NCBI GenBank assembly: GCA_902515625.1
Contig: CABXVD010000002.1
Span: 1-61,466, forward strand
Source: an uncultured Pelagibacteraceae bacterium
Lineage (GTDB): Bacteria; Pseudomonadota; Alphaproteobacteria; Pelagibacterales; Pelagibacteraceae
Length of the DNA stretch: 61,466 nt
Reading direction: 5' to 3'
Shown: positions 1 through 61,466 of the stretch, one piece after another
Numbering within the stretch: the stretch's first letter is position 1
How the letters are laid out: each line of letters starts with the position of its first letter
Program-made: the position numbers and the translations under genes
Notes under the pieces: model-generated
What the model saw: the letters and a program-made list of their open reading frames with translations, nothing else
What the model was told of the DNA's origin: nothing
Database searches by the model: none

Positions 1-49
1 ATTTGATATATTTTTTAACATGCCATGTTATACTTCAACAATTAACGGT

Positions 50-829
50 ATGGAAATTAATATAAATTGTGATTTAGGTGAAAAATCAAAACACCATTCA
101 AATATATATGATCCAGATTTACTTGAAATAGTAAATTCTGCTAACGTAGCTTGCGGATTTCACGCTGGAGATAGTCAATCAATGAATGAAGTAGTTCAAA
201 TATCAAAAAAAAATGGAGTTAGTATTGGTGCTCATCCATCATTCAATGATCCAGAAAATTTTGGAAGACAAAGAATTAATCTCGCATCAAAGGAAGTGAG
301 GCAATTAATCATTGATCAATATGAAATTCTTCAAAAGATTGCTCAAGATCATGGAGAAAATGTTACTCACATAAAACCACACGGTGCTTTAAATAATATG
401 GCTTGTGAAGATTTTGAATTAGCAAAAACCATTGCAAAAGTAATAAATGAAATAAACAAAGATCTGATTTATTTAGTTCCAACTGGATCTAAAATGGAGG
501 AAGCAGGCAAAAAACTAAATATGCGCATAGCATGTGAGATATTTGCTGATAGAAATTATGAGGATGATGGAAATTTAGTTTCAAGAAAAAAACCGAATGC
601 TCTAATTACCGACCCAGAAGAAGCCAAAAAGCACGTTTTAAACATGGTTAAAAATCAGTCACTTAATTGTCACAGTGGAAAGCAGATAGCTTGTGAAATA
701 GACTCTGTATGTATACATGGAGATAATATTAATTCATTATCTACGGCTAAATCAATAAGAGATAATCTGATAGAAAGTGGATTGTTATTAAAACCTTTAA
801 ATATGATGGAGAAATTTAAAAATGATTAA
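50..829 (+). CDS. pxpA: LamB/YcsF family protein (5-oxoprolinase subunit A, PxpA-like)
   Basis: Translation MEININCDLGEKS...NVACGFHAGD...GAHPSFND...IKPHGALNN matches the family pattern; start moved to the internal Met at 50. Confidence 0.85.
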   Translation: MEININCDLGEKSKHHSNIYDPDLLEIVNSANVACGFHAGDSQSMNEVVQISKKNGVSIGAHPSFNDPENFGRQRINLASKEVRQLIIDQYEILQKIAQDHGENVTHIKPHGALNNMACEDFELAKTIAKVINEINKDLIYLVPTGSKMEEAGKKLNMRIACEIFADRNYEDDGNLVSRKKPNALITDPEEAKKHVLNMVKNQSLNCHSGKQIACEIDSVCIHGDNINSLSTAKSIRDNLIESGLLLKPLNMMEKFKND

Positions 830-1307
830 AAAAATATTCTTAATTTTATTTTTAGCATTACTTACAACAAATTCTTTTTCAGCAGGATCAGATTCTACTT
901 CATCAAAAGTAAAATCAAACTATGATAAAGCAGTTGAGTCAATTAAGTTTGCAAAAAAATATGAGGCAAAGGGAAATCTTGAAAAGGCAAAAAAAAGATA
1001 TGCTAAGGCTCAAATGTTACTATTAAAATCAAACTCAGAAAAACCTAACAAACCTGATACTTTAAATTATCTAGGCTTCACGACTAGAAAACTTGGGGAC
1101 TATGAAAATGGTGAAAAATATTATTTACAGGGTTTAGAAATTGAACCAAGTCATATAGGTATAAATGAGTATCTGGGTGAATTATATGTTGCAACAAACA
1201 GATTAAATTTAGCAAATGAAAGGTTAAAGATACTGGAAAGCTGTAACTGTAAAGAATATACTCAGTTAAAAGACGTTATTGATGGCACTAAAAAATCGAA
1301 GTACTAA
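822..1307 (+). CDS. Exported TPR-repeat protein
   Basis: N-terminal signal peptide (MIKKIFLILFLALLTTNSFSA) and TPR-like repeats (LNYLGFTTRKLGDYENGEKYYLQGLEIEP). Confidence 0.7.
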   Translation: MIKKIFLILFLALLTTNSFSAGSDSTSSKVKSNYDKAVESIKFAKKYEAKGNLEKAKKRYAKAQMLLLKSNSEKPNKPDTLNYLGFTTRKLGDYENGEKYYLQGLEIEPSHIGINEYLGELYVATNRLNLANERLKILESCNCKEYTQLKDVIDGTKKSKY

Positions 1308-1406
1308 TTTTTACACTCGAAGCATAAAATTAAGCCGATAGTGAACTTAATGGCTTGAAATAGTATTTATTGAAAAATTCATAAATTAAAATATTATTAA
1401 ATAATA

Positions 1407-2018
1407 TTGATTGAAGAACTCTTAATTTTAACAAATATTATATTTATAACCATAATATTAACTGCAGATAACGCTGTAATAGTTGGTTCAATCGCATCAA
1501 ATTTTGTTCCAAAAAATAGAAAACAAATAATTATGTGGGGCGTAATAGGAGCTTTTGTTTTTAAAATCTTTTTCGCAGTATTCGCAACTTTTTTATTTGA
1601 ATTTTATTTTATAAAAATTTTAGGTGGTTTATTATTAATTTGGATAGTTAATGATCTTAGAAAAGATTTATTAGATATTAAAAAAATAAAGCCTACTGCA
1701 AAAAAAGGGAAGGAACCTTCGTATATAAGCAGTATTGGTAAAGTTTTATTTGCAGATATCATGATTAGTTTTGATAATGTTATAGGTGTTGTGGCGGCTG
1801 CAAAAGGATATTTTGGATTTATGATATTTGGGCTAATGTTATCTGTTGTTCTTACCGGTGCTTTAGCTACATATATGGCAAACTATATTCAAAAACACAT
1901 GTGGATTGCTTACGTTGGTTTGGTATTTATTTTATTAGTTGGACTACAGCTGGTAATTGGTGGATTGGTAGATTTAGAAATACTGAATATTAATGAGGAA
2001 TTTAAGAAATATTTTTAG
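1407..2018 (+). CDS. TerC/YjbE family integral membrane protein
   Basis: Hydrophobic segments with TADNAVIVGSIAS and ISFDNVIGVVAAAKG motifs typical of TerC-family proteins; TTG start. Confidence 0.75.
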   Translation: MIEELLILTNIIFITIILTADNAVIVGSIASNFVPKNRKQIIMWGVIGAFVFKIFFAVFATFLFEFYFIKILGGLLLIWIVNDLRKDLLDIKKIKPTAKKGKEPSYISSIGKVLFADIMISFDNVIGVVAAAKGYFGFMIFGLMLSVVLTGALATYMANYIQKHMWIAYVGLVFILLVGLQLVIGGLVDLEILNINEEFKKYF

Positions 2019-2792
2019 TTAATAAGAGTGTTTTTTTAAAGGAAATTTCTTACTTCTCACTTCTCTCGCATAAGTTGATACAGCTTTGGAAATCTCTTTT
2101 CTTATGTTTGTGTATTTTTTTATAAATCTAACATTAATTGGATTTAAGCCAATTAAGTCATCAAAAACTAAAATTTGCCCGTCACAATTATTTGAGGCTC
2201 CTATACCAATGGTTGGGATTTTGATTTGTTTTGTAATAGCCTTTGCTAAAGATCTTTCTATGCATTCTAATACCATTGAAAAAACACCTGCAGTTTCTAG
2301 TAATTTTGCTTCTTTTAAAATTTTTTCTCTTTCATAGTTCTTTTTACCCTTAAACTTAAAATTCTTTGCTGATTGTGGAAGAAGTCCCAAATGACCCATA
2401 ATAGGAATATTATTTTTTACTAAATTTCTAATAATTTTGTATATTTTTTTTCCACCTTCTAATTTTAAAGCATCACATTTAGTTTTGGACATTATTTTTT
2501 TTGCATTCTTAAGTGCCTCTTTAGAATTTCGATAAGTGTTATAGGGCATATCAACTACCATCAAACTTTTTTTAACTCCTAATCTCACACTTTTAGAATG
2601 TTCGATCATTGTATCTAATGAAACTTCTCTTGTTGATTTATAATTATATAAAACGGACCCAAGTGAGTCACCAACAAGAACAATATCGCAGTAGTTATCT
2701 AGGATTTCTACTACATTTTTAGAATAGGCAGATAAACTTACTATTTTAGTTTTATTTTTTTTTCTAATTATGGATAATATTTTTTTATTCAT
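2019..2792 (-). CDS. panB: 3-methyl-2-oxobutanoate hydroxymethyltransferase
   Basis: VGDSLGSVLYNY, VVDMPYNTY, GHLGLLPQS, GIGASNNCDGQILVFDDLIGL motifs. Confidence 0.9.
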   Translation of the reverse strand: MNKKILSIIRKKNKTKIVSLSAYSKNVVEILDNYCDIVLVGDSLGSVLYNYKSTREVSLDTMIEHSKSVRLGVKKSLMVVDMPYNTYRNSKEALKNAKKIMSKTKCDALKLEGGKKIYKIIRNLVKNNIPIMGHLGLLPQSAKNFKFKGKKNYEREKILKEAKLLETAGVFSMVLECIERSLAKAITKQIKIPTIGIGASNNCDGQILVFDDLIGLNPINVRFIKKYTNIRKEISKAVSTYAREVRSKKFPLKKHSY

Positions 2793-2796
2793 TGGC

Positions 2797-3222
2797 TTAC
2801 CAAGAGCCAGTATTCTCCATAGAAACCCAGGGTTCTTTGGGCTCTAGGCTTCCCTCTTGAAGGATTTCAATAGAAATCTTATCTGGAGATCTGACAAATG
2901 CCATGTGACCATCTCTTGGTGGTCTACTTATAGTGTAGCCCATATCTATTAATCTTTTACAAGTTTCATAAATGTTATCTACTCGGTAAGCGAGATGACC
3001 AAAATTTCTTGATCCTTCTCCCAATTCGTCTCCATCCCAATTATAAGTTAATTCAATTTCAGCTTTCTCGTCATTAGGTGCAGCAAGAAAAATAAGTGTA
3101 TATCTTCCCTTTTCATCTTCCATTCTTCTTGTTTCTTTAAGCCCAAGGCCTTCACAAAAAAATCTTAAAGATTCGTCAACATCTTTAATTCTAATCATTG
3201 TATGTAAATATTTCATAAACAT
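2797..3222 (-). CDS. gloA: Lactoylglutathione lyase (glyoxalase I)
   Basis: MIRIKDVDESLRFFCEGLGLKETRR...HLAYRVDNIYETC glyoxalase fold pattern. Confidence 0.8.
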   Translation of the reverse strand: MFMKYLHTMIRIKDVDESLRFFCEGLGLKETRRMEDEKGRYTLIFLAAPNDEKAEIELTYNWDGDELGEGSRNFGHLAYRVDNIYETCKRLIDMGYTISRPPRDGHMAFVRSPDKISIEILQEGSLEPKEPWVSMENTGSW

Positions 3223-3238
3223 ACTTTATAGATTAAAA

Positions 3239-4801
3239 CTACTCTAATTCAATAGTGCTTGGAGGTTTTGATGTAACATCATAAACAACTCTATTTATCC
3301 CTCTTATGCTATTAACTATTTTATTAGAAATAGTTTGCATAAAGGACTTTCTAAATTCAAAAAAATCTGCTGTCATTCCATCTTCTGACGTAATTGCTCT
3401 TAAAAGACATAAATATTCATAAGTGCGATTATCACCCATCACACCCACCGTTTTAACAGGAAGCAAAGCAGCATATGCCTGCCAAATTTTATGATAAAGT
3501 CCATGTTCCCTTAATGCTTGTATAAAGTAATAATCAGCTTCCTTTAAAATTTTTATTTTTTCATTGGTAATAACTCCTGGCATTCTGATTGCTAAACCAG
3601 GGCCTGGAAAAGGATGTCTTGAGATAATTTCTTTACTTAATTTTAATTCTAAGCCTAATTTCCTAACCTCATCTTTAAACAAAAACTTTAACGGCTCAAC
3701 AAGTTTTAAGTTCATTTTTTTTGGAAGGCCACCAACGTTATGATGAGATTTTATTTTTGAAGTCTGACTGCCAGTAACAGATTTACTTTCAATCAGATCG
3801 GGATAAAGTGTACCTTGAGCCAAAAATTTAACATTTTTGATTTTTTTAGCATATCGTTCAAAAATTTTTATAAATAAATTTCCAATTATTTTTCTTTTTT
3901 TTTCAGGATCAGAAACATTTTTTAACTTTCCTAGAAACTCCTTTTCTGCATTTACGTAGATAAGGTTCATTTTTAATCTTTTCTTAAAAGTTCGAACTAC
4001 TTGAGTTTCCTCATTTTTTCTTAAAAGGCCTGTATTAACAAAAATACAATATAGTTTCTTACCAATTGATTTATTTAATAATTGGGCAACGACACTACTA
4101 TCTACTCCTCCGGATAAAGCACAAATAACTTTATGGGTACCTACTTGATCTCTTACTTCGTTGATTAGTTTTATTTTTTGATCTCTTGAAGACCAGTTTT
4201 TTTTAACTTTACATATTAAAAATACAAAATTACTAATTAATTTTTTTCCATTTTCGGTATGAGTAACCTCTGGATGAAATTGTACTCCATAAAATTTTTT
4301 TGATTTATTTTCAACTATGGCATATTTTGAATTTGTACTAGATGCAACAACCTGAAAATTTTTTGGAAGTTTGGATACTTGATCTGCGTGACTCATCCAA
4401 ACTTTATTATTTTTTTTCATGTTATAGAAATTTTTTGTTAAAAGGCTATCTCTTTTTCTAAAAATATTAGCTAAACCAAATTCACGATGCTTTGATTGTT
4501 TTACTCTCCCACCATTTAATTTTGATAAAATTTGGTGACCAAAACAAATTCCTAAAATTGGTATATTCAGTTCTAGTATTGTTTTATCAAATGAGTATTT
4601 GTTAATCTGGTAAACATTTAAAGGACCACCAGACAAAATAATTCCTCTTACACTTTGATTAATATCACTGGTTCTAATTTTTTTATGACTTACAATTTCA
4701 GAAAAAACCCCAAGTTCTCGGATTCTTCTTGCGATTAATTGAGTAAATTGAGAACCAAAATCTATGATTACAACTTTATCAAGATTTGTATCAAGACTCA
4801 T
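3239..4801 (-). CDS. guaA: GMP synthase (glutamine-hydrolysing)
   Basis: GATase motif [10 protein letters not shown]-loop [11 protein letters not shown]-terminal TSKPPSTIE(L)E. Confidence 0.95.
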
Positions 4802-5228
4802 TTTTTGGATCTATATTTTTCAATGACTCTTTGATTTCCCGATTTTCATCACATAAATTTTTGCAAACTTTCGAAAATGTATCAGACAGATTTTTAACTT
4901 TGTCATAATTTGATTGTTCAATTGCTATTTTCATCATCATTAACATAGCTTCCTCATTATCAGGCTCAATAAGAAGAGCAGTTTCTAAATTGTACTCTTC
5001 TTTTCTTTGATTTTCTTCATGATTGTAAATTTTGGCAAGATATAAATATGAATTAGCATCTTTAGGATTAAAAACTATATTTCTTTCAAACAAAAAAAGT
5101 GCATCTTGATATTTTTCTTTTTCATATAATTTTAAAGCTTTTTTGAAAAAATTTTCTTTACTAAAAGTTTTTGTGTTAAATGAGAAGAATAATACTATAA
5201 CAAAAATTAATTTTAAAATTTTACTCAT
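4791..5228 (-). CDS. Exported TPR-repeat protein
   Basis: Signal peptide and TPR-like repeats; overlaps guaA start by about 11 nt. Confidence 0.65.
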
Positions 5229-6304
5229 TAGTATTTGCTATCATTTTTAATCACATCAACATTGTGAACCATACTTTCATAAAAACCTGCTTTTGTAATT
5301 TTTACGAAGTGAGGTTTGTTTCTTAGTCTAATAATATTTTTTGACCCTAAATATCCCATAGAAGATTTTAAGCCACCAATTAATTTATAAATAATACTTC
5401 CAACGTCTCCTTTGTATTTTACAAAACCTTCAACACCTTCGGGTACGTATTTAGATACGTCTTTTTGTTTTTTTTGAAAATATCTATCTGCTGAGCCTTT
5501 GTTCATGGCACCTACTGAACCCATTCCACGAAAACTTTTATATAATTTTCCATTTTTTTTAATTAATTTTCCAGGCGTTTCATTTGTTCCTGCAAATAAC
5601 GATCCTATCATTACAGCATCTGCTCCACCTGCAAATGCTTTTGCTAAATCACCAGAATATTTTATTCCTCCATCAGAAATTATCTTAACTTTTTTATTTT
5701 TAATTCCGTTTCTCACTGACAAAATTGCACTAAGTTGAGGAACTCCAATGCCTGCAACCAATCTAGTAGTACAAATAGAGCCCGGACCAATCCCAACTTT
5801 AATTATGTCTACTCCTAATTTAATTAAGAATTTTGCAGCCTCTGGTGTTGCAATATTGCCCGCACATAAAGCGATTTTATTATTTTTTGTTTTTTTTATA
5901 TATTTAATTATTTCTCCAACTTTTCTTGTGTGCCCATGTGCTGTGTCCACTACAATTAAATCAACACCCTCTTTAATAATTTCTTTTGCCCTAGTAAATT
6001 CTTTTTCAGATGCTCCTACAGCAGCTCCAACTTTTAAGGAAAGTTTTTTAACTTTTCTAATTTCTGAAACTTGTGTTTTGATATCTAAGTTTCTATGGAT
6101 AACACCTATTCCGCCTGCTTTTGCAATAGCAATAGCCATTTTACTCTCAGTAACTGTGTCCATCGCAGATGATAAAAGTGGAATTTTTAGCTTAAGATTA
6201 CTAGTCAATGATACAGATGTATCAACCTCAGATGGAAGTATTTCTGAGTAATTTGGCGCTAGTGTTACATCGTCAAAGGTAAGTGCTTCTTTTATAGGAA
6301 CCAT
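5228..6304 (-). CDS. guaB: IMP dehydrogenase, short form lacking the CBS-pair module
   Basis: [50 protein letters not shown] motifs; 358 aa, with RKVKK joined directly to [10 protein letters not shown]. Confidence 0.93.
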
Positions 6305-6341
6305 AATCTTTTATATACGATTCCTTTTAAATTTAAAGTCT

Positions 6342-6953
6342 CTATCTAATTTTTCTACAAATAATAAAACTTTCTTTGGAATCTTTTCGACTAGACTTAG
6401 GTTTAAAAACCTTAACTTCTTTAAAAAACTTTTTACCCTCTGCGACTATTTCGTTAAAGGTTCCACCCATGAAAATCTTTGATATAAAATAACCATTTTC
6501 TTTAATCATTTCTTTAGCAAATGCCATTGCCTCTTTACAAAGTTCTCCTGTTTGAATTGAGTCAATATTCTTAATTCCTGTAGTATTTACAGCCATATCT
6601 GACAAAACTACATCAACTTTATTACTTAAATTATTTTTAATTTCTTCTTGTATTTTACTTTCCGTAAAATCACCTTGTATTTGAACGCTATTTCCAATCG
6701 GTTCCATTTTTTTAAGATCGATTGAAATAAGCTTTCCACTTTTAATAACTTTAGATGAATACTGAGACCAGCTACCAGGTGCTGCACCTATATCGATTAC
6801 TGATAATCCACCCTTAAATATTTTAAATTTTTCATCTATTTCAATTAATTTATATGCTGATCTTGCCCTATAGCCGTCAACTTTAGATTTTCTTACGTAG
6901 ATATCTCTTCTTTGTTTATTAATCCAATTTTTAGAAATTTTATTTTTTTTCAA
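6342..6953 (-). CDS. rlmE: 23S rRNA (uridine-2'-O-)-methyltransferase RlmE/FtsJ
   Basis: YRARSAYKLIEID..., DIGAAPGSWSQ SAM motif, SDMA(V)N motif. Confidence 0.88.
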   Translation of the reverse strand: MKKNKISKNWINKQRRDIYVRKSKVDGYRARSAYKLIEIDEKFKIFKGGLSVIDIGAAPGSWSQYSSKVIKSGKLISIDLKKMEPIGNSVQIQGDFTESKIQEEIKNNLSNKVDVVLSDMAVNTTGIKNIDSIQTGELCKEAMAFAKEMIKENGYFISKIFMGGTFNEIVAEGKKFFKEVKVFKPKSSRKDSKESFIICRKIR

Positions 6954-7856
6954 TTAATTATTATATCTTAGTTTTAAATCAATCAGGTCACCGTTGATTG
7001 TTTTTACTTTAGAAATGTAATTTTTATTTTTTCTAATTTGATCATTATTTTTACCAGCAAAATGAACAATACCAATCTCATGATTTGGAAGATAAGGTTC
7101 AACCAAAGTATTTCGTTTTTCATCAAATTTAAGAGCTTCAATTAATGTCCAGTTGCAATAAGCTGGCAAGATTTCGACATCTAATTCATCATAATAAATT
7201 GTTACATTCATTGCTATTTGCTCTGATCCCCATATTTTTCCAGAGTTTAACGCAATTTTTAAATTTTTTTGCCATACTTCCCAATGAGGTGCATTTAACT
7301 CTAATGCAAATACTCCAATATTTAAATGAGGTTTTAATGCTACTTGTCTTGCAATTTTTTCTGAAAAACCAGAAGATTTTGCATGCTTATAGTTTTGAGA
7401 TTTAATTTTAGCAAAACTTCCTAAAATCCATTCGGCTCTTAATACTCTTCCATATGCCCTATCTGCTGATGTTGCTATTGATAATTTATTGTTTTCACAT
7501 CCTCTTAAATATAAATCAATTGCTTCCCATGAATTCACCCATGCATCTGCATCTATCCATAAATATTTTTCATAATTTGGAAAATATTTAGGAAGAAAAG
7601 CCCTTGAGATTTGACTTTTTAACCATTCTTTACCTTTTACTTTTGATTGAGGAACTTCAATGTCCCAGTCTGCAGATTTAATTTGATCTACTTTAGAAGA
7701 TAAAGTTTTTTTTTGTTCCTCAGTTAATCCAGCATCTAGAATACAAATTGCAGTATTTTCACTCTCTTTAAACCTCTTAACTGAGTCTACAAGCTCTTCT
7801 AGCAATTCAAAATAATTGGAGTCTGCTAGTGAAATTATCACATTTTTCTTCATCAA
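6954..7856 (-). CDS. Putative GT-A type glycosyltransferase
   Basis: YLWIDADAWV DxD-type motif in a ~300 aa nucleotide-sugar transferase-like sequence. Confidence 0.5.
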   Translation of the reverse strand: MMKKNVIISLADSNYFELLEELVDSVKRFKESENTAICILDAGLTEEQKKTLSSKVDQIKSADWDIEVPQSKVKGKEWLKSQISRAFLPKYFPNYEKYLWIDADAWVNSWEAIDLYLRGCENNKLSIATSADRAYGRVLRAEWILGSFAKIKSQNYKHAKSSGFSEKIARQVALKPHLNIGVFALELNAPHWEVWQKNLKIALNSGKIWGSEQIAMNVTIYYDELDVEILPAYCNWTLIEALKFDEKRNTLVEPYLPNHEIGIVHFAGKNNDQIRKNKNYISKVKTINGDLIDLKLRYNN

Positions 7857-8659
7857 AGAATATCTTCTTGATCGTCATCTTCTTCTTTGAAATTTAGATC
7901 ATCATTTTGTTTTTTTAACTTTTGATAATGAAAATAACTTATCGGTAACATAGCTAAATAAACAATTGCACTTATAGCTATTACATTAAATGGATAAATT
8001 AATAGTAAACCAAAAAATAAAACTATGCCAAATAATAGAAAAATTGTTGTTTTTCTTTGTATTACTATTTTTTTCAATGAATAACTCGGGAACTTGCTTA
8101 TTAATAGTAATGAGGTCACAATAAAGAAGATTGGTACAACTACATTGTAATTAATTTGGGGGAATTCATAATTAGTTAAACTGAATATTAATGGTGTCAA
8201 AACTAAAATCCCACCTGCAGGGGATGGTACTCCTTCAAAAAAATTATCTCTCCATGAGGGGTCTTGACCAGTATTAACATTAAATCTTGCTAATCTTAAA
8301 GCAACACAAATCACATATATTAGACAAACTAACCAACCAAATCGACCTAAGGTATTAAGTTTCCAAAAATACATTATAAAAGCTGGTGCAACACCAAAAC
8401 TAATCATGTCGGTTAAAGAGTCTAATTCTTTTCCAACTTTTGAAGTCCCTTTAATTAATCTTGCAATTCGTCCATCCAATCCATCTATTACTGCCGCTAA
8501 GATTATAGCAACAACTGCAAATTCAAATCGTCCATCTAAAGCAAATCTAATTGAAGTTAATCCAATACAAACTCCGATTAATGTGAGCATGTTTGGTAAA
8601 ATTACTCTTGCATTTTTTCTGTCAGTAACAACTTTAAAATTGTTTTTTGGTTTTAACAT
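7853..8659 (-). CDS. pssA: CDP-diacylglycerol--serine O-phosphatidyltransferase
   Basis: CDP-alcohol phosphatidyltransferase motif DGLDGRIARLIKGTSKVGKELDSLTD; adjacent to psd. Confidence 0.9.
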   Translation of the reverse strand: MLKPKNNFKVVTDRKNARVILPNMLTLIGVCIGLTSIRFALDGRFEFAVVAIILAAVIDGLDGRIARLIKGTSKVGKELDSLTDMISFGVAPAFIMYFWKLNTLGRFGWLVCLIYVICVALRLARFNVNTGQDPSWRDNFFEGVPSPAGGILVLTPLIFSLTNYEFPQINYNVVVPIFFIVTSLLLISKFPSYSLKKIVIQRKTTIFLLFGIVLFFGLLLIYPFNVIAISAIVYLAMLPISYFHYQKLKKQNDDLNFKEEDDDQEDIL

Positions 8660-8661
8660 AA

Positions 8662-9309
8662 TTATTTTTTCGCCAATAAGGTCTCACCAGAAATTGCCGT
8701 TTGACCAACTTTTACAAGAGGTTCATAATTTTCATAATAAACATCTGCTCGGCTTCCAAATCTTATCATTCCAATTCTATCACCTTGACTTAGTTCTTGG
8801 TTTTTGTCTGTTTCACAAACAATTCTTCTTGCTACTAAACCTGCAATTTGAACCACTATTATATCATTGCCATGTGTGTCTTTAATTTTGTAATAATTTC
8901 TCTCATTATCTTCACTAGCTTTATCTAATGATGCATTAAAAAATTTTCCAGGTTTATATAATATGTCTTCAACTGTTCCTGAACAAGGAGTTCTATTTAC
9001 GTGACAGTCAAATACATTCATAAAAATACTAATTTTTTTGAATTTTTTATTTTCAAGACCAACTTCTTTTGGTCCATCTACCTCTTCAACTTTTATAACT
9101 TCACCATCAGCTGGACTTACAAGATAATCATCATCACCTATAATAATTCTATCAGGGTCCCTAAAAAAATAATAAACCCATATCGTTAACAACAAACCAA
9201 TTAAGCCTAAAAAATTGTTAATGATTAATAAAATAATAGTTATGAAGGCAGCAATAACTAAAAATTTATATCCCTCAGTATGAATTTTTGGAAATATCTT
9301 GGTAAACAT
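8662..9309 (-). CDS. psd: Phosphatidylserine decarboxylase (short form)
   Basis: YFFRDPDR, SPADG, FMNVFDCHVNR, and the RFGSRADVY self-cleavage site. Confidence 0.9.
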   Translation of the reverse strand: MFTKIFPKIHTEGYKFLVIAAFITIILLIINNFLGLIGLLLTIWVYYFFRDPDRIIIGDDDYLVSPADGEVIKVEEVDGPKEVGLENKKFKKISIFMNVFDCHVNRTPCSGTVEDILYKPGKFFNASLDKASEDNERNYYKIKDTHGNDIIVVQIAGLVARRIVCETDKNQELSQGDRIGMIRFGSRADVYYENYEPLVKVGQTAISGETLLAKK

Positions 9310-9386
9310 ATTCTTCTATTTGCTAATTTTTGATTAATATGTATATAAACCAATCAAATTCAATTAATAAGATAATTTTTATTTTA

Positions 9387-10601
9387 ATGAGTAAAATCAA
9401 GGTAAAAAACCCAGTCGTAGAGTTAGACGGCGATGAAATGACTCGAATTATATGGGAGTTCATTAAGAATAAACTTATCTTACCATATCTTGATCTGGGA
9501 ATTGAATATTATGATCTTGGTATGAAAAGCCGTGACAATACTGATGATCAAATCACAATAGACTCAGCAAATGCCATCAAAAAAATCGGTGTTGGCATTA
9601 AATGCGCAACTATTACGCCTGATGAAGCAAGAGTAGAAGAATTTGACCTAAAAAAAATGTGGAGGTCACCAAATGGGACAATCAGAAATATAATCGGAGG
9701 GACTGTATTTAGAGAACCTATTATTTGTAAAAATATACCAAAACTTGTTCCATCTTGGACAGATCCAGTAATTATAGGAAGACATGCTTTTGGAGACCAG
9801 TATAGAGCAACAGATTTTAAAGTGCCTGGTAAAGGAAAAATGGAAATTAAGTGGACATCAGAAGATGGAAAAGATGAAATTAAATATGAGGTATTTAATT
9901 TCACTGGTCCAGGAGTAGCACTTTCAATGTATAATTTAGATAAATCCATTCAAGATTTTGCAAGATCCTGTTTTAGTTATGGGTTAATTAAAAAATGGCC
10001 AGTTTACATGTCTACGAAAAATACAATTCTAAAACAATATGACGGTCGATTTAAAGATATATTCCAAGAAGTATTTGACAATGAATATAAAGAAGAATTT
10101 GATAAAAATAATTTAACTTATGAACATAGATTAATTGATGACATGGTTGCATGTGCAATGAAATGGAGTGGTAAATATATTTGGGCTTGTAAAAATTATG
10201 ACGGTGACGTTCAGTCTGATACTATGGCACAAGGTTATGGATCATTAGGATTGATGACCAGTACACTTCTTACTCCAGATGGAAAAATTATGGAAGCAGA
10301 AGCTGCTCATGGAACTGTAACCAGACACTATAGAATGCATCAACAAGGTAAAGAAACTTCAACAAATCCTATTGCATCAATTTTTGCTTGGACAAGAGGG
10401 CTAGCTCATAGAGGAAAACTTGATAATAATGATGAATTAATAAAATTTGCACAAACGATTGAAAAAGTTTGTATCGAGTGTGTTGAAAATGGAGCTATGA
10501 CAAAGGATCTAGCGATACTAATTGGTCCATCAAGTAAGTACTTAACAACTAATCAATTTTTAGATGAAATTGACGGTAATCTTAAAGCAAAATTAAATTA
10601 A
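9387..10601 (+). CDS. icd: NADP-dependent isocitrate dehydrogenase
   Basis: [30 protein letters not shown] motifs; start placed at the internal Met at 9387. Confidence 0.93.
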
Positions 10602-13259
10602 AGCTTTAAGTTTTTCAAAAGCATCTTCAATTTTTGACTTATCCAGGCCACCAGCTTGAGCAAAATCTTTTCTTCCTCCACCACCCTGACCACCAATAAT
10701 CTCTGAACCAATCTTAACAAATTCAACAGCATCATATTTATTTGTTAAACTTTCTGTAACCCCAACTGCTATCCCTACTTTGTCATCTTTGCTTGCAAGC
10801 ACTATTACAATACCCTGAGATAAATCTTTTTTTCCTTGATCAACCAATTTTCTAAGTTCTTTAGGAGGAAGATCATCAACTTTTTGAAGTCTTAATTTTA
10901 TTCCATTAACATCTTGGTCTTTAATAATATTTTTTGATTTGTCATTTAAAATTGAATTTACAGAAAGAGTTTCAAATTGTTTTGTTAAATTTTTAATTGA
11001 ATTTTTTTGATCTGAATTATCTATGCTAGGTTTCCCTCCAAGCTTAATGATTTGCTGACTTAAATCTTTAATAGTTTCTTCATCTTTTTCAGAGGATAAT
11101 ACTGAAAGTTTTTCTTTATTTTTTAAATAATCTTCTAATTGTTTATCTCTTAAAGCCTCTATTCTTCTTACTCCTGCAGCTATTGAAGATTGGCTAACTA
11201 TTTTAAATTTTCCAATATCTCCAGTATTTTTAACATGGGTTCCACCACATAATTCTGTGGAGAAATACTTTCCATCCTCATCTCCCATAGAAAGAACCCT
11301 CACTTCATCACCATATTTTTCACCAAATAAAGCTAAAGCTCCATTTTCCACGGCTTCATCTGGTGTCATTAACCTGGTTTTAACATCTGACTTTTTTGAA
11401 ACCATCTTATTTACAAATTTCTCTATTTTATCAATTTCATCATTTTGAATAGGTTTCATATGGCTAAAATCAAATCTCAATCTGCTGGGCTCTACAAGAG
11501 AACCTTTTTGGGTAACATGATCTCCTAGTACTCTTCTTAAAGACTCATGTAAAAGGTGAGTTGCAGAGTGATAAGCTCTAGTATGATCTCTCCTTTCAAT
11601 ATTTATCTTCATTTCAACGCTATCATTAAGCTTTATAGAACCACTAACCACTCTCCCGTAATGTACAAATAAGTCTCCAAGTTTTTTCTGAACATCTGTT
11701 ACCTCAAATTTAAATTCATTTGATACAATCTCACCAGTATCTCCTACTTGACCTCCAGACTCTCCATAAAATGGAGTTTGATTTACTATAATCATCCCCT
11801 CATCGTTTTCTTTTAGTTGATCAACTTCCTTATTTTCTTTTAATAAAGACAAAACAACACCTTCAGCTTGATTTGTTTCGTAACCTAAAAATTCAGTTGG
11901 CTCTAATCTATCTTTAATTCCAAACCAAATATCCTCAACTGCAGCATCTCCTGAACCTTTCCAATTTTTTTTAGCAAGTTCTCTACTTTCTTTCATTAAA
12001 GATTTAAACTTATCTGTGTCAATAGACATTGATTTGTTTCTTAAAATATCTTCAGTAAGATCTAATGGGAAACCATAAGTATCATACAATTTAAACGCCA
12101 CCTCACCTGGTAAAACTTTATCAATTTTAGAAATTTCATCATTTAAAATTTTAATTCCTCTATCAAGTAGAACTAGAAATTTTTCCTCTTCCATTCTCAA
12201 AGTTTCTTTAATCAAGGACTCAGCTCTTACAAGTTCTGGATAATTTCCTGACATTTCATTTTTAAGAGTATCAAACAAATTATAAAAAACTGGTTCCTTG
12301 GATCCTAATAAGTGGGAGTGTCTCATTCCCCTTCTCATAATTCTTCTAAGTACATATCCTCTTCCTTCATTGGAAGGTAAAACACCTTCTGCAATTAAAA
12401 AAGAGCTTGCTCTTAAATGATCAGCAATTACTCTAAAGCTTGCAAGATTAGATTTATCTGATTTAACTTTTACAATCTCAGATGCTGAACTAATTATTTT
12501 TTTAAAATGATCTGTTTCATAGTTATCATGTGAACCTTGCAATAAAGCAGCTATTCTCTCCAATCCCATTCCAGTATCAACTGATGGTTTTGGTAAATTT
12601 ATTCTTTCGTTTTTTGAAACTTGCTCATATTGCATAAAGACTAAATTCCAAATCTCAATAAATCTGTCTCCATCTTCATCTTTGGAGCCAGGTAATCCTC
12701 CAGCTAAATGATCTCCATGGTCAAAAAAAATTTCAGAACAAGGTCCACAAGGACCCGTTTCCCCCATTGACCAAAAATTATCAGATGTAGCTATTCTAAT
12801 AATTCTGTCATCGCTAAAACCCGCTATTTTCTTCCAAAAATTGAAAGCTTCATCATCTTCGTGAAATACAGTTACATAAAGCCGGTCTTTATCTATGCCA
12901 AAATCTTTGGTGATCAAATCCCAAGCATAATGAATTGCTTGTTCTTTAAAGTAATCTCCAAAAGAAAAGTTTCCTAGCATTTCAAAGAATGTGTGATGAC
13001 GAGGTGTATAACCAACATTTTCAAGGTCGTTATGTTTTCCTCCTGCCCTGACACATTTTTGAGAAGTAGTCGCTCTTACATAATCTCTTTTTTCTAAACC
13101 TGTGAATACATTTTTAAACTGAACCATGCCAGAGTTGGCAAACATTAATGTTGGATCATTGTTGGGTACTAAATTACTAGACTCAACAATCTTATGCTCG
13201 TTCTTTTCAAAATACTTTAGAAAAGTGTTTCTTATTTCATTGAGTGTTTTGTCAGCCAT
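10593..13259 (-). CDS. alaS: Alanyl-tRNA synthetase
   Basis: [44 protein letters not shown]. Confidence 0.96.
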
Positions 13260-13306
13260 ATTTTTAAAATACAGCTTTTTAATTCTATGTCTAGATAACG
13301 ATAGGG

Positions 13307-13335
13307 AAAAAAGGCGCTTAATTTAAGCGCCTTTT
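13307..13335 (-). terminator. Rho-independent terminator downstream of recA
   Basis: Near-perfect inverted repeat AAAAGGCGCTTAA/TTAAGCGCCTTTT with A/T tract on both sides, between recA stop and alaS start. Confidence 0.8.
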
Positions 13336-13353
13336 ATTAATAAAGATGACCTA

Positions 13354-14508
13354 TTAATTCTTTTTAGATGGAGGAGTAACTTCTGCTTTTTCAGCTTCTT
13401 CTTTTTCAGCTACTTTTTTTTCTTTCTCAATTTTGTCTGGATCAAGCGGATTTCCTTCTATTTTCTTAGAAATTACTCCTGCTTTCTCTCTTATAGCCAT
13501 TTCAATTTCTGCAGCAACTTGAGGATTTTGAGCTAAATAAGTCTTGGCATTTTCTCTACCTTGACCAATTTTCTCACCTTTATAAGCATACCATGCTCCT
13601 GATTTTTCAATTATATCTGCTTTAGAACCAAGATCGACGAGTTCACCCATCTTGCTAATTCCTCTTCCATACATCAAGTCAAACTCTACAACTTTAAATG
13701 GTGGAGCAACTTTGTTTTTAACTACTTTAACTCTTGTTGAGTTACCAATTATTTCATCTTTATCTTTAATGGCACCAATTCTTCTAATGTCCATTCTTAC
13801 TGATGAATAAAATTTAAGTGCATTTCCACCTGATGTTGTTTCAGGACTTCCAAACATAACTCCAATTTTCATTCTGATTTGGTTAATGAAAATCATCATT
13901 GTGTTTGTGTTAGAAATTGAACCGGTTAATTTTCTTAAAGCCTGACTCATTAATCTTGATTGAAGACCAACATGATGATCTCCCATCTCTCCTTCGATTT
14001 CAGCTTTTGGAGTTAAAGCTGCAACAGAGTCAATAACAATTACTGAAATAGAGCCTGATTTTACTAGTGTATCAGCAATTTCTAAAGCTTGTTCACCAGC
14101 ATCTGGTTGTGAAATTAAAAGTTCTTCAGTATTAACACCTAATTTTTTTGCATAAACTGGATCTAAAGCATGCTCTGCATCAACAAATGCACAAATTCCT
14201 CCAGCTTTTTGAGCTTCAGCAACAACTTGTAATGCTAATGTTGTTTTTCCAGATGACTCTGGTCCGTAAACTTCAACAATTCTTCCCTTAGGCAATCCAC
14301 CTATTCCTAATGCTAAATCTAAACTTAAAGATCCTGTAGATATTGACTCAATATCCATAGCTCTTTTTTCACCTAGCTTCATTACAGAGCCTTTTCCAAA
14401 ATTATCTGTAATCTGAGCTATCGCAGCATCTAATGCTTTATTTTTCTCTTTGTTGTCTGCCTCTTGATCTTTAGTAGATTTAACTACTTTTAGGTTATTT
14501 TTAGTCAT
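13354..14508 (-). CDS. recA: Recombinase RecA
   Basis: [13 protein letters not shown] Walker [38 protein letters not shown]. Confidence 0.98.
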
Positions 14509-14616
14509 ATTTTGCCTCTTTTATTAAATTTTTTAACACTCGAATCATAATATTAAATGTACACATTTTGTTCTCATTGGCAATATAATTATTTTATACC
14601 TCAAAAAGTTAAATAA

Positions 14617-15909
14617 TTACTTAAGATTTAGATATTGGCTATTTAAAAGTCCTACTGCTTTCAGGAGATTATATTGGGCCATAAGGTAGTTTTTCTCAGA
14701 ATTTGCCAAAGATATTTGAGCAGAAAGTAATAATGCATTTGATTGAATAACATCGAGAGTATTTCTTGATCCTCTCTCATACTCTGCTGCAATTCCCTCA
14801 TAAGCTATTTGAGATGATTTAACCTGAATTTTTACTGAGCTTAGAAAACTTTCTGAAGATTGCAAACTTGACCAGGCACTAGCAACATTAGTTTCATTAG
14901 TTCTAACAGCATCATCTAATAATAATCTTTTTCGTGTGGTTAAATTTGAGTTTTTATTAATAGTCGATCTTTTTTTCCCGCCAGAATAAAAAGGCCAATT
15001 TAAAGTTGCTTTTAATGTATCTTTTTCCCTTTCATCAATGGTTGAAGTAAGGTCATCTGAGTAAGATCTCTCTAAAGATAAAGATGCTGTAGGTTTTAAG
15101 TCGGACTCAGAAATTGCTAAATCTTTTTCAGACTTTTCTAGATCAAGTTTTGCAATTAAAATATCTGGATTATTTTGTTTAGAAAGATTAATGGCTTCAC
15201 TAAGACTACCTGGAATACCAACAATTGCGTTAGAATTTTTTTTCAATTGTTTTGGATCATTAATTTTTCCAATTATATTTTCATAGTTTAATTTACTGAT
15301 TAATAAATCACTTTTTGACTTTGCAAATTGAGCTTGAGCACCTGCAAGAGAAGATTCTGATTGTGCTAAATCTGTATTTGTAATCTGACCTCTATCTCTT
15401 CTAATCTTATCATTTTCTACTTGTCTAATTAGAAGATTTAAATTCTGTTCGTTTATTTCTAGTGTTTCTCTAGTTAATATTAAATTTGTAAAAGCATTAA
15501 TTGCACTATGAAGAATATCTTGCTCTTTCTTTACCAATTTAGCCTTTGCCAGGTCTAAAGCTGTAATATTTTTTTTAAGAGTTATATCTCTTCCAAAATC
15601 CAATATTGTTTGTTCTAATTTAATTGAAGTTGTAAGTGGATCAACGTCACTGATTGTTGCATCTCCTCCGCTTTGATTGGTTAGCTTATTGGTATCTTCA
15701 ATACTTTTAGATCCACTTAATGTTAATGAGGGTTTATAATCAGCCTTTGAAATATTTACGTCTTCCTCTGAAGCTTTAATATTTTCTCTTTCAGCATTTA
15801 GTTGAATATTATTTTGGTAAGTTTGGTTTAATGCATCATATAAAGTAACCGAAAATGCGTTACTAAAATAAAATAATGATAAACTAATTAGTACTAATAT
15901 TTTTTTCAT
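14617..15909 (-). CDS. tolC: TolC-family outer membrane efflux protein
   Basis: Signal peptide, duplicated coiled-coil OEP pattern, NWPFYSGG... Confidence 0.82.
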   Translation of the reverse strand: MKKILVLISLSLFYFSNAFSVTLYDALNQTYQNNIQLNAERENIKASEEDVNISKADYKPSLTLSGSKSIEDTNKLTNQSGGDATISDVDPLTTSIKLEQTILDFGRDITLKKNITALDLAKAKLVKKEQDILHSAINAFTNLILTRETLEINEQNLNLLIRQVENDKIRRDRGQITNTDLAQSESSLAGAQAQFAKSKSDLLISKLNYENIIGKINDPKQLKKNSNAIVGIPGSLSEAINLSKQNNPDILIAKLDLEKSEKDLAISESDLKPTASLSLERSYSDDLTSTIDEREKDTLKATLNWPFYSGGKKRSTINKNSNLTTRKRLLLDDAVRTNETNVASAWSSLQSSESFLSSVKIQVKSSQIAYEGIAAEYERGSRNTLDVIQSNALLLSAQISLANSEKNYLMAQYNLLKAVGLLNSQYLNLK

Positions 15910-16835
15910 TTGGTTTTATATACAGCAGATTTAATTTGATGGTTATCATTTAAATTCAAAATTATTGAGGCATATTTAGGCATATTCTTAAACATATTTT
16001 GAGTAATTCTCTGATAAGTTTGCATAAAATTAATTACATCCCCTTTACTCATTATTTTATGGCTACTTTTATTCTTAGTTTTGAGCCAAAGTTTTTTCTC
16101 CTGCTTTAATCGCCATTTTTGTAACAAGCTGAAGCTTTTAGCTTTTAAGTAAATCATACAATTAAGCTGTGAGTATAGCTTTTTATATTTTTTTTTTAAT
16201 TGTTGATTTACGTGTTTTCTCCAAATTAAATTTTGATCATTAGTTTTCTCAAGAGAGTTAATTGGTTTTTTTAATATTTTATTTAACTCAGACCTGGCGC
16301 CAACACACCAACCTTCAAATATAATAATATCTGGTTGTTCATTAATATTATTCCAGTTTTTCTTAGGAAATCTATCATCTATTGCCTTATTAAAATTTGG
16401 TAATTTCAATTTTTTAAATTTTTTGTTTTTTACTTTTTTAAAAAAATCTAACATCATCTTAATATCATGGGTACCTGGCACTCCCCTCGTCATTAACATT
16501 GGGTGAATTTTTTTTGATAAATTTATTCTTTCTTTTCTTGTTTTATAAAAATCATCAATTGAAATTTTAAATACTTTTAGTTTAAAATATTTTTCTAATA
16601 TAATTTTTATAATCGAGCTAATTGTGGTTTTGCCAGTTCCTTGTCCTCCTGCTAAACCTACAAAGTAAGGTTTTTTTTTGTTTGCTTTTTTTGCAATCCA
16701 AAAACATATTGGGATCAAAAAAGACTTTATCATCTTCTCTTTATTTTTAAATTTTTCAGTAGAAGTTTCTTGTGATGTAATAAATTTCACACAGTCATTT
16801 TTCACCTTATTAAAACAAAGACTTGCCGATTGCAT
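15906..16835 (-). CDS. D-glycerate 3-kinase-like P-loop kinase
   Basis: GLAGGQGTGKTTISSII P-loop, SIDDFYKTRKERINLS, RGVPGTHD, FEGWCVGAR. Confidence 0.75.
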   Translation of the reverse strand: MQSASLCFNKVKNDCVKFITSQETSTEKFKNKEKMIKSFLIPICFWIAKKANKKKPYFVGLAGGQGTGKTTISSIIKIILEKYFKLKVFKISIDDFYKTRKERINLSKKIHPMLMTRGVPGTHDIKMMLDFFKKVKNKKFKKLKLPNFNKAIDDRFPKKNWNNINEQPDIIIFEGWCVGARSELNKILKKPINSLEKTNDQNLIWRKHVNQQLKKKYKKLYSQLNCMIYLKAKSFSLLQKWRLKQEKKLWLKTKNKSSHKIMSKGDVINFMQTYQRITQNMFKNMPKYASIILNLNDNHQIKSAVYKTK

Positions 16836-16840
16836 AAAGA

Positions 16841-17206
16841 TTATTTTTTTTGGTCTAAAGGATGATTTTGCCCATCATTAACTGGAACATTTTCTAATGC
16901 AAGTGTATCAATTTCATCTATACAGCCAACATTGAAACCTGTCATTGCTGGATTTATTCTTGGATTATGATGGGTATAAATTCCACAGTCGGAGCAAAAG
17001 TAATGTTTGGCAATCTTTGAATGAAATTGGTAAAGTTTTAATTTATCTTCACCTTTAATAATTTTGAAATCTTCGTTTTTTACCATCGACATAATTGCAC
17101 CTTTTCTTTTACAAATAGAACAATTGCATTTTATTACTTTGGCTAAATCTCCATCTACATTAATCTCTGCCTCTACACTTCCACAATGACATTTTAGTAT
17201 TTTCAT
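16841..17206 (-). CDS. GFA-family (CENP-V/GFA) zinc protein
   Basis: CHCGSVEAEI, CNCSICKRKG, HYFCSDCGIYTHHNPR cysteine motifs. Confidence 0.8.
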   Translation of the reverse strand: MKILKCHCGSVEAEINVDGDLAKVIKCNCSICKRKGAIMSMVKNEDFKIIKGEDKLKLYQFHSKIAKHYFCSDCGIYTHHNPRINPAMTGFNVGCIDEIDTLALENVPVNDGQNHPLDQKK

Positions 17207-17212
17207 ATTTAT

Positions 17213-17770
17213 TTACCCTTTGTTTATATCTACTCTAAACATTATTTCATTTCTTTTTAACATTGGCAGAGTAAATGGTGAGTTATAAGATGCCCTTATT
17301 GGTGGGCTAAGAATTACGATTTTATCTTTTTTAAGTTGATTTTCTAAAATATCTTTATTTTTTAAAAAATTGTTATCTGAAGATCGACCTGAATATTTAA
17401 TCACTGCATAATATCCACCTTCTATAGTTAAAATCTTTATATCCGAATTGGATGGCTTGGGCGCATTATCTTTGTTGAATTTTGATGGCAAATAAAACTG
17501 CATTGTCATATTTCCGTTCTTAATTTCTTGGGTTACCGGAACAGTCATTTTAATCTCTTTTTTTTGCTTATTATTTCCTGAAATATAATTAAATAACTTT
17601 CTAAAACCATTACCCTGTGTTGTGTTAGTTTCTATCACCAAACGATCAAAATATTTTCTTATTTCATAGTTATTATTTTCATTTATTATCTCGTAGTTTG
17701 CTTCTTCGTATGCCATGGTTTGAGAACTTAAGGTTAATATTGAAATTAAAATTAGTAAAATTTTTTTCAT
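17213..17770 (-). CDS. SOUL-type heme-binding family protein
   Basis: YEIRKYFDRLVIETN..., KKEIKMTVPVTQE, YNSPFTLPMLKRNEI. Confidence 0.8.
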   Translation of the reverse strand: MKKILLILISILTLSSQTMAYEEANYEIINENNNYEIRKYFDRLVIETNTTQGNGFRKLFNYISGNNKQKKEIKMTVPVTQEIKNGNMTMQFYLPSKFNKDNAPKPSNSDIKILTIEGGYYAVIKYSGRSSDNNFLKNKDILENQLKKDKIVILSPPIRASYNSPFTLPMLKRNEIMFRVDINKG

Positions 17771-17902
17771 TTTTAATTATTTAAACTATCTCTGGTTGAA
17801 GTTATCCACAACCATACAAAATGTAGTTTGGATGTTCACCTTTTGATTCACTTTTGATTCAGTTACAGACTCAAAATACAACCTCTTGAGTGTATTGTAT
17901 AA

Positions 17903-18328
17903 ATGCGCTATAAATTAGAACAAAACAGGAACATGAAACTAACAATCCCTTATTATCTACATAAAGCAGGCGCTGGTTTTCCTTCCCCTGCTACTGATTA
18001 TATCGAAGAAGATATTGATCTGAACATGCATTTAATAAGAAATGTTCCAGCCACTTTCATCATCAGAGTTCAGGGTAAGTCCATGATCGATGTTGGAATT
18101 AATGATGGAGATTTATTGGTAGTTGATAAGAGTTTAAAACCAAAAAATTTTTCAACAGTGATTGCAAATGTTCATGATGAGTTAGTGGTAAAAACTTTGG
18201 TTCAAGAGCGAGATAAAAAATTTTTAACTTCTGGATCTAAAGAATTTGCTGACAGAATTTTAATTAATGAAGAACAGGATATTTTTATTTGGGGGGTTGT
18301 AACTTATGTCATCCATTCTACGTACTAA
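17903..18328 (+). CDS. umuD: UmuD-like S24 peptidase (SOS response)
   Basis: A-G cleavage site region KAGAGFPSPATDYIEE, catalytic VQGKSMIDVGINDGDLLVVD and KTLV Lys; overlaps umuC. Confidence 0.88.
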   Translation: MRYKLEQNRNMKLTIPYYLHKAGAGFPSPATDYIEEDIDLNMHLIRNVPATFIIRVQGKSMIDVGINDGDLLVVDKSLKPKNFSTVIANVHDELVVKTLVQERDKKFLTSGSKEFADRILINEEQDIFIWGVVTYVIHSTY

Positions 18329-19583
18329 AAAGATAGCATTAGTTGATTGTAATTCTTTTTACGTTTCTTGTGAAAGATTATTTAATCCTAAAATAAGAAG
18401 AAAACCAGTTGTTGTTTTATCTAATAATGACGGTTGTATCATTTCACGATCTAATGAAGCAAAAGCTTTAGGAATTAAAATGGGTGAGCCCTACTTTAAA
18501 GGAAAAGATATTATCATTAAAAATAAAGTTGAGGTTTTCTCCTCAAACTATTCTTTGTATGGTGATTTATCTAGAAGAGTGATGCGAACTCTTAAAAGAT
18601 TTAATTCAGAAATAGAAGTCTATTCAATTGATGAAGCATTTTTAGATTTATCAAATTTTCCTGATGAAGATGTAGAAAAAATTGGCAAAGAAATTAGAGA
18701 AACTGTTTTACAGTGGACAGGTATTCCAACTAGTATCGGAATTGCCAAAACAAAAACTTTAAGTAAAGTTGCAAATCATATTGCAAAGAAAAAACAATCA
18801 GGAGTTACTAGTTTAATTGGTATAGAAAACTTAGATCCTATTTTAGAAAAAGTTGAAATTAATGATGTGTGGGGTGTTGGCAGGCAACTAACTAAGTTTT
18901 ATCAGAAGCATGGAATTTATAATGCTAAACAATTAAAAAACAAATCTAACACTTGGATCAAAAAATCTTCAAATGTTCTAAGCTCAAGAACAGCAATGGA
19001 GCTTAGAGGAATTCCTTGTATAGGCTTAGAGACAACTACCACTAAAAGAAAAAGTTGTGTTGTATCTAGATCATTTGGAAAAAGAATTGAAATGTTCCAA
19101 GAGTTAAAAGAAGCAGTTGCAAACTATTGTTTAAATGCCTCTGAAAAAATTAGATCAGAGTCTTTGGTTGCAAAAGCAATTACAGTTTTTGTTAGAACCA
19201 GTCCTTTCCAAAGAAACTTTGGCTATTATTCAAATGCAAAAACAGTTGATTTTCCAATTGCAACAAATAATAGTATTGAAATAGTTAAAACAGCAGTTTC
19301 AATTTTGGAAAGTATTTTTAAAAATGGATATCGTTATCAAAAAGCAGGGGTGATGCTAACAGGATTATCTAATGCAAGTGATAAAACAAATTTATTTACC
19401 TCTGCAAAAGATGAGAAAATAAACAGTTTAATGAGATCAATTGATAATACTAATCATCGATACGGAAGATCTACTTTAAGTGTTGCAAGCGCTGGAGTTC
19501 ATAAAAAATGGAATATGAGAAGGCAGTATTCCTCTAAAATTGATACAGCTGACTTTTATTGTCTGCCAACGATTAGAGCTTGA
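18306..19583 (+). CDS. umuC: DNA polymerase V catalytic subunit UmuC
   Basis: ALVDCNSFYVSCERLFNP, PVVVLSNNDGC, YSIDEAFLDL. Confidence 0.93.
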   Translation: MSSILRTKKIALVDCNSFYVSCERLFNPKIRRKPVVVLSNNDGCIISRSNEAKALGIKMGEPYFKGKDIIIKNKVEVFSSNYSLYGDLSRRVMRTLKRFNSEIEVYSIDEAFLDLSNFPDEDVEKIGKEIRETVLQWTGIPTSIGIAKTKTLSKVANHIAKKKQSGVTSLIGIENLDPILEKVEINDVWGVGRQLTKFYQKHGIYNAKQLKNKSNTWIKKSSNVLSSRTAMELRGIPCIGLETTTTKRKSCVVSRSFGKRIEMFQELKEAVANYCLNASEKIRSESLVAKAITVFVRTSPFQRNFGYYSNAKTVDFPIATNNSIEIVKTAVSILESIFKNGYRYQKAGVMLTGLSNASDKTNLFTSAKDEKINSLMRSIDNTNHRYGRSTLSVASAGVHKKWNMRRQYSSKIDTADFYCLPTIRA

Positions 19584-19613
19584 TTTATTTAACTTTTTGA
19601 ATAAAAAAACACT

Positions 19614-19835
19614 ATGCAAAACCAAGAAATAGTAAAAATAATAGAAAACCTAGGAGGCCGAAGAGGTTATGAGGAGAAAAGAGCATCAAAATTAGGTTTT
19701 ACATGTCTCTATGATTACTTTGAATATAAAATATCAAAGAAACAGAAAGCTATTGAAAACGAGCAAAAAGAATTAGAAGCTGCAAAAGCTGAAGATCAAC
19801 CAAAGGCTGCTAAAAAAAGCTGTAGTTGTTGCTAA
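19614..19835 (+). CDS. Small hypothetical protein with Cys-rich C-terminus
   Basis: 73-aa ORF ending KKSCSCC, immediately downstream of umuC. Confidence 0.55.
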   Translation: MQNQEIVKIIENLGGRRGYEEKRASKLGFTCLYDYFEYKISKKQKAIENEQKELEAAKAEDQPKAAKKSCSCC

Positions 19836-20839
19836 AATTCCAAAGTTTTTGAAGATCCATCTTTATAAGTAAATTCTACTTTCTTTTTTGAAATACTTTT
19901 TATTGACTCAAATCCATCATATTCAGCAATAAAGTCATTTAATTTTTTTCTACCCTTTTTGCTCATTTTTGGTCCTGGGGCATTCACACCTACATCTATA
20001 ATTAATTCAGCTCCATTTAAAAATGCATTTACATAAGCTCTTACTGGAGATCCACAAGTCATTGCTTCTGTAAGCCAAATCGGTTTATTTACATCTACAC
20101 TTTTTAATAAAGCTGAAAATTCATCTACCCAAAGTTCTTTGTCACACTGCCCTTCTGGACCACTAATATGGTGAATATTTGCTATATCAAAATGATTTTT
20201 AATTTCTGGTAAAACTGATTTCCAGTACTTTCTATTTTCAGGAAACATTCCTGCAGCTCCAGCCATAACAATTACTGCGTCCGGTTGTTTTTCTTTAATA
20301 ACTTTGGAAGAAAAATTAAAGATTTCAATAAAGTCTTCCTTACTTCCTTTAAAAAACATACTAAATTCAGGTTCATTCATAATGTCCCAATATTTTATAG
20401 GTTTAGTAAGTCCAGGCATATCATTTGAGCCATCTCCATCATAACGATCAATTAACTTTAAAAGGAAAGTTTTATAATCATCCATTGAGCAAGGTTTGCT
20501 TAAATACTTAGTAAATTTTTTTCCAAAAGGACTTCTTGCTTTTTTTCTTTTACAAGATTTTTGTTCCCAATTTGCGTGAGGCCAAATAGTAGCTAAAATT
20601 ATTTGGTTATGTTGCTGTGCATAAAAAACATATTTGTCTGTATCTTCCCAATTAAAATTTCCTTTTTCTTTTTCTATATGGTTCCAGATAAAAGGACCTG
20701 GATGAGGTCTAACCCATTGCCCTTCTTTACCATGCATTTTCTCATCACGTATTTCAGTAAGTTCACCAAACCTTGATTCTGAAAATGATGAATTAGAAAA
20801 TAAAATTAAAAAAATAATAAAGAAAAATAATTTTTTCAT
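19832..20839 (-). CDS. Exported glycoside hydrolase-like protein (TIM-barrel, clan GH-A-like)
   Basis: Signal peptide; WDIMNEPEF (acid/base NEP) and IWLTEAMTCG (TE nucleophile-like) motifs. Confidence 0.55.
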   Translation of the reverse strand: MKKLFFFIIFLILFSNSSFSESRFGELTEIRDEKMHGKEGQWVRPHPGPFIWNHIEKEKGNFNWEDTDKYVFYAQQHNQIILATIWPHANWEQKSCKRKKARSPFGKKFTKYLSKPCSMDDYKTFLLKLIDRYDGDGSNDMPGLTKPIKYWDIMNEPEFSMFFKGSKEDFIEIFNFSSKVIKEKQPDAVIVMAGAAGMFPENRKYWKSVLPEIKNHFDIANIHHISGPEGQCDKELWVDEFSALLKSVDVNKPIWLTEAMTCGSPVRAYVNAFLNGAELIIDVGVNAPGPKMSKKGRKKLNDFIAEYDGFESIKSISKKKVEFTYKDGSSKTLEF

Positions 20840-20857
20840 TATTTTATTAGACCTTAA

Positions 20858-21137
20858 TTAGTTCCCTGGACCTCCTGGATCTCCTGGACCACCTGGGCCA
20901 CCTGGGCCACCTGGGCCACCTGGATCTCCTGGGCCACCTGGGCCACCTGGACCTCCTGGATCTCCTGGGCCTCCTGGTCCCATATCCCCTATTCCACCTG
21001 GGCCTCCTGGACCTCCTAAATCACCTATTCCACCTGGCATTCCACCCATATCTCCCGGACCTCCTGGACCTCCTGGCATACCACCCATATCACCCATCGG
21101 ACCCATATCTCCTGGACCACCAGGACCACCTGCCATA
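20858..21137 (-). repeat. Short-period coding repeat (collagen-like Gly-Xaa-Pro triplets)
   Basis: Reiterated cctgggcca/cctggatct/cctggacct 9-nt units; conspicuous local GC rise in an AT-rich window. Confidence 0.9.
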
Positions 21138-23329
21138 GCTCCTGCCATAGCTCCACCCATTGTTCCTGACATTCCATCTTGCATAGCACCACCCATGGCT
21201 TTACCCATGTCACCTTCGCCCATGCCTTCCATTCCCATTGCTGCACCCATTGCATGAGAACCCATAGCTGAAGCTGCTGCACCTTGAGCAGCCATAGCAG
21301 ATCCCATTGCAGCACCTGCTAGTCCTCCTTCTCCATCAGCTGCCATTGCAGCACCTGCTACATTTCCAATTGCTGCTCCTGGATCCACTCCAGTTCCCAT
21401 CGCAGCAGAAACTTGTCCTAAATTCATTCCACCTTTCATTCCACCATCAATTCCCTCTGGCGCTCCTCCCATTATATCTCCTAATTTTGTACCCTCTGGA
21501 CCTCCAGCTAATCCCATGCTTGCCGCCATTTCAGGATTCATTTGTGCATCTAAATTCATTTCTCCCATTCCAACCATTCCACCACTCATAGCTGCTAATC
21601 CCATGTCACCACCTTCCATTCCCATGGCACCACTTAAACCTTTCATACCTTCAGCCCCCATAGCTGCCATAGTACCTTGGTTAACTAAACCTACTTCCAT
21701 CATATCTCCCATAGAAGCAGCTGACATATTTCCAGCCTTTGCCATATCTGCAACACCTTGTATAGCCTTACTACCTAGTCCAGCAACATTTGTTGACATT
21801 ATTGTTGTTACATCCATTCCAGCTATACCTGCTGCACCCATGCTTGCAACCATTCCTGGAGTTAATCCTGTTTGCATAGCCATATCAGTCATTCCTAAAT
21901 TATCTATTTCTCCAGTTTCCATTCCAGTCATGTTTGCCATTGCTGCACCCATGTCAGCTTTAGACATATTATCAATAACTCCACCCACCATGCCTCCAGC
22001 TGGATTATTTGGATCTAAAGCTCCAACACCTAAAGCTGTCATTCCCTCAGGTGGTGCCATTGCCCCTGGCAAACCTCCAGCTAAAGACGGTTTAGCCATT
22101 ACCATGGCACCCATCATCATACCTGTTTCACTGATGTTTTCTGGCATTTCTAAAGCCTCTGGAGCAGCCATATTGTTTGCAAATGAATTTTCCATCGCCA
22201 TTCCTTTTTGAATTGCAGTTTGTTCTTTAGGTGCTTTCCCAGATATTGCCTGACTTATCATTCCAACCGTTCCTGACATTGCTGAAACTATTCCAGCTTC
22301 TGGATTTACAAAAGCTGTTTGAAGTGATTGAGCCATTTGTTCCATTCCAACATCAGCCATAACTTTTCCAATTTCTTTCATTCCTTCAATACCACCCATA
22401 CCTTTGGCCATATCAGTCATTCCTTGCATTCCAATATTAGCTTCCATACTTTTCATCATTTCATCACCCATACCTTTGGCACTCATTGTTGCTACGATTG
22501 CACCAGTCATAGTTTGACCCATTTGACCCATTGCTTCTGGATTAGCAGCAAGTGTTTCAAGTGCAGCAGTTGCTGCACCAACTGGAAGAGCGTTAAGAGC
22601 TCCAGCCATCATCGCAGGATTCATTCCCATCTCTGCAACATTCATAGAAGCAAAATCTCCTGGATTAAAAGTTTCCATATCAAAGTTAGCCGAACCAGTT
22701 ATAGACTCCATATCTACCATACCTGCAGTGGCTAAACCCTCCATTGCTGTACCCATCCCAATACCTTGAGTGTCCAAAGATCCCATCATTCCTTTTGCAT
22801 CAAATCCTGCAGCGTCTAAAGCATTCATTTGACCAGCCATTTTTTGTAATGACACAACTTTTCCAGCTCCCATATGACCAGCTATACTTGATAAAGCAGC
22901 CATCTCCTCTGGGGAAAAATCTTGTGCAAAATCAATTCCTGTCATATCAAGCGCTGTTGGATCAGGAATAGCTCCTAAAGCCATGTCTGTGACACCTTCG
23001 ACTAAAGACATTGCTTGGACTGCAGAAGTAATATCTCCTTTGGATAAACTATCTGTAGCAAACTCCATTGCACTTTCAGCTTGAGCTATTGATACGTCTA
23101 GAGCTTTACCTATATCACTTTTGGCTTCTCCTAAGGCTTCTGTTGCGCCAGATATATTTTCCACCACTTGATTTGCATCTGATGCTAATTGATCAGCAGC
23201 TGCTTGGGCTGAACTTCCCGCTGCTTCTGAAATATTAGACATTGATGCTATATCATTTGCTTTAGCGGCTAAGTTAAAAAATAAAAAAAATATAATTAAA
23301 ATTTTGATTTTATTTTTTAAATACATCAA
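20858..23329 (-). CDS. Exported Met/Gly/Ala-rich repetitive protein with collagen-like GGP/GDP C-terminal tail
   Basis: Long uninterrupted ORF with signal peptide (KIKILIIFFLFFNLAAKA), helical N-terminal region, Met-rich low-complexity middle, (G-G-P/G-D-P)n tail; stop overlaps none, start overlaps stop of upstream small gene. Confidence 0.85.
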   Translation of the reverse strand: MMYLKNKIKILIIFFLFFNLAAKANDIASMSNISEAAGSSAQAAADQLASDANQVVENISGATEALGEAKSDIGKALDVSIAQAESAMEFATDSLSKGDITSAVQAMSLVEGVTDMALGAIPDPTALDMTGIDFAQDFSPEEMAALSSIAGHMGAGKVVSLQKMAGQMNALDAAGFDAKGMMGSLDTQGIGMGTAMEGLATAGMVDMESITGSANFDMETFNPGDFASMNVAEMGMNPAMMAGALNALPVGAATAALETLAANPEAMGQMGQTMTGAIVATMSAKGMGDEMMKSMEANIGMQGMTDMAKGMGGIEGMKEIGKVMADVGMEQMAQSLQTAFVNPEAGIVSAMSGTVGMISQAISGKAPKEQTAIQKGMAMENSFANNMAAPEALEMPENISETGMMMGAMVMAKPSLAGGLPGAMAPPEGMTALGVGALDPNNPAGGMVGGVIDNMSKADMGAAMANMTGMETGEIDNLGMTDMAMQTGLTPGMVASMGAAGIAGMDVTTIMSTNVAGLGSKAIQGVADMAKAGNMSAASMGDMMEVGLVNQGTMAAMGAEGMKGLSGAMGMEGGDMGLAAMSGGMVGMGEMNLDAQMNPEMAASMGLAGGPEGTKLGDIMGGAPEGIDGGMKGGMNLGQVSAAMGTGVDPGAAIGNVAGAAMAADGEGGLAGAAMGSAMAAQGAAASAMGSHAMGAAMGMEGMGEGDMGKAMGGAMQDGMSGTMGGAMAGAMAGGPGGPGDMGPMGDMGGMPGGPGGPGDMGGMPGGIGDLGGPGGPGGIGDMGPGGPGDPGGPGGPGGPGDPGGPGGPGGPGGPGDPGGPGN

Positions 23330-23802
23330 TTACCTTCTTTTATTTTTTCTTGAGCTTTTATAGTAGCTGCTCTCTGAGCATTAACTTTAGCAGTTGCAAT
23401 TTGTTTTTTAAGATTTGATAAAACTGCAGCTCTTTCTGCAATTTCTGGAGTTAGTTCTTTCTCTTTTTTTTTCTTTTTCTTTTTATTTTTTTTGTATGCT
23501 ACAAAAAGCATCTTACCAGTAGCCCAAAACTTCAAAACTGCTTCTGATGATTTTGCTTTTGGAGAAATATTCAAACTCATTCTCATAGCTTCTCTTCCCT
23601 TTTTTAAACCTTCTAATGTTTCTACCTTGGCATTTTTATCACTAAGCATTTCATTATATAGAGCCTCAAAGTAGGCCATATCCCTAATCATATGGTGCTG
23701 ATATTTATTTAGCTCTCCTTTACCTTTTACAAATCTTGCATAAACTTTTGATCCAGCTTTTCTCTGTTTTTTTTTACTTGTCGAGTCTGTTTTAGAAAAC
23801 AT
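23326..23802 (-). CDS. Small exported companion protein (annotated ORF is probably 5' truncated)
   Basis: Shares YPEGM...FE..Y...L...M..SL..SP..A...FW..G..L with the 36796..37455 product; open frame continues upstream through YPEG to a signal peptide (see finding). Confidence 0.75.
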   Translation of the reverse strand: MFSKTDSTSKKKQRKAGSKVYARFVKGKGELNKYQHHMIRDMAYFEALYNEMLSDKNAKVETLEGLKKGREAMRMSLNISPKAKSSEAVLKFWATGKMLFVAYKKNKKKKKKKEKELTPEIAERAAVLSNLKKQIATAKVNAQRAATIKAQEKIKEGN

Positions 23803-24217
23803 CCCTTCTGGATAATTTATTTTTTCGTAAACAAATGCTGCTGGTCTTTCATTTTCAGGCCAATCTTTTAATTTCTCGTACTTTTCGCAATAGATGCAAT
23901 CTTTTTCTTTTTTGTCTTTTGCTAATGAATTTGATGATGAAAAAATTAAAATATTGAGAACTAAAATTAAAGAAGCTATCTCAAAATATTTTTTAAAATT
24001 TGGGCCTGGCTAAACCTTTGCTATAATGTCGCATCACAATTTAGAATACTTCGAATTTATAAAAATAAAAAGTATTAAAATTTAGGATAAATAATGAATT
24101 TTAATATTTTATTCAATCAAGAATTGTAAATATAAAAATTTTTTAAAAATCAGCAAAAGAATTATTTACTGAAATAATAAAAATTAAGATAGGTAGTAAA
24201 ATTGCTTTTGTAAAAAA

Positions 24218-25090
24218 TTATTTAATTTTTTCTATGTCATTTATATTTGATAAAGAATTATTTAATTCTTCAATATTTTCTCTTAAAGCTAAACTAGAAA
24301 TTGAATAAATCATAATTAGCAATAACACTAAGGGTAATGAAGTGATGATTGAAGCATTACTTTTAATCAATAATATATAAAAAACAATAAACAAAGCTGA
24401 ACGAATTAAGACTGTTTTTCTATAAACACCAATAATTGAAAGGGAATGTTTTAATAAATTAAAAAAACTCATTTGAGATGGGCCAAAATACCTAGTTCCT
24501 CTAATCGATGGTAGAGATACTAAATCTTTTTCTACTTTTCTTAATGATCCAGAGAAACTACTCCAAGTAGATTTTTCTTTTAACATTTTTTCAATTGTTA
24601 ATTTTGATAGACAGGTAAAGTTTCCAAATTTAATTGATTGACCTGTGAAAGCTAAAGTTAAAAATTTGTGAAATTTGTAACATATTTGAAAAAATAACCC
24701 CTCAGATCTTTTAACTCTTTCTCCTATAATTGATTGCTCACCTACTTGCTCAGAAAGTTTAATGAAGTTTCTGATTTCTTCAGGTCTATCTTCTCCATCC
24801 CCATCCATTGGAATTACATAATCAAATTCTTTTTTTTCATAAATATATTTTAATCCAGAAGCTATGCACCGTGCATGTCCCCTATTTTGTTTCATGTTTA
24901 TGATTTCAAAAGAATGAATATTTTCTAGATTTGGGTAATTATCTAAAATTTGTTGTGATGACGCATCATTTATTACTAAAATTGATACTTCTGCGTTTAC
25001 ACTATTTAGCTCTCCATTAATATTTTCAATTAATTTTGTTAAAGACTCCCTATCGTTATAAATAGGAATTAAAATTGTATATTTTTTCAT
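24218..25090 (-). CDS. Family 2 glycosyltransferase (dolichol-phosphate-mannose-synthase-like)
   Basis: MKKYTILIPIYNDRESL..., VIPMDGDGEDRPEEI DxD motif, C-terminal TM segments. Confidence 0.82.
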   Translation of the reverse strand: MKKYTILIPIYNDRESLTKLIENINGELNSVNAEVSILVINDASSQQILDNYPNLENIHSFEIINMKQNRGHARCIASGLKYIYEKKEFDYVIPMDGDGEDRPEEIRNFIKLSEQVGEQSIIGERVKRSEGLFFQICYKFHKFLTLAFTGQSIKFGNFTCLSKLTIEKMLKEKSTWSSFSGSLRKVEKDLVSLPSIRGTRYFGPSQMSFFNLLKHSLSIIGVYRKTVLIRSALFIVFYILLIKSNASIITSLPLVLLLIMIYSISSLALRENIEELNNSLSNINDIEKIK

Positions 25091-25093
25091 AAA

Positions 25094-26416
25094 CTATCTT
25101 GAACCTACACAGACACTATCAAGACACATATAATCTTTCAATTTATCTAGTTTAGATCTTTCTACAAAACCTTCCCAAACTGGTCTTGATTTTAGATAAT
25201 AAGATAAATTACCAGCATTCCATTCATTACCTAAAACAACAGTAATTTTTGAATCAAATTGTTGATCCCATGCATATTGTGTTTTGATGGCAATTTCCTT
25301 TCCAGGATAATCTGTTCTTTTATCGTCCTTTGAAATTGATACGTAAGCATAAAGTACAGGTGATAAGAAGAAAAAGAACACAAATCCAATCACAAATGGT
25401 TTTAATTTTTTGATATTGATTTGAGTTTTAAGAATGTAAACAAATAATGTGCCAAAAAATAAATAAAATGGTGTCATCCACATAGTTCTAATTTTTGATC
25501 CGGTTATGAATGAAGTTAAAAACATTAATAAAATTGGTAAAAGATTGATAGATAATAAAAAAAGTAATTTTTTATCTTTAAAATTTATTTTAAATTTTAA
25601 TTTTTGAACTAATAACCAAGTTAAAATTAAAAATGGAATTAATATCCCAATTTGCTTCCCTACAAAAATTAAAGGAAATTGAATATGGTTTATTAAGCTT
25701 GATTGTTCCAAGCCTGTTCTACCAAGACCATAAGTAATTGTAATAAACTCATTGTTGGTAAGCCAAATAAAGTGGGGAACCAAAGCAACTAAAAATACTT
25801 CAGCAGTTATCAAATAATTAAAATCAAATTTTCGGTCTTTCTTGATGAAGATTAGATAAATAAACAAAAGATCAATAGACACTAAAAGATAAAGAAATAA
25901 GTATTTGGATAAAAAACCAAACGCTGCAAACAGACCTACTAAAAAACAGTCAGAAAATTTAATGTTTTTTCTACTAAATATTCTCCATGAATAATAAGCA
26001 GTGAGCGACCAGAAAGGTAGTTGGCAAACATTTACGTTAAATTCTGGTGAAGTAAAATTATAAAAATAAATAGTTTCAATTAATAAAACTGAAATTAAAC
26101 CTAATAAGTTGTTATTTAAGATTTCTTTAGAGAGTTTAAAAACATAATAGAACGAGAAAACTACAAAAATTTGACTAAGAAAATAATAAGCCCAATCTTG
26201 TGAACCAAAAATTTGATAAAATACTTCTGGAAAAAAAGCACTCATGGGTGGGTGTTTATTAAATCCCCAATCTAAATTACTCCCCCAAGCTAAAGCTTCA
26301 ATAGTGTCCAAAGGTAAGTTATGATTAGTAAGCGATGGAATCGAGGTCCAGAATATTAGATGAGCTAAAACAAAAATATAAAAAATATTATTTATATTCT
26401 TACTATTAATGCTCAT
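25094..26416 (-). CDS. ArnT/PMT-like (GT39/GT83) membrane glycosyltransferase
   Basis: Multi-TM protein with GFNKHPPMSAFFPEVFYQIFG motif typical of lipid-linked-sugar glycosyltransferases. Confidence 0.75.
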   Translation of the reverse strand: MSINSKNINNIFYIFVLAHLIFWTSIPSLTNHNLPLDTIEALAWGSNLDWGFNKHPPMSAFFPEVFYQIFGSQDWAYYFLSQIFVVFSFYYVFKLSKEILNNNLLGLISVLLIETIYFYNFTSPEFNVNVCQLPFWSLTAYYSWRIFSRKNIKFSDCFLVGLFAAFGFLSKYLFLYLLVSIDLLFIYLIFIKKDRKFDFNYLITAEVFLVALVPHFIWLTNNEFITITYGLGRTGLEQSSLINHIQFPLIFVGKQIGILIPFLILTWLLVQKLKFKINFKDKKLLFLLSINLLPILLMFLTSFITGSKIRTMWMTPFYLFFGTLFVYILKTQINIKKLKPFVIGFVFFFFLSPVLYAYVSISKDDKRTDYPGKEIAIKTQYAWDQQFDSKITVVLGNEWNAGNLSYYLKSRPVWEGFVERSKLDKLKDYMCLDSVCVGSR

Positions 26417-26445
26417 TTATAAATATTTATATCAAATCAGGTTGC

Positions 26446-26473
26446 TTGACACCCCTAATTTGCTGAATATACT
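26446..26473 (+). promoter_or_regulatory. Sigma70-type promoter upstream of dksA
   Basis: TTGACA - 16 nt - TATACT, 21 nt before the dksA ATG. Confidence 0.6.
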
Positions 26474-26493
26474 CCGGAGCTCAAAATTTACCT

Positions 26494-27021
26494 ATGCCAA
26501 AGTCTACTAAAGTAAAGAAAAAAGTCATCAAGCCAAAAACAAAGGCTAAGAGTAAACCAAAATCTAAAATTGTGAGCAAACCAAAAATAGCTGTAGCCAA
26601 AAGTCCTATCAAAATTTCAAAAACTTATGTACCAAAAGATAACGAAAAATATATGTGTGAAAAACATAAAGTTTTTTTCAGAATTAAACTTAATGAATGG
26701 AAAAAAGAATTGGTTAAGGCAAATAATGAAGCGCTTTACAATGGAAGCATGGATGATAATAGTATTTCAGCTGACATTGTTGATCAAGCAAGTTCCTATA
26801 CTGATAAAAATGTAGAAATGAAAGCTATCAATAGACAAATAAAACTAATTTCTGAAATTGATAAAGCTTTAATGAGAATTAGAGATGAAACATATGGATA
26901 TTGTTTAGATACAGCTGAGCCAATAGGATTAAAAAGATTAATGGCAAGACCAGTTGCGAAATATACTATTGCAGCTCAAGAGAAGCATGAAAAAGATGAG
27001 AAAGTTCACGCTGATGACTAG
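26494..27021 (+). CDS. dksA: RNA polymerase-binding transcription factor DksA-like, with Lys-rich N-terminal extension
   Basis: IRDETYGYCLDTAEPIGLKRLMARPVAKYTIAAQEKHE; N-terminal ~45 aa of K/P/S-rich repeats. Confidence 0.85.
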   Translation: MPKSTKVKKKVIKPKTKAKSKPKSKIVSKPKIAVAKSPIKISKTYVPKDNEKYMCEKHKVFFRIKLNEWKKELVKANNEALYNGSMDDNSISADIVDQASSYTDKNVEMKAINRQIKLISEIDKALMRIRDETYGYCLDTAEPIGLKRLMARPVAKYTIAAQEKHEKDEKVHADD

Positions 27022-27142
27022 AAAGAATAAAAGAAAATCTGCATATCAAAATTCTATTTCTTTCTTGTTTGCAAAAAAATATATTTATTTTTATTATCCT
27101 TTTATTTGGGCAATCTTAATACTTTACTTATTTCTTAAATGA
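27014..27142 (+). CDS. 42-aa putative single-TM micro-protein
   Basis: ATGACTAG overlap with dksA stop; MTRKNKRKSAYQNSISFLFAKKYIYFYYPFIWAILILYLFLK. Confidence 0.5.
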   Translation: MTRKNKRKSAYQNSISFLFAKKYIYFYYPFIWAILILYLFLK

Positions 27143-27234
27143 ACAAAAAAGTAATTTTAATAATCATTATAGTTATAGCAATTGAATTATCTGGGATGGG
27201 AATTTTTAGTTCTTTGTATAGATTGGTAAGCTAA
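27139..27234 (+). CDS. 31-aa putative single-TM micro-protein
   Basis: ATGA overlap with the preceding ORF stop; MNKKVILIIIIVIAIELSGMGIFSSLYRLVS. Confidence 0.5.
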   Translation: MNKKVILIIIIVIAIELSGMGIFSSLYRLVS

Positions 27235-27236
27235 AT

Positions 27237-27866
27237 TTAAGGCTTAGGTATAACTGCAGCTTTATCCATAAAAGCATAACCTTTAATAACTGCATCACGA
27301 TCTGCAATTTCTGAATACCATCTTGATAAATTTTGATAATTTTTAAGACCAATGTCGTGCCATTCGTGTCTAGCTAACCAAGGCCAGGTGGCAATATCTG
27401 CAATTGTATAATTTTCACCCGCTAAATATTTATTTTTTGATAAGTGATCTTCTAAAACCTCATAAATACTTTTGGTTATTTCAAAATATCTTTTTTCACC
27501 AGCTTCACTTAAGCCTTTATTAAATTTATAAAAATAGTGGTATTGTCCTATCATTGGTCCAATCAATCCCATTTGTGCCATTAACCATTGATCAATATTT
27601 AATTTATTCTCTTCGTCATAAAACTTCCCACTTCTTTCTGATAAATAAATGAGGATTGCGCCAGATTCAAAAATGGCTTGGTTATTATTTGAATGGTCAA
27701 TAATTGTAGGTATTTTTGCAAAAGGGCTAATCTTTTTAAATTCAGGTTTAAATTGGTCACCCTTAGCTAAATCTAATTTTGTAACTTTGTATTCAAAACC
27801 TATTTCCTCCAACATTATACTTATTTTTTTTCCATTAGGTGTGTCGGACGAAAACAATTCAATCAT
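27237..27866 (-). CDS. Glutathione S-transferase family protein
   Basis: MIELFSSDTPNGKKISIMLEEIG..., IFESGAILIYLSE, YTIADIATWPW. Confidence 0.85.
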   Translation of the reverse strand: MIELFSSDTPNGKKISIMLEEIGFEYKVTKLDLAKGDQFKPEFKKISPFAKIPTIIDHSNNNQAIFESGAILIYLSERSGKFYDEENKLNIDQWLMAQMGLIGPMIGQYHYFYKFNKGLSEAGEKRYFEITKSIYEVLEDHLSKNKYLAGENYTIADIATWPWLARHEWHDIGLKNYQNLSRWYSEIADRDAVIKGYAFMDKAAVIPKP

Positions 27867-28878
27867 TTTTAATACCAAGTCTTTCTTGAGCAGCTTTTGA
27901 GGTAGTTGTAAACTCAAATCTTAATTTTTCATCTGGTTTTGCATATTTAAAGCAACCTCTTGCAGCCAACGCACCCTCATGAAAACCAGAAAGAATTAAT
28001 TTTAATTTACCTGGATAAGAACAAATATCACCAATTGCAAATATACCATTTATATTGGTCTCAAAATTTTCTGTATTAACCTCAACTTTTTTTTTATCAA
28101 TATTTAGACCCCAATCTAAAATTGGACCAAGTTGCATTATCAAACCAAAGAAACCAAGTATGTAATCAGATTTAATTTCCTTTACTTCACCTTCATCGTG
28201 TTTAATTTTAACTGAATCAATTTTATTTTCTCCTAAGACAGATTCCATTTGATATTTGGTATATAAATTTATTTTACCTTGTTCATTTAATTCTTTTACT
28301 TTTTGAACACTCGCCTCCATACCGCTAAACCCGTCTCTTCGATGTATTAGATTTACTTTAGATGTATTAGACAGTTCTATAGCCCAATCTAATGCTGAGT
28401 CTCCTCCTCCAAAAATTGAAATTGTTTTATCTTTAAAAATTGTTTTGTCTTTGACTGAGTAAAGTAAAGAGTTTCCCTCAAATTTTTCACATTCTTTTAC
28501 TGGAAATTTTCTTGGCTCAAAAGATCCTACCCCTCCTGCAATAACAATACTTGCAACATCAAATTCTTTATTTCCATTAGTTTTTATATGCCAACGATTT
28601 CCAACTTTTTTAAGTTCTTCCACTCTTTGGTTTAAATGAAAATTAAAATTAAATGGTTTTATTTGTTTTAAAAGATTATTTGTTAATTCTTCACCGGTGC
28701 ACTCAGGAATTGCTGGAATATCATAAATTGGTTTATCTGGATAAAGCTCGATACATTGCCCGCCAGCCTTATCTAAATTGTCAACTATCTCACAAGTTAG
28801 CCCAATTATTCCAAGTTGATGTGCACAAAATAAACCTGTTGGACCTGCTCCAATAATTAGTACGTCTGTTTTAATCAT
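27859..28878 (-). CDS. Thioredoxin reductase-like ferredoxin--NADP+ reductase
   Basis: GAGPTGLFCAHQLG FAD motif, FGGGDSALDWA NADPH motif, GIFAIGDICSYPGK. Confidence 0.85.
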   Translation of the reverse strand: MIKTDVLIIGAGPTGLFCAHQLGIIGLTCEIVDNLDKAGGQCIELYPDKPIYDIPAIPECTGEELTNNLLKQIKPFNFNFHLNQRVEELKKVGNRWHIKTNGNKEFDVASIVIAGGVGSFEPRKFPVKECEKFEGNSLLYSVKDKTIFKDKTISIFGGGDSALDWAIELSNTSKVNLIHRRDGFSGMEASVQKVKELNEQGKINLYTKYQMESVLGENKIDSVKIKHDEGEVKEIKSDYILGFFGLIMQLGPILDWGLNIDKKKVEVNTENFETNINGIFAIGDICSYPGKLKLILSGFHEGALAARGCFKYAKPDEKLRFEFTTTSKAAQERLGIKND

Positions 28879-29199
28879 TTATCCTTGCTTTGATGGAATA
28901 TTAACCACCAGCCCATCAAGTACGTCTGAGACAATTAGTTGGCAGCTTAATCGACTATTTTTTTTGGGTTCAAATGCCATATCTAACATATCTTCCTCAC
29001 CATCTTCTTTTTTTGGAAGCTTATCTAGCCACTCTTCGTTAACATATACGTGGCAAGTAGCACATGACATCCCACCACCACAATCAGCATCAATACCAGG
29101 AATGTCATTTTGGATTGCACCCTCCATCACAGTCAACCCATTTTGAACATCAATTGTATGGGTTTTATCATCGTGCGTATTGTATGTAATTTTTGGCAT
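28879..29199 (-). CDS. fdx: 2Fe-2S ferredoxin
   Basis: [17 protein letters not shown] and SRLSCQL cluster-binding cysteines. Confidence 0.9.
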
Positions 29200-29260
29200 G
29201 ATTTATATATAGGCTCTTCTTTAGATAGAGCAAGTGAGTAAAGTTAGACTAAGACTATTT

Positions 29261-30262
29261 TCAGACATTTTGTAACTGTGGGATGTCTTTTTTCAAAAAA
29301 TAATCTTCATCTTTTGATTGTTTCATTATTGTTGGAATTATTTCTTTATAAGCGTCGATTAATCCCTCATTTGTTCTTGGAAGTTGATCTTTTATATGAT
29401 GATGTAATTTATCAAGATTATATGATGGTACTGTTGGAAACATATGGTGAGTTAAATGATATTCCATTTTCCAATACAAAAAGCTTAATATTGGATTTAA
29501 ATACATTTCTCTTGTAGTTAGTCTATGGTCTTTGATATTTCTTGCTAGGCCTGCATGTTGAGTGAATGAAACAAATTTGTGTAAAGTTCTTCCATAATAT
29601 TTTGGTAACAAAAAAAATAGTACTGGCAACCATGATGCAGATAATATGGACCAAAGAATAATTGCCAACCAAATAGCAACATAAACTCTTGAGTAAAATA
29701 TTGCCTTAGCTTGCTTATTTTCTGGTATACCATTTTGCATTACTTTTGTTTTTATTCCTAATGCATGCAGAATAATTTCATATGCAACACTTCTTTTAAA
29801 AAAAACTATCTCCATAAATGGAATTAAATTTATAAGTAAATTTTTTGGTGTTTCTTTTAAGTTATTTCCATATTCAATTTCATAATCAAATGGATTTTCT
29901 GTTGAATAGGTATTTCCATGATGAATGAAGTGGGTATATCTCCATCTTGTTGGTTCAAAATTAGCAAGATAGGATGATATATAATAAAAAAATTCATTTA
30001 AAAATTTTGATTTGAATGCAGTTTTATGTCCTGTTTCGTGCCATAAAGGATTAGCAAAACAATATATATTTCCATAAATCAAAAACCAAAAAGCCGACCA
30101 CCAAGTACCCCAAGTTTGATATGCTAAGAGTCCTGATATAATCAAAAGGCCAAAAAAAACTGAAACGTGTTGTAAGCCTTTTAGATCAGATTTTGTTGAA
30201 AGTTCTTTAAGAACTTTAATATCTATTTGGCATTTGTGCCATTTATCTAATTTAACTTCCAT
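29261..30262 (-). CDS. Fatty acid desaturase family protein
   Basis: Histidine boxes HETGHK, HFIHHG, HLTHHMFP; start set at 30262 because longer start overlaps a terminator. Confidence 0.82.
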   Translation of the reverse strand: MEVKLDKWHKCQIDIKVLKELSTKSDLKGLQHVSVFFGLLIISGLLAYQTWGTWWSAFWFLIYGNIYCFANPLWHETGHKTAFKSKFLNEFFYYISSYLANFEPTRWRYTHFIHHGNTYSTENPFDYEIEYGNNLKETPKNLLINLIPFMEIVFFKRSVAYEIILHALGIKTKVMQNGIPENKQAKAIFYSRVYVAIWLAIILWSILSASWLPVLFFLLPKYYGRTLHKFVSFTQHAGLARNIKDHRLTTREMYLNPILSFLYWKMEYHLTHHMFPTVPSYNLDKLHHHIKDQLPRTNEGLIDAYKEIIPTIMKQSKDEDYFLKKDIPQLQNV

Positions 30263-30304
30263 TTTAAGTTTATGTATAGTTATTATACATATTTTTAATA
30301 CAGG

Positions 30305-30341
30305 TAAAAAAAAGGGCAAGTATAAAAATATACCTGCCCTT
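30305..30341 (-). terminator. Rho-independent terminator of proteorhodopsin gene
   Basis: Minus strand AAGGGCAGGTATA-TTTT-TATACTTGCCCTT followed by T tract. Confidence 0.85.
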
Positions 30342-30362
30342 AATTTAAATTATTAAGTAAAA

Positions 30363-31136
30363 CTACTTAGCTCTTTTTCCGCTAACACTAGTTGCAGCAG
30401 CCCAGATTACTAGACCAAATGCAATTTTGTTAATAAAGTCTGCTAAGTTGTAAACAACGTTAAGTGAGTCAGCATCTACTCCACCTGTTAGGTAACCAAA
30501 TATGTAACCTAATGGGTAAATAGCCCAACCTACAGTAACAATCATTCTCATTGCACCAAAAGCAGTTACAAGAGCCTTGCTTCCACTTTTTGCTGCAGCT
30601 TTTCCAGCTTCACCTGAGAATACTTCATAAAGAATGTATATCCAACCTGCCATTCCGACTATAAAGCCAAGAGTAGCGTTGATGTATCCAGCTTCACCTA
30701 AGTATCCACCGATTAACATTACTAATGAACCAAGTAGCAATCTCCAGAACATTCCAGAATTTGCTTTACCGATAGCTGCTAGAATTAAATAAAATTCTAC
30801 CATCTGTAATGGCACAGTAATTAACCAGTCAATATATCTGTAAACAGTTGGTGAGTCTCCAGTAGCAACCCATACTTCTCTCATGTACATGTAGTGTATG
30901 AATGCAATACCAGTTACTAGTCCAGCAACAATAACTGAAGTTCTCCAGCCTGCTGCTACGTTACCAACTTCTAAGAAAAAGAAAGCAGTCGCTGCTAACA
31001 TTCCCATAGAGATGATCCAAAATGAAATTCCTACGAAATCATCCTGATTCAACATGGTTGCGTCTGCTGCAATAGCTATACCTGAAAATCCAATCAGGGC
31101 CATAGCTGCCAAAGCAAACAATTTTAGTTTATTCAT
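30363..31136 (-). CDS. Proteorhodopsin (blue-absorbing type)
   Basis: 7-TM opsin with RYIDWLITVPLQMVEFYLIL and retinal Lys region FINKIAFGLVIW; signal peptide. Confidence 0.97.
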   Translation of the reverse strand: MNKLKLFALAAMALIGFSGIAIAADATMLNQDDFVGISFWIISMGMLAATAFFFLEVGNVAAGWRTSVIVAGLVTGIAFIHYMYMREVWVATGDSPTVYRYIDWLITVPLQMVEFYLILAAIGKANSGMFWRLLLGSLVMLIGGYLGEAGYINATLGFIVGMAGWIYILYEVFSGEAGKAAAKSGSKALVTAFGAMRMIVTVGWAIYPLGYIFGYLTGGVDADSLNVVYNLADFINKIAFGLVIWAAATSVSGKRAK

Positions 31137-31169
31137 AAAAAACTCCCTCTCTAGTTAGTTTTTATTTTT

Positions 31170-31203
31170 TAGTTTATATAAACTAGACTTAGGTCTCCCT
31201 AAG
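31170..31203 (-). promoter_or_regulatory. Tandem hairpins in proteorhodopsin 5' leader
   Basis: 16-nt palindrome TAGTTTATATAAACTA (31170-31185) and CTTAGG-GAGA-CCTAAG (31188-31203, minus-strand reading, GNRA loop). Confidence 0.55.
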
Positions 31204-31349
31204 CCAAAGTTCACGTTAAATAGCAAATAAAAATAGATTAATGAAGAGCAAATTGTCACTAATTAACATTGATTTTACTTAATTTTTAAAATTAAATACA
31301 ATTTATAAGTTAAAAACCAAATAAATTACTAAAATCGAATCAAATAAAT

Positions 31350-33248
31350 ATGTCGGATAAATTCAACAACATTTACGATCATTCAATAAAAAATCCTGAA
31401 AAATTTTGGCAAGAGGCAGCTGAAGACATCTTTTGGTTTAAAAAACCAAGAAAAATTTTAAATAAATCAAATCCTCCCTTCTATAAATGGTATGAAGATG
31501 GAGTAACTAACACTTGTTACAATGCTTTAGACATTCATATTGATCAAGGTCGAGGTAAAAATACAGCCCTTATTTACGATAGTCCAATCACAGGTAATAA
31601 AAGTAAATTTACCTATGAGGAACTTAGATCTAAAGTTGCAAAATTTGCAGGAGCATTAAAAGCTCAAGGAGTTAATAAGGGTGATCGAGTAATTATTTAC
31701 ATGCCAATGATCCCTGAGGCAGTAATTGCAATGCTTGGGTGTGCAAGAATTGGTGCAATCCATTCTGTAGTCTTTGGTGGATTTGCATCTACTGAACTTG
31801 CAAGCAGAATTGATGATAGTAAAGCAAAACTATTAGTGACTGCTTCATGTGGTTTTGAACCTGGAAGAACAGTTGAGTATAAACCTTTAGTTGATGAAGC
31901 AATCAAAATAGCAAATCATAAAATAGAGAAGATGATTTTATTCCAAAGACCAGGTCACGAGGTAAAATTAAATGCTCCTCTTGAAATTAGCTGGGATGAA
32001 GTTGTATCTAATGCAGAACCAGCTGATTGTGTTGAGATGAACTCCAATGAGTTTGCATATATTTTATATACCTCTGGCACAACTGGAACTCCAAAAGGAA
32101 TAGTTCGAGATATCGGAGGTCACATTGTTGCTCTCAAATGGACCATGAAAAATATTTATAATATTGATACCAATGATATCTGGTGGTCAGCAAGTGATAT
32201 TGGCTGGATTGTTGGTCACTCATATATTGTTTATGCTCCTCTTTTTAAAGGATGCACAACAGTTTTATTTGAGGGTAAGCCTGTTGGAACTCCAGACGCT
32301 GGGGCTTTCTGGAAAATTATTTCAGACTATAAAGTTAAATCGTTGTTTACTGCGCCAACTGCATTTAGAGCGATCAAAAAAGAGGATCCTGAGGGTAAGT
32401 TTTTTTCAAAGTATGATCTAAGTAGCTTTGAAAGCTTATTTCTTGCTGGTGAGAGAGCTGATCCAGATACAATCAAATGGGCTGAAAATTTACTTAAAGT
32501 TCCAGTGATTGATCATTGGTGGCAAACTGAAACGAGTTGGGCAATTAGTTCAAATTGCACAGGAATAGAAATGATGGAGACTAAATATGGTTCAGCTTGC
32601 AAAGCAGTACCAGGCTATGATGTAAAAATCATCAAACCAGATCAAACTTTAGCAAAACCAAATGAAATGGGTGACATTGTAGTGAAACTCCCTTTGCCTC
32701 CTGGAACATTCCCTACCCTATGGAATGCTGACAAAAGATATAAAGAAAATTATATGACAAATTATGATGGCTACTATCAAACCTATGATGCAGGACACAT
32801 TGATGATGATGGTTACATTTGGATTATGTCTAGAACAGATGACATTATAAATGTTGCAGGTCACAGATTGTCTACTGGAGCAATAGAAGAAGTTTTATCT
32901 GAGCATCAGTCAGTTGCTGAGTGTGCTGTGTTAGGGATTGCTGATAAATTAAAAGGTCAATTACCAATTGGCTTAGTCGTTCTTAAATCTGGAGTAGATA
33001 AAGATAATGAAACAATTTCTAAAGAATGTATTCAAATGGTTAGAGCTAAAATTGGTCCTGTTGCTGCATTTAAAGTAGCAATTGTTATTAAGAGACTTCC
33101 AAAAACTAGATCAGGAAAAATCCTAAGAGCAACGATTAGAAAAATTGCTGATAAAGTTGAGTACAAAGTTCCTCCAACAATCGATGATCCAGCAATATTA
33201 AGTGAAATTAAAGAAGACTTAATCAAACATAAAATTCTAGATGGTTAA
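31350..33248 (+). CDS. prpE: Propionyl-CoA/acetyl-CoA synthetase-like AMP-forming acyl-CoA synthetase
   Basis: YTSGTTGTPKGIVRD, DIGWIVGHSYIVYAPL, WWQTETSW, KTRSGKILRATIRKIAD. Confidence 0.8.
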   Translation: MSDKFNNIYDHSIKNPEKFWQEAAEDIFWFKKPRKILNKSNPPFYKWYEDGVTNTCYNALDIHIDQGRGKNTALIYDSPITGNKSKFTYEELRSKVAKFAGALKAQGVNKGDRVIIYMPMIPEAVIAMLGCARIGAIHSVVFGGFASTELASRIDDSKAKLLVTASCGFEPGRTVEYKPLVDEAIKIANHKIEKMILFQRPGHEVKLNAPLEISWDEVVSNAEPADCVEMNSNEFAYILYTSGTTGTPKGIVRDIGGHIVALKWTMKNIYNIDTNDIWWSASDIGWIVGHSYIVYAPLFKGCTTVLFEGKPVGTPDAGAFWKIISDYKVKSLFTAPTAFRAIKKEDPEGKFFSKYDLSSFESLFLAGERADPDTIKWAENLLKVPVIDHWWQTETSWAISSNCTGIEMMETKYGSACKAVPGYDVKIIKPDQTLAKPNEMGDIVVKLPLPPGTFPTLWNADKRYKENYMTNYDGYYQTYDAGHIDDDGYIWIMSRTDDIINVAGHRLSTGAIEEVLSEHQSVAECAVLGIADKLKGQLPIGLVVLKSGVDKDNETISKECIQMVRAKIGPVAAFKVAIVIKRLPKTRSGKILRATIRKIADKVEYKVPPTIDDPAILSEIKEDLIKHKILDG

Positions 33249-33573
33249 GACATATATTTTTTTAGTTGGTGCAATATTTTTTGAGGTGGCTGGAACTATG
33301 CTGTTACCAGTCTCACAAAACTTTACAAAGCTTATTCCAACTGTTGCTCTTTCAATATTTTATCTTTGCGCTTTTTATCTTTTAACTTTTGTAGTTAACA
33401 AGCTCCCAATTGCAATTGTTTACGCTACATGGAGTGGTCTTGGAATCTTTACAATAGCGATATTAGGCTACATCTTTTTCAAACAAACTTTAGCTTGGCA
33501 AGCTATAGTTGGATTATTTTTAATTGTAGTTGGTGTAATTCTTGTAAATAGTTTTACAGTTAAGCTTAACTAA
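33241..33573 (+). CDS. SMR-family multidrug transporter (EmrE-like)
   Basis: 110 aa, 4 TM segments, FFEVAGTMLLPVS and AIVYATWSGLGI. Confidence 0.85.
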   Translation: MVKTYIFLVGAIFFEVAGTMLLPVSQNFTKLIPTVALSIFYLCAFYLLTFVVNKLPIAIVYATWSGLGIFTIAILGYIFFKQTLAWQAIVGLFLIVVGVILVNSFTVKLN

Positions 33574-34873
33574 ACTTTAAAGGAGTTCCTTCAGGATCTC
33601 CCAATATTTTACCATCTTGCATTTTAATTTTTCCAGCAATAATTGTATGGGTAGGTATGCCTTTAAATTTATAACCATTAAAAGGTGACCATGCACATTT
33701 ACTTTCAATATTTTCGTTTTTAATTTCTATCGTTTTATTCATGTCAATTATTGTAAAATCAGCATCGTATCCTTCTTTAATAAATCCTTTGTTGTGAATA
33801 CCAAAAATTTTAACAGGATTTTCACAAACAAGATTAATTAATTGAGATAATGATAATTTTCCATTGTTCACATGATTTAACATCACCGGCATTAAAGTTT
33901 GAACACCAGGCATTCCAGATGGAGAATTGGGGTACTCTTTGTCTTTATTTACTTTCAAATGAGGAGCGTGATCAGACCCAATTGTATCATTAAAATTGTG
34001 TCTCACCCCATACCATAACCTGTCGTAATGAGATTTGTCTCTAATAGGCGGATTCATTTGTGCGTAAGTTCCTAGTTTGTCGTAACAATCTGGCGCATAA
34101 ATAGTTAAATGTTGAGGGGTAATCTCAAAGGTAATGTTTCCTTTGTGTTGAGATAAAAAGTCAATTTCCTCTTTTGTAGTTATATGGAGAACATGAGCTT
34201 TTTTATTATATTTTTCAGCAATTCTTACAATTCTTCTGGTGGATGAGATTGCACACTCTGCACTTCTCCAAACAGGATGAGTATGAACATCTCCTTGCTT
34301 AATTAGTTTTTTATTTACTTTTAGTATGGCTTCATCTTCGGAGTGAACTGCAACAACTTTTGAAGCATTTTGAAAAACTTTATCGATATCATCCTCTTCA
34401 GCAACTAATAAATTTCCAGTTGAAGATCCTGCAAAAAGTTTAATCCCACAACAACCCTCTAAATCTTTTAAACTCGCTAAATCGTCTGCGTTATCAGCTG
34501 TTGCACCAAAGTAAAATGCATAGTTACAATACATTCTGTTTTTAGCGAGATCTAACTTTCTTTGGAACTCTTTCTTATTAGAAGTTGGTGGGTTCGTGTT
34601 AGGCATTTCAAAAACACTGGTAATACCGCCTGCAATAGCTGCTCTACTTCCTGAATGAAGATCTTCAGTATCTGTTGATCCAGGTTCTCTAAAATGAGTT
34701 TGAGTATCTATGCATCCTGGTAAAACTGTATGGTTGCTTACATCAATTATTTCTTTAGCTTCTTCAGTAATTTGACCAATCTTATGTATTTTTTTGTCTT
34801 TTATACCAACATCTATATCCTTTAATTCACCCTCAATGTAACATTTGCCATTTTTAATTATAAGATCTAACAT
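33566..34873 (-). CDS. pyrC: Dihydroorotase/amidohydrolase
   Basis: LPGCIDTQTHFREPG, TSVFEMPNTNPPT, GSDHAPH. Confidence 0.8.
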   Translation of the reverse strand: MLDLIIKNGKCYIEGELKDIDVGIKDKKIHKIGQITEEAKEIIDVSNHTVLPGCIDTQTHFREPGSTDTEDLHSGSRAAIAGGITSVFEMPNTNPPTSNKKEFQRKLDLAKNRMYCNYAFYFGATADNADDLASLKDLEGCCGIKLFAGSSTGNLLVAEEDDIDKVFQNASKVVAVHSEDEAILKVNKKLIKQGDVHTHPVWRSAECAISSTRRIVRIAEKYNKKAHVLHITTKEEIDFLSQHKGNITFEITPQHLTIYAPDCYDKLGTYAQMNPPIRDKSHYDRLWYGVRHNFNDTIGSDHAPHLKVNKDKEYPNSPSGMPGVQTLMPVMLNHVNNGKLSLSQLINLVCENPVKIFGIHNKGFIKEGYDADFTIIDMNKTIEIKNENIESKCAWSPFNGYKFKGIPTHTIIAGKIKMQDGKILGDPEGTPLKFS

Positions 34874-34916
34874 TTTAAGAAAATGTTATTATATTACATC
34901 TTATAATTAATCAAAT

Positions 34917-35807
34917 ATGAATATCAAAAACGTTTACATTTTAGAAGACAGGGCCATTCTTTATATAAATGGAGATGATGCTATTAGTTTTCTTCAAAAT
35001 TTAATTAGTAATGACATTGGTAAGGTTAGTGAAACCTACAGTTGCTTTGCATCATTGTTATCTCCTCAAGGTAAATTTTTATATGAATTTATAATAATCA
35101 AACATAAATCTGGTTATCTGATTGACTGCGAAAAATTACAAGCAGATGGATTATATAAACAATTAAATATTTATAAATTAAGATCAAAAGTTGAAATACT
35201 CAATCTAAGCAATGAATTTGTTGTAGCTGCGTTTAGCCATGAAAAATTTCTGACTTTTGAAAAAATAAAAGATATTCCTGGTTTTACTTTAAAATATAGA
35301 GAGGATCCTATTTTTTTAGATCCAAGAAATAAAAAATTGGGAGCAAGACTAATTATTAATTTAGAAAAACTTTACTTATCATTAAAAAAATTAGACTTAC
35401 ATGTCTCTAATCTTAAAGAATACTATTCATTTAGCCATACGCTTGGAATCGTTCCAAAAGATTTAAATAAATTACAAAATAAGATATTTGGTATTGAGTG
35501 TAATTATGAAGAATTAAATGGAATTGATTTTAAAAAAGGTTGTTATGTTGGCCAAGAAAATACTGCTAGAATTAAATTGAAAAATAAACTCTCTAAAAGA
35601 TTGTTACCAATAAATATAGTTAAAGGTGAATTGAATGAAGGTGAAAATATTTACTATGACGATAATGAAATTGGTAAAGTATTGATAGATAAAGAATATC
35701 CTTTTGCACTTATAAAATTTCTAAATATAAGTTTCGATGGATCAATTACTTTAAAAACTAAAAATGCATTAATAAATGTAACAAAACCTAATTGGATAAA
35801 TAACTAA
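34917..35807 (+). CDS. ygfZ: YgfZ/GcvT-like folate-binding Fe-S maturation protein
   Basis: FLQNLISNDI, KGCYVGQENTARIK (KGCYxGQE motif). Confidence 0.88.
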   Translation: MNIKNVYILEDRAILYINGDDAISFLQNLISNDIGKVSETYSCFASLLSPQGKFLYEFIIIKHKSGYLIDCEKLQADGLYKQLNIYKLRSKVEILNLSNEFVVAAFSHEKFLTFEKIKDIPGFTLKYREDPIFLDPRNKKLGARLIINLEKLYLSLKKLDLHVSNLKEYYSFSHTLGIVPKDLNKLQNKIFGIECNYEELNGIDFKKGCYVGQENTARIKLKNKLSKRLLPINIVKGELNEGENIYYDDNEIGKVLIDKEYPFALIKFLNISFDGSITLKTKNALINVTKPNWINN

Positions 35808-35819
35808 AAATTTTTTAAT

Positions 35820-36794
35820 TTATTGACCAGACTCAGTATCTCCGGCACAACTTCCTGTGCAATCTGCTTCTGACTTAGCTTTCTGGTCAGCACGGTCTTG
35901 TTCTGTATAGGAAGCAGCTTCCTCTGCCGCTCCCATTCCTTCTCCTAAACCTCCTGACTGTATTTCAGCTGCCATTTCTTTCATTGCTGCATTGTGCGCT
36001 TCAGCATCAAAAAAATCACTTCTCATAGTTTCCAATGTTGGCATCACATCTTTACTAAATCCAGCTTCTTTAGCAGCCTTTAATACATTTGCAGTTGTCT
36101 CAGCTATACCTAATTTTTCAGCCTCAACAATAACTTCCATTTGCTTTTCAAACTCCTCAGGTGAAATTCCTCTTTTAGCAGCATCTAAAACTTCAGACTT
36201 TAAGGAAGGTTCGTCTATTACTGTTTTTGCAATATCCTCAAAACTAACAGTTTTTAAACCTAAATCATTAATATTTTTACTAACAACAAAAAGATTGAGA
36301 CCTTTTTTTTCAATTATTGTCATGTCTTTCACTAAAGAAGTTAGTTTTTCTTTTTTGATAACTTTCATTGCTTCGGAAGTTTGAAAAATTTGTTCTAACA
36401 CTTTATCTTCTAAGTTATTCATGTCCACTACAGATAAATCATTACTAATACGTTTTGGTAGTGAATTATTAATATCACCAAGTGATCTATCAAGATAATT
36501 TAGAGTTTTTTCAGTTATTTCAAAATTATTTGGATTAAAATTTTCTTTAGCAAATTCTGTAACTTGATCTATCTCATTGATAGCATCATCAAAAATTTTT
36601 GATTGTTTAGAGTCACCTGAAGGTAATGAGCTTAATTCTTTTCTAATTTTATTAGTTTCCTTTACAAATTTGTTGTAACTTTTTTCAAGTTCACCATCTG
36701 CGTAAACTAAATTATAGGAAAAAAAAGTCATTGTTATTAATACTATTATAATTCTTTTTAATTTTAATAGTTTATGATGATACACAGCAGTCAA
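35820..36794 (-). CDS. Exported helical protein with Gly-rich and Cys-containing C-terminus (diverged counterpart of the 20858..23329 product)
   Basis: Signal peptide (IIIVLITMTFFSYNLVYA), helical body, GGLGEGMGAAEEAAS...CTGSC tail; downstream of a paralog of the 23326 gene. Confidence 0.65.
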   Translation of the reverse strand: MTAVYHHKLLKLKRIIIVLITMTFFSYNLVYADGELEKSYNKFVKETNKIRKELSSLPSGDSKQSKIFDDAINEIDQVTEFAKENFNPNNFEITEKTLNYLDRSLGDINNSLPKRISNDLSVVDMNNLEDKVLEQIFQTSEAMKVIKKEKLTSLVKDMTIIEKKGLNLFVVSKNINDLGLKTVSFEDIAKTVIDEPSLKSEVLDAAKRGISPEEFEKQMEVIVEAEKLGIAETTANVLKAAKEAGFSKDVMPTLETMRSDFFDAEAHNAAMKEMAAEIQSGGLGEGMGAAEEAASYTEQDRADQKAKSEADCTGSCAGDTESGQ

Positions 36795-36795
36795 T

Positions 36796-37455
36796 CTATC
36801 TTTTCTTTATTTTATTATATAGATCTTTATTTTCTTTATCTTTTAATGAAGAGTTAAATTTATTAATGGCTTTTTTATATTTAGCTATTAATTTTTCACG
36901 TTTTTGAATATCCTTATTTATTTTATTTTCATTTATTTTACCTTGATTTAAAAAATCTCCCATAACCCAAAATCTTTCCATTGCGTCTTCTGGCGAAACA
37001 CTTAAATCCATCCCTAAAGATTTTCTCATTTTTTCTTTTGATTTGTTTAATTTTATTAAAGCAACTATATCTTTTTTATATTTTTTTTTTTCAGGCCAAT
37101 ATTCAATAAATTTTTTAATCCTTTTTTCTTTTTTTTTTAATTTATTTAAATAAAATAATTCGAACATTGCTAATGCATATAATTGGTCTCCTGGCTTCCT
37201 TTGATGATAAATTTGATTTTTTTTAAAAGTTAGAGACATTTCTTTAGAAGCTTTAGGAGCCATACAGGTAAATTTTTTTTTACACTCCTCTCCAAAAAGT
37301 TTAATCATTCCCTCAGGATATTTTGTTGGTTCTGAATAAGTGCCCAATGCTTTAATCTCTTCCATTACTGATAGAGAGTTTTTTGTGTCACTATAAGAGA
37401 TCGAAATAAATAAAACCCAAAATAATATTAACCAGGAAAATGCAATAGATTTCAT
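36796..37455 (-). CDS. Exported protein paralogous to the 23326..23802 product
   Basis: Signal peptide; YPEGMIKLF, MFELFYLNKLKK, KMRKSLGMDLSVSPEDAMERFWVMGDFL align with the other cassette. Confidence 0.75.
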   Translation of the reverse strand: MKSIAFSWLILFWVLFISISYSDTKNSLSVMEEIKALGTYSEPTKYPEGMIKLFGEECKKKFTCMAPKASKEMSLTFKKNQIYHQRKPGDQLYALAMFELFYLNKLKKKEKRIKKFIEYWPEKKKYKKDIVALIKLNKSKEKMRKSLGMDLSVSPEDAMERFWVMGDFLNQGKINENKINKDIQKREKLIAKYKKAINKFNSSLKDKENKDLYNKIKKR

Positions 37456-37551
37456 TGTTCGATTACAGACTTTATTTTTTTATTTTATAAGGTCAAATAT
37501 AAAAAAACCCAAAATAAGTTTAATGCTATATTGTTATTTTTTTTAGTATAT

Positions 37552-37637
37552 TGGTGCGGTCGGAGAGACTCGAACTCTCATGGACTTAGTCCACACGGCC
37601 CTCAACCGTGCCTGTCTACCAATTTCAGCACGACCGC
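37552..37637 (-). tRNA. tRNA-Leu(GAG)
   Basis: GCGGTCGTGCTGAAATTGGTAGACAGGCACGGTTGAGGGCCGTG...GTTCGAGTCTCTCCGACCGCACCA; anticodon stem CACGG/CCGTG, loop TTGAGGG; CCA encoded. Confidence 0.95.
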
Positions 37638-37692
37638 AATATGTCCCATAATAAATGAATGACAACTATCTTTCAAATTGGTAAAAATCTGC

Positions 37693-38682
37693 ATGGAATT
37701 TACACAAGAAGTAAAGCAAGCAACAGATTCAATTTACCAAAAAATTTCTAAGGTTATGCCTGAAATTGAGTGGTCAGTTCATGCACCATATATTCACAAA
37801 ATTAATAAATTAAAAAAAGAAAAGAACGCAGTTATTCTCGCTCATAATTATCAAACACCTGAAATATATCATGGTGTTGCTGATTTTTCTGCAGACTCTT
37901 TGGCATTAGCAATTGAAGCTTCTAAAACTTCAGCAGATATAATTTTGATGGCAGGAGTTCATTTCATGGCAGAAACTGCAAAATTAATGAGTCCTGAAAA
38001 AAAAGTAATATTACCTGACATGGAAGCAGGTTGTTCCTTATCTTCATCAATAACTGGTAAGGATGTGAGATTATTAAAAGAAAAATATCCAGGTGTTCCT
38101 GTTGTTTCATATGTTAACACTTCTGCAGAAGTTAAAGCAGAAACTGATGTTTGTTGTACATCTGCTAATGCTGTTAAAATTGTAAAATCACTTGGAGTTA
38201 AAAAAGTAATATTTTTACCTGACGACTACCTTGCAAAGTATGTTGCATCGCAAACAGATGTAGAAATTATTTCTTGGAAAGGCATATGCATTGTTCATGA
38301 TCAATTTAATGAGAAAGAAATACATCATATTCGAAGAAATAACCCTGGAATAAAAATAATTGCACACCCTGAATGTCCTCCAGATGTTATTAAAGCAAGT
38401 GACTTTGCAGGCTCTACATCGGGTATGATCAATTACGTTAAAGATAACCAGCCTAAAAAAGTAATGATGGTTACTGAGTGTTCGATGAGTGACAACATTG
38501 AAGTTGAAAATCCAAATGTTGAGTTTATTAAGCCATGTAATATGTGTCCTCACATGAAAAAAATTACTCTTCCAAAAATTTTAGACTGTTTAGAAAATGA
38601 AACAGGTGAAATAATTATGGATAAAAAAACTATCGATAAGGCAAGAATTTCAGTTGAGAAAATGGCAGCCATCGGCAGATAA
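37693..38682 (+). CDS. nadA: Quinolinate synthase
   Basis: AVILAHNYQTPEIYHGVADFSADSLALA, HPECPPDVI, CNMCPHMKKITL. Confidence 0.92.
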   Translation: MEFTQEVKQATDSIYQKISKVMPEIEWSVHAPYIHKINKLKKEKNAVILAHNYQTPEIYHGVADFSADSLALAIEASKTSADIILMAGVHFMAETAKLMSPEKKVILPDMEAGCSLSSSITGKDVRLLKEKYPGVPVVSYVNTSAEVKAETDVCCTSANAVKIVKSLGVKKVIFLPDDYLAKYVASQTDVEIISWKGICIVHDQFNEKEIHHIRRNNPGIKIIAHPECPPDVIKASDFAGSTSGMINYVKDNQPKKVMMVTECSMSDNIEVENPNVEFIKPCNMCPHMKKITLPKILDCLENETGEIIMDKKTIDKARISVEKMAAIGR

Positions 38683-38686
38683 ATAA

Positions 38687-39520
38687 GTGTCAAAAATAAA
38701 ACTTAGTAAACAATTTATTCGAAATACCATCAAACTAGCACTAAATGAAGACCTATACCCGTCTGGAGATATTACCTCAGGTTTAATTAAAAATAATAAA
38801 ATTGTTTCTTTTAAACTTTTATCAAATCAAAATGCTGTAATAGGAGGTATGTTATTTGCTAAACAAGCTTTTGCATTAATTGATAGTAAAATTAAATTCA
38901 TAATCAAAAAGAAAGATGGCTCAAAGGTAAAAAAAGGTTCTTTAGTTGCTTTGATAAAGGGAAATGCAAAAAATATTTTGATAGCTGAAAGAGTTGCATT
39001 AAATATTTTATCTCACATTTCTGGTATAGCTACAAAGACTAATGCATTTGTAAAGCTAGCTGGAAAAAAAACAAAAATTTGTTGTACACGAAAAACAATT
39101 CCAAATTTAAGAGTAATTCAAAAATATGCAGTTAAGTTAGGAGGTGGAACAAATCATCGATTTAATTTAAGTGATGAATATTTAATTAAAGATAATCATA
39201 TAGCAAGTTCAGATCTAAGAAGTTTAGTCACTAAAGCTATCAAAAATAAAAAAGGAAGAAAAATCACAGTTGAAGTAGATAATCTCAATCAACTTAAATC
39301 AATAATAGGGCTTAAATTTAATACTATATTATTTGACAATATGAGTATTAAAAGTTTGAAAGAAGGCGTCAAAATTTCTAAAAATCGTTATGAAACTGAG
39401 GCATCAGGAAACATAAGTTTAAAAACAGTAAAGTCAGTTGCGGGAACTGGTGTTGATAGAATTTCCGTAGGATCAATCACTCATAGTGTTCAAGCAGTTG
39501 ATCTAAAATTAGAAATTTAA
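38687..39520 (+). CDS. nadC: Nicotinate-nucleotide pyrophosphorylase (carboxylating)
   Basis: NILSHISGIATKT, CTRKTIPNLRVIQKYAVKLGGGTNHRFNLSD; GTG start. Confidence 0.92.
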   Translation: MSKIKLSKQFIRNTIKLALNEDLYPSGDITSGLIKNNKIVSFKLLSNQNAVIGGMLFAKQAFALIDSKIKFIIKKKDGSKVKKGSLVALIKGNAKNILIAERVALNILSHISGIATKTNAFVKLAGKKTKICCTRKTIPNLRVIQKYAVKLGGGTNHRFNLSDEYLIKDNHIASSDLRSLVTKAIKNKKGRKITVEVDNLNQLKSIIGLKFNTILFDNMSIKSLKEGVKISKNRYETEASGNISLKTVKSVAGTGVDRISVGSITHSVQAVDLKLEI

Positions 39521-39888
39521 GATACAAATTTAGATAGATTAGGTTTGAAGTAGTTTGGCCCTTTCATAACTTTGCCCGCATCATTGTATAAAGGTTTACC
39601 ATTTTCATCTAACTTACTCATATTTGAATTTTGAACCTCCTCGAAACACTTATCTAAGTCAATTCCAAATGCGTGGCCTGCTCCATAAGTAACATATAAA
39701 ATATCTGTCAAAGCATCAGCTACTTCTAATAAATCTTTTTTATTCATAGCGTCTGTTAGCTCTTCTAATTCCTCCTTAATGAGATCAATCCTTAATTTAT
39801 TGATTTTATCTGTGCTAAATGAAGCCTTAGTTTTGACATCTTGACCAAAAGTTTTCATGAAATTTCCTACTTTACTAAAATTCGACAT
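39517..39888 (-). CDS. MazG/HisE-like nucleotide pyrophosphohydrolase
   Basis: LIKEELEELTDAMNKKDLLEVADALTDILYVTYGAG all-alpha NTP-PPase pattern. Confidence 0.75.
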   Translation of the reverse strand: MSNFSKVGNFMKTFGQDVKTKASFSTDKINKLRIDLIKEELEELTDAMNKKDLLEVADALTDILYVTYGAGHAFGIDLDKCFEEVQNSNMSKLDENGKPLYNDAGKVMKGPNYFKPNLSKFVS

Positions 39889-39955
39889 ATTGCTCCTGTA
39901 TGTTTTTAATAATTTATTGTATATTTATAACTATTTGTAACTTAGAAATTAATCA

Positions 39956-41344
39956 ATGAAATTAAGAAAAGAATTTGACAGCATTGGAAGTGTCAATGTT
40001 CCTAATGATAAGCTATGGGGAGCATCTACTCAAAGATCTAACAAATTTTTTAATATTGGTAAAATTTTAGTAAATATTTCCATCATCAAATCTATTGCTA
40101 TTATTAAGAGATCTGCAGCTATAGTTCACGCAAAAGACAAATTAATTGATAGCAGAATATCAAAATCTATCATAAGAGCTTCAGATGAAGTAATCAAGGG
40201 CAAGTTAGATAATAATTTTCCATTAAAAGTTTGGCAAACAGGCTCTGGAACACAAACAAATATGAATGTTAATGAAGTTATTGCCAATCGTGCAATAGAA
40301 ATAATGGGTGGGAAAAAAGGTTCAAAAAAACCTGTTCATCCAAATGATCATGTGAATAAATCACAATCCACAAATGATGTTTTTCCAACTGCAATGCATA
40401 TTTCGGTTGCAAAAGAAACATTAAGTAAATTGTTACCGAACTTAAAGATTTTAGAAAAAGAATTAAATAGAAAATCCAGAGAATTTAAAAATATAGTAAA
40501 AATTGGACGGACACATCTTCAAGACGCAACTCCTCTTTCTTTAGGTCAAGAATTTTCGGGATACCATGTACAAGTTAAAAAAAGTATCGAAAGGATTGAA
40601 CATGCTTTAAATGAGATTTTATTTCTTGCGCAAGGTGGAACAGCGGTTGGAACAGGAATAAATTCAAGAAAAAACTTTGATAAAAAAATAGTAAAAGAAA
40701 TAGCAAAATTTACAAAAATAAAATTCAAACCTGCGCCAAATAAATTTGCCGAGCTAGCTGCTCATGATTCGATAGTTAATTTTTCTGGAACCTTAAATAC
40801 ATGTGCAGTAGCTCTTATGAAGATATCTAATGATATTAGATTTTTAGGGTCAGGTCCAAGAGCTGGTTATGGAGAATTAATTTTACCTGAGAATGAACCA
40901 GGTTCATCGATAATGCCTGGCAAAATTAATCCGACTCAATGTGAGGCAGTTACAATGGTTTGCGTAAAAGTTATTGGAAACCATAACGGTATTACAATGG
41001 CTGGGTCTCATGGACATTTTGAATTGAATGTTTTCAAACCTTTGATTGCACATAATATTTTACAATCAATAGATCTTATAGCTGACAGTACTAAAAATTT
41101 TGCCGTTTATTGTGTTAGAGGGATAAAAGCGAATAAAAAGAAAATTCAGGAACATTTAGACAATTCTTTGATGCTCGTTACAGCGCTAGCACCTCATATT
41201 GGCTACGATAATGCTGCTAAAATTGCAAAAACGGCACTAAAAAACAATACCACCTTAAAACATGAAACATTAAAAACAGGACTGATTTCAGAAAAAGATT
41301 ATAAAAAAATAGTTGATCCTAAAAAAATGATCTATCCAGCGTAA
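39956..41344 (+). CDS. fumC: Fumarate hydratase class II
   Basis: GSGTQTNMNVNEVIANRA, GRTHLQDATPLSLGQEFSGY, GSSIMPGKINPTQCE. Confidence 0.95.
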   Translation: MKLRKEFDSIGSVNVPNDKLWGASTQRSNKFFNIGKILVNISIIKSIAIIKRSAAIVHAKDKLIDSRISKSIIRASDEVIKGKLDNNFPLKVWQTGSGTQTNMNVNEVIANRAIEIMGGKKGSKKPVHPNDHVNKSQSTNDVFPTAMHISVAKETLSKLLPNLKILEKELNRKSREFKNIVKIGRTHLQDATPLSLGQEFSGYHVQVKKSIERIEHALNEILFLAQGGTAVGTGINSRKNFDKKIVKEIAKFTKIKFKPAPNKFAELAAHDSIVNFSGTLNTCAVALMKISNDIRFLGSGPRAGYGELILPENEPGSSIMPGKINPTQCEAVTMVCVKVIGNHNGITMAGSHGHFELNVFKPLIAHNILQSIDLIADSTKNFAVYCVRGIKANKKKIQEHLDNSLMLVTALAPHIGYDNAAKIAKTALKNNTTLKHETLKTGLISEKDYKKIVDPKKMIYPA

Positions 41345-42831
41345 GTTTTAAGAAGATCATTAATAATATTTTTTAAATATATTTTATTTTGCATATCAGA
41401 ACCACGAAAATAAATAGTATTTAATTTTTTGTTAACTTTTTGATTATATTTCCCATCAACCATAATATCATTTATCAATAATGCTTTTTCATCAAACGAA
41501 TATGAAAAACCTAAGTCGATTGTTTTTATTTTTTTTCTATAATTCTTTGGTGTGAGAAAATACTTATAAATATTTTTAAAATCCATAATATTTATTTGTG
41601 ATTTTCCATCTAGGAACAGTTTACCATCCTTAACAAAAATTAATGAGTCTGTTAACTTTATAATTGCTTTATCATTCCATTCTATTCTTGTATCGTCTAT
41701 ATCAATTAGACCTTCTTGAATTTTAAATTTTAAAAAAAAATTTACAAAATTTTGATAATTTTGAATTTTATCAGCAATAATTTTTAATTTAAAATCTATA
41801 TTTTTATTGTTAAAAATACTAGTTCTTAACAATTCAGGAATAATTGCATTAGCTCCAAATAAATAAGAAATATTTATTTCTTGTGTATCCCCTTCAAGAC
41901 TAGAGTAAAAAGGCTTAAAATTTAATTTTCCCTTATATAAAAATTTTTGTTCATCTAATTCATCATAATAATTGAACTCAAAAAAATTTTTTTTGGATTT
42001 GTAATTTAAGAAACTTTTTTTTTTGTTAAAATGAAGAGTAGCTGAGCCTGATTTAGTACCATCATTGTAATCAAACATATTTTCAATTTGTAATGTTGCA
42101 AGATCTAGTTTTAACTTAGTGTATAATTTTTTTTCATCTTCATGATCAATTGCCTCAAAAGAAAAAGATGTGTTAAATATTTCATTTTCTGAATAAAGAA
42201 TATTTTTTAATTGATTTTGATCATAATAATAATTCAAGTTTTTAATTTTATTCATAAATAAAACTTCTTTCTCCAAATTTCTAAAGAAAAAATTACTATT
42301 TTTGATTTTTAAATCAGCATCTAAAAAATTATTATTTAAAATTTGGAGAAAGAAATTACTATTTTTATTATTCAATTCAAAATTTGCGTTCTCCAAAATA
42401 ACTTCATTAATATTAAAATTTTTTATAGAAAATAAATTATCTAAGGAGACATAGATTTTTATTTGGTTTATCTCTGCAATATTTTTTTGGTTTTTAATAA
42501 TAATAGAGTCTTTAGTTATAAAATGTGGTCTTGGGAAAAAATTATAATTTAGTCTTTGATTAAAAGTAAAGTCTAAGTTGAATTTACTTAACAGTTCATT
42601 TTTTAATTCTTTTGAAATATCGTCCTGTTTGTAAAATGTAGGTAGTAAAAGGTATGAAATTAAGAAAAAAAAAACTGCGACAACAGAGAAGATAATTTTA
42701 TTATTTCTCGCTAGAATTTTTAAATTATCAAATTTTAACTTGTTTAAATTTTGCTCTAATAGACTATTAATTGATTTACTAATGTTTTTTAAATTTTTAA
42801 CAAATAAGTTTTGCTTGGCCATTTTGATCAA
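41332..42831 (-). CDS. AsmA-like inner-membrane-anchored protein
   Basis: Single N-terminal TM then periplasmic beta-rich region, FNQRLNYNFFPRPHFITKDSII. Confidence 0.5.
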   Translation of the reverse strand: MIKMAKQNLFVKNLKNISKSINSLLEQNLNKLKFDNLKILARNNKIIFSVVAVFFFLISYLLLPTFYKQDDISKELKNELLSKFNLDFTFNQRLNYNFFPRPHFITKDSIIIKNQKNIAEINQIKIYVSLDNLFSIKNFNINEVILENANFELNNKNSNFFLQILNNNFLDADLKIKNSNFFFRNLEKEVLFMNKIKNLNYYYDQNQLKNILYSENEIFNTSFSFEAIDHEDEKKLYTKLKLDLATLQIENMFDYNDGTKSGSATLHFNKKKSFLNYKSKKNFFEFNYYDELDEQKFLYKGKLNFKPFYSSLEGDTQEINISYLFGANAIIPELLRTSIFNNKNIDFKLKIIADKIQNYQNFVNFFLKFKIQEGLIDIDDTRIEWNDKAIIKLTDSLIFVKDGKLFLDGKSQINIMDFKNIYKYFLTPKNYRKKIKTIDLGFSYSFDEKALLINDIMVDGKYNQKVNKKLNTIYFRGSDMQNKIYLKNIINDLLKTYAG

Positions 42832-42856
42832 GAAATCTTATAAAGTATTATTTTAA

Positions 42857-44893
42857 ATGATAAACAAAGATTATCTGGAAAATCTAAATGAACATCAAAA
42901 AGAGGCTGTATTACACCTAGATGGACCACTTTTAATTGTTGCTGGGGCTGGTTCAGGTAAAACTAAAGTTCTAACTTCCAGAATTGCCAATATTATTAAA
43001 GAAAAAAAGGCATTCCCTAATCAAATTTTAGCGGTAACTTTTACTAATAAAGCAGCAAAAGAAATGCAAAATAGAGTAAGTAATATTTTGGGATCTGCTG
43101 CAATTGGACTTTCTTGGCTTGGAACCTTTCACTCTATTTGTGCAAAACTACTTAGAAAACATGCATCTGCTGCAAACCTAAATTCAAATTTCACAATAAT
43201 AGATACAGACGATCAAATAAGACTTATTAAAAATATTTGTAAAGCTGAGAATGTAGATATTAAACAATTATCACCAAGATTTATATTGGCAATTGTAGAT
43301 CGTTGGAAGAACAAAGGATATTATCCATCTGAAGTCATTATTAGCAAAAAAGATATTTATGAAAAAACTATCTTGCCTCTGTATAAAATATATCAACAAA
43401 AATTAACTGATTTAAATTCATGTGACTTTGGTGATTTAATTTTACATACTGTAAAAGTCTTAGAGAACTATTCAGATATAAGAGAAATATATTCTAAAAA
43501 TTTTAAATATATTCTCGTTGACGAATATCAAGATACAAATTTTATTCAAAGTAAATGGCTTAATCTTTTATCTGAAAAAAATAAAAATATATGTTGTGTC
43601 GGGGATGATGATCAATCCATATACAGTTGGCGAGGAGCTGAAATTAAAAATTTTCTTGAATTCGATCAAATTTATAAAAATACAAAGGTCATAAGACTCG
43701 AGCAAAATTATAGGTCATCACAGAATATTCTATCTGTAGCATCTAATCTTATAGCTAATAATCAAAATCGAGTTGGAAAAACATTAACAACAAAGATGGA
43801 AGAAGGAGATTTAGTAAAATTAAACTGTTTTAAAAACGGTAAAGATGAAGCTATAGGAGTTTCAGATGAAATAGAAAAAAATATTAAGAAAAAATTTTCA
43901 TATAATAATGTTGCAATTCTTGTTAGAGCCATCTTTCAAACTCGAGAATTTGAAGAAAGATTTCTTAAAATAGGGATGCCTTATAGAATTTTAGGAGGAA
44001 CAAAATTTTATGAAAGAGCAGAAATTAAAGATTGCGTTGCTTATCTTAGATTGATTCATCAAGAAAAAGATGATTTAGCTTTTGAGAGAATTGTAAATAA
44101 TCCTAAGAGAGCAATAGGTGATAGTACTTTAAAAAATATTCACGAATTTGCAAAAGAAAATCATTTAAATTTAGAAAGAGCATCTATTAAGATGCTAGAA
44201 CAAAACCTCATTAAACCTAAAGCTAAAATTGGTCTAAGCTTATTTATTAATTCTTTAAATAAATGGAGAAATGATTTGAAAATTAAAAAATCAGGTCATA
44301 TTAAATTATTACAAATTGTCCTAGATGAATCAGGTTATTCAGCAATGCTTAAAAATAAAAAAGATTTAGATAACGAAAATAGACTAGAAAACATCAAAGA
44401 GTTACTAAGTGCTATGAAAGAGTTTGATACTTTGGATAGTTTTTTAGAACATGTATCTCTTGCAACCTCTGTAGATCAAGAATGGGATGGAGAAAAAGTT
44501 AATATGATGACAATGCATGCTGCAAAAGGTTTAGAATTTGATGTAGTTTTTTTACCAGGATGGGAAGAAGGACTATTCCCACATCAAAAATCTATTGAAG
44601 AAAAGGGCCAAAAAGGCCTCGAAGAGGAAAGAAGGCTTGCTTATGTTGGGATAACTAGAGCCAAACAAAAAGCTATAATTTCATTTTCAATGAATAGATT
44701 TTATCAAGGCGACTGGATTGATAGTATGGCATCAAGATTTATTGAGGAACTACCTGAAAAAAATTTAGAAAAAAATTCATTTTTTGATGATCAGTCTAAT
44801 ACAGAAGAGGATTTTGAGTTTAACCAAGATTTTGAAGTAGAAGAAGGAACCAGAAGTCCAGGATGGATACGATACCAAAAAAGAATAAAGTGA
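42857..44893 (+). CDS. uvrD: UvrD/PcrA-type ATP-dependent DNA helicase
   Basis: LNEHQKEAV, VAGAGSGKTKVLTSRI, VDEYQDTN, GDDDQSIYSWRGAE, TMHAAKGLEFDVVFLPG. Confidence 0.92.
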   Translation: MINKDYLENLNEHQKEAVLHLDGPLLIVAGAGSGKTKVLTSRIANIIKEKKAFPNQILAVTFTNKAAKEMQNRVSNILGSAAIGLSWLGTFHSICAKLLRKHASAANLNSNFTIIDTDDQIRLIKNICKAENVDIKQLSPRFILAIVDRWKNKGYYPSEVIISKKDIYEKTILPLYKIYQQKLTDLNSCDFGDLILHTVKVLENYSDIREIYSKNFKYILVDEYQDTNFIQSKWLNLLSEKNKNICCVGDDDQSIYSWRGAEIKNFLEFDQIYKNTKVIRLEQNYRSSQNILSVASNLIANNQNRVGKTLTTKMEEGDLVKLNCFKNGKDEAIGVSDEIEKNIKKKFSYNNVAILVRAIFQTREFEERFLKIGMPYRILGGTKFYERAEIKDCVAYLRLIHQEKDDLAFERIVNNPKRAIGDSTLKNIHEFAKENHLNLERASIKMLEQNLIKPKAKIGLSLFINSLNKWRNDLKIKKSGHIKLLQIVLDESGYSAMLKNKKDLDNENRLENIKELLSAMKEFDTLDSFLEHVSLATSVDQEWDGEKVNMMTMHAAKGLEFDVVFLPGWEEGLFPHQKSIEEKGQKGLEEERRLAYVGITRAKQKAIISFSMNRFYQGDWIDSMASRFIEELPEKNLEKNSFFDDQSNTEEDFEFNQDFEVEEGTRSPGWIRYQKRIK

Positions 44894-46572
44894 TGAATAA
44901 AATTAAGATTTTAAGAAATAAATTGAAACTACACAACATAGATGGATATGTTGTTCCAAAAAATGATGATTATTTCACCGAATATTCTAAAGTTAATCGA
45001 CTTAAAATAATATCAAATTTTAGTGGATCTGCAGGGCTTGCAATAATTTTAAAAAATAAAAATTACTTGTTTACCGACGGTAGATATACAATTCAAAGTC
45101 AGATTGAATGTGGTAAAAATTTTGAAATAATTAGTATTGAAAAATTAATTAATTGTAATTTATTTAAAAATCTTACTCTTGGTATTGATCCAAAGCTTTT
45201 TACCTATAAACAAATTAGAAAATTTTTCTTAAAATTTAATTATATAAAATATATAAATGAAAATTTAATAGATCAAATAGAAAAATTTAAAGTCGATGAT
45301 ACACATCCCTTTTTTCATTTAAATAAAAATATTGTTGGGGAAAGTCAAAATTCAAAATTAAATAAAATTTCGAGATATTTAAAAAAAAATAAGTCTGATT
45401 ATTTATTTATCAGTGCACCAGAAAATGTGGCATGGACTTTAAATATAAGGGGCAAAGATGGGCCAAATACACCTATGCCAAACTCAAGATTGATAGTTAG
45501 CAAAACAAAAAGAATTTATTTAATTGCTAATAAAATAAAATGTAAAAAACTAATTAATCAAAAAATTATAAATTCTAATCAAATTATAGATTTAAATGAA
45601 ATTTCAAAATTAAAAGGTAGTAGTTTTATTGTTGATGAAAACACTTGTTCTATTTATTTTGAAAATTTAATTAAATCAAAATATAAAATTAAAAAAAAAC
45701 AAGATCCAATTTATTATTTTAAATCAATTAAAAATAAGACTGAAATCAGTCATATGATAAAATCGCATATATCTGATGGTGCAGCATTAACCAAATTTTT
45801 ATATTGGATGAAGAATACTAATAAAAAACATATCACAGAAGTCCAGGCACAAAACAAATTGGAGAAATTTAGAAAACAAAACAAAAATTATCTTTATCCA
45901 AGTTTTAATACAATTGCTGGAACTGGAAAAAATGGAGCAATAGTTCATTATAGAGCGAAACCAGATAATTGTAGGATTATAAGAAAAAAAGATATATTTT
46001 TGTGTGACTCTGGAGGACAATACAAATATGGAACAACAGACGTTACTAGAACTCTTTGTTTCTCTAAGCAAAGCCAAAATATTAAAAATATTTACACCAA
46101 AGTTTTAAAAGGTCATATAGCGGTAGCAACCACTAATCTAAAAAAAGACAATTTTGGAAAAAAAATTGATATTAGGGCTAGAAAATTCCTTAAAAAAAGT
46201 AATTTAGATTATGCTCATGGAACTGGCCATGGTGTTGGTTTTTTTCTAAATGTTCATGAGGGACCACAATCAATATCCAAGATAAATAAAGTAAAAATTA
46301 AAGAAGGAATGATTTTAAGTAATGAACCTGGTTTTTACAAAAAAGATAAATTTGGAATTCGTATAGAAAATTTAGTCTACGTAAAAAGGCAAAATAAGAG
46401 ATTATTTTTTGAAAATTTAACCACAGCTCCTATTGAAAAAGATTTAATCAATTTTAATCTACTAACAAATTTTGAAAAGAATTATTTGTTTAAATATCAT
46501 TTAAACGTTTATTCTAAAATTTCAAAATATTTAAATTCAAATGAAAAAAAATGGTTAGCTAGTTTTATTTAA
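44893..46572 (+). CDS. pepP: M24 family Xaa-Pro aminopeptidase
   Basis: YLFTDGRYTIQ, CDSGGQYKYGTTDVTRT, HGTGHGVGFFLNVHEGP, SNEPGFYK. Confidence 0.9.
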   Translation: MNKIKILRNKLKLHNIDGYVVPKNDDYFTEYSKVNRLKIISNFSGSAGLAIILKNKNYLFTDGRYTIQSQIECGKNFEIISIEKLINCNLFKNLTLGIDPKLFTYKQIRKFFLKFNYIKYINENLIDQIEKFKVDDTHPFFHLNKNIVGESQNSKLNKISRYLKKNKSDYLFISAPENVAWTLNIRGKDGPNTPMPNSRLIVSKTKRIYLIANKIKCKKLINQKIINSNQIIDLNEISKLKGSSFIVDENTCSIYFENLIKSKYKIKKKQDPIYYFKSIKNKTEISHMIKSHISDGAALTKFLYWMKNTNKKHITEVQAQNKLEKFRKQNKNYLYPSFNTIAGTGKNGAIVHYRAKPDNCRIIRKKDIFLCDSGGQYKYGTTDVTRTLCFSKQSQNIKNIYTKVLKGHIAVATTNLKKDNFGKKIDIRARKFLKKSNLDYAHGTGHGVGFFLNVHEGPQSISKINKVKIKEGMILSNEPGFYKKDKFGIRIENLVYVKRQNKRLFFENLTTAPIEKDLINFNLLTNFEKNYLFKYHLNVYSKISKYLNSNEKKWLASFI

Positions 46573-48582
46573 CATTCTTAAAAATTCATCTTGATCTATA
46601 ATTTTAATCTTTAATGCTTTAGCGTTCTCTATTTTTTTTTTAGTTGGTTTTTCGCCAGTAATTAAATAATTTAATTTTTTAGATACACTACTCACTGTTG
46701 TACCAGAATTTTCTTCGATTAGTGATTTCACCTCCGCTCTACTAATGTTGTTTAATTTCCCTGTAACCAAAAAGGATTTGTCTCTTAATAAACCTTCGGT
46801 ATTAACAACTTTAGCTTCTTGGATATTTAGAAACTTATCTAATTCATTTAAAATTTTTATATTAATCTTTTTTGAAAAAAAGTTTTTAATAGAAACTAAT
46901 TGAGTTTCTCCAATCCCATCAATATTCAATAAATCACTATAATTATTTTTTTTTGACAAAGTTTTGAAATTTTGAAAGGATCCAAAATATCTTGATAATA
47001 ATTTAGCATTTTCTAATCCTATATGTCTTATCCCTAAGGAATAAATAAATCTTTCTAGAGAAATTTGTTTTTTTTTATCGACTGAATATCTTAAATTATC
47101 TGTCGACAGCTTACCCCATCCATCCAATTTTTCAATTCTATCATAATCCAATTTAAAAATATCTTGTGGAAGTTTGATTAAGCTAAGTTCCCAGAATTTT
47201 TCTACAATTTTTTTTCCAAATCCATCGATATTAAAAGCTTCTTTTGAAACGAAATGTTTAAGTTTTTCTTTTGCAATTCGTTTACATTCAAAGCCTTTAT
47301 CTGGGCACCGTCTTACAGCATCAAATTTTTTAGTAATTTTATTAAACTCTTTAATTGTTTCATAACCACATGGACACTTTTTTGGAAAGACAAATTTGAT
47401 TGATGTTTTTTTTCTCTTAGATATATCAACTGAAATGACATGAGGAATAACATCACCAGCTCTTTCTACTGTTACTGTATCTCCAATCCTGATATCTTTT
47501 CTTATAATTTCGTCTTCATTGTGCAAGGTTGCATTTGAAACCTGAACTCCGCCAATGTTGATTGGTTTAATTTTTGCAACTGGTGTTAAAGCACCGGTCC
47601 TTCCTATTTGAATTTCAATATCTTTAATTTCTGATACAGCTTTATTTGATGTAAATTTATGAGCAATTGCCCATCGAGGAGCATTAGCTACATAACCCAA
47701 TCTTTTTTGAAGATTAAATTCATTAACCTTATATACAATTCCATCTATATCAAAATCTAAGTTGGCTCTTGTTTTCTCAATATCATCATAATTTTGAATT
47801 AATTTTTTCACACCAATGATTAATTTATTTAAAGGATTAGTTTTAAAACCCCACTCACTTAGCTTTTCTAAATAATCAAATTGATTAGATACTTTTAGAC
47901 CTTTTTCAAAACCAAAAGTGTAAGCTATAAATTTTAATGGAATTTTTTTAGTATCTTCAGGGTTTTTTTGCCTAAGTGAGCCTGACGCTGCATTTCTAGG
48001 ATTTGCAAATTTATCTTTGAATTTATGAAAGTCACTATTTTGAATGAAAACTTCTCCTCTAATATCAATTTCTTTTGGAAAATTTTTAGACAAAATTTTT
48101 TTTGGTATATCTCTAATTGTGTATAAGTTTTTAGTTATATCTTCCCCTTCTCTTCCGTCGCCTCTAGATAAACCTTTTTCAAAAATACCATTTACATATG
48201 TTAATGAAGCGGAGATCCCATCAATTTTAGGTTCAGCACAGTATGAAATTTCAAAACCTACTTCTTTAGATAAGAAATTTGTTATTTTTTTCTCAAAATT
48301 TAACAAATCCTCCTCAGAAAATGCATTTCCTAAAGACAACATTGGAACTCTATGTGGAAATTTTTTAAAATTTTTTGAAGGTCTATGACCAATTAAAATG
48401 GAAGGTGAATCATTTGATTTTAAATATTTATGTTGTTTTTCTAAATTTAAAATATCACGTTTCAATCTATCATAATCACTATCAGAAACTAATGGATCAC
48501 TTTTATTAAAATAATAAAGGTTATATTTTTTTAATTTTTCAATATAGCTTTTATATTTTTTTTCTATTTCTTTTTTTTTCAT
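46555..48582 (-). CDS. ligA: NAD-dependent DNA ligase
   Basis: YCAEPKIDGISASLTY, RGDGREGEDIT, HhH repeats, C-terminal BRCT. Confidence 0.95.
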   Translation of the reverse strand: MKKKEIEKKYKSYIEKLKKYNLYYFNKSDPLVSDSDYDRLKRDILNLEKQHKYLKSNDSPSILIGHRPSKNFKKFPHRVPMLSLGNAFSEEDLLNFEKKITNFLSKEVGFEISYCAEPKIDGISASLTYVNGIFEKGLSRGDGREGEDITKNLYTIRDIPKKILSKNFPKEIDIRGEVFIQNSDFHKFKDKFANPRNAASGSLRQKNPEDTKKIPLKFIAYTFGFEKGLKVSNQFDYLEKLSEWGFKTNPLNKLIIGVKKLIQNYDDIEKTRANLDFDIDGIVYKVNEFNLQKRLGYVANAPRWAIAHKFTSNKAVSEIKDIEIQIGRTGALTPVAKIKPINIGGVQVSNATLHNEDEIIRKDIRIGDTVTVERAGDVIPHVISVDISKRKKTSIKFVFPKKCPCGYETIKEFNKITKKFDAVRRCPDKGFECKRIAKEKLKHFVSKEAFNIDGFGKKIVEKFWELSLIKLPQDIFKLDYDRIEKLDGWGKLSTDNLRYSVDKKKQISLERFIYSLGIRHIGLENAKLLSRYFGSFQNFKTLSKKNNYSDLLNIDGIGETQLVSIKNFFSKKINIKILNELDKFLNIQEAKVVNTEGLLRDKSFLVTGKLNNISRAEVKSLIEENSGTTVSSVSKKLNYLITGEKPTKKKIENAKALKIKIIDQDEFLRMLNKTS

Positions 48583-48583
48583 C

Positions 48584-49429
48584 TCATTTTAGGAGAGATT
48601 TAATTCTTGTAATTAAACTATCTGTTTTTTTTTCTTTTTTTTTATTTTTTTTTTTATTTAGTTCATAGTTTTTGTCAAACAAGACATATGTATTTTCATA
48701 CCACTGGGAAGATTGAAAATTATATCCTAATAGTTGAGCATATTTTTCAGCTTCATCTTTTAAGCCAATAGTATAGTATATTTCTACTAACCTATGAAGA
48801 GCCTCTTCTGTATAAATTGTTGAACTGTACTGATCAATTACAGCTCTGAACCTATTTATTGCAGATATCCATTTCTTTTTTTCAAAATAATATCGCCCTA
48901 TATACATTTCTTTAGATGCGATAGTATCGTTTATCAAATCTAACTTAAAACTAGCATCAATAGCATAATCTGTATTAGCATAATTCTTCACAATAAATAA
49001 AAAATTTTTTTTTGCTTTAAGCAATGATTGCAAATCTTTTTTTTCATCTATAATTTGCTCATAATGTGAAGTTGCTAATAAAAAGTAAGCATAGTCTAAA
49101 TTTTCGTGTTTTGGATAAACTTTTATAAATCTCTCCAACTCAGCTACTGCATCTCCATAATAATCTTGTATATAGTAAGAATAAGCAGCCATTAGTGCTG
49201 CTCTTGGAGCCCATAATGATTGAGGATATAGAATTTCTGCTTCATTAAATTTCTTTGCTGCAAACAAAACATCTCCTCCCTCCAAAGAAGATAGTCCTTC
49301 TTTATAGGCTTCTATCATTTGTAGATTTAAATTTTTTTCCTCTAATTTTGACTTTTTAATAATTTCTTTTGAACAAGATATATTTAAGATAATCACAAAA
49401 CCTAAAAAAATAAATTTTAAAAAATTCAT
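48584..49429 (-). CDS. bamD: Outer membrane assembly lipoprotein BamD
   Basis: Lipobox region LNISCSKE, TPR repeats LWAPRAALMAAYSYYIQDYYGDAVAELERFIKVYP. Confidence 0.88.
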   Translation of the reverse strand: MNFLKFIFLGFVIILNISCSKEIIKKSKLEEKNLNLQMIEAYKEGLSSLEGGDVLFAAKKFNEAEILYPQSLWAPRAALMAAYSYYIQDYYGDAVAELERFIKVYPKHENLDYAYFLLATSHYEQIIDEKKDLQSLLKAKKNFLFIVKNYANTDYAIDASFKLDLINDTIASKEMYIGRYYFEKKKWISAINRFRAVIDQYSSTIYTEEALHRLVEIYYTIGLKDEAEKYAQLLGYNFQSSQWYENTYVLFDKNYELNKKKNKKKEKKTDSLITRIKSLLK

Positions 49430-49476
49430 TATTAATTTATACTGATTTAAATTGAGATTTAAAAGATATCTTTAAT

Positions 49477-50397
49477 TTAAGCTATTGATTTTAAAAAAGA
49501 TTTATTAAGTAGAGTGTGAGGTAAGTTTTTTTCTTTTATTTCTAAAATTGAAAAATTGTTATTATTTTCAAATATTTTTCTAAGTAATTTATTTGTTAAG
49601 TAATGCCCACCTTGAGAACACTTAATACTACCAACTATTCTATACCCTGTGGTATAAAGGTCTCCTATACAATCTAGAATTTTATGATTTACGAATTCTT
49701 TCTGATTTCTTAACCCTTCTGGGTTTAATATTTCTTTACCTTTTACAACAATTGCATTTTCTAAACTTCCACCTTTTGCTAGGCCATTTTTTTTTATCAT
49801 CTCAATATCTTCAAATAAGCAATAAGTTCTTGAATTGTAAATGTCTCTTAAATCATCTTCATAAACTTTAATACTGTTTCTTTGATTTCCTATAACTTCA
49901 TTTTTATATTTTAGTTCAAAATCAATATCTAAGCTAAGCGTTGAAGGTTTGATAGATATATACCTTTCACCTTCAGAATAAGATATTTCTTTATCTATTT
50001 TAATAACTTTAATTGGAGAGTTACTTATTTCTAGTCCTGAGGCAATTAACTTTTCAATAAAAAGTTTTGCTGAGCCATCTAATATTGGAACTTCTTCATT
50101 ATCAATTTCAATTAATGCATTATCTATCCCAAAACCAAATAAAGCACCCATCAAATGTTCTATAGTTGCAACTTTTGCACCAAACTCATTTTCAATAGTT
50201 GTGTTAAGCGATGTATTTGTAACGTTATTAAAATTTGGATAAATTAAATTATTAAGCTTTAAATCAACTCTTTTAAAAACAATCCCAAAGTCAGGTTCTG
50301 CAGGCTTAATACAAACATTAACATTATGTCCACTATGTAAGGCTATACCACTAAAAGAAATATTATTTTTTATTGTTTTTTGAGTTAGATAAGACAC
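49477..50397 (-). CDS. lpxC: UDP-3-O-acyl-N-acetylglucosamine deacetylase
   Basis: GIALHSGHNVNV, TIEHLMGALFGFGIDNA, LRNQKEFVNHKILDCIGDLY. Confidence 0.95.
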   Translation of the reverse strand: MSYLTQKTIKNNISFSGIALHSGHNVNVCIKPAEPDFGIVFKRVDLKLNNLIYPNFNNVTNTSLNTTIENEFGAKVATIEHLMGALFGFGIDNALIEIDNEEVPILDGSAKLFIEKLIASGLEISNSPIKVIKIDKEISYSEGERYISIKPSTLSLDIDFELKYKNEVIGNQRNSIKVYEDDLRDIYNSRTYCLFEDIEMIKKNGLAKGGSLENAIVVKGKEILNPEGLRNQKEFVNHKILDCIGDLYTTGYRIVGSIKCSQGGHYLTNKLLRKIFENNNNFSILEIKEKNLPHTLLNKSFLKSIA

Positions 50398-50461
50398 AAC
50401 TGATTATTAATTTGTATCTACTAAAATTTAAAAACAACTAATGTTACCAGATAAGACGATT

Positions 50462-51166
50462 TTAACTAAATAATTGAAAAAATTTTTCAAAAAAACCCGT
50501 CTTTTTTATGCTTTTTTGAACTAAAGCAATTTCATTTTGATTGTGACCACTTTTCATTTTGAAAGCAATTATAGATAAATCTAAAGACTCTCCTTCAAAG
50601 AGATTTTTAATATATTTCTTTTCGAATAAACGATCTATTTTTATTTGATATTTTTCCAGTACATTGCTGATTTCTTTAATTAAAATATTAGGTGCTGAAA
50701 TAAAATTGACCTCAACACAAATGTGGTTACCAGCAACCTCTTCATCAAATGATGTGTAATTTATTCCATCTATTAAATATCTATTTACTACAAAGTGTAT
50801 AATTTTATTATTTTGATAATTTTCTTTAAATAAATCTTTTAGCTCAGCCAAAGAACTTTCTAAATAATGTTTGTTGATTTTTCCACCATAATTTTTTCTC
50901 TTTATTCCAATAGTACAGTTCAATATTTGATTATTTTCAATTACTAAAACAATAGTTTTTAAAAAACTTCCAATTAATTTTTCTATTTTAAAAATATGTT
51001 TATCAAGAAAGCTACTCAATAAATTATAATCAATTAGGCCTATATTTTTTTCCGTATGAATTTCTTCCTTATAAATATTTTTTAAATTTTTTTTATTTAA
51101 CAGGTAAATCTCATATTTGTCTTTTGAAATCATTAGATACACTTCAAAAGATAATTCTTCAGTCAT
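50462..51166 (-). CDS. ftsA: Truncated FtsA-like protein lacking the ATPase half
   Basis: Position after ftsQ; KIIHFVVNRYLIDGINYTSFDEEVAGNHICVEVNFISAPNILIKEISNVLEKYQIKIDRL resembles FtsA 1C region; C-terminal KKTGFFEKFFQLFS amphipathic tail. Confidence 0.7.
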   Translation of the reverse strand: MTEELSFEVYLMISKDKYEIYLLNKKNLKNIYKEEIHTEKNIGLIDYNLLSSFLDKHIFKIEKLIGSFLKTIVLVIENNQILNCTIGIKRKNYGGKINKHYLESSLAELKDLFKENYQNNKIIHFVVNRYLIDGINYTSFDEEVAGNHICVEVNFISAPNILIKEISNVLEKYQIKIDRLFEKKYIKNLFEGESLDLSIIAFKMKSGHNQNEIALVQKSIKKTGFFEKFFQLFS

Positions 51167-51830
51167 TTAAAATAATTTGATTTTTAATTCTTGCATCAAC
51201 TACTTTAATATCATTAAAATTATTATCATTTAAAAATTCAAAGGCTTGATCCAATGAAAGTTTAGCGTAGTCTTTTGATAATTTTAAAATTATATTATTC
51301 TTAAGCTCCACATCCCATCTCTTAGATGGAAAAAAATATAGATTCTTAATCTCACTTATTGAAAACTTTGAATTTTCAATTGTATTTGTAAATTCAATAA
51401 ACTCATCAATTTTTGGTTTACCAAATATAAATGGTAATTCTTTATCAGAAAATTTAATATCAGATAACTTTCCATTTGATCCTATAAGAAATATTTTTCC
51501 ATTATTATTAATTTTTGCTAAAAAGTCAGTTCTTTCAATTTTGATATCTAGAGCATAGGGATATTTTTTAAATACTTCATAACTTTCAACTAAACTATTG
51601 GCAGCTATTATTTTAGAAATTTCACTTCTGTTGAGAAAAAAAATATTTTTTAGATTCAGATCTTTAATACTTTCTAGAAGATTTATATTTTGGTTTTGGT
51701 TCAGTCCTGAAATTTGAATATTTTTAATTTTTTCAAATTGGGCTTTTGTTAACACGGTGTTATTAATTGAACCAACTATAAGAAATAGAAAAAAATAAAT
51801 TAAAATTTTTTTACCTTTTTTTTGATGCAT
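51159..51830 (-). CDS. ftsQ: Cell division protein FtsQ
   Basis: N-terminal TM, POTRA-like region, LVESYEVFKKYPYALDIKI; between ddl and ftsA. Confidence 0.8.
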   Translation of the reverse strand: MHQKKGKKILIYFFLFLIVGSINNTVLTKAQFEKIKNIQISGLNQNQNINLLESIKDLNLKNIFFLNRSEISKIIAANSLVESYEVFKKYPYALDIKIERTDFLAKINNNGKIFLIGSNGKLSDIKFSDKELPFIFGKPKIDEFIEFTNTIENSKFSISEIKNLYFFPSKRWDVELKNNIILKLSKDYAKLSLDQAFEFLNDNNFNDIKVVDARIKNQIILND

Positions 51831-52722
51831 CTTTTAATATCCACTCTATTAATTTAATAAAGCTCATTCCATGATGAGCAGCTATTTCGGGAACCAGTGA
51901 AAGTTTTGTCATTCCGGGCTGAGTATTAATCTCTAACAAATAAAACTTACCTTTAAAATATTTGAAGTCTGATCTAGTAACTCCCTTACATTTAATTATT
52001 TTATGTGCTTTATGGGCCAACTCTAATACTTCATTTAATTTTTTTTTAGGTAAATCAATTTTAATAATATGTTGCGTTTTGGCGTTAGTATTATATTTAG
52101 CTTGGTAATCGTAAAATTTTCTCTTAGGTTTCAATTCTATCGCTCCTAATTTTCTTTTTCCTAAGATTGCAACTTGTATTTCTCGACCTCCTATGAACTG
52201 TTCAATCATTATCTTTTTGTAATTTTTAAGGGACTTTAAAATTTTGAATATATTTTTCCTATTACAAATAAATACATTTACACTTGAGCCTTCATTTAAT
52301 GGTTTAACTACAACTGGAAATTTAAATTTGTTATTGATTAATTTAGCTAGTTGTGAATTTTTCTTATCAAATGAATATATAAAGAATTTTGGGGTATTAA
52401 TTTTATGTTTTATAAATAATTTTTTAGATATTTCTTTATCCATTGCTATTGCAGATGGAATTACACCTGAATGAGTGTATGGTATTTTAAACCTCTCAAG
52501 TATGGTTTGAATATAACCGTCTTCTCCATACTGTCCATGTAATGCATTGAAAATTACATGAGGATTAAATTTTTTGATAGTCTTTTCTAAATTATTATTT
52601 GGCTCAGAAATTTTTACATTATAAAAATTTTTTTTTAGCTCTTTTGCGACCTGTAAACCTGTGTCAAGACTAATTAATCTCTCTTTAGAAATCCCCCCTG
52701 ATATTATTAAAATTTTTTTCAA
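51811..52722 (-). CDS. ddl: D-alanine--D-alanine ligase
   Basis: ALHGQYGEDGYIQ, VVKPLNEGSSVNV, LLEINTQPGMT. Confidence 0.94.
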   Translation of the reverse strand: MKKILIISGGISKERLISLDTGLQVAKELKKNFYNVKISEPNNNLEKTIKKFNPHVIFNALHGQYGEDGYIQTILERFKIPYTHSGVIPSAIAMDKEISKKLFIKHKINTPKFFIYSFDKKNSQLAKLINNKFKFPVVVKPLNEGSSVNVFICNRKNIFKILKSLKNYKKIMIEQFIGGREIQVAILGKRKLGAIELKPKRKFYDYQAKYNTNAKTQHIIKIDLPKKKLNEVLELAHKAHKIIKCKGVTRSDFKYFKGKFYLLEINTQPGMTKLSLVPEIAAHHGMSFIKLIEWILKDASKKR

Positions 52723-52723
52723 A

Positions 52724-53659
52724 TTATTCTATTATCTTAATTTCTGTTTCAAGCTTAATCCCAGTTTTTTTAAAAACACAATCAGCTACAAATTTAATCA
52801 AATCTTTCATGTCATCAAATTTAGCATTACCTTTATTTACAAAGAAATTACAGTGCTTCTCTGAAATTGATGCATCTCCAAATGATTTTTCAAGAGGCAC
52901 TGACTCGCTTATCAATTGCCATACCTTTTTATCAGTTTGGTTAATTGGATTTTTAAACGTACTACCACTAGTTTTTATCCTCGTGGGTTGAGCTAGTTCC
53001 TTTTTTTTAATTAGTTTTTGAACTTCAGTCCTTATTTCAACTTTCTCTTTTTTATATCCTTTAAATGAAGCACTTAAAAATATTAGTTCATCAGATAATC
53101 CACTATCTCTATATTTAAAATCTATATCTTTAGCTGGAATAGTTAAAACTTTTCCCGATTTGTTTACTGCTTGAATAGAAATTAATATATCTTTAAATTC
53201 TCTATCAAAGCATCCTGAATTCATTTTGATACCACCACCAACCGTCCCTGGAATACATGATAAAAATTCAAAACCACCTAAACCATTTTCGATGGCAAAT
53301 TCTGACAGCGATTTATCACTTACGGCGCTACCTGCAATAATAATTTCATCAGATAATAAGGAAATATTATTAAAATTATTTAATAATTTTATTACAACAC
53401 CATCATAATCATTATCTGTGATTAATGTATTAGAACCTCCTCCTAAAATAAAAATTTTTTCTTTATTATTAATCTTTCTTAAAAACTTGATTAATTCTTT
53501 TAAATTTTTTGCTTTGTAATAAATCTTTGTTTTACCACCAATATTAAACCAGTTCTTTTTCTTCAAATCATAGTTTAATTTTAAATTTTCGTTAAATTCA
53601 GATGATAACTCTTTTAAATAATCACTCATTACAAAAATTTTGGCATTTCCCTCATCCAT
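52724..53659 (-). CDS. murB: UDP-N-acetylenolpyruvoylglucosamine reductase
   Basis: NWFNIGGKTKIY, LGGGSNTLITD, IPGTVGGGIKMNSGCF, GSTFKNP. Confidence 0.94.
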   Translation of the reverse strand: MDEGNAKIFVMSDYLKELSSEFNENLKLNYDLKKKNWFNIGGKTKIYYKAKNLKELIKFLRKINNKEKIFILGGGSNTLITDNDYDGVVIKLLNNFNNISLLSDEIIIAGSAVSDKSLSEFAIENGLGGFEFLSCIPGTVGGGIKMNSGCFDREFKDILISIQAVNKSGKVLTIPAKDIDFKYRDSGLSDELIFLSASFKGYKKEKVEIRTEVQKLIKKKELAQPTRIKTSGSTFKNPINQTDKKVWQLISESVPLEKSFGDASISEKHCNFFVNKGNAKFDDMKDLIKFVADCVFKKTGIKLETEIKIIE

Positions 53660-55023
53660 GATGAAATAGAACCAGCTCCCATGCCTATTACTATTTTGTC
53701 ACCATAGATATTATGTTTTATATATTTAGCTAATTGATATTTATCGTTTACTAGGAACAGTTTAACTTTAGATTTTTTAATTATGTCTTTTGCAAAATCA
53801 GAGTAACTAAAACCTAATTTGATTTTTTCACCTGCGGTATAAATTGGAAAAAGAATTACTTTGTCAGCATTTTTAAATGCAGAAGCAAATTCTAACTTTA
53901 AATCTTTCAATCTTGATATCCTGTGTGGTTGAAAAACACATATTTTTTCATAATTTGAATAAACTTTTTTTACTCCATTTAAAACTTCTTTAATTTCTGT
54001 TGGATGATGAGCATAATCATCAAAAAAATCAACGTTGTTAAAAGTAAAAATTTTATTGAATCTTCTTTGAACACCTTTAAAATTTTTAAGTCCATTTTTA
54101 ATATTCGAAATACTTAAACCAACAGTAAGTGCTAAGGCAGTTGCAGCTGTTGAATTTTTAATATTATGCAAACCTAACAAGGGAATTTTTATTTTTTTAA
54201 TCATTTTAATTTTCTTATTGGGTAATCTAACTTTCAAATCATATTCTGAATATTCTCTAAATTGTTTTATGTTTTTAATGCTAAAGTTAGACGTATGGTC
54301 TATTCCATAAGTATAAAAATTTTTATTTTTTAATTTTTTTATCAAACTTCTATTATTTTTGTTATCTAAACAAATAAATGATTTTCCAAAAGGTGGAACT
54401 TTGTTGACAAAATTTACAAAATATTTATTTAATTTATCCATTGATTGATAATAATCCATGTGCTCTCTATCAATATTTGTTATAATTGCGTATGTCGGAG
54501 GGGTATGAACAAAACTACCATCTGACTCATCAGCTTCTAATATTGACCATTCACTTTTACCAAGTTTTGCAGAATTATTTATAGAATTTATTACCCCTCC
54601 ATTAATAATAGTTGGATCTATTTTCGTTTCTTGAAAAATAGAAGCTATCAGAGATGTCGTAGTAGTCTTGCCGTGGGAACCAACCACAACTATATTTTTT
54701 GTTAAAGAAACAATATTTGCTAACATTTCGCCTCTTTTATAAATAGGGAGTTGTTTCTTCATAGCATCTAACAATTCTGGATTATTTTTTTTTATAGCTG
54801 AAGATACAACTAATATTGTTGCCTTATTTATATTTTGTTTTTTATGTCCGATTAAGATTTTTATTTTTTCTTTTTTAAGCCTTTCTATATTTTTATTAAT
54901 AGAGATATCGCTACCTTGGACCCTAAAACCTTTGCCTTTCATTATCAAAGCTAAACCACTCATACCAATACCGCCAATGCCAATAAAATGTATTAATTCA
55001 GTTTTTGCTAATTTAATTTTCAT
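53629..55023 (-). CDS. murC: UDP-N-acetylmuramate--L-alanine ligase
   Basis: IHFIGIGGIGMSGLA, VVGSHGKTTTTSLIAS, LEADESDGSF. Confidence 0.95.
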   Translation of the reverse strand: MKIKLAKTELIHFIGIGGIGMSGLALIMKGKGFRVQGSDISINKNIERLKKEKIKILIGHKKQNINKATILVVSSAIKKNNPELLDAMKKQLPIYKRGEMLANIVSLTKNIVVVGSHGKTTTTSLIASIFQETKIDPTIINGGVINSINNSAKLGKSEWSILEADESDGSFVHTPPTYAIITNIDREHMDYYQSMDKLNKYFVNFVNKVPPFGKSFICLDNKNNRSLIKKLKNKNFYTYGIDHTSNFSIKNIKQFREYSEYDLKVRLPNKKIKMIKKIKIPLLGLHNIKNSTAATALALTVGLSISNIKNGLKNFKGVQRRFNKIFTFNNVDFFDDYAHHPTEIKEVLNGVKKVYSNYEKICVFQPHRISRLKDLKLEFASAFKNADKVILFPIYTAGEKIKLGFSYSDFAKDIIKKSKVKLFLVNDKYQLAKYIKHNIYGDKIVIGMGAGSISSWMREMPKFL

Positions 55024-56080
55024 TTAAAATTGATAATAAATTTTGATTAACATTATTCCATGTATTTTGATAATTTAAATTTTCTAAATTCTTTTTTTTA
55101 AGCAAATATTCCTCTTTATTTTTAATTATTTTGAGCAAAAGATCTTCAAAATTTTGTTTGTCAAAATTTTTTTGATTTACAATCCAACAAGAGTTTTGAT
55201 CCTCATAAAATTTTGCGTTTTCATACTGATGGTTGTCCATAGAGGATGGGAGAGGGATAGAGATAAATGGGACTTTTAATAATGACAATTCTGCTAAACT
55301 TGAAGCACCACCCCTTGTAATACATAAATCAGATTTAATTAAAAGTTTATTGAGATCTTTTTCAAATACAAAAACATGGTGTTCAATTTTATTTTCTTTA
55401 TAAAAATTTATAAGAAAATTTTGATTATTATCGTTAGTTTGGTGAATAATTTTTATTTTTATACTTTTTGAAAGTTTAGCTAAAATTTGATGTAATAAAT
55501 TATCGAATATTTTGGCACCCTGACTACCCCCAATAATTGTAATAGTAAATAACTTTTTTTCTTCAATATTTGTTAATTCATCATAATATTTTTTTCTTAC
55601 CAAAGGTTTAAGAATTCTTAATTTGTTTTCAAATTTTTTAGGAAAATCAATAATATTATTTGAGTAAGAAATAATAATTTTTGAAAAATTTAAAAAAAAT
55701 TTATTTGCTCTACCAATAACCATATTTGGTTCAATTAAAAAAATTTTAATACTCAATAATTTTGCAGCAAAACATAAGGGTAAAGACATATATCCACCAG
55801 TTGAAATTAAAATTGAAATTTTTTCTTCTTTTAAAATACTTAAAGATTTTATTGTTAATAAAAATACTTTAAAAATTACAAAAGGAAAAAGAATAGAAAT
55901 TTTTAGTTTTGGAGTATCTACAATAAAAGGTTTATACTTCTCTGTTTCAAAATATTTTAAGCCTCTTTGATCACTTGAAATAAACATATCGTATTCAGTT
56001 TTTAAATGATCGTAAATTGTTAAAGCAGGTAATACATGTCCACCTGATCCACCTGTAGTAATCAAAATTTTTTTTTTCAT
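55013..56080 (-). CDS. murG: Undecaprenyl-PP-MurNAc-pentapeptide GlcNAc transferase
   Basis: TTGGSGGHVLPAL, GGSQGAKIFD, TRGGASSLAEL. Confidence 0.93.
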   Translation of the reverse strand: MKKKILITTGGSGGHVLPALTIYDHLKTEYDMFISSDQRGLKYFETEKYKPFIVDTPKLKISILFPFVIFKVFLLTIKSLSILKEEKISILISTGGYMSLPLCFAAKLLSIKIFLIEPNMVIGRANKFFLNFSKIIISYSNNIIDFPKKFENKLRILKPLVRKKYYDELTNIEEKKLFTITIIGGSQGAKIFDNLLHQILAKLSKSIKIKIIHQTNDNNQNFLINFYKENKIEHHVFVFEKDLNKLLIKSDLCITRGGASSLAELSLLKVPFISIPLPSSMDNHQYENAKFYEDQNSCWIVNQKNFDKQNFEDLLLKIIKNKEEYLLKKKNLENLNYQNTWNNVNQNLLSILNEN

Positions 56081-56083
56081 TAA

Positions 56084-57205
56084 TTAATTTATTTTTCTTT
56101 TAGTCAAATTTAATATAATGCCTGCTAAGATAGATGTACTTATAATCGACGATCCTCCATAACTTAAGAAAGGTAAAGTCATACCAGTCGTTGGAAATAA
56201 TCTAATATTTACCCCAATATGAATTGTTGCTTGCATCAATATTAAACTTATTGAACCAATTAATATTAATTTGATTTTATCATCTGTTTCAAAACTAATT
56301 TTTTTAAAGACCATATAAATGAAAATTAAAAACAATAATAAAATTAACATTATTGCCACCACTCCAAATTCTTCGGAAATTACAGAGATGATATAGTCTG
56401 TATGAGCCTCAGGAACTCTGTTTTTAAGTATCCCTTCTCCAATTCCTTTACCAAAAAAACCTCCACTAGTAATAGAGTCTATTGCTTTGTCAGATTGGAA
56501 GTTGTGAGTTCCAGTTTCCCTATCAAAGAAAGAGAGTATACGTCCCTTTATGTAGTCAAACTTAGGTATGTATATTATTAAATATGTTAGTAAAATTATT
56601 GCTAGGCAGAAAAATGCTATAAGAATAAATATATTAATTCCTGATGTAAAAATTAAAACAGACCAAGAGAAAACTACTAATAAAGTTTGCCCTATATCTG
56701 GCTGAACTATTAATAAAAGAGATATAATTGAGATAGTTAATGTCGTTAATATGAACTTAATCATTATATTAGTTTTTTCAGAACAAAAAATGGCTGCCAA
56801 AAAGACTATTAAAAACGGTTTTAGAAGTTCTATAGGTTGAAACCTTGGTAAAAAAAAGAGATCTATCCATCTCTTAGAGCCCTTGACCTCAACACCTATA
56901 ATTGGAACTAACACTAATGAAATTAAAGAAACAAAAAAAAGTACTATTGAATATTTAATTAATTTTTCTTTCTTAAAAGAAGAAAATATAAAAACAATAA
57001 ATATCCCAATAACAACATATATTAAGTGTTTAAAAAAAAAGAAGTAACTATTTGTGTTTAATTTATCAGAGGCTATTAAAGAAGTAGAGACTAAAGAAAA
57101 GAAGAGACCAATAATAAATAATAAACTAATTATAAAAAAAATAGATTTATCAATATTTTTCCACCACTGATAATAAAATTTATAAAGAAAACTATCTGTT
57201 CGCAT
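56084..57205 (-). CDS. ftsW: SEDS glycosyltransferase FtsW
   Basis: Multi-TM, GVEVKGSKRWIDL, VQPDIGQTLL, GMTLPFLSYGGSSI. Confidence 0.92.
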   Translation of the reverse strand: MRTDSFLYKFYYQWWKNIDKSIFFIISLLFIIGLFFSLVSTSLIASDKLNTNSYFFFFKHLIYVVIGIFIVFIFSSFKKEKLIKYSIVLFFVSLISLVLVPIIGVEVKGSKRWIDLFFLPRFQPIELLKPFLIVFLAAIFCSEKTNIMIKFILTTLTISIISLLLIVQPDIGQTLLVVFSWSVLIFTSGINIFILIAFFCLAIILLTYLIIYIPKFDYIKGRILSFFDRETGTHNFQSDKAIDSITSGGFFGKGIGEGILKNRVPEAHTDYIISVISEEFGVVAIMLILLLFLIFIYMVFKKISFETDDKIKLILIGSISLILMQATIHIGVNIRLFPTTGMTLPFLSYGGSSIISTSILAGIILNLTKRKIN

Positions 57206-58490
57206 TTACATATTTTTTTATTATTTGATTGAAATATGAACCTCTGTCCTCAAAATTTTTAAAATTATCAAATGATGCTCCAGACGGACTAAATAAAATT
57301 ATACTTTTTTCTCTTTTATTATATTTAATTTCTAAAAATATTTGATTAAGTGTATCTTTTAAATTTTTAAACGTTTTAATTGTTAATTTATTTTTAAGAT
57401 TTTTAATAAATTCTACTTGATGATTACCAAATATATAGCCCTTGAAATTTTTACATTGAAATTTAGTAAGATTAAACTTGTCTCCTTTTTTTGGTATACC
57501 ACACAAGATCCAGTAAACATTTTTAAGGTTTTTAAGAAGGTTCTCTGATGATGCCATGCTAGTAGATTTTGAATCGTTAATTATAGTTAAATATTTATTA
57601 TCAAAAATTATTTGTTGACGATATTTTAGTCCTTTAAATTTATTTATTGTTGATAGTAATTTTTTATTATTAAGATTTAAAATTTGGCATATTTTTAAAA
57701 CAAAAATTAAATTTTCTCTATTACCAGATGACATGAAATACTTATTTATTATTTTTTTAAAAATTGGAAGTTGGAGCGAAGTATCTATTTTAATAATTTT
57801 TTGTTTATATTTTTTGCTTCTCAATTTTTTGATGATAATAGGATCGTTTCTTTTTACAAAAGTTATAGATTGTGGAGTTTGTGAATCTAACAAACTAAAT
57901 TTAGCTTCTATATAATTTTTAAAATTTTTGTGCCTTTCAATGTGATCAGGTGTGATATTAAGAATTACTGCATATTTTGATTTAAAAATTTTACTATATT
58001 CAAGCTGATAAGAGGATGCTTCAATTACAAAAAAAGTTTTTTTTGAAATTTTTTTTTCTGATAGAATGGGATTACCAATATTTCCAACAAGTCTAGCATC
58101 TTTTTTGTGATCCCTTAAAACATCATATAAAAGTTTTGCGGTAGTAGATTTTCCGTTAGTGCCAGTGATCGTAACACTATCATTACTAAAAAATGAAAAA
58201 AATACGTCAAGATCTGTATAAACTTTAGAAGAATTTTGCTTTAGATATTTTGATAATTTACATTTGGAAAAGTCTATACCTGGGCTTATTATTATAAAAT
58301 CAAAATCACATTTAAGTATTTTGGTGAATGAAATACTTTTTTTATCAAATCTGAGATTATTTTGTGGATTGTCATCAAATAAGTTTATTTTAGCTTTTTG
58401 TCTTAAAAAATTATAAGTAGATATTCCACTTTTACCTAATCCATAAATTAATATTTTTTTTTTTAAAAAAATATTATTGATTTTGTTCAT
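57192..58490 (-). CDS. murD: UDP-N-acetylmuramoylalanine--D-glutamate ligase
   Basis: ILIYGLGKSGIST, TITGTNGKSTTAKLL, LSPSGASFDNFKNFEDRG; start at the TAATG overlap with mraY. Confidence 0.94.
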   Translation of the reverse strand: MNKINNIFLKKKILIYGLGKSGISTYNFLRQKAKINLFDDNPQNNLRFDKKSISFTKILKCDFDFIIISPGIDFSKCKLSKYLKQNSSKVYTDLDVFFSFFSNDSVTITGTNGKSTTAKLLYDVLRDHKKDARLVGNIGNPILSEKKISKKTFFVIEASSYQLEYSKIFKSKYAVILNITPDHIERHKNFKNYIEAKFSLLDSQTPQSITFVKRNDPIIIKKLRSKKYKQKIIKIDTSLQLPIFKKIINKYFMSSGNRENLIFVLKICQILNLNNKKLLSTINKFKGLKYRQQIIFDNKYLTIINDSKSTSMASSENLLKNLKNVYWILCGIPKKGDKFNLTKFQCKNFKGYIFGNHQVEFIKNLKNKLTIKTFKNLKDTLNQIFLEIKYNKREKSIILFSPSGASFDNFKNFEDRGSYFNQIIKKYVNANR

Positions 58491-59575
58491 TATCTTAACT
58501 TTAAAGTCGCTAATCCTATCATTGCTAAAATGATAGAGATGATCCAAAATCTTATTACCACTGTTGACTCAGGCCATCCTTTCTTCTCAAAGTGGTGATG
58601 AATTGGTGCCATTTTAAAAATTCGTTTTCCAGTTAGTTTAAAGGAAATAACTTGAACCATCACAGAAACTGCTTCAAGTACAAAAAGTCCACCTGTTATT
58701 GCAAGAACAATTTCATGTTTAGTTATTATTCCAACTGCTCCAAGGGATCCTCCTAAGGACAAGGATCCGGTATCTCCCATAAAAATTTTAGCTGGTGGAG
58801 CATTGAACCATAGAAAACCTAAACAAGATCCTATGATTGCTCCGCAGAAAATTGAGATTTCACCTGTGCCCTCTATGTATGGTATTTGTAAATAATCAGA
58901 AAAAACAATATTTCCAGTTACATAACTTATAAATGCAAAGCATCCTGCAACCAGAATAACTGGAACTGTCGCTAAACCATCTAAACCATCAGTTAAATTA
59001 ACTGCATTAGATGAACCAATTAAAACAAACACAGCGAATGGTATAAAGAACCATCCCAAATTAATAATTAAGTTTTTAAAGAATGGAAAATATAAGTTTG
59101 TTATGTTCTGACTCTCTACATAATAAATAAAAAAACAAACTCCTATAATTGCTAAAATAATCTGAGAAATTATTTTAAATTTTGATGAGACACCAGAAGA
59201 ATTACTGTGTTTAATTTTTTTATAATCATCTATAGCACCTAAAACACCAAACGAAATAGCAATATAAATACAAAAAAGAATATTTATATTTGTTAAGTCC
59301 CCCCAGCACAAAACTGAAACTAATAAACCTATTAATATAATTACACCGCCCATTGTTGGCGTTCCAATTTTTTTTACAATGTGCTCTTCAGGCCCATCAT
59401 CTCGAATAGGATTTAAAATTTTTTGGCTTGAAAAATACTTAATAAAAGGTCCACCAATAATTAGGACAATAGCTAATGATGTAAATAGAGACAATCCAGT
59501 CCTAAAAGTGATATATTTGAAAACATTCAAAAAACCAAACGTGTCAACTAAGTTAAGTAAAAATTGATAAAGCAT
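58490..59575 (-). CDS. mraY: Phospho-MurNAc-pentapeptide-transferase
   Basis: GTPTMGGVI, NLTDGLDGLA, FMGDTGSLSLGG, PIHHHFEKKGW. Confidence 0.96.
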   Translation of the reverse strand: MLYQFLLNLVDTFGFLNVFKYITFRTGLSLFTSLAIVLIIGGPFIKYFSSQKILNPIRDDGPEEHIVKKIGTPTMGGVIILIGLLVSVLCWGDLTNINILFCIYIAISFGVLGAIDDYKKIKHSNSSGVSSKFKIISQIILAIIGVCFFIYYVESQNITNLYFPFFKNLIINLGWFFIPFAVFVLIGSSNAVNLTDGLDGLATVPVILVAGCFAFISYVTGNIVFSDYLQIPYIEGTGEISIFCGAIIGSCLGFLWFNAPPAKIFMGDTGSLSLGGSLGAVGIITKHEIVLAITGGLFVLEAVSVMVQVISFKLTGKRIFKMAPIHHHFEKKGWPESTVVIRFWIISIILAMIGLATLKLR

Positions 59576-61466
59576 TTAATTTGTACCTTTTAATTCTTTT
59601 ACAATCTTATTGAAACCTGTCGCATTTGAGGCCTTTATCATTAAGAAATCATCATTATCAACGTTATTTTCAATTAGATCGTTTATTTGCAATTTAGTCT
59701 TTAAAACTGAGCCTTTTTTAAGATTAGAAATTTTATTATATAAGAAGGAAATTTCCTTTCCTTTGACAAAAACTTTATCAATATTTGTTCTATTAATTAT
59801 TGGTGCTATAGATTCATGAAGTTTTTTTGAATGATGCCCCAGCTCCAACATATCACCAAGTATAAGATACTTTTTAGCGTTTTTCGTTTTGATCTTGTCA
59901 TAGTTTAATATTGCAGTCCTTAAAGACAATGGATTTGAATTATAACTTTCATCAATTAAATTTATAATTTTTTTATTCACTTTAATTTTTTTTATATCAC
60001 CCCTTCCCTCTGGAGTTCTAAAATTTAGAAATATATTTTTATCTAATTTTAAAATATTAAAGAAAACATTTTTAACAGTTAATGCTGCTAATATGTTATA
60101 AATATAATTTTGGAAATCATTTGAAACTATAAAATCTTTTTTAATTTTATTTATTTTAATACTGATTTTGTATTTTTTTTTGGATTTTACAATATCATGT
60201 AGTTTAATATCTGCATATTGGTTGTTTATTCCAAAAGATAATACTTTAAGTTTCTTTTTATGCGCTATTTTATTATGCAAACCAAAAAAAGCGTCATCAG
60301 CGTTAAGGACTACATAGCCATTATCTTTGGTATTATCAATTATTTCAGCTTTTGCTAAAGCTATTTGTCTTATGTTTTTAAAATTTTTGGCATGTGCGTA
60401 GTTAATATTTGTAATTACACTTATATCAGGTTGAATAATTTTTGAGAGTTGATCTATTTCTCCTTTTTTATCCATTCCCACTTCAATAATACCATAATCA
60501 TCATTTTGGTTTATATTAAAAAGACTCAAGGGAACACCATATTTATTATTATATGATTTTGAAGAAATAGTTGTTTTAGATAATTTTTTTAAGGTGTTAC
60601 CCAACAATTCCTTTAGAGAAGTTTTTCCACAACTACCTGTTATGGCAATAATATTTGTAGAAATATTTTTCCTAAAAATTTTTGCAGTTTCTGTAAGCAA
60701 ACCTAAGGGGTTTATTGAGCTTGCTTGTTTATTAATAGGTAGTTTTTTTTGAATTTTATTTACTACAGTTATTGATGCCTTTTTTTGAATTGCTTGTTCA
60801 ACAAATTTATTACCATCATTTTTTTTTCCTTTAATTGCAAAAAAAATATCATTTTTTTTAACACTCTTGGAATTTATGCTAGCTTTATTAATTACTGATT
60901 TAGATGATAGAATATTTCGATCAAATCTTTCATTAAGAATGTTCAATTTTAAATTTTTAGATAGTTTAAAATTCTTTTTTTTGATTGAACTTAAAATTAT
61001 TTGCCTATCTGATAAAAAAACTTTTTTATTTCCAATTTGCTGAATTTTTTCATGGCCTTTACCTGCAACGATTAAAACATTTCCTGTATTTAAGTTATTT
61101 ATTGCTTTCACAATTGCTTCTTTTCTATTAGAAATTTCAATAATTTGATTTTTTTTTATACCCCTTTTAATCTCATTTCTAATTTTCTTAGGCCTTTCAT
61201 GTCTTGGATTATCATCTGTAAGATAAATTTTATCCGCATATTTATCAGCTATTTTGCCCATTTTTGATCTTTTGCCTTTATCTCTGTCACCACCGCATCC
61301 AAAGAGCACAGAAATATGCTTGTCTGGGAATTGTTCTCTAATATTTAGAATACAAGTTTGTAAAGCATCTGGTGTATGAGCGTAATCAAGGAATACTAAT
61401 GATTTGTTTTTAATTTTTCCTATTTTTTCAAATCTACCCTCAACTGAAGATAGTCTAGGAATAACA
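59576..61466 (-). CDS. murE-murF: MurE-MurF fusion (MurE N-terminus outside window)
   Basis: Frame is open from window end: VEGRFEKIG...VFLDYAHTPDALQ...LFGCGGDRDKGKRSKMG...DDNPRHERP...VAGKGHEK (MurE) then SKSVKKNDIFFAIKGKKNDGN...AITGSCGKTSLKELLG...EVGMDKKGEI (MurF). Confidence 0.88.
   Translation of the reverse strand, partial: VIPRLSSVEGRFEKIGKIKNKSLVFLDYAHTPDALQTCILNIREQFPDKHISVLFGCGGDRDKGKRSKMGKIADKYADKIYLTDDNPRHERPKKIRNEIKRGIKKNQIIEISNRKEAIVKAINNLNTGNVLIVAGKGHEKIQQIGNKKVFLSDRQIILSSIKKKNFKLSKNLKLNILNERFDRNILSSKSVINKASINSKSVKKNDIFFAIKGKKNDGNKFVEQAIQKKASITVVNKIQKKLPINKQASSINPLGLLTETAKIFRKNISTNIIAITGSCGKTSLKELLGNTLKKLSKTTISSKSYNNKYGVPLSLFNINQNDDYGIIEVGMDKKGEIDQLSKIIQPDISVITNINYAHAKNFKNIRQIALAKAEIIDNTKDNGYVVLNADDAFFGLHNKIAHKKKLKVLSFGINNQYADIKLHDIVKSKKKYKISIKINKIKKDFIVSNDFQNYIYNILAALTVKNVFFNILKLDKNIFLNFRTPEGRGDIKKIKVNKKIINLIDESYNSNPLSLRTAILNYDKIKTKNAKKYLILGDMLELGHHSKKLHESIAPIINRTNIDKVFVKGKEISFLYNKISNLKKGSVLKTKLQINDLIENNVDNDDFLMIKASNATGFNKIVKELKGTN

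What the first reader, a model, noticed from the sequence alone, without database searches (positions are those of the whole stretch)
20858..23329. Exported ~823-aa Met-rich protein with a collagen-like GGP/GDP tail
The ORF has a Sec-type signal peptide, an Ala/Ser-rich helical N-terminal part, several hundred residues of quasi-repeats rich in Met, Gly and Ala (for example GMTDMAMQTGLTPGMVASMGAAGIAGMDVTTIM), then Gly-Gly-Pro/Gly-Asp-Pro triplets to the stop. A hand count gives about 110 Met (~13%) and no Cys. If the host is SAR11, which is known to need reduced sulfur compounds because it lacks assimilatory sulfate reduction, exporting this much methionine is costly and suggests a strongly selected role. 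Candidate roles are a surface or periplasmic filament, Met-based Cu(I) binding, an oxidant sink, or a methionine reserve. No family I recognise covers the body of the protein.
Basis: partly seen in the sequence, partly recalled or inferred. Interest (0 to 1): 0.85.

Follow-up and report, generated by a model that had tools for sequence, protein, structure and literature searches.

The report
SAR11 exported methionine-rich protein pair
Some ocean SAR11 bacteria export a large protein that is about one-eighth methionine; it belongs to a previously unlabelled two-gene family found only in SAR11 in these searches, and in one lineage its partner gene has no start codon of its own and appears to be read only if the ribosome skips one base.

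Summary
In detail: an 822-823 aa exported protein, 13% Met, no Cys/Trp/Arg, under purifying selection, conserved at 11-16% Met in 34 Pelagibacteraceae loci, without a Pfam, NCBIfam, PHROG or PDB sequence match. The interpretation changes. (1) It is the second gene of a pair: a basic secreted CxYC helical partner, then an acidic large protein. Relatives with the same N-terminal domain and partner but different bodies occur in SAR11 (another pair lies in this window; one genome fuses both). (2) Met is not essential to the scaffold: a full-length ortholog with its own partner has 2.9% Met, mostly Leu/Ile/Val at conserved-Met positions. (3) The protein is extremely poor in side-chain N and C, so 'costly' is questionable. 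(4) The collagen-like tail is a variable Gly/Pro tail. Unexpectedly, in one clade (15/15 loci) the partner's signal-peptide frame has no start codon and is preceded by ATG...TTA GCC AGG Y in another frame; a complete relative lacks matching tRNAs for GCC and AGG, so a Ty3/Ty1-like programmed +1 frameshift is the best reading. I favour an envelope or surface structural pair; an oxidant sink is the main rival.

The parts
20858..23326 (-). Met/Gly/Ala-rich exported protein; likely ATG start at 23326-23324 (TTG 23329 is one codon upstream)
   Evidence: orthologs; TGATG overlap with partner stop
23254..23326 (-). Sec signal peptide of the Met-rich protein (about 24 aa, AKA|ND)
   Evidence: sequence; aligned in orthologs
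22757..23215 (-). N-terminal helical domain shared with other SAR11 large proteins of different bodies
   Evidence: hhalign 97.9%, E 4e-13; profile built only from non-Met-rich relatives hits here, E 6.7e-16
20861..21125 (-). variable Gly/Pro tail (collagen-like triplets near the end)
   Evidence: not conserved
23326..24009 (-). partner reading frame: secreted, basic (net about +23), CxYC, all-helical; no start codon for its signal peptide in this frame
24005..24034 (-). candidate recoding signal: ATG (24034-24032) ... GGT TTA GCC AGG (24007-24005) then C; a +1 shift skipping A24007 joins the ATG frame to the partner frame; the ATG frame stops at TAA 23995-23993
   Evidence: motif once in the own genome
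19832..20839 (-). exported GH10-like protein, third gene of the operon in most loci
   Evidence: Pfam GH10 below cut-off; cluster 2 in 22 of 35 loci
24218..26416 (-). GT2 and PMT_2 glycosyltransferase genes upstream (setting A)
36796..37455 (-). second, divergent partner homolog in the same window
   Evidence: E 1.2e-25
35820..36794 (-). second large-protein homolog (324 aa, not Met-rich) with the same N-terminal domain

Best explanation
One member of a two-gene exported protein family found only in Pelagibacteraceae here: a small basic helical partner and a large acidic protein whose N-terminal domain is shared across members while the bodies differ (shown by homology, synteny and one fusion). 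Inferred: partner and N-terminal domain bind each other and anchor or assemble the large protein as an extended helical structural element of the periplasm or cell surface. In this subtype Met stands where relatives have Leu/Ile/Val, and Gly/Ala stand where they have polar residues; I infer a flexible structural protein that is cheap in N and C, its sulfur coming from abundant organosulfur such as DMSP. In the clade that includes the window, synthesis of the secreted partner, and by translational coupling (TGATG) probably of the Met-rich protein, appears gated by a +1 frameshift at GCC_AGG_Y.
For: Pairing: a partner precedes the large protein wherever the contig reaches; relatives with other bodies keep the pair; partner and N-domain lie in one ORF in G022; charges are opposite in all 27 pairs checked, roughly +13 to +26 and -23 to -70. 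Shared N-domain: hhalign 97.9%, E 4e-13, E 1e-13 to 1e-16 per genome. Met as hydrophobe: of 82 columns at least 90% Met the low-Met ortholog has L22 I18 M14 V10, gap 9; substitutions of Met within the clade are I, L, V. Economy: side-chain N 0.104 vs 0.346 +/- 0.078 and C 1.99 vs 3.16 +/- 0.22 over 303 neighbours. Frameshift; the startless N-terminus has dN/dS 0.29 and is open only in that frame.
Against: No usable structure of the large protein (pLDDT 39.8); partner (pLDDT 84) has no PDB fold match. Location, binding and structural role are inferred. Met columns are not more conserved relative to other residues than Met in neighbour proteins. GCC_AGG_T also occurs inside an ordinary gene of this window (15906-16835), so the heptamer alone cannot shift efficiently, and no RNA structure around the site is conserved in all loci.
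Confidence: 0.45

Rival explanations
1. Oxidant sink: the Met residues react with extracytoplasmic oxidants and are recycled by periplasmic methionine sulfoxide reductases.
For: About 108 Met and no Cys per exported molecule. Exported repair exists in hosts: five well-assembled setting-A carriers have MsrP; G000 (the own genome), G004, G279 and the low-Met carrier G338, where MsrP was not found, encode an MsrA with a signal peptide.
Against: Non-carriers have the same exported repair enzymes; no msr gene in the neighbourhood clusters; a full-length ortholog is low-Met.
Confidence: 0.25
2. Surface variation protein: the interchangeable bodies are selected by phage or grazers and the Met content is incidental.
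For: Patchy distribution (11 strong hits in 297 genomes), several genomic settings, other bodies on the same N-domain, glycosyltransferase, polysaccharide-lyase and sulfatase neighbours.
Against: The Met-rich body itself is conserved (dN/dS 0.17), not diversifying.
Confidence: 0.15
3. Cu(I) binding by Met ligands.
For: High Met, exported.
Against: MM and MxM pairs depleted; no copper genes among annotated neighbours; low-Met ortholog.
Confidence: 0.05
4. Methionine or sulfur reserve.
For: 13% Met; SAR11 depends on reduced sulfur (PMC5069961).
Against: Exported, whole-sequence conservation, no SAM riboswitch or other Rfam family at the locus.
Confidence: 0.05
5. For the partner gene: no frameshift. 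Either an unusual start codon is used, or the ATG frame is a short leader peptide and translation begins at the internal ATG (23802).
For: ATT/ATA codons are present in places; GCC_AGG_T is tolerated in another gene.
Against: No start-like codon at a shared position, and no ATG, GTG, TTG or CTG in the first 28 codons in any of 15 loci; the N-terminus is under purifying selection and is an ordinary ATG-started signal peptide in sister loci.
Confidence: 0.3

Closest known systems
Methionine-rich cysteine-free proteins (MRPs; Liang et al. 2012, PMC3514235)
   Same: High Met, no Cys, possible MetO chemistry.
   Different: Those were chosen at 20% Met or more; this has 13%, is exported, is part of a conserved two-gene family and has a low-Met ortholog.
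MrpX-type periplasmic Met-rich oxidant sinks (from memory; the paper is not held)
   Same: Extracytoplasmic Met-rich protein in hosts that have extracytoplasmic MetO repair.
   Different: No linkage to msr genes; homology not tested; much larger protein.
Ty3 (GCG_AGU_U) and Ty1 (CUU_AGG_C) +1 frameshift sites (review PMC5009743)
   Same: P-site codon without a well-matched tRNA (Ty3), slow A-site codon AGG (Ty1), Gly codon GGC in the +1 frame (Ty1).
   Different: Bacterial, at the 5' end of a signal-peptide gene, site GCC_AGG_Y, no product shown.
Bacterial collagen-like proteins
   Same: Gly-x-Pro triplets at the C-terminus of some members.
   Different: Short, Gly-Gly/Asp-Pro, not kept as strict triplets in most orthologs.
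Glycoside hydrolase family 10 (for the third gene)
   Same: Weak Pfam match; NEP and TEA motifs.
   Different: Below the curated cut-off.

Membership tests
Collagen-like protein | Long uninterrupted Gly-X-Y stretch conserved in the family | tested here: not met
   13 triplets in the window, 3 to 30 among orthologs
Met-rich Cys-free protein (MRP) | 20% Met or more | tested here: not met
   13.2%; orthologs 11-16%
Met-rich Cys-free protein (MRP) | No Cys | tested here: met
   0 Cys in all copies
Met-type Cu(I) binding protein | Closely spaced Met ligands (MM, MxM) | tested here: not met
   spacings 1 and 2 depleted; 3-5 enriched as in helices
Msr-linked oxidant sink (MrpX type) | Gene linkage to methionine sulfoxide reductase | tested here: not met
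   none among clustered neighbours; MsrP or exported MsrA lie elsewhere
Programmed +1 frameshift | Start codon in frame 0 and a coding frame without its own start | tested here: met
   15 of 15 loci
Programmed +1 frameshift | Conserved shift site | tested here: met
   TTAGCCAGG invariant in 15
Programmed +1 frameshift | Slow A-site codon and weak P-site pairing | tested here: met
   complete relative G012: Ala only UGC; Arg UCU, ACG, UCG; Gly GCC present; incomplete carrier G256 also shows no CCU or GGC; AGG 3.4 and GCC 3.8 per 1000 codons
Programmed +1 frameshift | Shifted product observed | not testable with these tools
   needs mass spectrometry, ribosome profiling or reporters
SAR11 partner + N-domain protein family (defined here) | Partner gene next to a large exported protein with the N-domain | tested here: met
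SAM riboswitch-controlled gene | SAM-II or SAM-V element upstream | tested here: not met
   none at gathering thresholds
GH10 (third gene) | Pfam score over cut-off | tested here: not met
   15.9 vs 22.1 bits

The most novel reading that the evidence does not exclude
A SAR11 clade expresses this exported Met-rich protein pair through a conserved programmed +1 frameshift at GCC_AGG_Y that exploits its minimal tRNA set (no tRNA-Ala GGC, no tRNA-Arg CCU). Since AGG is an Arg codon and the Met-rich protein contains no Arg and little N, the shift might even rise when charged Arg-tRNA is short; that last step is pure speculation.
Probability: 0.55. Interest if true: 0.78.

Novelty: new variant of a known kind. 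Interest (0 to 1): 0.62.

Why it matters
SAR11 are among the most abundant cells in the ocean and few of their envelope or surface structures are known. A SAR11-restricted exported pair with swappable bodies, one of them very Met-rich and poor in N and C, gives a concrete target for work on cell surface, oxidant defence and elemental economy. A conserved frameshift in a streamlined genome with a minimal tRNA set would be a clean natural case of missing tRNAs and rare codons being used to control translation, and it is easy to test with a reporter.

Tried and rejected
AlphaFold of the Met-rich protein with 35 orthologs: pLDDT 39.8, not used. Foldseek of the partner against PDB: best E 1.1, nothing usable. 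PDB sequence profiles: nothing meaningful. Viral contigs and phages: none. Riboswitch at the locus: none in Rfam. Consensus RNA structure around the shift site: none. 'Met is specially conserved': neighbour controls show similar Met conservation. Paper searches for Pelagibacter with methionine-rich, collagen, or SAR11 with programmed frameshift found nothing relevant. My working idea that setting-A hosts lack extracytoplasmic MetO repair was wrong: they have MsrP. Reading the startless frame as an assembly error was dropped because 15 separate assemblies share it.

Full report
What is there. The ORF 20858-23329(-) is as described: 823 codons, 109 Met (13.2%), no Cys, Trp or Arg, a Sec signal peptide and a Gly/Pro tail. 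The likely start is the ATG one codon inside, which overlaps the preceding gene's stop as TGATG. There is no match in Pfam, NCBIfam, PHROGs or PDB sequences.

Relatives and host. A scan of 84,980 species genomes gave 34 loci, all Pelagibacteraceae (SAR11), 60-90% identical. In a sample of 297 genomes of the family, 11 have a strong match (8 of 127 at 90% completeness or more), in 2 of 14 genera. None was found in viral contigs or phages. Complete copies are about 770-850 aa with 12-16% Met, no Cys, a signal peptide and a Gly/Pro-rich C-terminus. Median dN/dS is 0.17. The tail is not strictly collagen-like: its longest Gly-every-third run varies from 3 to 30 triplets, and at DNA level it is a 9/18/27-bp tandem array, as expected of a slippage-prone tail.

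It is the second gene of a pair. Directly upstream, wherever the contig reaches, lies a secreted basic protein with an N-terminal CxYC and a Lys-rich segment; its model is all helical at pLDDT 84 with no PDB fold match. Downstream, in 22 of 35 loci, is an exported GH10-like protein. The cassette occurs in different chromosomal settings: A, with GT2, PMT_2, DUF1800, DUF1501, polysaccharide lyases and sulfatase; B, between TRAP and ABC transporter genes; and others.

A wider family. Weak hits led to proteins of 324 to 1,648 aa with quite different, coiled-coil or Ala-rich bodies. They share the N-terminal domain (hhalign 97.9%, E 4e-13; a profile made only from the non-Met-rich ones hits the Met-rich ones at E 1e-13 to 1e-16 per genome), and each is preceded by a partner homolog. 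This window carries a second such pair at 35820-37455. In G022 partner and N-domain lie in one ORF. The partner profile found nothing in about 285 other genomes of the class. The unit is therefore a SAR11 two-gene exported system, and the Met-rich protein is one body type.

What the Met is for. G338 has a full-length ortholog (32% identity, E 3e-123) with its own partner, but only 22 Met in 764 aa. At 82 columns that are at least 90% Met in the Met-rich clade it has Leu 22, Ile 18, Met 14, Val 10, gap 9. The Met-rich copies also swap Met for I, L, V. So Met sits mostly at hydrophobic positions. Met columns are not more conserved, relative to the rest, than Met in neighbour proteins. MM and MxM are depleted and spacings 3-5 enriched, a helix pattern rather than a copper motif. 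The family is extreme in another way: mean side-chain N 0.104 per residue (303 neighbours 0.346 +/- 0.078, minimum 0.121) and side-chain C 1.99 (3.16 +/- 0.22, minimum 2.66); the low-Met ortholog is at 0.209 and 2.51. It has been argued for Pelagibacter that reduced sulfur is rarely limiting (PMC5069961), so trading C and N for S could be a saving. That is inference.

Oxidant sink. Extracytoplasmic repair of oxidised Met is available: five well-assembled setting-A carriers have MsrP, and the own (66% complete) genome, G004, G279 and the low-Met carrier G338, where MsrP was not found, encode an MsrA with a signal peptide. Non-carriers have the same enzymes, so this permits the oxidant-sink idea but does not single it out.

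The missing start codon. In all 15 setting-A loci with the upstream region present, the partner's signal-peptide frame begins right after a TAG and has no ATG, GTG, TTG or CTG in its first 28 codons. That stretch is coding: dN/dS 0.29, 95-96 stops in each of the other two frames summed over the 15 sequences, and in sister loci the same region starts with an ordinary ATG. Just upstream is ATG (AAA) GGT TTA GCC AGG Y, with TTAGCCAGG invariant and the ATG always in frame with GCC AGG, even where the distance changes by whole codons; that frame stops within 0-4 codons after AGG. GGTTTAGCCAGG occurs once in the own genome, up to one mismatch. A +1 shift that skips the A of AGG joins the frames and gives M-K-G-L-A-G..., a good signal-peptide start. 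The decoding set fits: the complete relative G012 has 32 tRNAs, with one Ala tRNA (UGC), Arg tRNAs UCU, ACG and UCG but no CCU, and Gly GCC. So GCC is poorly matched in the P site, AGG is slow in the A site, and GGY is well decoded in the new frame, the logic described for Ty3 and Ty1 (PMC5009743). The type-A partners form one group in the tree (83/88), which suits one origin and long maintenance. Against: GCC_AGG_T occurs inside an ordinary gene here, so context must matter, and no product has been seen.

Verdict. Real, unusual and not labelled in the libraries searched. Met-richness is a property of one body type in a SAR11-specific exported pair rather than the defining chemistry of the family. 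That Met was gained rather than lost is suggested by the low-Met relatives, but the tree does not place the low-Met ortholog firmly.

Noticed in passing
35820-37455: A second, non-Met-rich partner plus N-domain pair in the same window.
   Followed up: partly
24005-24034: Conserved TTAGCCAGGY recoding-like signal in front of a startless signal-peptide frame.
   Followed up: yes
17794-17883: Rfam SAR11_0636 sRNA, 112.6 bits, minus strand.
   Followed up: no
L074:6344-8362: Partner domain and N-domain protein in one ORF (G022).
   Followed up: partly
L155, L156, L157, L158, L159: SAR11 genomes in which MsrP was not found encode an MsrA with a Sec signal peptide; genomes with MsrP seem to lack it (small sample).
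   Followed up: partly
L010, L011, L013, L015, L016 just after the shift site: TGGYAG-taaat-CTRCCA hairpin about 10 bases after AGG, with a compensated change in L016; absent in other loci (read by eye).
   Followed up: partly
about 24100-24130 (-) and the same place in setting-A loci: Conserved TACACGT...AATTGAA block about 70-95 bases upstream of the ATG; possible promoter or regulator site.
   Followed up: no
L072:3358-5652: The low-Met ortholog carries several near-repeats of the form D-x-x-L-I-T-S-N-A-x-A-x-T-L.
   Followed up: no
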